38,877 bases of DNA, taken from positions 1 through 38,877 of the IMG/VR virus record IMGVR_UViG_3300010399_000057. One strand, 5' to 3'. How positions within the stretch are numbered: the first letter of the stretch is position 1; the number at the start of each line of letters is the position of its first letter. Source of the stretch: a virus. The notes under the pieces were generated by a model. The model was not told the DNA's origin, searched no databases, and saw nothing but the letters and a program-made list of their open reading frames with translations. Of the stretch, positions 1-38,877 are shown one piece after another. Made by a program: the position numbers and the translations under genes.

Positions 1-58
1 ATCCTTGACGAAATCCGCATCCTCACCCGGCGGGCGGCAGGGCCTTCAGGAGATCTGC

Positions 59-307
59 ATGGAAGTCATCTGGACCATTCGCAGCGAGCTCGAATCAGGG
101 CATCAGATCGAGGCCTGGTGCCCTGGATGCGGCCGGCACCTGCCACCGATCGATCTGGCTGCACTGGTCCGCCGCGGTCACGGCGAGCAGAACATCCGCG
201 AGCTCGGGCTGACACACGACGAATGCGGAACACGGCTGGATTTCATCATGCGGCCGCCAGCGAAGAAGCGAGAGCCTGTTCAGCCGTGGCCAGCGCAGCA
301 CGGGTAG
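59..307 (+). CDS. Small zinc-finger-like protein of the rightward early operon
   Basis: An 82-residue protein I cannot assign to a named family. It has a CPGC motif near residues 21-24 and a later DECG, so three cysteines and nearby histidines could bind one zinc. ATG 59 is preferred over the upstream in-frame TTG at 5 because AGGAG lies 7 nt before it. The frame is open to the left edge, and if the right edge were joined to the left it would be continuous with the gene starting at 38804. In that case this may be the C-terminal part of a 126-residue protein. It is the last rightward gene before the convergent leftward operon, ending only 4 bp before the stop of the next gene. Function unknown. 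Confidence 0.6.
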   Translation: MEVIWTIRSELESGHQIEAWCPGCGRHLPPIDLAALVRRGHGEQNIRELGLTHDECGTRLDFIMRPPAKKREPVQPWPAQHG

Positions 308-311
308 CGCC

Positions 312-467
312 TCAGCCGGTCGGGTACTTGCCCAGCAGGAACGCAATCGATAGCAGGATGACGGCGACGGGAATCATAAGTGGACCGCCCTTCCCGGCCG
401 CCGCGCAGATGGACATGACGAGTGCAGCGAGCGCGAGGATGACGACAATTCCAATGGCAATAGTCAT
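312..467 (-). CDS. Small two-helix membrane protein
   Basis: A 51-residue protein made almost entirely of two hydrophobic segments, roughly residues 2-24 and 30-47, joined by a short AGKGG turn, with no catalytic motif. AGGAG followed by 6 nt precedes ATG 467, which supports a real gene. It is the last gene of the leftward late operon and follows the HNH-like gene by 44 nt. Its position beside the lysis genes and its hairpin topology would fit an antiholin or second holin, but that is inference from context only. Confidence 0.6.
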   Translation of the reverse strand: MTIAIGIVVILALAALVMSICAAAGKGGPLMIPVAVILLSIAFLLGKYPTG

Positions 468-511
468 GGCTATCTCCTAGAGCTGCGGCTTCAGTTGTGC
501 AATTAACGCGT

Positions 512-1177
512 TCAGTTGGGAGGCGTTCCGCCTTTAGATCGGTGTGCATGTCGAATCTTATTCGTCTCTTCCACCGCTCGATCCATCGTCCATCCATATC
601 TGAACAGGCGTTGATGCAGCGTTCCGCGCTGAAATCCATATTCCCGTTCCCATTCAGTTACGGACTGAGTGCGCCCATTGAATGTCACGAGACGATTTGA
701 ACGTGTATTTAAGCTCTGCTCTGTGCAGGTCGCCCAGCGACAATTGCCAGGCTCATAATTGCCATCATTGTTTGGGTAGCGATCTAGCGACATGCCTGAC
801 GGACGCTGACCCATATCAGCTAGGAAGTTCTCAAACTTCCGCCATCGCTCGCAAACAACGATTCCTCGTCCGCCATATCTTGGATAGGCTGAATTCTTTG
901 GGTTACCGCATCTGGCGAGCATGGATGACCAAATTTTGAATTCCGTGCTTCGCGACCGACCATGAGTAGAAGTCGCTTCACGTATCCTGTCTCGCATATA
1001 GCAACCGCAGGACTTAGTGGTTCCGTTACGTAGGTTCGAAACCTTAACGTCTACCAACATTGAGCAATCACAAACACAGATTGCGCGGGCTGAGTGCCCA
1101 GAAACGAATGGCGCTTCCCTTAAGACCACCAATCGACCGAATCGCTCGCCTTGCGTGGTAGGCTTTCTGACAGACAT
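512..1177 (-). CDS. HNH-like phage (homing) endonuclease
   Basis: A 221-residue protein of a common phage family. The N-terminal part has a GRLVVL start and a C-x-C spacing followed by KSCGCY, likely a zinc ribbon. The central part has the RYGGRGI and SLDRYPNN-x-NYEPGNCRWAT signature, ending in EQSLNTRSN, seen in free-standing HNH-type nucleases that often spread as homing genes. ATG 1177 is chosen over GTG 1183 because AGAGG sits 5 nt upstream. It lies between the spanin genes and the last membrane protein gene and is the only nuclease-like gene in the lysis cassette, so it is probably an inserted selfish gene. The nuclease assignment is from family resemblance; activity is not shown. Confidence 0.7.
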   Translation of the reverse strand: MSVRKPTTQGERFGRLVVLREAPFVSGHSARAICVCDCSMLVDVKVSNLRNGTTKSCGCYMRDRIREATSTHGRSRSTEFKIWSSMLARCGNPKNSAYPRYGGRGIVVCERWRKFENFLADMGQRPSGMSLDRYPNNDGNYEPGNCRWATCTEQSLNTRSNRLVTFNGRTQSVTEWEREYGFQRGTLHQRLFRYGWTMDRAVEETNKIRHAHRSKGGTPPN

Positions 1178-1212
1178 GGCCACCTCTACTACAGGTTGCT
1201 GTGTTTAGGGCG

Positions 1213-1233
1213 CGCGGCGTTACAAGCGCCGCG
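1213..1233 (-). terminator. GC-rich hairpin after the spanin genes
   Basis: The 7-bp arms CGCGGCG and CGCCGCG flank a 7-nt loop, just beyond the Rz stop (1244) and before the HNH-like gene. There is no T-tract on the leftward strand, so it is at best a weak or factor-assisted terminator, or an mRNA-stabilising hairpin. Called from base pairing alone. Confidence 0.35.
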
Positions 1234-1243
1234 TTGCCCGACA

Positions 1244-1738
1244 TTATAACTGAGCTGATATCTGCTGAATCAGCGCATCGAGCCTATTTGAGTTCCGCTC
1301 ACACTCATCAGCTACATCTGCAACCGCTGCTTCAAGGCCTGCATCTTCGCTCGTTCCGCCGGCTCCAGTAACTGCGGCGATACCACTGGTTTTGGGCAGG
1401 ACAGGACTTGCGGCGGATCGTGCTTGATGGGAGAGCAGGCGGCGCACCAACACAAGATTGGCATCCCGATTAGAAGTAAGCTGCGCGTTGTCATGGGTTA
1501 ACTTCTCGATTGCACTCTCGTTGTTTGCTGAGACCGCACGGGCCTGCGCGAGCTGGCCTTCCAGCGCCTTTCGAGCGACCTGCTCACGCTGAGCCAGTCC
1601 TTGATAGTCGGCCGCTTGCAGCGTCCGGTACTTCGTTTCCCAGTGGCTGGCGCCAATCTTGTAGCCCGCGCCGCCGATCAGCAGCGCGGCCGCGCCATAG
1701 CCAGCAAAGCGCAAGTACAGAGACGGCAGGCCGAACAT
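1244..1738 (-). CDS. Inner-membrane spanin (Rz-like)
   Basis: A 164-residue protein with one N-terminal membrane anchor (about residues 8-27, rich in A, L, G) and a long periplasmic segment predicted as coiled coil (residues 35-110, with repeated Q, E, A, L and N). This is the architecture of Rz-type i-spanins, which pair with an outer-membrane lipoprotein to fuse the two membranes at lysis. ATG 1738 overlaps the holin stop as TGATG. The o-spanin gene is nested inside it in another frame (1494-1312), as in lambda. Rz proteins diverge strongly, so the call rests on topology plus nesting. Confidence 0.75.
   Translation of the reverse strand: MFGLPSLYLRFAGYGAAALLIGGAGYKIGASHWETKYRTLQAADYQGLAQREQVARKALEGQLAQARAVSANNESAIEKLTHDNAQLTSNRDANLVLVRRLLSHQARSAASPVLPKTSGIAAVTGAGGTSEDAGLEAAVADVADECERNSNRLDALIQQISAQL
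1312..1494 (-). CDS. Outer-membrane lipoprotein spanin (Rz1-like), nested in Rz
   Basis: A 60-residue protein entirely inside the i-spanin gene in a different frame. It starts with TTR, then a hydrophobic stretch ending in a lipobox-like CAAC at residues 17-20, followed by a short proline-containing periplasmic part (DPPQ, CPKPVVSP). Signal peptidase II cleavage would leave a lipoprotein of about 41 residues. Rz1 proteins are typically small, lipidated, proline-rich and nested in Rz, so context and sequence agree. Two other cysteines near the lipobox make the exact lipidation site uncertain. Confidence 0.75.
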   Translation of the reverse strand: MTTRSLLLIGMPILCWCAACSPIKHDPPQVLSCPKPVVSPQLLEPAERAKMQALKQRLQM

Positions 1739-2049
1739 CAGGACTGCACCGTGGTCGTCGTGCTCGCGACGGTTGTCTGCATAGAGGTCGGCTGTTGGTT
1801 CCAATCCCTGCCGGCATCCGAATACGTCTGATACACAAGCTTCAGAAAACCCAGCACGGCAACGAAAACGATGCTCGCGAACCCAGATGCCTCAAGACCG
1901 CGATCTTCCTTCGGCAGCATCGTGTACCACTGAAGCAGCCAGCGCGTGACCTCAACCGTCCAAAGGAAGCAACCCACCAGGAACAGTCGAGGGAAGATGC
2001 GCCAGGAATCGACTACTTCAGCCCAGTGAAGGAGTAACTGCTTGTTCAT
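1738..2049 (-). CDS. Putative holin
   Basis: A 103-residue protein with two hydrophobic segments, about residues 18-40 (FLVGCFLWTV) and 55-75 (SIVFVAVLGF), and a polar, Thr/Ser-rich C-terminal tail. It sits immediately after the endolysin gene and overlaps Rz by one base, the usual place for a holin. ATG 2049 is preceded by GGAG with a 5-nt spacer. Holins share topology rather than sequence, so the call is from size, membrane segments and neighbours. Confidence 0.7.
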   Translation of the reverse strand: MNKQLLLHWAEVVDSWRIFPRLFLVGCFLWTVEVTRWLLQWYTMLPKEDRGLEASGFASIVFVAVLGFLKLVYQTYSDAGRDWNQQPTSMQTTVASTTTTVQS

Positions 2050-2095
2050 GCGATCTCCATCGAAGATGGCTCCCGAGCCATTCGCGGGCAACCAC

Positions 2096-2437
2096 TCATC
2101 CGCGGACCCCATCGGGACTAATGCTGTAGTGATTCCAGTCGGCTCGCTTGAAATCTCCGCCGAACCGATACATCGGGCCCAGTGTTTTCCACCAAGCCCC
2201 GAGTTCGCGATGCCCTTCGCCATCCGTGATATAGCGACCGTCCTTGAAGAGATTCAGGTCGATCGCGAGCCGCTCTGTGTGCAGGCTATTGCTGATGCCT
2301 GAGCCCTTGGCGGCGTTTAGTGCGGCCTGCTCTGGCGTGCGATAGGCCTCACCGAATGTGACCCCATAGCCGAGCTGAGAGGCTTTCTGAATGAGCCTTG
2401 CGACGGACTGAGCGAATTCTTCCTGCAATCTGCTCAT
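2096..2437 (-). CDS. M15-type peptidoglycan peptidase endolysin
   Basis: A 113-residue cell-wall peptidase. It shows the VanY/M15 zinc-peptidase pattern: YRTPEQAAL, then SLHTERLAIDLNL with the SxHxxxxxxD metal ligands (His and Asp), and near the end DWNHYSI carrying the last histidine. Enzymes of this type cut peptide stems of peptidoglycan. The length suits a globular single-domain endolysin, and there is no signal peptide, so release would depend on the holin. ATG 2437 overlaps the upstream stop as ATGA. Confidence 0.85.
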   Translation of the reverse strand: MSRLQEEFAQSVARLIQKASQLGYGVTFGEAYRTPEQAALNAAKGSGISNSLHTERLAIDLNLFKDGRYITDGEGHRELGAWWKTLGPMYRFGGDFKRADWNHYSISPDGVRG

Positions 2438-2673
2438 GGCTTCATCGCCGCATACAGAATGGCTGCCGCACCTGGAATAGCGCCGGCAGCGAATCCCCAC
2501 AGTCCTGACTTGAACTGAAGGACTGCGATCTGCGACTTGATCGCCGCGAGTTCCGAGGAATGCAGCGCGCCGATCTGGCCCTTGACCTCGGATATGCCGT
2601 CGCTGAGCCGGGTGAGTTCGGCGAGGATGAGCCGACGATATTCACCCCAGTCACCTTCATTCTCGTGAGCCAT
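2434..2673 (-). CDS. Small membrane-anchored coiled-coil protein of the lysis cassette
   Basis: A 79-residue protein: an acidic N-terminus, a heptad-like region (residues 12-50, LAELTRLSDGISEVKGQIGA) and one C-terminal membrane segment (about 55-75) ending in MKP. This matches the shape of XhlA/hemolysin-type holin partners, but I see no decisive motif. ATG 2673 follows the likely N-terminus; a longer frame to 2748 lies within the PAS gene. No clear ribosome site is visible, so it may be translationally coupled to the overlapping PAS gene. Confidence 0.6.
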   Translation of the reverse strand: MAHENEGDWGEYRRLILAELTRLSDGISEVKGQIGALHSSELAAIKSQIAVLQFKSGLWGFAAGAIPGAAAILYAAMKP

Positions 2674-3088
2674 CAGAGACTCGACGAACGACGGCGAGAG
2701 CGAGCACGCCCTGTGTGGAGACGAGTGGCCCGAGGATGATTTGGACATGCACGGTCCTGCCAGTGCGATGCTGACCTGCCAGGGTCTGCGCCAAATGCAT
2801 CGGCCGGACCGTGGGATTGGCGAAGTATCGGGCGATGTGCTGCGCGTGACGCTCTCTCAGTCCATCCGGCAGAAGCATATGGATGGGCTGCCCCAACAGT
2901 AGCGAGCGCGGGTAACCGAACATCAGCTCTATCTGCTCATTGCACAGTTGGATGAGCCCCTGCTCGTTGATGACCAGGAGCCCATCCGGCAGAGAGTCGA
3001 CAAGCTGCTCGAGCATGGCCGGATCGACGACGACACGATCGGAGAGTCGCTCGTTCAGGTCGCGCAGCTTGTCGAGGATCTCGGTCAT
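2657..3088 (-). CDS. PAS-domain protein
   Basis: A 143-residue protein with an N-terminal helix (residues 1-20) and a single PAS fold at about 25-140: LVDSLPDGLLVINEQG, then NEQIELMFGY, LLGQPIHMLLP and RTGRTVHVQIILGPL. These are the usual PAS landmarks. PAS domains sense redox state, light or small ligands, or mediate dimerisation. There is no kinase, GGDEF or DNA-binding domain, so the protein would act as a stand-alone sensor or adaptor. It lies among membrane and lysis genes, directly upstream of and overlapping the small membrane protein at 2673-2434. Ligand and role unknown. Confidence 0.8.
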   Translation of the reverse strand: MTEILDKLRDLNERLSDRVVVDPAMLEQLVDSLPDGLLVINEQGLIQLCNEQIELMFGYPRSLLLGQPIHMLLPDGLRERHAQHIARYFANPTVRPMHLAQTLAGQHRTGRTVHVQIILGPLVSTQGVLALAVVRRVSDGSRE

Positions 3089-3089
3089 C

Positions 3090-3290
3090 TCAGCACTGCT
3101 CGTCGTACGCTTCCATGATGCGACGATTTACGTAGTGCGTTTCGTCGTCACTCCAGTCGCCATCCGACTTCGCAAGGATCTCCAGAAGCTTCGGCTTCTT
3201 GGCAGGATGTACATGATCCTGAACTGAAGAGGTCTCGGCCGCTGCGCGAAGCCTGTTTCGAATGATTACACCGCCACCACCGCCACTCAT
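3090..3290 (-). CDS. Small hypothetical protein
   Basis: A 66-residue hydrophilic protein with a glycine-rich start (SGGGGG) and a C-terminal half rich in D and E (KSDGDWSDDE). No family recognised. AGGAG lies 8 nt before ATG 3290, which overlaps the upstream stop as ATGA; its own stop is immediately before the PAS gene start. This tight packing argues for a real gene. Confidence 0.55.
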   Translation of the reverse strand: MSGGGGGVIIRNRLRAAAETSSVQDHVHPAKKPKLLEILAKSDGDWSDDETHYVNRRIMEAYDEQC

Positions 3291-3673
3291 TTCTTACGCT
3301 CCTGTTTCCACTGACCATAGCCACGTGAAGGCGGAATGAATCCGCCCGACATCAACTTTCCATCGAGCTCGAGAATGTAGTACTCCGCCATCCTGGCTTC
3401 AGTATTCGTCTCTTTGAGCAGCGCGCGCAGCTCCGCCTCGGCCTGCTCGTGGCGCGTGCGCTCGTTGGCCTCGCGCGAGAATGATGCTTGCTCTGCAGAG
3501 AGCGCTCGATCTCGTTCCGAGGCCATCCCCTGCCATCCCATCCCGCCCAGTAGAATGGCGATGATCACTCCACCAACGAGTACCACCTGCACGCCCTTAC
3601 CCATCGTCTCGACCTGCATGACCAACGCACCGCCGGCTCCAGCCTGCGCATTCAGCGCGTGCGGGGAATCCAC
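3287..3673 (-). CDS. Single-pass membrane protein with periplasmic or cytoplasmic coiled coil
   Basis: About 128 residues: a short N-terminal part, one membrane segment (VVLVGGVIIAILLGG), then a charged helical stretch rich in E, R and A (SERDRALSAEQASF to EAELRALL) and a basic C-terminus ending in KQERKK. The start is uncertain. GTG 3673 lies 22 nt after the upstream stop; ATG 3619 would also keep the membrane segment. A longer frame to 3880 overlaps the upstream gene in another frame. Position suggests a lysis-cassette membrane protein, but no specific function can be assigned. Confidence 0.5.
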   Translation of the reverse strand: MDSPHALNAQAGAGGALVMQVETMGKGVQVVLVGGVIIAILLGGMGWQGMASERDRALSAEQASFSREANERTRHEQAEAELRALLKETNTEARMAEYYILELDGKLMSGGFIPPSRGYGQWKQERKK

Positions 3674-3695
3674 CTGGATTGGGCCAGCGTCCGGT

Positions 3696-4037
3696 CTAAC
3701 GCTTGTCGAGTTTCTGCTCGATGTTTCCGAGCCGCCTGCTGATGTCGCCATATTGCTGCCCGATGATGCCGAGGGTGACGTTCTGCCTGCTGTTGTCATC
3801 GCTAAGCGCAGTGTCTCTTTGACGCTGCTCCACCTGAAAGGCCTCAACGGTGTCCAAACGCTGACTGAATCGACCGCCATACCAAGCTACCGTCCCCACT
3901 TGCACAATGATCGAAATGATTGCAACGGCAATGGCTAGCCAGTTTGCGGTCGGCCGATCGCGGCGACGCGACACGATGCTGTCAAATCCACGCCGCTTTG
4001 CTTGTTCGAGATCGAATTCACTCTCTGGCTCATCCAT
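3696..4037 (-). CDS. Membrane-anchored coiled-coil protein
   Basis: A 113-residue protein with an acidic/basic cytoplasmic N-terminus (residues 1-30), one membrane segment (WLAIAVAIISIIVQVG) and a C-terminal region with regular heptads (RLDTVEAFQVEQRQRD; RRLGNIEQKLDKR). AGGGG precedes ATG 4037. It resembles phage proteins often found near holins, but the family is unclear. Confidence 0.6.
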   Translation of the reverse strand: MDEPESEFDLEQAKRRGFDSIVSRRRDRPTANWLAIAVAIISIIVQVGTVAWYGGRFSQRLDTVEAFQVEQRQRDTALSDDNSRQNVTLGIIGQQYGDISRRLGNIEQKLDKR

Positions 4038-4052
4038 TTTGCCCCTGCATAG

Positions 4053-4646
4053 TCATGGAACGATCCTCTTGAACTGGATCGCGAAGTCACACCGAATTAG
4101 CCGCGGGTCGCTGGAGCTAACTCCCTTGGCATCCTGGGGCTTTATTTTCCAGCCGAGCCAAAACCTACGGGTTTTCGTCTCATAGCGAATGCAGGAGTAA
4201 GGTCCCATCCAGGCGAAGTACCATCCGCCCTCACCTTTCACCGGCTCGTGATCCATACCGATGAACTTCACCGTGCGCGGCACGAGCTCCGGGTTCAGGA
4301 TTGGCAGCCATCGAAGACTGTCGACAGGATTCCGAAGAGCGGCCCATACGAAGATACGTTTCTGTGGGCTCCATCCTGCAGTCTTGTCGGCCCACCACTG
4401 CTGGGCAGGGTCGCCGCCGCGAAGCCCGTCAATGCCGTCCTCTAGATTCGTCCACGGGTATACGAGCCAAGGCGTCCGCCATTGAAGAACAATCCGCTTG
4501 AACTTCGGGGAATAGCGCGGCGCACACCACTTTGCGCGGGCAAGCAGGTAGACAAGCGGGATACCCAGAACAGCAAGCGGCAGGAAAATGCCTATGCGCA
4601 ATATCCAGACAGGTACGGACAAAAGGATCCGGACAGCCAGGATCAA
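4053..4646 (-). CDS. Membrane protein of unknown function
   Basis: A 197-residue protein. Residues 1-37 form one or two hydrophobic segments (VPVWILRIGIFLPL, AVLGIPLVYLLAR). The rest is a Trp-rich soluble domain with NLEDGIDGLRGGDP, a WW pair, and GGWYFAWMGPYSCIRYET near the end. The pattern is coherent and coding, but I do not recognise a function. Its ATG overlaps the stop of the upstream gene. Confidence 0.65.
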   Translation of the reverse strand: MILAVRILLSVPVWILRIGIFLPLAVLGIPLVYLLARAKWCAPRYSPKFKRIVLQWRTPWLVYPWTNLEDGIDGLRGGDPAQQWWADKTAGWSPQKRIFVWAALRNPVDSLRWLPILNPELVPRTVKFIGMDHEPVKGEGGWYFAWMGPYSCIRYETKTRRFWLGWKIKPQDAKGVSSSDPRLIRCDFAIQFKRIVP

Positions 4647-5125
4647 CTCGCGCTTTGGCCTCCTATGTCTTCAATGATCAGCGTGAGGTCGAGCGTGCTA
4701 TTGATAGTGGTTCGCAACACGTTCATGGCGTCGAGAGACTGCTCGAGCTTCCAGCCCAAGGGAGTCTTGATGCGCTTCATACCAATCCCGATGCCATCAA
4801 TCGCCTCGAACGCGTAGTTCGCAGCACGCATGGTAATGCGAGCTCGCAAGCGCTTTCTGGCCCCCTGAGGGATATCGAAGGGCATCTTGAACACCCCAGC
4901 CCCGGGGTTTGACAACACATACCCCTTTTCCCCCGATGGATGCTTGAAGGTCTCCAGGCGGTACGTCCCCGAGGGGACTCGGCTTACGTAAGGCGCCCCG
5001 GCAGGCCCGCCTTCTGGGTGCGGCACCCACGGGGGCTCAATGGTGAACAGTTTCTTCCCGTCCACCTCCAACACGCCAAGCGTGGCGTCCTGGCAGGCGG
5101 TATCACGGCGCAATGTGAGCATCAT
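4643..5125 (-). CDS. DUF5675-like protein
   Basis: A 160-residue soluble protein. Its N-terminal half (LRRDTACQDATLGVLEVDGK, then TIEPPW and VPSGTYRLE) follows the pattern of DUF5675-type proteins found in phages and effector-associated loci: a short beta-strand pattern, an E-P-P turn and an I/VPSGTY motif. The function of that family is not established; some members sit near lysis genes. ATG 5125 or ATG 5122 may start it; GCAGGG lies a few bases upstream. It is the first gene of the leftward lysis and membrane cassette. Confidence 0.6.
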   Translation of the reverse strand: MMLTLRRDTACQDATLGVLEVDGKKLFTIEPPWVPHPEGGPAGAPYVSRVPSGTYRLETFKHPSGEKGYVLSNPGAGVFKMPFDIPQGARKRLRARITMRAANYAFEAIDGIGIGMKRIKTPLGWKLEQSLDAMNVLRTTINSTLDLTLIIEDIGGQSAS

Positions 5126-5151
5126 CGGCCTACCCTGCGCCTCCGCATGAG

Positions 5152-5196
5152 TTGCCCTTCACAGTTGAGTGGTACCGGACTATCACGGAAGGGCAA
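5152..5196 (+). promoter_or_regulatory. Inverted repeat bracketing a putative promoter of the lipoprotein gene
   Basis: A perfect 9-bp inverted repeat (TTGCCCTTC at 5152-5160 and GAAGGGCAA at 5188-5196) flanks 27 bp. Inside, TTCACA (5158-5163) and TATCAC (5181-5186) are separated by 17 bp and could form a rightward sigma70-like promoter, with the -35 overlapping the left arm. This could be an operator for a regulated moron. The promoter matches are only 5/6 and 4/6. Confidence 0.4.
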
Positions 5197-5217
5197 ATCT
5201 TTGGCATCCTGCTTGGC

Positions 5218-5607
5218 ATGAAAACGCCTGCCAGATGTGCAGTACTCGCCCTGATGGCCCTCCAGCTCGCTGGCTGCTATTCGATGCGGGTCGTCAACGA
5301 ACCCGGTGCGGCGACCTACTCCGCCACGGAAATGGAGAACGTAAAGATCTTCTGGACCCTGACAAGCGCGCCTCAGCACGAAGTGCTCGGCCGGATCACC
5401 TTCAAGGGCGAGCGCGGGATGTTCAGGCATGATGACACCCTCTACGCCTTTCTGCGCAACAAGGCAGCCAAGATGGGTGCCAACGGCATCATCCTGGAAT
5501 CCGGCGACGAGCCGGGCGCGGTTACGCGCGCGATGTCGACCGTCCTGCCTGGTGTCGCATATCGCGAAAAGACCGTCATCGCCATTCGATACAAGGATAG
5601 TCAATGA
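5218..5607 (+). CDS. Putative lipoprotein (moron-like)
   Basis: A 129-residue protein with a short basic N-terminus, a hydrophobic h-region and a lipobox LAGC (Cys at residue 21), so probably lipidated and exported. The mature part is small and beta-rich with KAAKMGANGIILES, a pattern shared with small bacterial lipoproteins of unknown function. ATG 5218 is chosen because it gives a proper signal peptide. It is the only rightward gene between the tail and lysis modules and has its own putative promoter, the hallmarks of a moron expressed from the prophage. Such lipoproteins can block superinfection or alter the host surface; this is inference. A 23-codon frame starting at 5604 overlaps its stop (ATGA) and may or may not be translated. 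Confidence 0.7.
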   Translation: MKTPARCAVLALMALQLAGCYSMRVVNEPGAATYSATEMENVKIFWTLTSAPQHEVLGRITFKGERGMFRHDDTLYAFLRNKAAKMGANGIILESGDEPGAVTRAMSTVLPGVAYREKTVIAIRYKDSQ

Positions 5608-5675
5608 AAGCGTTGGTATTGTTCGTCGAGACGCCTTCCGATCCGTGCGCGCCGAATCCCTCTGTGTGTAGGTAG

Positions 5676-6032
5676 TCATGTAGAGGTTTCCTTAACCAAG
5701 TGAGCCCTGAGGTTCACGTCCTCCGCGAGCCCCGTCGACAGGCCCACTGCGGTCATCTCAATGCCAACCGCTGTGGTGGTATTTGGAATGATTAGTGATA
5801 CATGCTGGCAAGCATATTTCAGCTTGCTTGTGCCCATGCGCTGGGTGGCGCCGTAGTTGTAAGTCCCGCTTTGCAGTACGTAAGGTCTGAACGTTACGTA
5901 GTTGCCTGATGTTGACCAGTCGTTGCCAGTGACTGTCTGGCCCACGAAGTCGATGAGCACGACGAGTTTGCCAGCGGATCGAGGTGTAGGCGACAGAGTG
6001 TACTCAGACCGGAATGGATTGGGTGCAGTCAT
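5676..6032 (-). CDS. Tail-tip-associated hypothetical protein
   Basis: A 118-residue protein of mostly beta character, rich in T, S and Y (SGNYVTFRPYVLQSGTYNYG). It starts at ATG 6032, 5 nt after the tail-tip gene stop, and ends the structural operon. No family recognised. Its position right after the tail-tip gene and its beta-rich composition would suit a tip or fibre accessory. Confidence 0.55.
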   Translation of the reverse strand: MTAPNPFRSEYTLSPTPRSAGKLVVLIDFVGQTVTGNDWSTSGNYVTFRPYVLQSGTYNYGATQRMGTSKLKYACQHVSLIIPNTTTAVGIEMTAVGLSTGLAEDVNLRAHLVKETST

Positions 6033-6039
6033 AGTGACA

Positions 6040-7659
6040 TCAGATAATGGTGGAGCATGTGCCGCCGCTTGAGACACCGATCCAGATGATGTCCGCTGGC
6101 TTCGCCGCTATGCCGAACGTGTTTGGAAATAGCGGACCTACGTAAGAATTGACGTAGGCACGCGCGAAGTACCAATGCGTGGAGTTCGGGCAGAGAATGT
6201 CCGCGTTTTGAGCGGCACCATCGAAGATAATCGTATTGGCGCTTGCGGTAGTTGATCCAACCGCACGAACGATTTGGAATCGGGTACCTACGGGCCTGAC
6301 AACTGGATCGCCAATCTTGAATTGCAAGGTTCCGTTGACGTTCTCATTGATGTCTAAACTTGCAGGTGCTTGGGGCGTGGTCGGATTTGTGTCCGGAACC
6401 GCTGCAGTACTCGCTGTGCTGTATTCCCCTGAGGCCAAGTCAGTCCAATCTGCTGATTGCTCCTCTACTAATCCCACATTTACGGATCCATCAGGCAACA
6501 AGTCCATGGTTCGAATGCGCATGAGCTTCGAAACCCAGCCTGCTTCTTCGAAGTTGACCGCGACCATCTCACCCGTTGCCATCTTTCGAAATCGTGGCGG
6601 CAATCTTCCCGTAATGGCGATCTGATTTCGCGACTGCCGCAGCAGGAACTCTGCTTTTCGCTGCGCCTCATATTCGTTGTCGCACGCTGGCTGCTCCATC
6701 TCCAGCGTAATTTCTTCGCCACCATCAGCGCTTTTGTATGTCGTATTTCGGCGTGGAAAGCATTCGACGCGCTGCCAATTGCGCGAGGCATCGACATACC
6801 AGCAGCGCACCGTGTTCCATCGGCCACCATCTCGCGGTGCAACCGTCTTGATGCGATCGATCGAAAGCCAGTCGGTCTTGTTGATCGTATAACTGGCTGA
6901 GTCGAAGGCACCGGCATAGATGAACCACACGCCATCCCGTCGAACCATCCGACCGAGCATTGCATCGATGAAGAGTTTCGCGTTCTCGCGCCAGTCCGGG
7001 TCCACCGGCAACGTCACTCGTCCGTTGAACGTGTACCGCTTCTGAGTCGTTGCACCGGGAATATTGACGAGGGCATCACAGATGTCTGCCGCGGAAACCA
7101 CAGAGGCCCAATTAATGCGAGTAGATGGAACGGCTCCACCATAGTCTGCTAGCGCGTAGTCGGCCCAACAAAGCGCTGGATTATTGGTCCACGCGATATA
7201 CGAGGCATTCGTAGGGCTCGCGCCAGGAGAGACATCAAGTCGAGGGTCGTAACACTTCTTTCCCTTCACGACAAATGTCATGACGGGCGGACCTTGGTAG
7301 AGCTTGCCGTCGCCCCAGTCAAAGGTCATTGCGGAGTATCCGATCCCGCGGCCGCGAAAGGCGGAACCGAAAACGGACGAATACCGATTGTTCAGGATGA
7401 AATCAACCGTCTGACTCGAGGTGCCAGCGTACCTCCGTACCCACATCGCATTTGCATACTTCGTTGCTGTGACCTTGCCGTCATTGCTTGTGCCGCTAAC
7501 CGATGTGATCTGAGCGTTCGTAACTTTCGTGTCGTCGACGTACACGTCGGTGAAACTGTCGACCTCGTGCAGGCAGAACGCGATCACCTGCTCGAGATAT
7601 CGGCCCGAATCACCGCCGGTAATCGGAGGAATAATGTTGACGCCGCTCAGCTCGACCAA
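6040..7659 (-). CDS. Tail tip attachment protein (J-like)
   Basis: About 539 residues. The N-terminal part has the landmarks of the TipJ/gpJ family: GGDSGRYLEQVIAFCLHEVD, VYVDDTKV, then GRVTLPVDPDWRENAKLFID and a discontinuous hub region (MVRRDGVWFIYAGAF, ERVECFPRR-like, MEQPACDNEYEAQRKAE). The C-terminal 150 residues contain a fibronectin-like segment starting after PTTPQAPASLDINEN. It forms the tail tip hub. TTG 7659 is the longest start; CTG 7650 overlaps the upstream stop as CTGA, 11 nt after GGAGG. It is shorter than lambda J, and its usual N-terminal strand module (SGTNVIP) lies in the upstream ORFs instead. Confidence 0.8.
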   Translation of the reverse strand: MVELSGVNIIPPITGGDSGRYLEQVIAFCLHEVDSFTDVYVDDTKVTNAQITSVSGTSNDGKVTATKYANAMWVRRYAGTSSQTVDFILNNRYSSVFGSAFRGRGIGYSAMTFDWGDGKLYQGPPVMTFVVKGKKCYDPRLDVSPGASPTNASYIAWTNNPALCWADYALADYGGAVPSTRINWASVVSAADICDALVNIPGATTQKRYTFNGRVTLPVDPDWRENAKLFIDAMLGRMVRRDGVWFIYAGAFDSASYTINKTDWLSIDRIKTVAPRDGGRWNTVRCWYVDASRNWQRVECFPRRNTTYKSADGGEEITLEMEQPACDNEYEAQRKAEFLLRQSRNQIAITGRLPPRFRKMATGEMVAVNFEEAGWVSKLMRIRTMDLLPDGSVNVGLVEEQSADWTDLASGEYSTASTAAVPDTNPTTPQAPASLDINENVNGTLQFKIGDPVVRPVGTRFQIVRAVGSTTASANTIIFDGAAQNADILCPNSTHWYFARAYVNSYVGPLFPNTFGIAAKPADIIWIGVSSGGTCSTII

Positions 7660-8081
7660 TGCCTCCTGTGTTCATCGATCGCCGCAACGATAACGCGATG
7701 GTCGAGCACGGGCTCGTCGAATACGACAAGATCCGCTCGCTTGGGATGGCTGGCTCTCAAGTCGGAAACTTCCGACGCCATCCTTGCCGACAGCTCCGCA
7801 TCTAGCGTTCCAGGATCGCCGCTTACGACCGCAACCACCCGCGCGATCGGGATGTGGTAACCGACCAAGAAGCGCACGGCAAAGTATTTGCACGCAAGCC
7901 AGAACTCTCCGCTGGAGTCCTCAAGAAGCCATTTCGAGGCATACTGCTCGCCCTTCTCTAGACTCGGCATGAACCAGATACCGAGATCTCCAGGGTGAAT
8001 GGGCTCGTGCTCGATGTATGCCAGCGCCATGCGCTCTTCGTCGCTGACGCAATCACCGACCATGGGAAATGGTCCTAGCAT
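7647..8081 (-). CDS. Hypothetical protein inserted in the tail-tip locus
   Basis: A 144-residue soluble protein (EHEPIHPGDLGIWFMP, AVRFLVGYHIPIARVVAVVS) that I do not recognise. It starts at ATG 8081, overlapping the preceding ORF as ATGCTAG, and ends overlapping the tail-tip start. It lies between two pieces that look like one ancestral tail-tip N-terminus, so it may be an inserted or rearranged cargo gene. A start at ATG 8063 is also possible. Confidence 0.55.
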   Translation of the reverse strand: MLGPFPMVGDCVSDEERMALAYIEHEPIHPGDLGIWFMPSLEKGEQYASKWLLEDSSGEFWLACKYFAVRFLVGYHIPIARVVAVVSGDPGTLDAELSARMASEVSDLRASHPKRADLVVFDEPVLDHRVIVAAIDEHRRHWSS

Positions 8082-8368
8082 GGCGGTATGACGTTCGTGC
8101 CAGAAACACGCACTATTCCGTAAATCGCGAATCCATCCGCATCGGTCTCTGTAGTTCCCACCTCCAGACCCTGGCTATATGGCCTCTTGGGTGGACCAAG
8201 ATAATCATCAAATAGCCACTTGAGGGTGGCATAGGTGCCGTACGGATTCGCCTCCAGAGCTCCACCCTGGAGGCGACGATATGCAATGAAAAACGGCGCC
8301 TTTGCCGCCTGCCACGGATAGCGTATCGGATTGAGCGCCCGTAGAAGTTTGTTATTGGTCTTTCCCAT
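8075..8368 (-). CDS. Tail-tip N-terminal module, second copy
   Basis: A 97-residue protein. Residues 1-65 (NPIRYPWQAAKAPFFIAYRR, NPYGTYATLKWLFDDY) are specific to it. The last 30 residues (GLEVGTTETDADGFAIYGIV then RVSGTNVIPPC) match the C-terminal 30 residues of the upstream ORF almost position by position. That segment resembles the strand that in J-like proteins precedes the GGDSGRYLEQ region. It is a separate short ORF here, so the copy is either a split fragment or a duplicated assembly module. Confidence 0.6.
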   Translation of the reverse strand: MGKTNNKLLRALNPIRYPWQAAKAPFFIAYRRLQGGALEANPYGTYATLKWLFDDYLGPPKRPYSQGLEVGTTETDADGFAIYGIVRVSGTNVIPPC

Positions 8369-8370
8369 CG

Positions 8371-8631
8371 CTACGCCGGGATTACATTTGTTCCAGACAC
8401 TCGGATCGTGCCGTATATCGCAAAGCCAGCCGCTCCCGTATCCGTGATCATGACCTCAAGTCCCCTTCCCTCGCCGCGTGGCTTCGACGCGCCGAGTGAT
8501 TGGCTGATGCGATTGAGCGCATAGACCTCAATCGCGTAAACCGCAATATATGCCGCGGCGTAAGCGGCCGTGCCCTCTTGGGCAATCGCGCTAGCGACAT
8601 AGCTTGCGCCGGCTGAAAACGCCTCAGACAT
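8371..8631 (-). CDS. Tail-tip N-terminal module, first copy
   Basis: An 86-residue protein with an Ala/Tyr-rich helical N-terminus (YAAAYIAVYAIEVYALNRIS) like the N-terminus of J-type tail tip proteins, then KPRGEGRGLEVMITDTGAA and GFAIYGTIRVSGTNVIPA at the C-terminus. In a typical J-like protein this would run straight on into GGDSGRYLEQ, which here is 700 bp downstream. It overlaps the upstream peptidase-like gene by 8 bp. Confidence 0.6.
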   Translation of the reverse strand: MSEAFSAGASYVASAIAQEGTAAYAAAYIAVYAIEVYALNRISQSLGASKPRGEGRGLEVMITDTGAAGFAIYGTIRVSGTNVIPA

Positions 8632-9082
8632 TGATCAGCTCGCGTTGGTGCTTGGCTATATTGGAGATCTTCCAACCCATCAGGGCGTTCTCCATCGGAA
8701 GCCAGCTGATTCCATCAATATCGGGCGCCATGAACAGCTCTTCGTCGCAAATACCCAGCAATGTAGTGTTCTCTAACGGCGGGTAAGAGTGACCAAGAAC
8801 GACATCGCCGAACTCCAACTGATTCGATGGAACCGACGATCCTAGATACCGCTCGATAAGCTTCTCCCATCCTCCGGCTCCAATGACGATCCGAAGAGCA
8901 GAAACAGGCCCGTCATACCTATAGTCGCGCGGGATGTTGTACTCGAAGCGAGTTCCGATCTGGGCGTCAACACAACGGGCGGCGAATAGGACACAGTCGT
9001 GCTCGGCCCAAGAGAACGGAATGTGCCGGTACGTATCGACCACTGCGCGCAGACGGCTCTCGCGCTCCGCGAGCGTGCTCAC
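8624..9082 (-). CDS. NlpC/P60-like tail assembly protein
   Basis: A 152-residue protein with PFSWAEHDCVLFAA near residues 22-35, the Cys of a papain-like NlpC/P60 fold, as in small phage tail proteins that sit just before the J-like gene (lambda K position; DUF6950-like). Later EFGDVVLGHS could hold the His region. GTG 9082 overlaps the previous stop (GTGA) with AAGG upstream. Such proteins probably act in tail tip assembly or cell wall entry. The catalytic assignment beyond the Cys is uncertain. Confidence 0.65.
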   Translation of the reverse strand: MSTLAERESRLRAVVDTYRHIPFSWAEHDCVLFAARCVDAQIGTRFEYNIPRDYRYDGPVSALRIVIGAGGWEKLIERYLGSSVPSNQLEFGDVVLGHSYPPLENTTLLGICDEELFMAPDIDGISWLPMENALMGWKISNIAKHQRELINV

Positions 9083-9708
9083 GGTCTATACCTTGGATTG
9101 CGGTTGCCTGGATTTGGCTGCGTGCCTGGAACACTGAAAGTGGTCGCTTGCTGACCCCACATCGCACGTTGCGTAGGAATCAGGTGCATGTAGTCGAAGA
9201 AGGTATCGCCAGAGTACGTTAGCGACAGCGTCTCTTTGTTAAAATACCCGCGCTGTGGAGCGCGCCTGAGTTCAGTTTCCGCCGAGACTTCGTAGTAGTT
9301 TCCCTTTTCGCTATCGTTGAAGCGTATTTCAACCTCGTTGATGAGGCCCTGCCACCGAAGTTCGGGCGTATTGGATAACGCAAACGTGTCCGGATCTAGG
9401 AATGCCTCATAGACCTTGACCGGACGATTAAACATGTCTTCCCGCAGCGGTTCGTAGATATCCGATGAATCCACCGCAGCAAGCCACATCTTGATCCCAC
9501 GCGGAAATGGGTCGCTCTCTTCCTGAATCGGCTCGACTCCACCGAGTACGCCAACCGGCGTGTAGGTGTTGCCCATCGTGTAGAGGTAGCGATATCCAGA
9601 ACAAGCGTAGATTGTCCCACTCGTGACGCCAACATCCACAAACTGGCGAAGTGCGAAGGTATCTCGAGCGCTGTAGGCTTGTTGACTCGACGAGAGAAAT
9701 CGCGTCAT
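9079..9708 (-). CDS. Minor tail / tail tip protein
   Basis: A 209-residue protein (FVDVGVTSGTIYACSGYRYL, YTPVGVLGGVEPIQEESDPF, NRPVKVYEAFLDPDTF) matching the shape of small tail tip proteins that precede the NlpC/P60 gene in siphophages (DUF2163-like). It likely forms part of the tail tip ring. ATG 9708 overlaps the upstream stop as ATGA. The family name is a best guess; the tail assignment rests on gene order. Confidence 0.6.
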   Translation of the reverse strand: MTRFLSSSQQAYSARDTFALRQFVDVGVTSGTIYACSGYRYLYTMGNTYTPVGVLGGVEPIQEESDPFPRGIKMWLAAVDSSDIYEPLREDMFNRPVKVYEAFLDPDTFALSNTPELRWQGLINEVEIRFNDSEKGNYYEVSAETELRRAPQRGYFNKETLSLTYSGDTFFDYMHLIPTQRAMWGQQATTFSVPGTQPNPGNRNPRYRP

Positions 9709-11288
9709 ACATAGATCTCTTCTAGGTTCATCTCGCAGTCCGCGTAGACACCGAAGAGATTCTCCATCTCGCGCCCGCCTGGATAGATGAAGCGGCCGAA
9801 CGGCTGATTGACGATGACGGGATCGTTATCGGCTGGAGAATCGGCAAGGGCCGGACGGAACGGGATTTCGCCCAATCCTGCCGCATTGCTGTTCAAGCGA
9901 GAAGTGCACTGCTTTAACTGGCCGATCACCTCAAACCAATCACCGTTTTCCAGGAGCCCAGACGTGCTCGCCGAAAGTCCTTTTACCGTAAGCGCCCCAC
10001 CGGTCTGCGCCGTAGCCGCTGCTGAGGTGGTGGTAGTTGAAGTGTATTTAACGGGGACCGAGGATTGCGCGGCCGACGCGCCCCAAAGCGCGAATGCCAC
10101 CGCACTGCCGCCCGTATAGGAAACCGTGCCATCCGCCGAAGCGCCAAAGATGTCGCAGCTGATCGATGTCGCTGCGTTGGTCTTTCGCCCAACGAGATAG
10201 CAACGTGTCCAGCCATTACCAAGCGCAACGGTAAATGCGCGCCGGCCAGCCCAATTCGCTCCCGTTGCCCCAGTCGAGCCCACAGCCCCCGTCGTTAGGT
10301 TGAAATACTGCTGAAGCGTAGTGCTGCTAGTGGCTTCCACCATCTGCAGCATGACGAAAGTTCGCGTGTTTGCTTTGACAGCGACGGAGAACACGTAGTC
10401 GAGTGCAGAGCTCGACACCGAGACAGACTGCGACAACGTATGCACACCCGCTGTGCCGTCCTCCACGAAATTGTCGGCAGTCGTGGCGCCATCTGGCGAG
10501 GCTACGGCGTTGGAAGACACAGAACCGCGCGCAACACTCCAGCTTGTGCCGAACGCCTCCGACTGCAGCAACATGTTAGGTCCGTTGTCGACCAGTGCAC
10601 ATCTAGCGAATGACGTGAAGTGGATGTCGAAGTAGTCGTCCGCCACTCCACCGCTCGTACTTGCGTCGTACCACGCGAGCTGGCTGAGAGTGGTACTCCG
10701 AGCCACCTGCGTGGCCGTCGCCATCCCTGCAACGGCCGACGGCACGCCGGTTACCAGCGCCGTACCGTCATGGAAGTACGCAGTCAGTTGTGGTGCTCCA
10801 CGATATCTGCCGAAGAAGCCCCGCATGCAGTACGGTGCGTACTGAACTACTGTGGGCAGAGAGGACGGGTCAATCTGCGGATTGACGCTACCTCCAACCT
10901 TGCGCGTCACTCTGAGAACACGGTCCTGTACTGCGATACTAGAATTGGCCGGCGTTGGGTCGGCCCATCCTGTTGTACCGCTCTCAAAAGTCGGATTCGT
11001 TAGCAGTTCTGTGGCTGCGAAACTGCCACGCAAGGGCGCGTGAGGCGTGACGCGCATGACATTCAACTGCCCGCGCGATTCGCTCATCGCACCTAGGATT
11101 GCTGCCTTTTCATCCGAGCGCAGTCCCCGATATCTCCGACGCAGGCCCCAACGAGGGTCTGCCCAAATGCCTCGCTGAGCCGAGCCGCGACCGAAGGCCG
11201 GCGAAAACGAGGTTGTAGCATCATCGATGAGCCGAATCGTCTCTGGAGACTCTGGCCGCACCCATGGCGGTATCATTACCTCGGCCAA
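9705..11288 (-). CDS. Large tail protein with carbohydrate-binding-like insert
   Basis: A 527-residue protein. Residues 1-95 and the last 100 look like a distal tail protein split around a long beta-rich middle. That middle (about 90-420) contains TNPTFESGTTGW, a lectin/CBM-like opening, and NMLLQSEAFGTSW followed by SPDGATTADNFVEDG and LSQSVSVSSSALDYVFSV, the pattern of jelly-roll repeats common in phage fibres and head spikes. It may bind host-surface sugars. TTG 11288 directly follows the tape measure stop in the same frame, with GGAGG 12 nt upstream. Confidence 0.65.
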   Translation of the reverse strand: MAEVMIPPWVRPESPETIRLIDDATTSFSPAFGRGSAQRGIWADPRWGLRRRYRGLRSDEKAAILGAMSESRGQLNVMRVTPHAPLRGSFAATELLTNPTFESGTTGWADPTPANSSIAVQDRVLRVTRKVGGSVNPQIDPSSLPTVVQYAPYCMRGFFGRYRGAPQLTAYFHDGTALVTGVPSAVAGMATATQVARSTTLSQLAWYDASTSGGVADDYFDIHFTSFARCALVDNGPNMLLQSEAFGTSWSVARGSVSSNAVASPDGATTADNFVEDGTAGVHTLSQSVSVSSSALDYVFSVAVKANTRTFVMLQMVEATSSTTLQQYFNLTTGAVGSTGATGANWAGRRAFTVALGNGWTRCYLVGRKTNAATSISCDIFGASADGTVSYTGGSAVAFALWGASAAQSSVPVKYTSTTTTSAAATAQTGGALTVKGLSASTSGLLENGDWFEVIGQLKQCTSRLNSNAAGLGEIPFRPALADSPADNDPVIVNQPFGRFIYPGGREMENLFGVYADCEMNLEEIYV

Positions 11289-13352
11289 TTAGCGCAGCGC
11301 CCTCCCGTAGTTGTTCTTCAGCAGCGAACTGATTTGCTCGAGCTGCTTGCGATTGTTCTGCTGGATGCGCGCTTCGACATATTGTGCGGTAGTGGCTGGA
11401 TCGGATGCGCCCTGCACGACGATCTGCGTGTCACCAATGGTGACTGATGGCGCACCGCCGCCCATGGCAAAGGCAAGCTGGCGACGATTCATTACGCGAC
11501 CGGAGTCGAACAGCAGCTCTGGTCCATCCTCTCCAACGATGCGGGGATTCGACAATTTCCCGCCACCGGCAGCGTAGCCGATCGTACTTCCGGTGAGATT
11601 GCCTACGCCGGACTTTCCGGACAGTGCGCCCGCGCTGCTGCCGCCGAACAACGATCCGAGTAGAGAGCCTATAAAGCCAGATGTGTTGGTGCTGGCAGCA
11701 GCTTTGGTGAGAGACTTCGAGAGCGCCGCGCCCAGATTCTCAATGGCGGTGTATAGCAGTTTTGACTCTAGAGAGGCCAGCAGATAGCGCAGGATTGCCC
11801 GTCCCGTTAGTTGGCCGGATTGTGCGAGATTCGCGAGCCCCTCTTTGAGGGTCAGCACGAATGAGTGAATTCGGGTTTCCTGCGCACTCAGTGTTTCGGT
11901 GACCTTTTGAACAGATACCTTCACAGGCTCAATCGTTACGGCGTCGTTGTACTTGATGGTTGCGTCAGCAAGGCGCTGCTGGAACTGCTCCGCATTGATG
12001 GCGCCTTCCTTCAGAAGGACATTGAGCTTCTGAAACGTCTGCTCGAAGTCGGCGTTCGCCGCCTCAAGTGATGTTCGCGTCGAGTCATTGAATTCCTTGA
12101 GAACCTTCTGGGCTTCGTAGCTTCTAGCCTGTGTGATTTGCACGAGGTCGATCGGCGCGCGCGCGGCCGCTTGCGCTTTGGCCTCATCCGCAAGACGTGC
12201 AGCCTCGGCCTCTGAAATGAATTGAGATCCGCCACGAGAGGCTTGGCGGCTTCCAATGGCCTGCGGCAAACCCTGACCCTGGCGATTACTGCCGATTTGG
12301 CGTTCGACATCCGCCATTTCCTTGCGCAGATTATCGATATCGCTCGTGATGTCCTTCAGGGAGATGATGCTGCCAGTGCCAGTCGTACCGAGCTTTCGCA
12401 GACGATCCCGGGCCTCGAGCGCGCGAGTTAGCTTTTCGGCAATGTCTGCCTGCCTGTCGAGAAGGTCGTCCAGAGCCGAGTCTGGAGTGATTGCAGACTT
12501 CGTGATCTGGATAAGTAACTGCCAACCCTGAACCGCGAGCGATACGTCGTGCACGAACGCGCGAACCCAGTCGAGCAATTCCCCGAGCGCACCCTGAACG
12601 GCCGACTTGAAGGCCGGATCGGAGATCGCTTCAGCGAGCCCATTGATCCCCTCGGCTGCTGCGCTCGCACCCTGATCGGTTGCCTCGAACAGATCGCCGA
12701 AGGCGTTCTTTAGTCCATCCAGCGCGCCACCGAGCGTGTTGCGCGCCGCCGAGGCGGCTCCTGCGTAACGGTCTTCGAGTGCCTGCAGGATAATCTCCTG
12801 CGCCTTTGCAGTCTGGCCGGTCTCTTCCAAGCTCTTGATGAGCTTCTGTTGGCTGTCGGTGAATACGACTCCGAGAGCACGAAGCTGCCGCAATCCCTGG
12901 CTTGGAGACTCCAGCGCTCGACCGACCGTGAATGAGGCCGACTCAAGATCAGTCCCGAGTGCGGCAGCAACGTCGAGAATGTCCTTTCGTGCGCGCGTAA
13001 ATACATCGCCGCTGACTCGACCAAATCGCAACAGGGCGGTTTGCGCGCGAGTCACAGACTCATCTGAAAATGAAGTGGACTTCTGCGCAGCTTCCGCAAA
13101 GTCCAGAATATCTTTCTTAGATCGCCGTGCGGACTCGGCGGAATTCGCGAACGCTACATTGAGCTGCGAGAGTGCGGCCTGCGCTTCTTTGGTTTCCTCG
13201 ATGATCTTTGTAAAAGAGAAGGCTGCTGCGAATCCGGCGGCAGCAAACTTCAAAGATCCGGCGAAGCCGCCGACCGTACGATTGAGCGATCCCAGCGGAC
13301 CGCTCAGTTGATCCTTCAGTCGTACGACGAGCTCTACAACGTTGTTAGCCAG
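11289..13352 (-). CDS. Tail tape measure protein
   Basis: About 687 residues, long and helical with Ala/Gln-rich stretches (DILDFAEAAQKSTSF, RARKDILDVAAALGTDLESA), the TMP landmark GAASAARNTLGGALDGLKNA and a Gly/Ser-rich C-terminal region (GSLLGSLFGGSSAGALSG). It sets tail length and follows the tail chaperones, as expected. Coding clearly begins before the first TTG (13253): the upstream residues NNVVELVVRLKDQLSGPLGS are typical of a TMP N-terminus. The only plausible start there is CTG 13352, which lies 12 nt after GGAGG and overlaps the stop of the upstream frame. Confidence 0.85.
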   Translation of the reverse strand: MANNVVELVVRLKDQLSGPLGSLNRTVGGFAGSLKFAAAGFAAAFSFTKIIEETKEAQAALSQLNVAFANSAESARRSKKDILDFAEAAQKSTSFSDESVTRAQTALLRFGRVSGDVFTRARKDILDVAAALGTDLESASFTVGRALESPSQGLRQLRALGVVFTDSQQKLIKSLEETGQTAKAQEIILQALEDRYAGAASAARNTLGGALDGLKNAFGDLFEATDQGASAAAEGINGLAEAISDPAFKSAVQGALGELLDWVRAFVHDVSLAVQGWQLLIQITKSAITPDSALDDLLDRQADIAEKLTRALEARDRLRKLGTTGTGSIISLKDITSDIDNLRKEMADVERQIGSNRQGQGLPQAIGSRQASRGGSQFISEAEAARLADEAKAQAAARAPIDLVQITQARSYEAQKVLKEFNDSTRTSLEAANADFEQTFQKLNVLLKEGAINAEQFQQRLADATIKYNDAVTIEPVKVSVQKVTETLSAQETRIHSFVLTLKEGLANLAQSGQLTGRAILRYLLASLESKLLYTAIENLGAALSKSLTKAAASTNTSGFIGSLLGSLFGGSSAGALSGKSGVGNLTGSTIGYAAGGGKLSNPRIVGEDGPELLFDSGRVMNRRQLAFAMGGGAPSVTIGDTQIVVQGASDPATTAQYVEARIQQNNRKQLEQISSLLKNNYGRALR

Positions 13353-13605
13353 ACTTCGCTTGAGCCTCCTTCATGAACTCATCGCCAACCAGCTCGAGCA
13401 TTTCGACCGCGATTGCGGGCTGATCAATGAGGCATCCCCCATCAGGCCATTCCGTTCGCATCCAGCCGAACCCGGTCGGCTGATTCGTCTGGGACCATAG
13501 GCGCAGCCACTTCACTACCTCAATCCCACCTTCCATGGGGTCTTCATCGAAGACCGTCACCCCGGCAGCTAGCCTTTGAGCTATGCGCCGGGCGATGGAG
13601 GGTTT
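13345..13605 (-). CDS. Tail chaperone frameshift extension (T-like)
   Basis: An open frame that continues the chaperone gene after a -1 shift. The added residues (SIARRIAQRLAAGVTVFDED to EFMKEAQAKSG) resemble the T part of a lambda-type G-T fusion. It overlaps the first chaperone by about 25 nt and ends just at the tape measure start. A GTG at 13629 is present but has no clear ribosome site, so I read it as the frameshift product's tail. Confidence 0.7.
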   Translation of the reverse strand, partial: KPSIARRIAQRLAAGVTVFDEDPMEGGIEVVKWLRLWSQTNQPTGFGWMRTEWPDGGCLIDQPAIAVEMLELVGDEFMKEAQAKSG

Positions 13606-13895
13606 TGCGGAGTGGCTCGCTTTATCCACTCTGTGCCGATCTCGATCACCGCCGGAGCGAAGTAAGCAACGCTCAAAAACTCTTCTTTGGGCACCTGAAC
13701 GCCTGCCGCATCTGTCGGTCCTTTCAACTCGACGATATATTCCGCCAGCATTTTCTGGAACTGGCAGACAATCTCCTCATCCGAGCCACCCTTGAAACTG
13801 GAGACATCTCCATACTTCGCGGGCTTCAATGTGGCGGTGATCGCCTCATCATCGTGCGTTACCGTGACATCGAACTGTCGAACATAGCGGCCCAC
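13581..13895 (-). CDS. Tail assembly chaperone (G-like)
   Basis: A 104-residue acidic, helix-rich protein between the major tail protein and tape measure genes, the fixed position of siphophage tail chaperones. GTG 13895 follows GGAGG by 5 nt, better than the longer frame up to 13979 that overlaps the major tail gene. Eighteen bases before its stop codon is a canonical -1 slippery heptamer, so a fraction of ribosomes should make a 183-residue fusion with the next frame. Confidence 0.75.
   Translation of the reverse strand: MGRYVRQFDVTVTHDDEAITATLKPAKYGDVSSFKGGSDEEIVCQFQKMLAEYIVELKGPTDAAGVQVPKEEFLSVAYFAPAVIEIGTEWIKRATPQNPPSPGA
13599..13605 (-). promoter_or_regulatory. -1 ribosomal frameshift heptamer A-AAC-CCT
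   Basis: On the leftward strand the zero frame reads CAA AAC CCT. The heptamer A-AAC-CCT fits X-XXY-YYZ, letting both tRNAs re-pair on AAA and CCC after a -1 slip. The -1 frame is open for 261 nt to 13345, exactly the T-like extension, and the zero-frame stop is 18 nt downstream. Gene order makes this the expected G/GT frameshift site. Confidence 0.8.
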
Positions 13896-13905
13896 TGCGG
13901 CCTCC

Positions 13906-14910
13906 TTATAGGTCAACCTGACGGGTATTGATGAGCGTGAACTGCAGCGCGTAACTGCTGCTCGGATCGATGACGCCACGGCCGGTGAACGGAACGGACA
14001 CCTCGCCCGGCCCCGACACCGGCGGCTTGAACGCCGTGATCTTTAGCTGTGGGACGTCGATAGTCAGCGTGTTGTAATAGCCGGACTGTACGGCTGCGAT
14101 CGTCGAAACCAGCGTTACAAGCAGTCGGCCCTGCGTATCCGTGATGAAGTTGTTTAGCATCGAACGGTCGGTCATGTAGAACGTCCCGTTGACGGTCACC
14201 TCGCGGAAGCCAGTTCGCGTGTACTTGAACGGAGTCAGCGTGCCGTTGATGGTGTACAGGCCTTCGATGTTCTCGTTCAGGCTGACGGTGATGTCGCTGG
14301 CTGTGAGCAATGCCGAGCCGCCGTAGGAGATGGAGGCCACATTCCAGGGGAACAGGCGGCCAGCATCGGACGCGTCCGGAACAATATTCGCCGAACCCAC
14401 GCCCGTCGCCACACGATTACCGCCTACGCATTGGAGGCGGCCGCGCGTGAACTGCCCCTGCGAAATGACGAAGTCGAGTTGGCCAAACTGCATATCGTAG
14501 AAGAGATCGGCCGACTGAGCGTCCGAGAATTGCGAGTACATCGACCAAGGCGCCTTGACGTAGCTTGAGTCGTAGTCGACGGTGTTTGGCAGGAATGTCC
14601 AAGAACGAATGGAGGCGGAGTTCACCGTCGCGGCGACGTGATTTACAGCAAGGCCGAGCGCGGTCAGGATATTTCGCGGCGTAGCCTCGAACTCAATCGT
14701 CCCGTTGACGCGTGAGACGCCAGAATAGGTCGCGCCCTGCTCGAAGCGACCGATGAGATTCTGGGAAATAAGCTCTTCTTTCTCGAGCCCGATATCGTGC
14801 GAAACGAACCCCATCGCGTGATAGGACGTGGGTACCGTCGTCGCAATAACATACGAACCGGGATTCGTCTGTCTTGCAAAGCCTATTTTCGCCTGTGCGC
14901 CGTAGCTCAT
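13906..14910 (-). CDS. Major tail protein
   Basis: A 334-residue beta-rich protein upstream of the chaperones and tape measure, the usual place of the major tail tube protein. It has SYGAQAKIGFARQTNPGSY at the start, repeated VNGTIEF, INGTLTPFKY and VNGTFYM strands, and ends in FTLINTRQVDL. ATG 14910 lies 14 nt after AGGAGG. Assignment is from order, length and composition. Confidence 0.75.
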   Translation of the reverse strand: MSYGAQAKIGFARQTNPGSYVIATTVPTSYHAMGFVSHDIGLEKEELISQNLIGRFEQGATYSGVSRVNGTIEFEATPRNILTALGLAVNHVAATVNSASIRSWTFLPNTVDYDSSYVKAPWSMYSQFSDAQSADLFYDMQFGQLDFVISQGQFTRGRLQCVGGNRVATGVGSANIVPDASDAGRLFPWNVASISYGGSALLTASDITVSLNENIEGLYTINGTLTPFKYTRTGFREVTVNGTFYMTDRSMLNNFITDTQGRLLVTLVSTIAAVQSGYYNTLTIDVPQLKITAFKPPVSGPGEVSVPFTGRGVIDPSSSYALQFTLINTRQVDL

Positions 14911-14920
14911 TCGTTAGCGG

Positions 14921-15379
14921 TCAGCCTCCTGAAACTGTCGTAAGGCCCACCGCCCGCAAAGTGGCGGTTTGCATGATGGCATCGCTCGTTTTGGTGATGC
15001 CCAGATAATCCACATCGAAGTCGCCTAGCATCTGAACGGTGCCCTTCAGCGAGGGGTCCGAAAGCAATGCGCTCGTGCCGGCCTGAACCAGGGTAGCAAG
15101 TAGAATCAGGCATGCCTCGCCGTCGTTCGGGTGTGTCTGCTGAAACTGCACCACAAACTCGTTGTTCTGCGCTCGATAGCCCACCCCGATACCCAAGACT
15201 CGAGGCGGGAACCCGATGCGCAACGGAAAAAGCTGAATCAGTGGGCATCGCCCCGGGTCTTCGTTTACAGGCTCAGCCAGATCCACGTTCGCGCCAATAT
15301 CCTGCACGGATTGCGAATCTTTGAGCAGGTCACGCACCGCCTGAAGCATGTCGCCCATGGATGAGGTTTGAATGCTCAC
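14921..15379 (-). CDS. Tail terminator-like protein
   Basis: A 152-residue protein (MLQAVRDLLKDSQSVQDIGA, CPLIQLFPLRIGFPPR, LGDFDVDYLGITKTSD) with the pattern of Mu gp37-like / tail terminator proteins: a helix, a strand with a conserved proline and a C-terminal strand pair. It lies between the tail completion and major tail protein genes. GTG 15379 has GAGG 5 nt upstream and overlaps the previous stop (GTGA). Confidence 0.6.
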   Translation of the reverse strand: MSIQTSSMGDMLQAVRDLLKDSQSVQDIGANVDLAEPVNEDPGRCPLIQLFPLRIGFPPRVLGIGVGYRAQNNEFVVQFQQTHPNDGEACLILLATLVQAGTSALLSDPSLKGTVQMLGDFDVDYLGITKTSDAIMQTATLRAVGLTTVSGG

Positions 15380-15813
15380 GCGGACCTCGCAAGCTTCTCA
15401 GCCCATAGCGTGTAGATCCTGACGGCATAGTCGAGCGCGACAGTCTGATTTGGCAGCATGGCGCGTTGTGGCAAGTGCTGGGTTCCAGTCTCGTGAAACT
15501 GAGAGTAAGGAACCTCTGAGCCAGTCCCGGCTTCATCGGAGGTATAAAACGGCCTGAAAGATTGGCGCAAGTGACCCTTACGAATGAGCGGCGTGCTGGA
15601 GTATCCCAGTCGGGCCTTTCGTTTTGCCGTCGACGGCTTTAGGGGCGCCCAGGACGGGGTCTGCATCCCTCCACCCTGCTGAAAATTCCTCAGCACCCAC
15701 CCGGTGAGCTGGGTGGCCAGTTGGCGATTCGGCTGCGTACGGTCGCGCGCCGAGTCGGCGAGAGTTGTGAAGCGCCTCAGAGCAGCGGCGACATTGACTT
15801 CGGCTCGAATCAA
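15376..15813 (-). CDS. Tail completion / virion morphogenesis protein (Mu gpG-like)
   Basis: A 145-residue protein with the signature of the phage virion morphogenesis family: SWAPLKPSTAKRK, then PLIRKGHLRQSF and VPYSQFHETGTQHLPQRAML. These proteins join head and tail or complete the tail top. TTG 15813 overlaps the upstream stop (TTGA); AGGAGG is 13 nt upstream. Confidence 0.8.
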   Translation of the reverse strand: MIRAEVNVAAALRRFTTLADSARDRTQPNRQLATQLTGWVLRNFQQGGGMQTPSWAPLKPSTAKRKARLGYSSTPLIRKGHLRQSFRPFYTSDEAGTGSEVPYSQFHETGTQHLPQRAMLPNQTVALDYAVRIYTLWAEKLARSA

Positions 15814-16250
15814 ATCTGGCCGCGCGCCTCCTGCTGGTCATACGCCCATGCGGAGCCCACCGCCCAATTAATCGGGTTATCCACACCGAACTGAGTTGGG
15901 TAATCCTGATGGGATGACCATGCCCGTTCGCCCGAGGCAAGCGTTGCACCACTCGTCGTCAGGACCATCTCGCCGCTCAGGATGGCCTCGAAACGTTTGT
16001 CGAGGATCTTCCCAAGCTTCTCTCCCTTCTCTGACGCAAAGGCCAGTTTGAAGTAGGCGAGATCAATACACAGGTCTCTGACGAGTCCTGGCACCGGCGT
16101 AAAGGGCACGGTGTATTTGGGAGCAAGACGGGCGTCGACCTCATCCTCCGCACGCGGGATCCACAGATTGCCGACGCTGTTCGCGCTCGCGGCCTTCGCC
16201 CAGTCTGGGTAGCTGTTGGCAACATCATCCCAGTCGATATAGCGGCCCAT
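15810..16250 (-). CDS. Head-tail connector (DUF1320/Mu gp36-like)
   Basis: A 146-residue helical protein with YIDWDDVANSYPDWAK, VDARLAPKYTVPF and DLCIDLAYFKLAF, the pattern of Mu gp36-like adaptor proteins that sit on the portal. ATG 16250 has GGAGG 7 nt before it and overlaps the previous stop as TGATG. It restarts the conserved structural order after the accessory island. Confidence 0.75.
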   Translation of the reverse strand: MGRYIDWDDVANSYPDWAKAASANSVGNLWIPRAEDEVDARLAPKYTVPFTPVPGLVRDLCIDLAYFKLAFASEKGEKLGKILDKRFEAILSGEMVLTTSGATLASGERAWSSHQDYPTQFGVDNPINWAVGSAWAYDQQEARGQI

Positions 16251-16531
16251 CAGTCGACCTCCAGCGCACGTGCGCGCACGAGCTGTCGTAGGGTATAGGT
16301 ATTGGTGTTCAGTACCCCAATCGCCTGCCCGATGTACCAGGCTTCAGAGGACGGCAGAAGATGAAGGCCGTAGTAAAACCCGTTCCCAGAGGACTGCGCG
16401 GAAACCGAGTTGACGAGCGTCTCGGATCCCGACAGAAGCTGAAAGGATAGCGGCGAGACCGTAGCGCCAGAGTTCACGAGCGTCTGCATGAGCGTCGTTC
16501 CGGCGATCTTTTCGACGACGTTGATCTGCAA
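16250..16531 (-). CDS. Small hypothetical virion protein
   Basis: A 93-residue beta-rich protein (INVVEKIAGTTLMQTLV, FYYGLHLLPSSEAWYIG). TTG 16531 has GGAGG 9 nt upstream inside the end of the LamG gene. It is directly coupled to the connector gene, so a head or fibre accessory role is likely but unproven. Confidence 0.55.
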   Translation of the reverse strand: MQINVVEKIAGTTLMQTLVNSGATVSPLSFQLLSGSETLVNSVSAQSSGNGFYYGLHLLPSSEAWYIGQAIGVLNTNTYTLRQLVRARALEVD

Positions 16532-16533
16532 CG

Positions 16534-18054
16534 CTAGTGGCCTCCAAATCTCAGGGATGAATCCCGGGCGCTGAACATCATGGGATCATACGTGGAGATG
16601 CGAAATTGCTCACTGGTCCCGAACACCAGTGCGACGGTGAATATCTGGTCAGGGAAATAGGCTCGAACGAGCTCGTCGGTGATATCGAGGCTCTCAGTAG
16701 GAACTCTCACCGAACGAAGGAAGCGAATTGCACCGTCGCTGTACTCGATGTTCTCACCCAGGATGCGAATCCGCGCCAGGGCTCGCAGCAGCGAATCGGA
16801 TAACCCTATAGCCTCAGTGAGCCTGGAGTTGCGTAGCGTCCAACGCGTCCCCGCATCATCAATCAACGTCGTTGTGTCAGATAGAACGCGTGCGTACGTG
16901 ATTCCTGCACCAACGACAGCCTTAGAGAATCCGTCGAGCAGATCGGCATTGTCAGTCAGAAGCCGAACCAGACGTCGCCAGGAGACGAACCCATCTGTAA
17001 GGCTGAGTGTGTCCGATAGCGTGCGGCCATAAACCGTGCCCGAACCGATTACAGATCGCGACGATCCGTCCAGCAGATCGAGATTGTCTTGCGACAGCCT
17101 GGCAAGGCGGCGCCAAGACACAAATCCATCCGTAAGCGCAATGGCTTCATCCGATCGACGATACCGACTTGCCCAATGTGGCGACTCATCCGTCAACGAA
17201 ACATTCTCCGTCGTCGTAGCAAACCGTTTGGCGCCAGAGACGGATGCATCGGAGATCGAAAGCACTTCAGATCGGTCCCGGGGTCGGAACGCATAGCGCA
17301 CGAACCCATCCTGGGCATCAAACGTATCTGTCATGACTTTCGACGTTGTGCCTGGCGCGCCCGCGGCCGTTTGAAACCCGATAATCGGCGCACATGGCAT
17401 GAATACACGCGTATGGGCGGCCTGCGCCATAGTACCGCTGATGGTGAGCGGCAGCCCATCAGCCAAGTCTGGCTCTGGCGAGGCCCGACCATAGATGGGC
17501 CAGTAGCACACCAGGGAGGCGGGACGGACGAGCAGAGGACATAAGCCCTTCGCCAACTGCAGGACTTCTGCAGCAGTCAGCGCGACGTTCCAGATTGCTG
17601 CCTCGGCGATGGCTGCATTCATGCTCCCATACAGGCTTCCGTCGAAGCCGGTCAGACGGCCCACGTAGGTTCGGTCGATTCCTGTGGGTGTGAGGCTCGT
17701 GGAATTGGTCCCGACCCCTCCGCCGTTCAAGTAGGCGGCGCGGCTGTTGGCAGCACTCCATACACCACACGCATGCTGCCAGGTGTTGGCGACGAAGCTC
17801 GTACTGGTGGTGGCGAGCGCCTCAGTGCCGCCGGTGATAGTGCTGGCTGCAATAGGATCACCAGCCGTTACTCCATTGGCTGCAAGGAAGAACCAGTTGT
17901 CCGACGAGGACGATCGTGAGCAACTGATAAGGATATGGTCTTCAGTAACGCTAACCGGATTGAACCACGCAGCCATCGTCAGCGGTGCTGCGGTGACCGC
18001 CGCTGCCGTATTACTAAGGTAGTTCCCTGCGGTTGCGTTGTTACTGCGCGCCAC
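16534..18054 (-). CDS. LamG-like virion adhesin with internal repeats
   Basis: A 506-residue protein. The first 170 or so residues form a concanavalin/LamG3-type jelly roll (NNATAGNYLSNTAAAV, AAWFNPVSVTEDHILIS, EAAIWNVALTAAEV), a fold that binds sugars or proteins. The C-terminal half is built of short repeats around SLTDGFVSWRRL and NADLLDGFS, two of which are 45-residue tandem copies. The design suits a fibre or capsid-attached adhesin. GTG 18054 is chosen because the protein sequence starts sensibly there; the ribosome site is weak. It lies in the accessory island, not in the tail fibre position. Confidence 0.65.
   Translation of the reverse strand: MARSNNATAGNYLSNTAAAVTAAPLTMAAWFNPVSVTEDHILISCSRSSSSDNWFFLAANGVTAGDPIAASTITGGTEALATTSTSFVANTWQHACGVWSAANSRAAYLNGGGVGTNSTSLTPTGIDRTYVGRLTGFDGSLYGSMNAAIAEAAIWNVALTAAEVLQLAKGLCPLLVRPASLVCYWPIYGRASPEPDLADGLPLTISGTMAQAAHTRVFMPCAPIIGFQTAAGAPGTTSKVMTDTFDAQDGFVRYAFRPRDRSEVLSISDASVSGAKRFATTTENVSLTDESPHWASRYRRSDEAIALTDGFVSWRRLARLSQDNLDLLDGSSRSVIGSGTVYGRTLSDTLSLTDGFVSWRRLVRLLTDNADLLDGFSKAVVGAGITYARVLSDTTTLIDDAGTRWTLRNSRLTEAIGLSDSLLRALARIRILGENIEYSDGAIRFLRSVRVPTESLDITDELVRAYFPDQIFTVALVFGTSEQFRISTYDPMMFSARDSSLRFGGH
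16871..17140 (-). repeat. Two 135-bp tandem repeats in the LamG gene
   Basis: Two diverged copies offset by exactly 135 bp (45 codons), each encoding LTDGFVSWRRL followed by a variable part and LLDG, then a Tyr-containing end and LSD. Copies read roughly 17140-17006 and 17005-16871; boundaries are approximate. In-frame repeat length suggests repeat-number change is tolerated. Confidence 0.6.
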
Positions 18055-18057
18055 GCA

Positions 18058-18570
18058 TCAAGTCTCGCGGATTTCGATTCCGTGAAGGTAACCGTCTGCC
18101 GCGGCTGTATCGGAACCCGTGTCACGACGGATGCGCAATACGAACTCATCGCCCGCGGCGACACTGTCCATATCAGCGCCATCCGTGAACGTGATGTTGT
18201 CGTACGTGACTTCACCTTGCACGTTCGGCAACGTGCCGATGTTGACGGTGTTGTAGTCGTAGGTCTGCGCCGTAGTATCGAGGTCTTCAGCGTCATCCTT
18301 GATGGCCCGGAATGCTACGGCCCACTGTAGGGTTCCGGTCGTCGTACCAGCACCCGAACAAATCACGACGGTGACACCGCCGCCTGCATAGTGCTGAGGC
18401 ATCTTGCAGCGAAAGTCCGCGTACTCGACGGTTGTCGTGTCGAATGCAAGTACCGGGAATGACTCAGCTGGCGTGCTGGCACCGGCGATGACATCAAACT
18501 GCGCAGCGATAGTGGCCGGCGGACAGAAGGCCTGTGGCGTCAAATACAGAAGCGTGTTGCCTGATGCCAT
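18058..18570 (-). CDS. Beta-rich virion accessory protein
   Basis: A 170-residue protein of beta-strand and acidic character (FPVLAFDTTTVEYADFRC, LQWAVAFRAIKDDAEDLD, GEVTYDNITFTDGADMDSV, EFVLRIRRDTGSDTA). This pattern is seen in phage fibre or capsid-associated proteins with a jelly-roll fold. ATG 18570 has AGGTG 6 nt upstream. No specific function visible. Confidence 0.6.
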   Translation of the reverse strand: MASGNTLLYLTPQAFCPPATIAAQFDVIAGASTPAESFPVLAFDTTTVEYADFRCKMPQHYAGGGVTVVICSGAGTTTGTLQWAVAFRAIKDDAEDLDTTAQTYDYNTVNIGTLPNVQGEVTYDNITFTDGADMDSVAAGDEFVLRIRRDTGSDTAAADGYLHGIEIRET

Positions 18571-18816
18571 TTAGCTCACCTGATAGCGCTTGGTCACGAC
18601 GGCCTTAAGCAGCGCGGCCTTCTGGCGCGTACTCAGAACACCTCGCGCGGGCTGCGGAATGGCGCTATTGAGCGATCCTGCGTTGGAGTCCATCCAACTG
18701 TCTATCGCATCGACAGCAGCGCGGACATCGGATTTCGTAAGGCCAAGGTCGCCCTGTCCGTTGCGCAGAAATTCGGCCCAGACGGTGATGCGATCTGAAT
18801 CCGATAGCACTGCCAT
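18571..18816 (-). CDS. Small helical phage protein
   Basis: An 81-residue protein (DRITVWAEFLRNGQGDLG, KSDVRAAVDAIDSWMDS, LSTRQKAALLKAVV) of a type often encoded among phage structural genes; function unknown. ATG 18816 has GGAGG 7 nt upstream, the best canonical ribosome site in this region. The 123 bp before it hold only a 12-codon frame ending in the ribosome site. Confidence 0.65.
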   Translation of the reverse strand: MAVLSDSDRITVWAEFLRNGQGDLGLTKSDVRAAVDAIDSWMDSNAGSLNSAIPQPARGVLSTRQKAALLKAVVTKRYQVS

Positions 18817-18939
18817 GTCATATCCTCCAGTCCTTGCCAAATATTCTGACGAACATGACGCTACGCTGCCGTGTATCCGGAAAAACAGCTCGATCGCCCC
18901 GGGCCCAGCAAGTCCGGCACGTTCTGGCTGCTGCCGTCT

Positions 18940-19587
18940 TTACCCGCTCGCACACCGGGCAAACACATCCTTTGGCGGGATCTTTGCGGGCCAATTGATG
19001 AGGTCGACCGACTGAACGTCGATGCGGTTGTATGTCACGCCGGATGCTGTACGCGTTTCCTGGCTGCATGAGAGCCCCATTGGAACGATGCCAATGCGAG
19101 AGGCAACGTAGGCCCCTGTAGTATTCAGCTTCAGTTCATAGGCGACTGCGTCGCTCACCACGACATTCACTGGAGATGACGGAGTCGGGCATCCATTCGT
19201 GTTGGTGCCCTTGACGGTGGGACACGCATCCGATGCATCTGGCACGCCATCGCCATCCTGGTCTGCGACGATGACCTTGGACACAGTGATAGACGCTGGA
19301 CTCTCGACAGAGTCGAGCGTCGCCGTGACATACCACTCCTGTGTCCCGGCTGTGAGATTCGTCCGCAAAAACGAGCACGTCGCCGACGTAGCGAGCTTCT
19401 GCTTCGTCGCGCCCTGCAGTCCACCGTAAATCGTATAGGTGGCAGCCTTGCCAGCCGGGATAGGCGTGCCGTCTGTGTACTGCGTCGGACCCGTACACGT
19501 GATCGTGGCCGATTTCGTGACCTGTGCCTGTGCGACAGGAATAGCGAGCAGCAGTGCGAGAGAAAGCAGCAATGTCTGGAGCTTCAT
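18940..19587 (-). CDS. Secreted protein with calcium-binding (TSP3-like) repeat
   Basis: A 215-residue protein with a clear Sec signal peptide (KLQTLLLSLALLLAIPVAQA, cleavage near residue 21). After it comes an Ig/fibronectin-like domain (GTPIPAGKAATYTIYGGL to EWYVTATLDSVESPAS), then a thrombospondin-type-3-like calcium loop DQDGDGVPDASDACP, and a C-terminal part with two cysteines. ATG 19587 has GAGG 6 nt upstream. A signal peptide is odd for a gene between virion genes: either the product is exported by the infected cell, or the segment was acquired from a bacterial secreted protein. No function assigned. Confidence 0.65.
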   Translation of the reverse strand: MKLQTLLLSLALLLAIPVAQAQVTKSATITCTGPTQYTDGTPIPAGKAATYTIYGGLQGATKQKLATSATCSFLRTNLTAGTQEWYVTATLDSVESPASITVSKVIVADQDGDGVPDASDACPTVKGTNTNGCPTPSSPVNVVVSDAVAYELKLNTTGAYVASRIGIVPMGLSCSQETRTASGVTYNRIDVQSVDLINWPAKIPPKDVFARCASG

Positions 19588-19595
19588 GATGAGCC

Positions 19596-20156
19596 TCACG
19601 TGGAATGCGCGCCGTTATGCGACCCGCAGCGGATACGGACAGTCAGGTCCAGGAGATCGGAATTGGCGAGAGTTACGCCGATGCCGTTGACGAGATTTCC
19701 CATGATGCCAACGGCCGAACTTGAGTTGACGCCATCCGAAATACCCGCAGAGTCAAGGGCAAGAGACGTGACGCTGTCGGCCGCACCTCCCAGCGTGCAC
19801 TGGAGGAAGATCCACTCCGACGATTGCGCCTGAGTGGATCCGACAGCGCTCACCTTGCGCTTGACTTCTCCCAGTCCGCCTTGGGTCGAGTCAGTCGAGT
19901 GCGTCGCCGTCTGCGTACCGATGGCGATGTAGAAGAACGGCGAAGTGTCGTGAGCCATCGCGCGATGGGCAATGCGATTCATGCCCACGCGCGTGACGAC
20001 GTTCTTCAATGTCTTGCGCTCGATGCGCCCGTCTTCGCGAATGACCTTGACGTCCCACTCCCCTTTCAGGGAGATGGATTCGAGCATCTCGCCGACCTTG
20101 CTCGCGCGGACGAAGCCGACCGATTGCAAAAGGTCGTCAAAGGTACGGATCGTCAT
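19596..20156 (-). CDS. Virion-associated hypothetical protein
   Basis: A 186-residue protein with GEWDVKVIREDGRIE, KNVVTRVGMNRIAHRAM, then YIAIGTQTATHSTDST and LGEVKRKVSAVG. This arrangement (N-V-V-T-x-x-G, then an IAIGT loop and an LGEV-K-R strand) recurs in small phage fibre or virion proteins of unknown role. ATG 20156 lies within the end of the glycosyltransferase gene, 13 nt after AGGAG, so translation is coupled. Confidence 0.6.
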   Translation of the reverse strand: MTIRTFDDLLQSVGFVRASKVGEMLESISLKGEWDVKVIREDGRIERKTLKNVVTRVGMNRIAHRAMAHDTSPFFYIAIGTQTATHSTDSTQGGLGEVKRKVSAVGSTQAQSSEWIFLQCTLGGAADSVTSLALDSAGISDGVNSSSAVGIMGNLVNGIGVTLANSDLLDLTVRIRCGSHNGAHST

Positions 20157-23100
20157 AGTGCTTGATTGGCTCCTTGAGGAAGCGATTGGCGAGCTGGACG
20201 TAGAACTCGCGGGAATGAAAGGCCCCTTTCAGGGAGTAGTTAGTGGCGAGCGCCGGCGCTATCGGATTGGCGACCTTCACCGTGATTTCGGACTCGAAGC
20301 CACCGCCAGACGTCACGACGCAATGCGTGTAGTACGGCATCGCATCGCTGATCATTCGAAGGTGCTCTGTGGTGGTTACCAGGTCTTCCATCAGCGCGAT
20401 TCCTTCGCGAGCTCGCTTCACATGCTCGGGCGCTATGCCGCCGCCCAACTGCTCCTGTTCGAACATGAGGCCCTGCGCCAAATCCCTCAGCCAGAGGAAC
20501 TTGTTCAACTCTCGCTGCGGATACTGCTTCCGGTCTCGAATCAGCAGCGGGAAGTTGCGCTGGTAACGCGCCCGCCGTGTGGCCTCATCGACGTAGCCGC
20601 AATGAAGGAATTTGACCTCTGGCCGCACGAGGGAGTGAGGAACCGCTTTCCCTATCTCGGACTCGGGATGCTCATGACACAGACCGTAGAACCGGATGCC
20701 GCGACGATTGCGGAAGAAACGGCACGGATAGTCCGTCGTCAGAACCTGGTCTGGATTGATAGCATAGTGAACCTGGGCAAACCCGAAGCCCCCATGCATC
20801 GAATGGCGCGCAAGCTTGTGCAGGTGCCACGTGTCATGCATCTCCTCGTCGGAGTCGCACCACAGGATCCAATCGCCAGAGGCTTTGTCGATGGACTCAT
20901 TTCGAGCTGCATCGAATCCGTCTCGAGTAGCCGACTTCTCCGCAATTGCGTAGGTAAACGGACGATTCGGGAAGTCTCCGGCCAGTTGCCGACACACATC
21001 GAGCGTTCGATCGGAGGTCTTCGGGTCGATGCAGATGATGATCTCGTCGACGACATCCACAAATGACTCGACGCATTTGCGCAGTGTCTTCTCGGCATCC
21101 TTGACGATCAGGCAGGCCGAGATCGTCTCGCGTGGGGCATAGAACTTCAGCTTGCGCTCGTAGTTGGGTTTCGAGAACGGACTTTCTGGCCAGACCGACC
21201 ATACCCATGATCCCATTGCCTCGCCTGAGGCATCGTGGCCAGCGGGCGCATAGGCGATCTCGCACCGATTCTCTCCACAAATCTCCTCTATGTCAGCGCG
21301 CTCGAAGTGGAACATGTGCTCACGGCCCGTGCGGAATGCGACCGTTCCCGAGTGTTCCCAACGCCCGTGAGGAGTCGTGATGATGAGGCAGCCCCCGGAC
21401 TTTAGAGCTGCACGGAACGATTCCAGCAGTGCCCACGGATCAATGACGTGCTCGAGCACTTCGCCCGCGACGATGATGTCGAACTTCCCCAAAGTCCCCA
21501 AAACACCATCGAACATCTGAATGAACGATGCATTGGATGCGCTATCGCGCTCTGCCCACTTTCTAGCTGCCGCAATCGCGCGCGCGCTGATATCGACGCC
21601 CACGAACTCGCCGTGCGAGAACAGTTTGGCGAGCGGCATCGTGTAATGGCCATGGGCACACCCGTAATCCAAAACTCGGGGCGAAACATTCTTCGTCGCC
21701 ACGCAGTGGTCTATGACGTACTGACGCGTCCCGCGGAACCGGGTCGTATTCGTTACGTCCTCGCCAATGACCTGCTCCTCGTGGCCGTCGTAGTACTCGC
21801 CCTGATGCTTTGCGTAGTGATTGCGGTAGGCGTCGTCGGATTCGGCGAAGGCATACATCCTCTCCAGTTCTCCGAGAGAGGCGCTTTCGATGTCCGACGT
21901 CCACTTGGACTGCACATGCTCATCGACGTACCACTTCGCAAATGCGATATCGCTCCGCTCGATGGCTGTGCGGAGGATTCGACCGGAAGAGCCAGGTCCG
22001 CCTACCTTGCGTGCAAATGACTCGTCGATTACATCGAGGAGTCGGTCAGCCGCTACAGACCATGTGCGAGACTCGGCTGCCTTTCGCTGGCAGGCCTGCA
22101 TTAGACCGAGTGCGGCCGGGCGCTGGGAAGCGTCGTACAGATGGTCCGTAAGCCAGTCTACGAACTCATCCTCATCGGCCTTGCCATCCTTGAGCGCAAA
22201 CAACTCCACGCCAGCACCGCGGCACGTTTCAGGCAGCGCCGCATGGTCACTCGACAGCATCGGCAAACCCGCATGCATCGCCTCCATCGCCGTGATGCAC
22301 GACACCTCCGCGAACTCCGTGGGATAGATGAGCACGTCCGACTTGCGCTGAAGCTCTGCAAGCTGCGGCTTTGTGAGCGCGCCGATGACCGAGACGTTTG
22401 GTAGATCGGCAGATTGGGCTAGCAACTGCTCGTAATAGTCCCGCATCTGCGCAGTCGTATTGTCGTACCCGCAGATAACGAGGTGCACCGGCAGATCGCG
22501 GACTCGGTCCATGATCCCGCCTGGGCGCACGAGATGCTCGAGCCCGCGTTCTGGACGACTCTGGTAGAGCAGCAGAAATTTATTGGCGGGCAGCGCCACC
22601 TGCACGACGGCGCCAGTCGTCGGATCGTTCAGGACGTCGGTCTTGTCGCCACGGATGGTGATACAAGGCTTGGCTTCCGATGCCACGTACAGCGCCGGAT
22701 CCACTCCGTTGGGCACCACTCGCATGACGTCGTCTGGGATGTTCCAGACTTTCTTGACTTGTTCTGCATGCCACTGCGACACCGTCGTAACGGCGTCGAT
22801 CTGCCACATGTTGTTGAGCATGTGCGCGGAGTTTCGATACAGGGCGAGGTCGTGTAACTGCCAGATGCAGACCTTGGCATTCCACCGCTTGTGGAAGCCG
22901 GTTGGATGGCGCTGGACGATGAGCACATCCATCGGCGTATGTGAGGCGTAGTGCTCGAAACGCTCTCCGAGTGGGGTGTGCTCGTTGATCTTGCCTGCCG
23001 AGCACCAGGTCACCCCGTCCTTGCGGGATTCGCCTTGGATGTTCGTGAAGCAGGAGACGCGATGGCCGCGCTTGGCGAGCTCTATCGCGAGGTAGTAGGC

Positions 23101-23184
23101 GGCGGTTTCAGATCCGCCAAGGGACTTCGTGGCGATCGTATCGCCATCGAAGGGCATGCCCAATGCATGAATGACGATGTCTAT
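20137..23184 (-). CDS. GT4 - methyltransferase - GT2 fusion protein
   Basis: About 1015 residues with three enzyme domains. Residues 1-395 are a GT-B fold family 4-type glycosyltransferase (MPFDGDT, SLGGSETAAYYLA, VVPNGVDP, and an E-x7-E motif near residues 293-301 in AEVSCITAMEAM). Residues 440-680 are a class I SAM methyltransferase (VLDYGCAHG near 504-512; GEVLEHV). Residues 687 onward are a GT2 transferase (SACLIVKDAEKTL, WCDSDEEM with the metal-binding DSD near 777-779). It probably builds and methylates a short glycan; acceptor unknown. No ATG, GTG or TTG precedes the first beta strand (IVIHALG): the start is probably ATA 23184, overlapping the upstream stop as ATAG, 12 nt after GGAGG. 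TTG 23163 or ATG 23157 would remove that strand. Confidence 0.85.
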   Translation of the reverse strand: MDIVIHALGMPFDGDTIATKSLGGSETAAYYLAIELAKRGHRVSCFTNIQGESRKDGVTWCSAGKINEHTPLGERFEHYASHTPMDVLIVQRHPTGFHKRWNAKVCIWQLHDLALYRNSAHMLNNMWQIDAVTTVSQWHAEQVKKVWNIPDDVMRVVPNGVDPALYVASEAKPCITIRGDKTDVLNDPTTGAVVQVALPANKFLLLYQSRPERGLEHLVRPGGIMDRVRDLPVHLVICGYDNTTAQMRDYYEQLLAQSADLPNVSVIGALTKPQLAELQRKSDVLIYPTEFAEVSCITAMEAMHAGLPMLSSDHAALPETCRGAGVELFALKDGKADEDEFVDWLTDHLYDASQRPAALGLMQACQRKAAESRTWSVAADRLLDVIDESFARKVGGPGSSGRILRTAIERSDIAFAKWYVDEHVQSKWTSDIESASLGELERMYAFAESDDAYRNHYAKHQGEYYDGHEEQVIGEDVTNTTRFRGTRQYVIDHCVATKNVSPRVLDYGCAHGHYTMPLAKLFSHGEFVGVDISARAIAAARKWAERDSASNASFIQMFDGVLGTLGKFDIIVAGEVLEHVIDPWALLESFRAALKSGGCLIITTPHGRWEHSGTVAFRTGREHMFHFERADIEEICGENRCEIAYAPAGHDASGEAMGSWVWSVWPESPFSKPNYERKLKFYAPRETISACLIVKDAEKTLRKCVESFVDVVDEIIICIDPKTSDRTLDVCRQLAGDFPNRPFTYAIAEKSATRDGFDAARNESIDKASGDWILWCDSDEEMHDTWHLHKLARHSMHGGFGFAQVHYAINPDQVLTTDYPCRFFRNRRGIRFYGLCHEHPESEIGKAVPHSLVRPEVKFLHCGYVDEATRRARYQRNFPLLIRDRKQYPQRELNKFLWLRDLAQGLMFEQEQLGGGIAPEHVKRAREGIALMEDLVTTTEHLRMISDAMPYYTHCVVTSGGGFESEITVKVANPIAPALATNYSLKGAFHSREFYVQLANRFLKEPIKHYDDPYL

Positions 23185-23933
23185 GGCACGCTTGTGCCTC
23201 CTGCTACATGTCGATAGGCCACTTGTGCCTCCAGTTTGATGGGAATTTCCCGCAGCTTGGCGGGCGGTAGAGGAACACCCACGTCGAGGTGACATGAGTG
23301 ACAGAGTTTGTAGGGTGCGGTCTGGAGCGACGGAATGTCATCGTCCAGCGTGCCGAGGATGTCGTCGGCCGTCGCATCGAAACAGCAGCGCGCAATGCGC
23401 CCATCCGCGAGCACAAACACGCGGCCGTTCTTCACCCACGGGCACGGCAGGCCCTTCTGATGGGTGGATACGTGCCATTTCACCTGGCCCGCCCAGTCCA
23501 CGGACTCAATCGCAGCGTCGCACGAGATGCCGGCAATGATGCCCGCTTCCTTCAGCGCTTCGACCGCAGGGCCCGCCCGCTCGGGACGATGCAAGCTGAC
23601 CCACACCCGGATGCGCGTGGGCGCGATGGCCAGTGCCATCTCACGCGTCATCAAGATGCCGTTCGTGGCAAGGATCAGCGGAACGTTCGGCCCGATCGCC
23701 TCGCGCGCGAGAAAGACATTCCGCACAAATTCGGGGTGCATCGTGCTTTCGCCGATGCCAGCGAGGTTCAACTCGGGGCCTGGCATGGCGCGCGCCCACA
23801 GCAACGCCTTGGCGTACGTGACGTCGTCCATGTGGATCTTTGGACGCGCCATCTTCGGATGCACACAGTACTTGCAAGCGAGGTTGCACTTGCTGGTCAT
23901 CTCGATCTGGTGGATGGCGCGGACGCGGAACAT
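23181..23933 (-). CDS. Radical SAM/SPASM-like enzyme (second copy)
   Basis: A 250-residue protein with the radical SAM motif CNLACKYC (Cys 16, 20, 23) binding a 4Fe-4S cluster and SAM, then LAGIGESTMHP, LATNG and VSLHRPERAG. The C-terminal region carries further cysteines (LPCPW, ARCCFDA, LCHSCH), a short SPASM-like auxiliary cluster site. It is a paralogue of the gene at 24813-24118, sharing SxDWAGQVKWH. ATG 23933 overlaps the previous stop as TGATG. Its last 16 residues are encoded by a 31-bp near-repeat that includes the start module of the next gene, so the C-terminus may be secondarily changed. Substrate unknown. Confidence 0.85.
   Translation of the reverse strand: MFRVRAIHQIEMTSKCNLACKYCVHPKMARPKIHMDDVTYAKALLWARAMPGPELNLAGIGESTMHPEFVRNVFLAREAIGPNVPLILATNGILMTREMALAIAPTRIRVWVSLHRPERAGPAVEALKEAGIIAGISCDAAIESVDWAGQVKWHVSTHQKGLPCPWVKNGRVFVLADGRIARCCFDATADDILGTLDDDIPSLQTAPYKLCHSCHLDVGVPLPPAKLREIPIKLEAQVAYRHVAGGTSVP
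23182..23232 (-). repeat. Tandem near-copies of the GGAGGCACAAG start module
   Basis: GGAGGCACAAG occurs at 23232-23222 and again at 23201-23191, 31 bp apart, each followed by a related GCC-AT-GACAT segment. The downstream copy ends in ATAG and starts the glycosyltransferase frame. A third, nearly identical module lies at 27327-27307 before the protease gene. Confidence 0.6.
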
Positions 23934-24121
23934 CAGGGCGACTCGTGCTTTCTGAAAATAGCCATCCGCAATTCATCCTTGAAGCCATCCGCTTCCGCAT
24001 CCAGCAGCAACTTGCACTTCGTCGGATCTCGGATGTCGAGCGCGTAAGAACAGCCCGTTTCTGCGTCATAGACCCAGAAACCGACGTCCTTCGTGTACGA
24101 ATAACCGACTTGGCCGCTCAT
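23933..24121 (-). CDS. Small protein between the radical SAM genes
   Basis: A 62-residue protein (GYSYTKDVGFWVYDAETGCS, then RDPTKCKLLLDAEADGF) with two cysteines and several Tyr and Asp residues. ATG 24121 has GAGGTGG upstream and overlaps the previous stop (ATGA); its stop overlaps the next start (TGATG), so the three genes are translationally coupled. No family recognised. A short ORF coupled between two radical SAM/SPASM genes could be a peptide substrate or a small partner, but there is no leader-core pattern or recognition domain that would prove a RiPP. Confidence 0.6.
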   Translation of the reverse strand: MSGQVGYSYTKDVGFWVYDAETGCSYALDIRDPTKCKLLLDAEADGFKDELRMAIFRKHESP

Positions 24122-24813
24122 GCCGCCACCTCTTCCTGCAAATGCGCAGGAACCTTCAAGTGGCAATTCGAGCACAGCCCAATCGGCCGCGTCATCAGCG
24201 AGCCAGGCTCATCCCAGACGGTCGCGAGCTTGTGTTTGCTGTGTGCATCCATGCAGCACGCGTTGATGCTTCCATCCTGGCGCACAACCGCCCAGCCGGC
24301 GGCAAGGTAGGTGCAGTCGTGTGACGGTGCTGAGGCATGCCACTTCACCTGCCCTGCCCAATCGATGGACGAATCCACAAATGCCGTATTGAGCCCACCG
24401 ATGGCGCCAGCCTTCTTCAGCATCTCCCACGCGGGCCCCGCCTTCTCCGGTCGGTGCGTGCTCACGAACGTGATGACGCGCAACTGCGCGAGCGCTTCGG
24501 CAATCTCAGGCGTCATGTCGACGCCATTGGTAGCCAGAACGATGTTCTGTCGACCGATGGTTTCGCGGACCCTGAAAATCGCTTCGATGAAACGCGGGTG
24601 AAGGATGGCCTCGCCGATTCCCGTAAGTGATACCTCGCCCTGCGTTCCCTGCCTCACGTAGTAGGCGACATGCTCAAGCGTGCGCTCGAATGTCTCCCAG
24701 GACATGTCTGCCTTGGGCCGCTCGAGCTTTGGATGCGGGCAATAGCGGCAAGCCAGCGAGCAGCGGCTGCTCAACTCGATCTCGTGGATCTCACGTACGG
24801 GAACAGATTTCAC
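24118..24813 (-). CDS. Radical SAM/SPASM-like enzyme (first copy)
   Basis: A 231-residue protein with CSLACRYC (Cys 18, 22, 25), the radical SAM cluster motif, followed by LTGIGEAILHP, LATNGVDMTPE and STHRPEKAGPAW. C-terminal cysteines (HDC, ACCMDA, LCSNCH) form a compact SPASM-like site. GTG 24813 is chosen: AAGG lies a few bases upstream and the protein then begins just before the first strand (REIHEIEL). The frame is open far upstream, antisense-free but overlapping the capsid gene, which I reject. It is the first gene after the capsid terminator. It likely modifies a peptide or sugar; substrate unknown. Confidence 0.85.
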   Translation of the reverse strand: MKSVPVREIHEIELSSRCSLACRYCPHPKLERPKADMSWETFERTLEHVAYYVRQGTQGEVSLTGIGEAILHPRFIEAIFRVRETIGRQNIVLATNGVDMTPEIAEALAQLRVITFVSTHRPEKAGPAWEMLKKAGAIGGLNTAFVDSSIDWAGQVKWHASAPSHDCTYLAAGWAVVRQDGSINACCMDAHSKHKLATVWDEPGSLMTRPIGLCSNCHLKVPAHLQEEVAA

Positions 24814-24825
24814 ATGCCGCCTTTC

Positions 24826-24851
24826 AAAAAGGGCGGGCCCGAAGGCCCGCC
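24826..24851 (-). terminator. Intrinsic terminator after the major capsid gene
   Basis: On the leftward strand GGCGGGCC and GGCCCGCC pair perfectly around a TTCG tetraloop, followed by C and five Ts (24830-24826). This is a textbook rho-independent terminator, 15 bp after the capsid stop. It would make capsid mRNA abundant and the radical SAM island weakly expressed by read-through or antitermination. Confidence 0.85.
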
Positions 24852-24866
24852 AACCGAGGTTACGTG

Positions 24867-25844
24867 TCAGGTCAATCCGTTCGCCTGAGCCGAGCCGACG
24901 CCGAGAATCAGCGCGCCGTACTCCGAACCAGTGATCTTCTCGTCCTGGTAGTACTGCGCTTCGATACCGTCGACCTTCGTCCGGGTGTTGTACGGGTGCC
25001 GAATGACCGCGAACGGAGTACCGAGCTCCGGAGCTGTCCAGCGGAACGAGTACATGAACGACGGGGTCTCGCGAGAAGGCGCCAGCGGCGAGAAGTACAC
25101 CAGCACGGAGTCCTTGAGCGCGTTGCTCGACAGAGATGCCGTCTGGTTCTCGTTCGCCGTGTTGTAGAACCCGCCCGCGACGATCAGTCGATCGACCTCG
25201 AACGCATTCTGCGTCGCCTGGCGAGTCACCGCACCACCACCGTTGTTCAAACCGAGAACAAAGTTCCTCGCGTTCGAATTGCGGCGGAAGTAGTTCCACG
25301 CCTGCCAGCCGAAGCAGATGCTGTTGGGCTTCTGCGCCGTCTGGGACTGTACCTGCTCCATCGCTTTCCAGATCACAGAGATCGGATCGCCGTTGGTCGG
25401 GCCCACCCACGAAGAACCCGTGAGGAAGCCCGTGGAGACGTTCGAGGCCGAGCCCACGAGGTTCGTGATGCGGCGGTCCCAGTCCAGATACAGTTTCGTC
25501 TCGAGGTAACGGGTGGCGCCTACATCCAGTTCGAACTGCAACGCCGCGTCCATGTTCGCCCGATCCTCGATCGGCACGTCATAGGCGAGCGCGTAGTTCT
25601 TGCAGGCGTAAGCGGCGGTCGAGACCGAGCGCGTGACACGCTTGGCTTCGGTGCCGCGGGAACGCGCCGTATCTTCGATTGCGAACGTCTCACCGCGGTT
25701 GAACACCGGGTAGTAGTTCGTTTCCTTACCCACCGGGACGATCGGCGCGATCATGTCCGCGATGAACCCTTCCGGGCGGTAGTTGATTGCGATCTCGCTG
25801 AGGAACGTGTCCACATGCAAGTCGCGGCCAGTTGAAAGACCCAT
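24867..25844 (-). CDS. Major capsid protein
   Basis: A 325-residue protein with the order and composition of a phage major capsid protein: DLHVDTFLSEIAINYRPEGF at the start, YPVFNRGETF, ALAYDVPIEDRANMD, and a C-terminal MYSFRWTAPELGTPFAVIRH. It follows the protease-scaffold and decoration genes and precedes a strong terminator. ATG 25844 lies 11 nt after GGAGG. Confidence 0.85.
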   Translation of the reverse strand: MGLSTGRDLHVDTFLSEIAINYRPEGFIADMIAPIVPVGKETNYYPVFNRGETFAIEDTARSRGTEAKRVTRSVSTAAYACKNYALAYDVPIEDRANMDAALQFELDVGATRYLETKLYLDWDRRITNLVGSASNVSTGFLTGSSWVGPTNGDPISVIWKAMEQVQSQTAQKPNSICFGWQAWNYFRRNSNARNFVLGLNNGGGAVTRQATQNAFEVDRLIVAGGFYNTANENQTASLSSNALKDSVLVYFSPLAPSRETPSFMYSFRWTAPELGTPFAVIRHPYNTRTKVDGIEAQYYQDEKITGSEYGALILGVGSAQANGLT

Positions 25845-25861
25845 TGTGTGCTATGCCTCCG

Positions 25862-26236
25862 TTACACGCCGGGCCAGGCCGGGACGGTCATGAAGTCGAC
25901 GAATGCCTCGACGAGATCGCCGCTGGCGCACGTTGCAGTTGCGCGACCCACCATGGGATCGCCAGACGCTGCAACAGTCAGCCAGCCGGACGTGGTGATC
26001 TTGAGCGGGTAGCCCAAGGTGCTCACCGCGCCACTGACGGCTACCTTCATCACGCCTTCGTAGGCGACGCTGATGCGCTCACCGCTTCGGGCACTGGTGA
26101 TGAGGATGCCGGCCGCGCGCGAGGTGCTCGCGACCACGAGACCAGCGAAAGACACCGCGTGGAAGCGCGCTGTCGCGACGGAGAGATCTTCCGTGGCAAT
26201 GATGGACCAATCGTTATGTCGACCGTGAGTTGACAT
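25862..26236 (-). CDS. Capsid decoration / cement protein
   Basis: A 124-residue beta-rich small protein (SVATARFHAVSFAGLVVAST, GVMKVAVSGAVSTLGYPLKI, DPMVGRATATCASGDLVEAF), typical of phage head decoration proteins (DUF2190-like), located between the scaffold and major capsid genes. ATG 26236 lies 13 nt after GGAGG. It would bind and stabilise the expanded capsid lattice. Confidence 0.75.
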   Translation of the reverse strand: MSTHGRHNDWSIIATEDLSVATARFHAVSFAGLVVASTSRAAGILITSARSGERISVAYEGVMKVAVSGAVSTLGYPLKITTSGWLTVAASGDPMVGRATATCASGDLVEAFVDFMTVPAWPGV

Positions 26237-26254
26237 CTATTTCTGATGGCCTCC

Positions 26255-26803
26255 TTACTTGCCGCCGATCGAGCCAGGCGCGTCTTGCCACGCCTTGGCC
26301 AAATCGGGATTGCGACGGAACTCCGACTGCATCGCCTCGACCAGAATCTGATCGCGCGGCTTGTCGCGGTTCGCTGGGTTGACCGCTGCAACAGCGGCAG
26401 CAGCACGAGCCGAAAACAGCGCCTTCTCGGCGGGATCGTTCGGATCGATGGCGCCCTGGGTCGTCGGCGTGCGCGGCGCATCCGGGTTCGGGTTCGCTCG
26501 CATGAAGACTTCCGCATCCGACACCGTGACGTTCAGCACATCGTCGGTTTCGGTCTTGTAGACCCGTTTGAACTGCTCGCGCACAGCTGGAAGAATCGTC
26601 TTGGCCTTGATACCGGCCTCGAATGCTTCCATCAGCTTTGCGCGGTGAGTGGTCACCTTATCCGCATGCGTCTGCGCCTGCAGTTCGGTGAGCTTGCGCT
26701 GAAAGCTTTCGCCCTCAGCAGCCTTCAGCTCAGCGGCCTTTTTGTCGGCCTCGAGCTTGTCGATGCGCGCCATCAGCGCTGAAACATCTTTGTCGTCTGC
26801 CAT
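26255..26803 (-). CDS. Nested capsid scaffold protein
   Basis: An in-frame start inside the protease gene: ATG 26803 lies 13 nt after GGAGG, with a small GGCC-ACAA-GGCC hairpin between. The 182-residue product is helical and coiled coil (ALMARIDKLEADKKAAELKA, FQRKLTELQAQTHADK), with a basic/acidic C-terminal half, as expected of an internal scaffold. The Mu I/Z and lambda C/Nu3 pairs use the same nested design. Confidence 0.7.
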   Translation of the reverse strand: MADDKDVSALMARIDKLEADKKAAELKAAEGESFQRKLTELQAQTHADKVTTHRAKLMEAFEAGIKAKTILPAVREQFKRVYKTETDDVLNVTVSDAEVFMRANPNPDAPRTPTTQGAIDPNDPAEKALFSARAAAAVAAVNPANRDKPRDQILVEAMQSEFRRNPDLAKAWQDAPGSIGGK

Positions 26804-27310
26804 GTCGGCCTTGTGGCCTCCGTTGTGAGTGTGTGTTTCCCGCGAGAACGCCACGCGCTCACGACACTGGAGTGCAGTGCTTCGAGCCATCGTCAGCGAC
26901 AGGGATTTGAGGATGCCAACCGCGGGCTGGTCGGCTCCCAGGAGAGCTACTGCGTCGAGCACCCACGGGATTTCCCGTGTATCGGCTTTGACGTCTTTCA
27001 GGAGCTCGACGGAAACGAAACGGAGCATGCCGTCGCGAATCCAGTTCGCGACCTTCTCTGGCACGCTGAAGTCCGCCAAGAGCTTCTTCCCTTGGCGGTA
27101 AATCTTGGTGACCCAGCCCAGCGCAAATTGCGTGGTGGGGTCATCGCGAACGTCAGGGCCTTCATGCCCGAGCTTCAAGGGCACGTGTCCGGCGAGGTTC
27201 AGCGCGTCGAAGGACTTCACTATGCTGTCGACGTCGGTCTCGGTGAACTCGATAGAGTTCCACTCACCGATGGCGAAGATTTCCTGACCCTTGAGGTCGA
27301 CCGTCGCTAT
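26255..27310 (-). CDS. Head maturation protease with C-terminal scaffold
   Basis: About 351 residues. The N-terminal 150 resemble Mu gpI-type head proteases: LKGQEIFAIGEWN, HVPLKLGHEG (candidate catalytic His), FALGWVTKIYRQGKKLLADF and RFVSVELLKD (candidate Ser), then VALLGADQPAV. The C-terminal half is the scaffold. Coding starts before the first GTG (27220): 30 more codons match the family N-terminus. The frame begins at ATA 27310, overlapping the upstream stop as ATAG, 12 nt after GGAGG, with a GGCAC-CAGC-GTGCC hairpin between. It cuts the scaffold during capsid maturation. Confidence 0.8.
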   Translation of the reverse strand: MATVDLKGQEIFAIGEWNSIEFTETDVDSIVKSFDALNLAGHVPLKLGHEGPDVRDDPTTQFALGWVTKIYRQGKKLLADFSVPEKVANWIRDGMLRFVSVELLKDVKADTREIPWVLDAVALLGADQPAVGILKSLSLTMARSTALQCRERVAFSRETHTHNGGHKADMADDKDVSALMARIDKLEADKKAAELKAAEGESFQRKLTELQAQTHADKVTTHRAKLMEAFEAGIKAKTILPAVREQFKRVYKTETDDVLNVTVSDAEVFMRANPNPDAPRTPTTQGAIDPNDPAEKALFSARAAAAVAAVNPANRDKPRDQILVEAMQSEFRRNPDLAKAWQDAPGSIGGK

Positions 27311-27327
27311 GGCACGCTGGTGCCTCC
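27307..27327 (-). promoter_or_regulatory. Unusual translation start module (GGAGG-hairpin-ATAG)
   Basis: GGAGG, 12 nt and ATAG, with GGCAC/GTGCC pairing around a CAGC loop. Folding would shorten the effective distance from the ribosome site to ATA 27310. The same module with one base changed starts the glycosyltransferase gene at 23201-23181. GTG-CCA-TAG, 7 nt after GGAGG, is also present in the upstream frame. Confidence 0.5.
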
Positions 27328-27558
27328 TGGCTTCTTGTCGACCTTCTTGGGCGGAGGCGGGTACAGAGTCACGCCAACCTCGCGGACCCAGTCCGTCCAG
27401 AATACTTTGCGATCAGCGGGAAGCTGGTCGACGTGGCCGCGGATCTTCTGAATGATGTCCTGATAGGTCTCAGGCGCCTGATTGCGCGCGACGCACGAAG
27501 CAAGGCTTTCGCATTCCTGCGCAGCGAGCAGATCCGTGGCTTGTTCGGCAGCGTTCAT
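27307..27558 (-). CDS. Small hypothetical protein
   Basis: An 83-residue protein with a helical N-terminal half (EQATDLLAAQECESLASCVA) and PPPPKKVDKKPGG near the end. No family recognised. ATG 27558 overlaps the previous stop (ATGA). Its last codons lie in the start module of the protease gene, ending GTSVP. Confidence 0.5.
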   Translation of the reverse strand: MNAAEQATDLLAAQECESLASCVARNQAPETYQDIIQKIRGHVDQLPADRKVFWTDWVREVGVTLYPPPPKKVDKKPGGTSVP

Positions 27559-27761
27559 GCGGCACCGTCCTTCGTCTTGATGGCGTCGTCCATTACGCGG
27601 GTGATGACGCGGGCATACAAATGCGAGTAGGACTCGGCGATATCTGGATATTGCGCGCGGATGCGGCTGAGTAGATCAGCATAGTCCGGCCCGATGCCCT
27701 CTCCATGGCAAACGTCTGCCATGTGCAGAATCGTTTCCGCATCAGTAGGAGTGAGTCTCAT
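27555..27761 (-). CDS. Small helical hypothetical protein
   Basis: A 68-residue helical protein (DAETILHMADVCHGEG, PDYADLLSRIRAQYPDIAES). ATG 27761 has GGAGG 9 nt upstream inside the portal gene end and overlaps its stop (ATGA). It lies between the portal-MuF and protease genes; function unknown. Confidence 0.55.
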   Translation of the reverse strand: MRLTPTDAETILHMADVCHGEGIGPDYADLLSRIRAQYPDIAESYSHLYARVITRVMDDAIKTKDGAA

Positions 27762-30262
27762 TGCAGCGTCCCTCCAAACCCAACGGCAGGTTGCACCGAT
27801 GGCTCGGGCGATTCCACGCCGTCCCAGCCATCCACCTCTGTGACGGGAATGAGCACACTACGACAGTTGAAGTGATTCGGCGGCCGGTACTTGTCCCAGT
27901 TCGGCGAGTCTTCCGGCCATGTGCTGCCGTTCAGCGCCTCGCATATCTCTGTCGTGCGGTCGTCCAGAATGGCCGAGTACTCCAAGGCCTGAACGAAGCC
28001 ACCCAGAGCGGGATCCGTGAACTCGGCATAACGCGCTTCGTTCATGGCTTCGAACAGGTTGGTCCGGCTCAACGTGTCAAGGTAGGCGGCCGTCTGGCGC
28101 TCGCTGGCGCCCCACAGATCCTTCAGCGTCTGCGTCACGGCTGGATTGTCTTCCACGTCCAGCACCGACTCACGAGATGTGAATCCGCGCGAGACGAGGC
28201 GGTCCCAGATCACCTCGCGGGTGTCCTTCGCCGTCCGGCCGAACTTCACGCTGTTCTGCAGTTCCTGCTGAATCAAACTGCGTATCCCATCTGACACGTT
28301 GCCGGCCATTCGAAAGCCGTTCGCTTCGAAATAGTCGGCGGCCTTATCGCGCAAATCTGTCATGGCCACAAATCTTTGGCCACGGGCGCGCTCGAGTTCG
28401 TTTCGAGCCAGAGAGCCGCCCAGCGTCCAGGCGGATGCGAGTGATTTGCGGTACAGGTCTTTCAGCTTGCCCTTCTGCAGGGAAGTGAATTCGAACTCGG
28501 CAATATCCGTGGTGTCTTCGTCGATGAGCTTGTTCAGCTCCTCGTCCGAGCCCAGGAGCTTCTTGACGGCTTTGGCATTGAAGGCGGCCACCTGGCCGGT
28601 CAGTTCTGCGGCAATCTTGTTCTGCCGGTCCTCGATGACCGTGAAGGCCACGCGCTGCACGGCGCGACTGAATTGCGCAGCGTTCGCGCTTCGTAGCTTG
28701 CCATGAGGGACAACGCGCCGGTCCGCCAGGGACGTAACGGAGCCGCGGGCATCCGTCGAACGGCGCTCCAACCGGAGGCCGGTCGCGTCTCCCCTTTCCT
28801 TTCCCAGTGAGGCAATCGCAGCCTTGATTTCCACCATGCTGGCCTTGAGCGCCGTCATGTCCTGCGTCTGACGCTCCTTCGCTGTACGGTCGGCCTCGGC
28901 TTGAGCGCGTGCGTCCTGATTTTCGCGCATCTGCTGGTCGAACGTCTGACCGTCGGTGGCCCGCTGCTCTTGGCCTGCCACCACTGGATCCATCAGCGGT
29001 TCGGAGTCCTCGTCCCGCTTCGGCATATCGAGCAGTTTGCGAATGTGGGCCTCGTCGGCCTCGGTCGGGATGACGGCCTTTCCGGTAATAAGCTTCGTCC
29101 AGGTCTCCACCATCCATTTCACCTGGTCCATGGACGCCGGCTTGAAGCAGAACTCGGGATAGTCCCCGTCCCCGAAGTTCTGGTCGCATAGGTCGCGCAC
29201 CAACTGCTCGTTGATGCATGCCTCCAAGCGGCTCGCATCGGCATTCAGGGTCCAGAAGAATGCTTGGAGCTGGGTATCGGACTGCGCGAAGGACCCAGTT
29301 TGTCCGGTGTGGGAGATGCCTAGCAGGTTTGGGACGAGCAATGCCTTGGCAATGGCCAAATCGAAGAACACGAGCGCCTTCTCGTAGGCGTCCGTGTTCG
29401 GCGGCGTATGGACAGTGAGCTCGACGCCCGGCGGCATCATGACGCCCATGGAGCCGTGGACGTTCTTGAGCAGTTCCTGGATCGATGCGTATTCGGCCGT
29501 GCCGTACTTTGCGGTGGAATCCTCGCTACGGCGAGCCTCGACAAGTCCACCCGCCATCCGCTCGAGGTAGTTCGTCCAGAGCGTGATGAGCCGATCCTTC
29601 ACGTACCAGCTACGGTAAGCCTCGCGCAGGTCCGAGCGGCCGTAGAACGGGTCGAACTCGGGGCTGTGCACGTAGTGGATCATGCGACCCATGTCGACTT
29701 GCGTCTCACGGAATGGCACGCGTTGAATGACCTTCGTCAGCGTACCGAAGTCGTCCGTGTAGAACTCAAAGCTCGAGGCGTCCCGGCCGCGCAGCTCCGA
29801 GATGCCTACATACGTCTGCTTGTCGATTGTGACGTCGGAGTAGATTTTCTCCGTGAGCGACAAGCCAAAATCCCGTCCCATCGAGATGAGATTCAGTCCG
29901 TCGACGAAGCTCCCGCGCATCTTGCACAGGATATCCGTCATGACCTGGCAGCGTCGGCCGCGCTCTTCCTCGCTGAGCGAACTCTCGTTCTCGTACTTGA
30001 ATGACCAGCCGCGCGCCGTGATGGCATCGCGCTTGAAGTTCATGACGGCCTTGACCTGCTCATCCAAACGCATCTGGGCGTAGATGCGAAGGCCCTTACG
30101 ACCCACGAGGTCGTCCGGGTTATAGCGAGGCCCGAGCGAGATCGTCGCACGTTCGTAGGTCGCAACGTCGTTCAGAGGGCGGGACTGGGAGGCGTCCTCC
30201 TGTTCCAGCGGCTCGACGCGTCCGAACAGGGCTTTCACGGCACTGGAAAATCGGTTCGCCAA
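27758..30262 (-). CDS. Portal protein fused to MuF-type head morphogenesis domain
   Basis: An 834-residue protein. The first 450 residues match DUF935/Mu gp29-type portals (SLGPRYNPDDLVGRKGLRIY, KRDAITARGWSFKYEN, GLVEARRSEDSTAKYG, LLVPNLLGISHTGQTGSFA). After a charged linker, the last 150 residues have the MuF minor head signature (LSRTNLFEAMNEARY, SAILDDRTTEICEALNG, RPPNHFNCRSVLIPV). The portal forms the DNA channel; MuF domains act in head assembly or ejection. In Mu these are separate genes (29, 30). TTG 30262 directly follows the terminase stop in the same frame. Confidence 0.85.
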   Translation of the reverse strand: MANRFSSAVKALFGRVEPLEQEDASQSRPLNDVATYERATISLGPRYNPDDLVGRKGLRIYAQMRLDEQVKAVMNFKRDAITARGWSFKYENESSLSEEERGRRCQVMTDILCKMRGSFVDGLNLISMGRDFGLSLTEKIYSDVTIDKQTYVGISELRGRDASSFEFYTDDFGTLTKVIQRVPFRETQVDMGRMIHYVHSPEFDPFYGRSDLREAYRSWYVKDRLITLWTNYLERMAGGLVEARRSEDSTAKYGTAEYASIQELLKNVHGSMGVMMPPGVELTVHTPPNTDAYEKALVFFDLAIAKALLVPNLLGISHTGQTGSFAQSDTQLQAFFWTLNADASRLEACINEQLVRDLCDQNFGDGDYPEFCFKPASMDQVKWMVETWTKLITGKAVIPTEADEAHIRKLLDMPKRDEDSEPLMDPVVAGQEQRATDGQTFDQQMRENQDARAQAEADRTAKERQTQDMTALKASMVEIKAAIASLGKERGDATGLRLERRSTDARGSVTSLADRRVVPHGKLRSANAAQFSRAVQRVAFTVIEDRQNKIAAELTGQVAAFNAKAVKKLLGSDEELNKLIDEDTTDIAEFEFTSLQKGKLKDLYRKSLASAWTLGGSLARNELERARGQRFVAMTDLRDKAADYFEANGFRMAGNVSDGIRSLIQQELQNSVKFGRTAKDTREVIWDRLVSRGFTSRESVLDVEDNPAVTQTLKDLWGASERQTAAYLDTLSRTNLFEAMNEARYAEFTDPALGGFVQALEYSAILDDRTTEICEALNGSTWPEDSPNWDKYRPPNHFNCRSVLIPVTEVDGWDGVESPEPSVQPAVGFGGTLQ

Positions 30263-31837
30263 CTATTGCGCGTAGCCCTCCCAGCCGGTCGAGCGCGAGA
30301 TAATGACGGGATCAGCCTTCCCGGTCTGCGCAAGCAGTGTAGGCGCCTGGGTAGCGTATTGCATGGCGTGGGAGTCGGACATGTCGGGTGACTTCATGCC
30401 GTTGCGCTTCATCTCCTCTTTGGGCACCAACTCCTCCAGCCTTTCCGTTCCAGGCTTAGATTGAATGGTGCACAGCTGCTTCTGATACTCGTCGACGTCA
30501 TCGTCCGAATCGAAGCAGCCAACAGCGAAGTCGATGAGGTCGTTTCGGTACTCGTCGCGTAGATTGATGTAGCTCTGCGAGCGCCGATTCTTCCACTTCT
30601 CGGTATTCGAGGAACCTGCTCCGCCCATGTAGCGCACGCAGGCGTGGCCCATCTCCAGCAGGCGCTGATTGACGCCGGTGCCAGGCCCACTGCTGTCGAT
30701 GACCATGTCATCTTGGCCCTTTACCCCGCCCCATGCCTGGAACAGCAAGTCCGCCGCTTCGGCCAGTTCGCGGTGGACGGTCTCCTGTTTGAACGAGTAG
30801 CGTTTGACCTTTTCAACCCTGCGGAAACTCTGGAAGTGCCTGCAGACGGTAATGACGCTCTCGTCGAGCCCTCCATCCGCCACATCAATCGATAGCCGAA
30901 GCTTCGGCATCGAGCCGTCCGTCTCGCGCGGCGCTCGCTCCATCGCGCGCTGGATCCACGACAGCGGAATGAGCTGCCGCTCGCTGGAATCTGCAAACTC
31001 ACCGAAACAGCGTATGCGCACCTGCGGTGACCGCGCGCCCCACATGCGAATCATCTGGTCCACCCACGTGCGAGAGACGCGGTTTGCCTTCTCGAGCGTA
31101 ATGGGTAGGCGATAGTAGTCTCGAGCCAGTCGCACCGAGAGGTGGCTATCAGCAAACGACCCGATGTTGCGCGTGGGATTCGAAATCATCACGAGCACGC
31201 CCACGTCGGAGCCAGCCAGATTTCCGAATAGGACCGGCCAAATGACCTCATCCATGCCGGACGCCTCATCCACCAGCACGAGGGTGTAGCGTCGACGTAG
31301 GCCCTGCATGTTCTCGGGCTGCTTGCCGGTCTCAGCCACGAGAAGGTGGTTTTCCGGGTCGTGCGTCCGCCAATAGACCCGGGTCGCTTGTATGTCCTGC
31401 AGCGTACGGTATTCGGGTATGGCGCGATTTCGGATTTTCGCGTACTCGCCGAAGAAGCGAGTCTTGACGTGCTCCAGTTTCGGCGCGGTAACCGTAACAA
31501 TGGAAGGGTAGAAGCAGAATCCCCACCAGTGAGCGAGTTCTGCGATACCGAAGGTCTTCCCGGGTCCCTGTGGTGCGACGACTGTGATGAGATTCTTACC
31601 TTCATGGTTGCAGACAGTCGGCAATCCTTCGCGCTTGCGGAATACATCCGCCACGGCTTCGGAGAGCTCGCTCTGCCAGCCGTCCTTCTCCCAACTGCGT
31701 CGCCAGTCGAATCCTTCATCGCCCGGCGCGAGTTCCCCTCGGAGGGTCCGCAGTTGTAGAACGTCACGCCCGAACCAATTCGGGTCAGTGCGTGCACGGA
31801 GTCGAGCTCTCCGTAACTGCGCCTTCAGATTCTTCAA
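30263..31837 (-). CDS. Terminase large subunit
   Basis: A 524-residue packaging motor. Walker A is APQGPGKT near residues 88-95, Walker B VLVDEA near 187-192. The C-terminal nuclease carries acidic residues in LRLSIDVADGG and VIDSSGPGTGV. It cuts and pumps DNA into the prohead with the portal. TTG 31837 has GGAAG 6 nt upstream and the gene overlaps the small terminase by 53 bp. Confidence 0.9.
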   Translation of the reverse strand: MKNLKAQLRRARLRARTDPNWFGRDVLQLRTLRGELAPGDEGFDWRRSWEKDGWQSELSEAVADVFRKREGLPTVCNHEGKNLITVVAPQGPGKTFGIAELAHWWGFCFYPSIVTVTAPKLEHVKTRFFGEYAKIRNRAIPEYRTLQDIQATRVYWRTHDPENHLLVAETGKQPENMQGLRRRYTLVLVDEASGMDEVIWPVLFGNLAGSDVGVLVMISNPTRNIGSFADSHLSVRLARDYYRLPITLEKANRVSRTWVDQMIRMWGARSPQVRIRCFGEFADSSERQLIPLSWIQRAMERAPRETDGSMPKLRLSIDVADGGLDESVITVCRHFQSFRRVEKVKRYSFKQETVHRELAEAADLLFQAWGGVKGQDDMVIDSSGPGTGVNQRLLEMGHACVRYMGGAGSSNTEKWKNRRSQSYINLRDEYRNDLIDFAVGCFDSDDDVDEYQKQLCTIQSKPGTERLEELVPKEEMKRNGMKSPDMSDSHAMQYATQAPTLLAQTGKADPVIISRSTGWEGYAQ

Positions 31838-32093
31838 GGATGACTTCCCGGAACGCGGCGGAGAACGAGCCGTCCGAGTTGGTGATGTCTTTTGGCAGGC
31901 AGCGTCCCAGCAGCGAAAGGAAGGCGGCTGGGTTCTTCTTGGCTTGTCGGGCGAGGTACTTCTGGCCGCCCGCCTCCGTGAGGGCGCCCAACACCATAGA
32001 TCGCAAATCGCCGGTCACCTTGTTGGGCGTGCCCTTCTTGCGACCACCTGTCTTAGGCTTCTTAGGTCTACTTACCCCTACTTCAGACGTCAA
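31785..32093 (-). CDS. Putative terminase small subunit
   Basis: A 102-residue protein directly upstream of and overlapping the large terminase. The N-terminus KTGGRKKGTPNKVTGDLR is a basic motif common in small phage DNA-packaging proteins, followed by helices (LGALTEAGGQKYLARQ, NPAAFLSLLGRCLPKDI). TTG 32093 overlaps the previous stop (TTGA); GGAGG is 13 nt upstream. Assigned by position and DNA-binding-like N-terminus. Confidence 0.7.
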   Translation of the reverse strand: MTSEVGVSRPKKPKTGGRKKGTPNKVTGDLRSMVLGALTEAGGQKYLARQAKKNPAAFLSLLGRCLPKDITNSDGSFSAAFREVILEESEGAVTESSTPCTH

Positions 32094-32365
32094 CCGGACC
32101 TAATTGCCTCCCGTTTCCTGTGGGTCACCTGCACCAGCGTCACATTCACGATGGGCGGCTTCCAGTTGGCGAGCAAGCGCGCGATTGATTCAGGCTCGAG
32201 TGGGCCGTGACCCAATGGCTCAAGATCCCGGCGACCACGGTCGTACTCTGCGCGGCAGGCAATACACCAGTACTGACGGCGATCGGGCGATCTGGAACAG
32301 AAGTGGAAGGCCTCAATCGGCTTGTCCTGCCTGCACTTGCAACATTGTTTGGTTAGGCTATTCAT
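32090..32365 (-). CDS. Small zinc-ribbon protein
   Basis: A 91-residue protein with CCKCRQDKPIEAFHF and CIACRAEYDRGRR, i.e. two CxxC pairs binding one zinc, as in the N-terminal half of some phage HNH-like proteins; the HNH part is absent. It lies just before the small terminase. Possibly a DNA-binding packaging helper or a remnant of an HNH gene. Confidence 0.6.
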   Translation of the reverse strand: MNSLTKQCCKCRQDKPIEAFHFCSRSPDRRQYWCIACRAEYDRGRRDLEPLGHGPLEPESIARLLANWKPPIVNVTLVQVTHRKREAIRSG

Positions 32366-32395
32366 GCCTCACCTCGAAATCTTTGGCCAGAAGGC

Positions 32396-32665
32396 CTACT
32401 GCTTTTGAGGTTCCCCGCAATAACGGCACTTCGTAGCCTCCGCGCGGATAAGTTCCGCGCAGGCGTGGCATTTCTTCATCGCACCAGACTCGATTGCCGC
32501 GGCTTCGACCCGCTCCCGCTTGGACCCTGCGACCGCCAAGAACAACGCTGCAAGGAGCGGACTTATTACGATGGCGAGCAATCCCCACCACCCCGAACTC
32601 CGGCCTTTCGAACTCGCCCAAAGGCCGACGAGAACCACGCCCGCCATCCAGATTAAGACAATCAT
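32396..32665 (-). CDS. Membrane protein with C-terminal zinc ribbon
   Basis: An 89-residue protein: two hydrophobic segments (VLIWMAGVVLVGLWA, WWGLLAIVISPLLAALFLAV), then KKCHACAELIRAEATKCRYC, a CxxC-x10-CxxC zinc ribbon. This domain order is a widespread small bacterial and phage protein of unknown function. GGGGGA lies before ATG 32665. Confidence 0.65.
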   Translation of the reverse strand: MIVLIWMAGVVLVGLWASSKGRSSGWWGLLAIVISPLLAALFLAVAGSKRERVEAAAIESGAMKKCHACAELIRAEATKCRYCGEPQKQ

Positions 32666-32727
32666 TGATGTCCCCCGTAGCGCTCTTGCAGACGCTTTCG
32701 CCAGACGACATCATCTCATGGATACCT

Positions 32728-32871
32728 ATGAAAGCTTCGAAGAAAGCTCGCGACCGCTGGTCGCGCAATCCCCGCCGCCCCGCCTACAAAAAAATCGCCG
32801 GCTCGAAGTACTGGCTCGATGGCGATTCGAAGCCACGCGTTCCGGAAGGCGGGCCGAAGCGGAAGTCCTAG
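32728..32871 (+). CDS. Small basic protein on the opposite strand
   Basis: A 47-residue very basic protein (KASKKARDRWSRNPRRPAYK, then KYWLDGDSKPRVPEGGPK). Its stop overlaps the stop of the convergent leftward gene (CTAG). Composition and codon pattern look like coding, but the ribosome site is weak. Possibly a nucleic-acid-binding peptide; unproven. Confidence 0.4.
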   Translation: MKASKKARDRWSRNPRRPAYKKIAGSKYWLDGDSKPRVPEGGPKRKS

Positions 32872-33185
32872 ACGCATGAGCCCTCTCCAAGGTCCTTGAG
32901 CGCTTCTCGGACCCGATCCGATTTGTTCCTCGTGGCGCGACTTTTCCCGAGGGCCAGCGGAACGTAGGCAAGAGCTTCTGCAAAGGACTTTGCCGGCGCT
33001 CCGAGCCTGATACGGTCCGGACCATAAAGCTGATACTGAAGTTGGCCAGGATCCGCGATCACATCGTCTCCCGACCGGTATTTCCGGCATCGAAAACTTC
33101 CGCATTCAGTCTCCATAAAATGACTGTTGACTCTTATCCATTTCAGAGTCAGATCAGAGATAAGAGGCTCAGAAATCATTGCCAT
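32868..33185 (-). CDS. Hypothetical phage protein
   Basis: A 105-residue protein with FMETECGSFRCRKYRSGDD, YQLYGPDRIRLG and AKSFAEALAYVPLAL, a pattern of small phage proteins usually next to replication genes; function unknown. ATG 33185 or ATG 33116 could start it; neither has a clear ribosome site. Confidence 0.55.
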   Translation of the reverse strand: MAMISEPLISDLTLKWIRVNSHFMETECGSFRCRKYRSGDDVIADPGQLQYQLYGPDRIRLGAPAKSFAEALAYVPLALGKSRATRNKSDRVREALKDLGEGSCV

Positions 33186-33383
33186 GCCGTTTGGAGAGCA
33201 GACCTAGCCCCTAGGGCTTCAGTCCTTCACATGCCGCCCGGAGCCGCATGACCCGCCAGCCGTTCGACGCAAGGGCGCTAGCTTCGCCACCCTTCTGCCC
33301 CCTGTTTCAGCGTCTGGCCACAGTAGGGGTATCTCATCGCATCGCCGTGGTTGCATTTCTGTCCCCCGATGCGATGGTTCGCA

Positions 33384-34229
33384 TCAACTGAGCAGCTCTC
33401 TCATCCTCTCTACAACGACGTGCAGACCCATGGCCTGATGCAGGTCGTTGAAATCTGTTCCGACCTCATACGGCATAGTCCACTTGAGGCCCGTGCGCTT
33501 TGCGGTCTCTTCACCAGTTGCTGATTGGTCGTTGTCTGCTGCGACCACCGCGCGCGGATAACTCTCAGCGACATACTCGAGGTTCCCGGCGCTGAAGCAG
33601 ACTATGACGCTGTGGGGACCAGGAAGGCGCTGGAGCGCAGCTTCGATACTCAGGCCGGTCACATATCCCTCGCACAGGATCACGCGACGTGCATCAGCGG
33701 GCTTTGCTCCAATGCGGTACACCGCGCCCTTCGCCCGGCCGCCCGGCAAGAATTTCTTCTCGCCATTCGGTGCGATCATCTGGACGCTGATAACGCGCCC
33801 GTACTCGCAAATGTCCCGCATCGGTATGAGCAGTTGCTGGTCGTGCACTAGCCCCTTTCGATCTGGGAACCCCTTCCGCACCAGATACCCGTGCGAGCGG
33901 GTGACCGCACGGCTGATCAAATCGGAGGCCTTGACTGCCGCTGCGGACTGCCGCGCCCGCTGCTCGGCTGCAAAGGCAACCTCCCGAGTTCGGGCCTCTG
34001 CAAGCAACCTTGCAGAAGTCGCATCGTCGCGATGCGTATCGTCTTTCCACATCGCACTGAAATTGCTCGACCAGTCTCCATAGATAGCAAGTGTAGGCGT
34101 GATCACGCGACACCAGCCCGCCCGGTTGGACTTGCCCTTCCCTACCCCTGGAAAGCGCAGCCAGCGACCCTCGGTAATCCGGTGTGGTGGCGTCATGCCC
34201 GCGGCAGCGATAGCGTCAGCGAGCGTCAT
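33384..34229 (-). CDS. Toprim-domain primase-like protein
   Basis: A 281-residue protein with an N-terminal part (TPPHRITEGRWLRFPGVGKG, TPTLAIYGDW) typical of phage primases of the DUF7146/Toprim_3 group, and a C-terminal Toprim fold: VILCEGYVTGLSIEAAL with the catalytic Glu and AVVAADNDQSATGEE with the DxD. It would make primers or act on nucleic acid phosphodiester bonds with the helicase upstream. ATG 34229 overlaps the helicase stop (ATGA). Only the Toprim half is strongly recognisable. Confidence 0.8.
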   Translation of the reverse strand: MTLADAIAAAGMTPPHRITEGRWLRFPGVGKGKSNRAGWCRVITPTLAIYGDWSSNFSAMWKDDTHRDDATSARLLAEARTREVAFAAEQRARQSAAAVKASDLISRAVTRSHGYLVRKGFPDRKGLVHDQQLLIPMRDICEYGRVISVQMIAPNGEKKFLPGGRAKGAVYRIGAKPADARRVILCEGYVTGLSIEAALQRLPGPHSVIVCFSAGNLEYVAESYPRAVVAADNDQSATGEETAKRTGLKWTMPYEVGTDFNDLHQAMGLHVVVERMRELLS

Positions 34230-35746
34230 TGGCGCGCCCGGTTGTAGGCAATGCGCATCGACTTCAGTTTTCCGATGAGCGTCGGGCTTAACGCAACGAT
34301 TGGCGCTGTATCGAAAGAAAATGAAGGCGGTGGCTTCTTTCCGGTGATGTCCTGGTACTTGAACCAGCACCACCCTGCCTTCTTCTCCGTCTTCAGATTC
34401 GTGCGCGCGTACGTGCAGAGCTGCGCCCAAAGATCAGCTTCGTTTGCCGCGGCCTTCTTCTTCCCGATCATAATTTCCTGCATCTGCCCGGGCGTCGAAT
34501 CAATTAGGGTTTCTGATGGCTTCTCAAACCCGCAGGCAAGGCATCGCTTACGGAACGGCTTATGCTTGCATTGTGGGCATCCGGTCGGCTGCCAGTCATC
34601 GGGTTCCTCGCGGGCCTTCGAGTCCATCTTTTCCGCGGCCGACAGCTCTCCGAAGCCGTTGAAGTACACGTCGACGAAATCGTCATGAAACCGAATCGCG
34701 TTACCTGAATGATCGAGCAGGAGGCAATCCTGCTTGCCAGTTTCTGGCGAGGAACGAAGGCCGCGACCCCACATCTGGATGACTTCAGACAGCGACTTGC
34801 GCAAGGGGCGCGCATCGATAATGCACCCTACATCCTTGACGTCGAATCCCTTAGCGAGGGCCGACACCGAAACCAGAATCCGGATTGCCGAGTCAGCTTT
34901 GCTGAACTCTCGCACGAGATGAGCACGCTCATCATCCGGCGTCTCCGATGTATAGCAGGCCGCGCTGATGCCGATCTCGTTGAAGCGCCGGACGAGCTCC
35001 TCGCAGTATGCGATGTCAGCACCGAAGGCGATGGTCTTGCGTCCCTCAGCGTGCTTTACCCACTCGGCGACCACATCACCGACAATTGTCAGCTCGCGTT
35101 CAGCGGCCGACTTTGCAGTCCACTCCCCGCCAGACGTCTTCGCGCCCGCCATATCAGGCGTGACGCACGTTAAGATTCGCAACGGAACGAGGATGCCGTC
35201 ACGTGTCAACTCATCCATCGTCGCGGCGTTCACTACGTGCGAGTAGAGCGCGCCAAGACCCGGCGTGCAGGGCGTGGCCGTCAGCCCCAACACTGGGACT
35301 GACTTCTTTTCCAACAACTCCCTCGCCGCCATGTAAACGGTGTGCGCCTCGTCGAGCACGACGAGATCAGACTGGGGCCAGTAGCCACGCGCCTGGATCG
35401 TCTGGATGCTGGCGATCTGCAGAGGCATCGAAGTGTCGCGCCGCGGGTGATTCGCCTGCACGATCGCGTGATGCGTGAGACCAAGATCGTCCGCCACCTT
35501 GCTAGTCTGATTTATCAGCGCCGTTCGATCGCAAACAAACGTTGCCCGCTTGCCCTTCTTGAGCGATTCGTGGATCAGCATCATCGCCGTAATGGTTTTG
35601 CCCGAGCCGGTTGGCATGACGAGTACCTGCTGCCGATGACCAGCGCGGAACCCTTCGCGAAGAAGTTGAATGGCGCGAGTTTGGCATGCTCGCGGCTCCG
35701 GAATGGTGACACCAGAGAAATCGGGCTCGAACAAACAGCCGTTCAC
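34226..35746 (-). CDS. SF2 DNA helicase
   Basis: A 506-residue superfamily 2 helicase. Motif I MPTGSGKT, motif II DEAH, motif III LTATP, and motif VI QMWGRGLR are all present in order, with LVSVSALAKGFDVKDVG before VI. A C-terminal zinc ribbon (CPQCKHKPFRKRCLACGFE) follows. It unwinds DNA during phage replication or recombination and is coupled to the Toprim gene. GTG 35746 overlaps the ParB-like stop (GTGA). Confidence 0.9.
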   Translation of the reverse strand: MNGCLFEPDFSGVTIPEPRACQTRAIQLLREGFRAGHRQQVLVMPTGSGKTITAMMLIHESLKKGKRATFVCDRTALINQTSKVADDLGLTHHAIVQANHPRRDTSMPLQIASIQTIQARGYWPQSDLVVLDEAHTVYMAARELLEKKSVPVLGLTATPCTPGLGALYSHVVNAATMDELTRDGILVPLRILTCVTPDMAGAKTSGGEWTAKSAAERELTIVGDVVAEWVKHAEGRKTIAFGADIAYCEELVRRFNEIGISAACYTSETPDDERAHLVREFSKADSAIRILVSVSALAKGFDVKDVGCIIDARPLRKSLSEVIQMWGRGLRSSPETGKQDCLLLDHSGNAIRFHDDFVDVYFNGFGELSAAEKMDSKAREEPDDWQPTGCPQCKHKPFRKRCLACGFEKPSETLIDSTPGQMQEIMIGKKKAAANEADLWAQLCTYARTNLKTEKKAGWCWFKYQDITGKKPPPSFSFDTAPIVALSPTLIGKLKSMRIAYNRARQ

Positions 35747-36609
35747 GCCGCTTGCTCCATAATAGCGACGCGCTCATTGAGTGATTCGACTTGCTCGCGG
35801 AGCTTTGCGTTTTCTTTTTCGAGCTTCGTTGTCTTGCGCTGCTCGACCTGCAGCATCTTTGTGACAGCTTCCTTGCCGCGCATGTACCCGTCGCGAGTTG
35901 CTTCAAGAGTGCCGATAAGAGCGGCTTGCTGCTTCAACTGCGCATGTGCCGCGGCAAGCTTGTCGTCTGCGCGCATGACGGCATCGACACGCCTCGTGAG
36001 ATCAGCTTCAGCTGCCGCAATCGCTGCATCCTCATCGACATCATCGGGACGCTCTGGCTCATCAAGGGCTGAGGGCTCGGGTTTTTGCGTTGCAGCGTTC
36101 AACTGCTCCGATTTGGGGAGATCTACAACCGATGCGGCCTTCGAGACTGATAGCTCACCAGACTCGACAGCCTTCTGGAGAGCTACGCTCCCCTCGTTCA
36201 GAACCTTTCGGGCCGCCTGGACCGTACGACGACTAACGTTCGCGTCTGTGGCGGCTTCAATCTGCGAAACAGATGCGCAATTTTGCGCATCTGCCTTCTT
36301 CTGACCTTGCGAGAGATTTGCACGCCTCGCTGCCGCCATACCGAGTTGGCTGGCATTCAGGTGCCGTCTGGACGCATTGAGCGACCAGACGAAGGCCAAT
36401 GCGTCGGAATCTGACCCCCTGAACGTTCGGGTTTGTGGTTTGACCTTCGCCTTTTTACAGGCCAGGAAGCGATTACGACCATCGAGAATTTTGCCGCCAT
36501 ATACCCATATCCTTTCCCTCAATCCGTGTGTCTTGATGTCCTCCGCTAGCGCCTCAAATTCCGCGCCTTCGATCAGCGGAAAGATTTCTGAGTACGGGTG
36601 AAATTTCAT
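35743..36609 (-). CDS. ParB-like protein with HTH and coiled coil
   Basis: A 288-residue protein. Residues 1-60 form a ParB N-terminal/nuclease-like fold (EFEALAEDIKTHGLRERIWV, KILDGRNRFLACKKAKV). A helix-turn-helix follows (VSQIEAATDANVSRRTVQAA), and residues 200-285 are coiled coil. Phages use such proteins as regulators, plasmid-type partition proteins or replication initiators. No ParA is present. It leads the leftward replication genes. Confidence 0.75.
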   Translation of the reverse strand: MKFHPYSEIFPLIEGAEFEALAEDIKTHGLRERIWVYGGKILDGRNRFLACKKAKVKPQTRTFRGSDSDALAFVWSLNASRRHLNASQLGMAAARRANLSQGQKKADAQNCASVSQIEAATDANVSRRTVQAARKVLNEGSVALQKAVESGELSVSKAASVVDLPKSEQLNAATQKPEPSALDEPERPDDVDEDAAIAAAEADLTRRVDAVMRADDKLAAAHAQLKQQAALIGTLEATRDGYMRGKEAVTKMLQVEQRKTTKLEKENAKLREQVESLNERVAIMEQAA

Positions 36610-36830
36610 CGTGACAGCCCTTGTTCTTTTTCCATCCGTTCGATCTGTGCTGGCGATCGGCGCTTGATGAGCGCAGTCATCGCCGCGAATCCCGCCCGCG
36701 CGAAATCGGGATCACTCGACTCCACCGCAGCGAGATAAGCGGTAGCTATCTCACGCTCGAGTGCAGCGTCGAGTTCAGCCTGGCTGGGCTGTTTTAGCTC
36801 GAAAGTAACCGAGGCGCTCTCAGCGACCAT
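36606..36830 (-). CDS. Small protein leading the leftward operon
   Basis: A 74-residue mostly helical acidic protein (ELDAALEREIATAYLAAVES, FAAMTALIKRRSPAQ). ATG 36830 follows GTGAGG; ATG 36857 and GTG 36839 are alternatives. Its stop overlaps the ParB-like start (ATGA). Function unknown; it may be an early regulator. Confidence 0.5.
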   Translation of the reverse strand: MVAESASVTFELKQPSQAELDAALEREIATAYLAAVESSDPDFARAGFAAMTALIKRRSPAQIERMEKEQGLSR

Positions 36831-36906
36831 AGACCTCACCCATCTGCCCGCGCCCATCGAGGGGGCTGCGTGGCTAAAAATTCAACCTATGCGAAACTGA
36901 GGTCCA

Positions 36907-36942
36907 CGCTCGGCCTTCGGCTACCACACTTCCGGCCGAGCG
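36907..36942. promoter_or_regulatory. 9-bp inverted repeat in the divergent region
   Basis: CGCTCGGCC (36907-36915) and GGCCGAGCG (36934-36942) form a perfect inverted repeat with an 18-bp gap, between the leftward gene at 36830 and the rightward gene at 36960. It could be a protein site or an RNA hairpin upstream of the rightward gene's ribosome site. Confidence 0.4.
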
Positions 36943-36959
36943 CAGACTTGGAGAACAAA

Positions 36960-37145
36960 ATGGATAGTGAAATCACTGCGCTACTCCAGGCGTATGGAGC
37001 AGCGTTGGCCGCGATCTTTGCCACGCATCACGACCCTGAACGATTGCGATCAGCGTTCGAGACAATCGCGAATGAGTCTCCGGATCCGCATCCGATCTAT
37101 GCTCAGGCGCTGCAGACTTTGCGAGAGTCCATATCTGGATCGTGA
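36960..37145 (+). CDS. Small rightward early protein
   Basis: A 61-residue helical protein (ITALLQAYGAALAAIFATHH, RLRSAFETIANESPD). ATG 36960 has GGAG 6 nt upstream, better than the upstream GTG 36870, which would cross an inverted repeat. No family recognised. It diverges from the leftward replication operon. Confidence 0.6.
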   Translation: MDSEITALLQAYGAALAAIFATHHDPERLRSAFETIANESPDPHPIYAQALQTLRESISGS

Positions 37146-37413
37146 TAGCGCAGTTCTGTAGACGCACGAATGGTGCGCGTGACAACCAGTTCATGCGACG
37201 CGCCACCCGCGGCCAAGCTCTGGCACTGTCCGTTTTTCGGAGTTGCACCAAAGAAGGAGCAACTTTGACGTAACGTGTGTTAGTTTTCTGGAGCGAAGAA
37301 GAACAGCGCATCCGCATGAGGCTTCCCTGACCCTCTCCCGGACAGGAGTAGTGCGCACATCCGCCGATGGATAGGCACGGCTCGTTCGTGTCCATTTCAT
37401 GGAGAGATCGCCA

Positions 37414-37551
37414 ATGCAATTCCCGCTATATCCAGTACCTGTATGCGTTACGTCAGATGCGTTCTGTAAAGCCCGCACACCCTTAGACTTTTTAGTCATG
37501 AACGTTAAGTTGAGTCGCGAGGCTGACATTTGTCGGGGGGCGGCAGAATGA
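37414..37551 (+). CDS. Small hypothetical early protein
   Basis: A 45-residue protein (FPLYPVPVCVTSDAFCKART, then VKLSREADICRGAAE) with three cysteines. GGAG lies 9 nt before ATG 37414. It is convergent with the 71-residue XRE regulator. The 268 bp before it contain no gene I can support. A leftward frame over the same bases looks less protein-like. Confidence 0.45.
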   Translation: MQFPLYPVPVCVTSDAFCKARTPLDFLVMNVKLSREADICRGAAE

Positions 37552-37570
37552 AACGAGAAAGAACAAAAGG

Positions 37571-37786
37571 TCAGGCGCGCTTGCGCTTGCTGAAATCGGA
37601 CGACTTCGACTTATGCAGCTCATACAACCGAACCGCTGGGGTTCCGGTCGGCTCAGACGTCCTGCCTTGCTCAATGTCACTTACGGCCGAAGGCGACAGC
37701 CCAATCTCCTCGCCAATTTCAGCAAGCGTCATCTCGCCAAGTCGACGCAGGTCCGAGATGAATGAAGCGAAGGGATATGAAGTCAT
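37571..37786 (-). CDS. XRE-family HTH regulator (short)
   Basis: A 71-residue protein with one helix-turn-helix: ISDLRRLGEMTLAEIGEEIG, then LSPSAVSDIEQGRTS, typical of XRE/Cro-type repressors, and a short basic tail. It is transcribed leftward from a promoter whose spacer is an operator. The predicted start of transcription is within a base or two of ATG 37786, so the mRNA would be leaderless or nearly so. Confidence 0.8.
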   Translation of the reverse strand: MTSYPFASFISDLRRLGEMTLAEIGEEIGLSPSAVSDIEQGRTSEPTGTPAVRLYELHKSKSSDFSKRKRA

Positions 37787-37793
37787 GCCCCCG

Positions 37794-37823
37794 AGTCTAC
37801 GGCCTACCGTAGATTCACGTCAA
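37794..37823 (-). promoter_or_regulatory. Leftward promoter of the XRE gene
   Basis: TTGACG (37823-37818), an 18-bp spacer and TAGACT (37799-37794). The spacer contains the operator CTACGG-N4-CCGTAG and a second operator abuts the -35. The architecture is nearly superimposable on the rightward promoter at 38319. Confidence 0.65.
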
Positions 37824-37849
37824 CGGCTGCCCGTCACGGCTGTCCGTAA
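37797..37849. promoter_or_regulatory. Three operators between the divergent regulators
   Basis: Sites of the form YTACGG-N4-CCGTAR: a perfect inverted repeat at 37797-37812 (CTACGG/CCGTAG), a weaker one at 37821-37836 (CAACGG/CCGTCA) and one at 37834-37849 (TCACGG/CCGTAA). The first two centres are 24 bp apart. They overlap the leftward promoter and lie just before ATG 37860. Confidence 0.65.
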
Positions 37850-37859
37850 TAATTACGAC

Positions 37860-38264
37860 ATGCCACGCCCCCCTGAAATGCCGAAGAATCTCGACACAGT
37901 AGGGAAACGGGTGCGCTGGTGGCGCGAATTCAAGAAGATCAAGCGAGGCGCACTCGCGAAACGAGTCGGATACAGCTACAGCGGGCTCTCAGACTTGGAG
38001 TTGGATGAGTCCGGCGCAAGCGAGAAGCTTCATCTGATCGCGGCGGAATTGAAACTAAATCCGCACTACCTCGAAACCGGCGACGGAGAGCCAGAGGCTA
38101 CGCACCCGCAGGATCCGCCACCGCCTGATAACGAATGGCCATTCCCTTCTATTGCGCGCTCAAGACTGAAACGATTGAACAAGATCGAGCGCAGCTACCT
38201 CGAGACGGAACTGCTGAAGGCGCTCGCCGAGATCGAAGCTGAACGGCGTAATAAAGCCGGTTAA
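37860..38264 (+). CDS. XRE-type phage regulator, possible repressor
   Basis: A 134-residue protein. An HTH occupies residues 12-70 (RVRWWREFKKIKRGALAKRV, SYSGLSDLELDESG, LHLIAAELKLNPHYLETGDG). A proline-rich hinge (HPQDPPPPDN) leads to a helical C-terminus (SRLKRLNKIERSYLETELLK) that may dimerise. No LexA/CI-type autoproteolysis domain is visible. ATG 37860 lacks a ribosome site; TAATAAT at 37847-37853 would place transcription start at the ATG, i.e. a leaderless mRNA as for lambda cI. Role as repressor is inferred. Confidence 0.75.
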   Translation: MPRPPEMPKNLDTVGKRVRWWREFKKIKRGALAKRVGYSYSGLSDLELDESGASEKLHLIAAELKLNPHYLETGDGEPEATHPQDPPPPDNEWPFPSIARSRLKRLNKIERSYLETELLKALAEIEAERRNKAG

Positions 38265-38305
38265 CTGAGAGCGCGGTCACAAGCTGCCGTATAAGCGATT
38301 TTGAG

Positions 38306-38348
38306 TTACGGCACCCCGTTGACATCAAACTACGGCGTGCCGTAGTAT
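38306..38348 (+). promoter_or_regulatory. Rightward early promoter with two operators
   Basis: TTGACA (38319-38324), an 18-bp spacer and TAGTAT (38343-38348). One operator (TTACGG/CCGTTG, 38306-38321) overlaps the -35; another (CTACGG/CCGTAG, 38330-38345) fills the spacer and touches the -10. Centres are 24 bp apart. Binding of the regulator should block RNA polymerase directly. Confidence 0.75.
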
Positions 38349-38390
38349 CTCGCCATCAGCCCGATGTACCCGGGCCAGATGGGAGAGACG

Positions 38391-38807
38391 ATGAACCGCA
38401 CTGCGCTGACCTCGCTTCGAGGCCTCCCGCCAACGGAGAAGGCTGCTGGCGTCGCTCTCGATGCCGCCACCTGCTTCAGGGAGAACGACAATGATCGACG
38501 CGCTCAGGGAACTGGGCTGGTGCGCGCTATGCGCAATCCCGTTCGTGCTCACCGGATGGGCGCTCCTTCGGCGAAAGTCGAAGGACGACGAGGACGATTT
38601 GGACTTCTAGCGCTTCCCTTCGCACTCGCCCTCACGGGCTGTGCCGCAACCGGTGACTGGGTCGAATCGCACCCGCGCACCTCCACGTTCATCGCGGCGT
38701 CACTCGTCGCGTCTGCTGCTCTCAGCTTGGATAGCCGCGGCCACGGGCCGATCCAGCACGACATTACCAGCCAGCCGGTCGTGTGCGCGAGCGGGAGCTG
38801 TAAGTGA
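38391..38807 (+). CDS. Early-operon protein with lipoprotein-like segment
   Basis: A 138-residue frame whose ATG 38391 has GGGAG 5 nt upstream, the best ribosome site in this operon. From ATG 38556 the frame would instead make an 83-residue lipoprotein: basic n-region, LLALPFALALTGC with lipobox LTGC, then a small mature part. A signal peptide in the middle of a longer protein is unusual, so either the downstream start is used or two products exist. A separate 39-codon gene overlaps it in another frame. Function unknown. Confidence 0.5.
   Translation: MNRTALTSLRGLPPTEKAAGVALDAATCFRENDNDRRAQGTGLVRAMRNPVRAHRMGAPSAKVEGRRGRFGLLALPFALALTGCAATGDWVESHPRTSTFIAASLVASAALSLDSRGHGPIQHDITSQPVVCASGSCK
38491..38610 (+). 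CDS. Small single-pass membrane protein nested in another frame
   Basis: A 39-residue protein: IDALRELGWCALCAIPFVLT gives one membrane segment, followed by a highly charged tail (RRKSKDDEDDLDF). GGGAG lies 7 nt before ATG 38491. It overlaps the lipoprotein frame completely, so one of the two may be wrong or both may be made. Shape fits small phage early membrane peptides. Confidence 0.45.
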   Translation: MIDALRELGWCALCAIPFVLTGWALLRRKSKDDEDDLDF

Positions 38808-38877
38808 ACGAGCACGACGAACTCACCGACACGGGCGTGATCCGCTTTCAGCGGGCTGACGAGCTGGCGACCGCTCG
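38804..38877 (+). CDS. Partial early gene at the right edge
   Basis: Twenty-four codons (NEHDELTDTGVIRFQRADEL) from GTG 38804, which has GGGAG 6 nt upstream and overlaps the previous stop (GTGA). The gene runs off the edge. Joined to the left edge it stays open through position 307 in the same frame. No function recognisable. Confidence 0.6.
   Translation, partial: MNEHDELTDTGVIRFQRADELATA

What the first reader, a model, noticed from the sequence alone, without database searches (positions are those of the whole stretch)
20137..24813. Radical SAM / glycosyltransferase island directly behind the capsid gene
Two paralogous radical SAM/SPASM-like enzymes, a 62-residue protein coupled between them and a GT4-methyltransferase-GT2 fusion form one overlapping gene string between the major capsid gene and the connector and tail genes. 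The motifs are seen directly. Radical SAM/SPASM enzymes usually modify peptides or build unusual sugars; here they sit with sugar-transfer and methylation domains inside a virion operon. I infer a pathway that decorates a virion protein or makes a modified surface glycan. I am not aware of a described phage system of exactly this composition, but I could not search.
Basis: partly seen in the sequence, partly recalled or inferred. Interest (0 to 1): 0.82.

Follow-up and report, generated by a model that had tools for sequence, protein, structure and literature searches.

The report
Phage capsid sugar-coating enzyme cluster
An uncultured group of bacterial viruses carries, next to the gene for its shell protein, a conserved three-in-one sugar-building enzyme and up to two radical-chemistry enzymes that probably attach and tailor an unusual sugar coat on the virus particle, a combination for which I found no described counterpart.

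Summary
Behind the capsid gene (minus strand 24813-20137) lie two radical SAM paralogues (45% identical), a 62-aa ORF and a GT4-methyltransferase-GT2 fusion. The set is a conserved virion module: a capsid-anchored search of IMG/VR found the fusion behind the capsid in 29 of 30 contigs with at least 1.5 kb downstream. One or two rSAM genes accompany it in most; a few records lack them. Catalytic motifs are conserved throughout and dN/dS is 0.07-0.27. The rSAMs are absent from 50,697 phage records; only single-domain GT hits of about 30% identity or less occur there. The GT2 domain is closest to protein glycosyltransferases (GmaR, SunS). rSAM1 is a twitch enzyme closest to BtrN, an aminocyclitol dehydrogenase (predicted-model Z 19.4). 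Best reading: the fusion builds a methylated glycan on a virion protein and the rSAMs tailor the sugar. Acceptor, glycan and rSAM reaction are unproven. The 62-aa ORF is not conserved. Unexpected second finding: the fusion and the head protease both start at ATA (ATC/GTA in some relatives) behind a conserved GGAGGC-N9-CC element, with no canonical start in several contigs, implying near-cognate initiation or recoding.

The parts
24118..24813 (-). rSAM1: BtrN-like twitch radical SAM enzyme, 231 aa, GTG start behind AAAGGCGG
   Evidence: PF04055 E 5.4e-12; A1 invariants C18/C22/C25, W152-A-G-Q, C167, C186/C187, C214/C217; AF2 pLDDT 91, BtrN Z 19.4
23933..24121 (-). 62-aa ORF coupled between rSAM1 and rSAM2; lineage-specific, not a conserved part
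   Evidence: no Pfam/PHROG/NCBIfam hit; no relative in other loci
23181..23933 (-). rSAM2: paralogous BtrN-like radical SAM enzyme, 250 aa; tail GGTSVP* overlaps the start of the fusion
   Evidence: PF04055 E 1.1e-10; found in 26 viral contigs; A3 invariants; BtrN E 8e-5
20137..23184 (-). GT4-methyltransferase-GT2 fusion, 1015 aa, starts at ATA 23184
   Evidence: EX7E, DYGCAHGHY, DXD; 29 of 30 capsid contigs; GT2 nearest GmaR, SunS
23181..23203 (-). stop-start element CAGGAGGCACAAGCGTGCC|ATA|G at the start of the fusion
27307..27329 (-). second copy of the element CAGGAGGCACCAGCGTGCC|ATA|G at the start of the head protease gene
24832..24851 (-). terminator-like hairpin between capsid gene and island (8 GC pairs, 4-nt loop, T run)
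   Evidence: similar hairpins upstream of the fusion in L006, L049, L055, L059, L064 (read by eye)
24867..25844 (-). major capsid protein (phrog_1005), candidate acceptor
   Evidence: E 1e-59
25862..26236 (-). small head protein (phrog_673), candidate acceptor
19596..20156 (-). virion protein (weak phrog_4176) overlapping the end of the fusion; directly behind the capsid gene in distant relatives; candidate acceptor

Best explanation
A virion-glycosylation module. Inferred mechanism: late in infection the GT2 domain of the fusion transfers a first sugar onto a Ser, Thr or Cys of an abundant virion protein (major capsid, small head protein or the downstream virion protein). The GT4 domain extends it and the central class I methyltransferase O-methylates or caps the glycan. 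The BtrN-like twitch radical SAM enzymes (one or two, depending on the phage) abstract a hydrogen from a sugar carbon of the donor or of the glycan and oxidise or epimerise it, giving an unusual sugar. Shown: gene content, catalytic motifs, constraint, co-occurrence with the capsid type, and nearest structural relatives. Inferred: substrates, order of steps, attachment to the virion, biological role (altered adsorption, particle stability, or shielding).
For: GT4-MT-GT2 lies behind the capsid in 29/30 capsid-anchored contigs; the one exception, L004, ends inside rSAM2. EX7E, SAM-binding and DXD motifs are conserved across 13 fusions at 30-76% identity. dN/dS is 0.07-0.27. The GT2 domain is closest in the PDB to GmaR (5e-23) and SunS (2e-20), protein glycosyltransferases, by profile and by single sequence. 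The rSAM1 profile hits BtrN over residues 8-202 (E 1.7e-10); its AF2 model (pLDDT 91) matches BtrN at Z 19.4, 213 residues, 3.0 A, above all peptide-acting enzymes. The four aux-cluster Cys positions are invariant in rSAM1, and BtrN's aux cluster is also four-Cys ligated (PMC9012708). Precedents: chlorovirus A064R, a GT-GT-MT trifunctional enzyme that finishes the major capsid protein glycan (PMC9614988); glycans covalently on phage capsid proteins in Che8 and Rita (cited in PMC11256854). No thymidylate synthase in 11 of 12 records.
Against: No glycan or acceptor has been shown; all evidence is sequence and predicted structure. rSAMs are missing from some records that carry the fusion (L074's 41.5 kb record; L065, L070), so they are accessory. 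No nucleotide-sugar gene is seen (only dTDP-sugar epimerase was tested), so donors would have to come from the host. Peptide-acting SPASM enzymes (anSME, ChlB) also match the rSAM1 model at Z about 16, so fold alone does not decide sugar versus peptide.
Confidence: 0.58

Rival explanations
1. The radical SAM enzymes modify a virion polypeptide directly (side-chain oxidation, epimerisation or crosslink, as anSME or RiPP maturases do), and the fusion independently glycosylates it.
For: rSAM1 model matches anSMEcpe and ChlB at Z about 16; rSAM genes move with head genes (portal, protease, capsid) in several orders.
Against: Best match is BtrN with the highest Z and lowest E in three searches with rSAM1; no N-terminal extension such as an RRE (the protein starts at the rSAM core); the only neighbouring small ORF is not conserved.
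Confidence: 0.2
2. The island remodels the host surface glycan (O-antigen or capsule) for superinfection exclusion or receptor change.
For: Phage-borne GTs often do this (general knowledge); rSAM and methyltransferase genes occur in bacterial polysaccharide loci (general knowledge).
Against: No obvious transmembrane segment in any of the three proteins (maximum KD19 1.39); position among the head genes in every relative; GT2 nearest to cytoplasmic protein GTs.
Confidence: 0.1
3. The enzymes build a DNA hypermodification (glycosylated or rSAM-tailored base).
For: Some phages use radical SAM enzymes and GTs in DNA hypermodification (general knowledge); very distant capsid relatives include Pseudomonas phage KPP23 and RDJL phages.
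Against: No thymidylate-synthase homologue in the window or 10 of 11 other records; no base-modification gene found in the PHROG scans of the window proteins tested; GT2 is closest to protein GTs.
Confidence: 0.05

Closest known systems
BtrN (butirosin 2-deoxy-scyllo-inosamine dehydrogenase), twitch radical SAM
   Same: CxxxCxxC core, short (about 230-250 aa) chain, four-Cys auxiliary cluster, best fold and profile match
   Different: About 20% identity; stands alone in a small-molecule pathway, not in a virus; the phage pair carries a conserved (D/N)WAGQxxW motif; substrate unknown
Chlorovirus PBCV-1 A064R (GT-GT-methyltransferase acting on the major capsid protein glycan)
   Same: One viral polypeptide with two glycosyltransferases and one methyltransferase; capsid-linked in A064R, proposed here
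   Different: Eukaryotic virus, N-glycan, domain order GT-GT-MT and other GT families; no radical SAM partner described there
GmaR / SunS protein glycosyltransferases (GT2)
   Same: Nearest solved relatives of the GT2 domain, over the whole catalytic domain
   Different: Single GT enzymes for flagellin or bacteriocin, cellular or prophage moron genes; not fused to GT4 and MT
Mycobacteriophage virion glycosylation (Che8, Rita)
   Same: Phage capsid proteins carry glycans and the phages encode GTs (cited in PMC11256854)
   Different: Actinophage with separate GT genes; a GT4-MT-GT2 fusion or radical SAM genes are not mentioned there; the primary paper was not readable here

Membership tests
Twitch radical SAM enzymes (BtrN-like) | CxxxCxxC cluster motif in a radical SAM core | tested here: met
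   C18/C22/C25 invariant in A1, C16/C20/C23 in A3
Twitch radical SAM enzymes (BtrN-like) | C-terminal truncated SPASM domain with one auxiliary cluster, four Cys ligands | tested here: met
   C167, C186/C187, C214, C217 invariant in rSAM1; model aligns with BtrN end to end, Z 19.4
Twitch radical SAM enzymes (BtrN-like) | Oxidation of a sugar or cyclitol hydroxyl | not testable with these tools
   needs an in vitro assay
Full SPASM radical SAM (PF13186) | SPASM domain above the family cut-off | tested here: not met
   14.7 bits against a cut-off of 21.5 for rSAM2; none for rSAM1
RiPP maturation system | Conserved precursor peptide gene next to the rSAM gene | tested here: not met
   62-aa ORF has no relative in the loci; rSAM1 and rSAM2 abut directly in L006
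Virion protein glycosylation system | GT encoded with, and inherited with, virion genes | tested here: met
   29/30 capsid-anchored contigs
Virion protein glycosylation system | Covalent glycan on a virion protein | not testable with these tools
   needs MS of virions
Protein glycosyltransferase GT2 (GmaR/SunS-like) | Closest relatives are protein GTs; DXD motif present | tested here: met
   D777/D779 invariant
SunS family (TIGR04195) | Score above NCBIfam cut-off | tested here: not met
   47.5 bits against a cut-off of 350
Thymidine hypermodification pathway | Thymidylate-synthase-like base hydroxymethylase | tested here: not met
   PF00303 absent from the window and 10 of 11 other records (records are fragments)

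The most novel reading that the evidence does not exclude
A virus-restricted branch of BtrN-like radical SAM enzymes works with a trifunctional GT4-MT-GT2 enzyme to make a non-standard sugar on phage capsids. In one clade the fusion and the head protease are both translated from near-cognate start codons (AUA/AUC/GUA) through a conserved GGAGGC-N9-CC stop-start element, or by an equivalent recoding step.
Probability: 0.35. Interest if true: 0.8.

Novelty: new variant of a known kind. Interest (0 to 1): 0.63.

Why it matters
It would make radical SAM chemistry part of how a phage builds its particle, give a compact source of new glycosylation enzymes, and show that an uncultured phage lineage treats capsid glycosylation as a core trait. 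The fusion is as constant as the capsid gene beside it, so the question 'are these virions glycosylated?' can be tested by co-expression and mass spectrometry. The ATA-start element is a second testable question: how essential late genes are expressed without a canonical start codon.

Tried and rejected
The 62-aa ORF as a conserved precursor peptide: rejected, no relatives. SPASM membership: below cut-off; the twitch fold fits better. The hairpin GGCAC-N4-GTGCC inside the start element as the functional feature: rejected, the pairing is lost in L001, L033 and the L009 group while GGAGGC and CC-ATA stay. A slippery -1 site at the element: no X XXY YYZ heptamer, poor re-pairing of the CCA tRNA, and a sense codon instead of the stop in the L009/L046/L047 protease junctions, so disfavoured but not excluded. 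tRNA genes or a phage initiator tRNA: none in the window. dTDP-sugar epimerase (PF00908) as evidence of phage-made sugar donors: absent in 11 records. Fold of the 186-aa downstream virion protein: AF2 pLDDT 57, too poor to search. L077, the only element hit outside the lineage, carries none of the window's proteins and is taken as a chance match. The Che8 glycosylation paper is not held.
Full report
OBSERVATION. The window is a 38,877-bp IMG/VR virus record. On the minus strand a Mu-type head operon runs: a large gene in the terminase position (terminase by position and by the look of its L037 relative; PHROGs gives no function), a portal fused to a Mu-F-like protein (PF06074, PF04233), head protease (phrog_976), small head protein, major capsid protein (phrog_1005, E 1e-59), a strong terminator-like hairpin (24851-24832), then rSAM1, a 62-aa ORF, rSAM2, the GT4-methyltransferase-GT2 fusion and a 186-aa virion protein, followed by connector and tail genes. 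The genes are joined by overlapping stop/start codons.

CONSERVATION. A search of IMG/VR with rSAM2 gave 27 loci, 26 of them clear relatives, and with rSAM1 nine. Mapping the window's proteins on them shows the same capsid, portal and protease genes around the set wherever the contig reaches that far, but in different orders: rSAM-rSAM-GT behind the capsid (window, L001, L005, L033), GT-then-rSAM behind the capsid (L006, L008, L013, L015), or rSAMs ahead of the protease and GT behind the capsid (L016, L019, L021, L023). To avoid ascertainment by the enzymes themselves I searched with the capsid protein and scanned the loci with profiles: of 30 contigs with at least 1.5 kb behind the capsid, 29 carry the fusion; the thirtieth (L004) ends inside rSAM2. 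The fusion is thus a core neighbour of this capsid type. One or two rSAM genes occur in most records, but L074's 41.5-kb record and the shorter L065 and L070 records have none, so the rSAMs are accessory. The 62-aa ORF has no relatives. Neither rSAM has a match in 50,697 phage records, and the fusion has only single-domain GT hits at about 30% identity or less. The capsid matches listed there are 25-27% identical, and the two neighbourhoods inspected (Arthrobacter phage Ottawa, Pseudomonas phage KPP23) show no such set in their annotation. In bacterial and archaeal genomes the only strong rSAM2 relative, a Zixibacteria MAG scaffold, is the same kind of phage (portal-Mu-F and protease alongside).

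CONSTRAINT. dN/dS between the window and L001/L005/L033 is 0.07-0.27 for the three enzymes, like the capsid (0.04-0.15). The GT4 EX7E motif (E293, E301), the methyltransferase motif around DYGCAHGHY and the GT2 DXD (D777, D779) are conserved across 13 fusions down to 30% identity. In L022 an in-frame intein (PF14890 with HNH_3) sits inside the GT4 EX7E motif, the kind of conserved active-site position inteins usually occupy (general knowledge).

WHAT THE ENZYMES RESEMBLE. The GT2 domain's best solved relatives are GmaR and SunS, both protein glycosyltransferases, and 7msk (annotated as a GT2-like protein), by profile (5e-23, 2e-20, 1e-16) and by the window sequence alone. The rSAM1 profile hits BtrN along residues 8-202 (1.7e-10). 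The AF2 model (pLDDT 91) has BtrN as first hit in Foldseek (2.5e-11) and by VIA-align (Z 19.4, 213 residues, 3.0 A). The next are ChlB and anSME at Z about 16, so the fold alone does not exclude a peptide substrate. The rSAM2 profile also reaches BtrN, more weakly (8e-5, not the first hit). Invariant C167, C186/C187, C214 and C217 of rSAM1 fit a four-Cys auxiliary cluster as described for BtrN (PMC9012708). BtrN oxidises a hydroxyl of an aminocyclitol.

MECHANISM (inferred). GT2 places the first sugar on a Ser/Thr/Cys of a virion protein, GT4 extends, MT caps, and the rSAMs oxidise or epimerise a sugar carbon. The closest viral precedent for such a trifunctional enzyme is chlorovirus A064R, whose two GT and one methyltransferase domains finish the major capsid protein glycan (PMC9614988). 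Glycans on phage capsid proteins are reported for Che8 and Rita (cited in PMC11256854). The terminator-like hairpin behind the capsid gene would keep the enzymes below the capsid level (inference). Rivals (direct peptide modification by the rSAMs, host-surface remodelling, DNA modification) are weighed in their sections; the absence of a thymidylate synthase in 11 of 12 records and of obvious transmembrane segments counts against the last two.

SECOND FINDING: STARTS WITHOUT A CANONICAL START CODON. The fusion and the protease genes both begin at ATA directly behind a near-identical 23-nt element. At 22 junctions in 13 contigs the element is GGAGGC-N9-(C/T)C followed by ATA, or ATC (L009, L046, L047 protease) or GTA (L026 protease). 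In L001, L004, L009, L028, L045 and L047 the protease frame has a stop 6 nt upstream and no ATG/GTG/TTG; for the fusion in L009 and L045-L047 only 24 nt are open upstream, again without a start. Orthologues outside this clade have ATG or GTG at exactly that codon (fusion: L006, L008, L011, L013, L055, L059, L064, L066). The upstream ORF (rSAM2, the 83-aa ORF, 90-, 149- and 177-aa ORFs, or a 28-aa leader) always arrives in the same frame, usually with a tail of the type GGxSxP. In most cases the stop overlaps as ATAG, the TAG version of the common 'NTGA' -4 overlap of translationally coupled genes (PMC12548453). The pattern GGAGGCNNNAGCNNNCCATAGNNAY occurs in 12 stretches of the whole IMG/VR collection, 11 of them in this lineage; the other is unrelated. 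I favour coupled near-cognate initiation over -1 recoding because no slippery heptamer exists, because ATA/ATC/GTA differ from ATG/GTG only in the third base, and because the codon is the ancestral start. This is not settled.

VERDICT. It is a new variant of virion glycosylation, restricted to phages known only from environmental sequence as far as these collections show. My literature searches of the held library found no paper describing it, which is weak evidence because most subscription papers are not held.

Noticed in passing
window 23203-23181 and 27329-27307 (minus strand); L001, L003-L005, L009, L026, L028, L033, L045-L047, L054: GT fusion and head protease start at ATA (ATC/GTA in a few) behind GGAGGC-N9-CC, with no canonical start codon available in several contigs; implies near-cognate initiation with stop-start overlap, or -1 recoding.
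   Followed up: yes
L009 10673-10718 (also L045-L047): A short leader ORF with its own SD and GTG (VNYRTDNRGGFSKP*) stands apart from rSAM2 and ends at the ATA start of the fusion; in the window the same stretch is the in-frame tail of rSAM2.
   Followed up: partly
L022 18006-20663: In-frame intein with HNH domain inserted inside the EX7E catalytic motif of the GT4 domain.
   Followed up: partly
L003 850-2919: The portal protein carries a C-terminal ADP-ribosyltransferase domain (PF03496, E 8e-17) in the linker that joins portal to the Mu-F domain in relatives.
   Followed up: partly
window 33251-33376 (minus): Strong Rfam match to Betaproteobacteria-1 RNA (RF02932, 88.8 bits), a hint to the host group.
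   Followed up: no
window 27758-30262 (minus): Portal (PF06074) and Mu-F-like head protein (PF04233) are fused in one 834-aa ORF.
   Followed up: no
window 24851-24832 (minus); upstream of the fusion in L006, L049, L055, L059, L064: Terminator-like hairpin directly behind the capsid gene in several relatives, as if to set capsid above enzyme expression.
   Followed up: partly
L037 (Zixibacteria MAG scaffold): A fragment of the same phage lineage (portal-Mu-F, one rSAM, protease) lies in a bacterial MAG; the only strong rSAM2 hit in genome contigs.
   Followed up: partly
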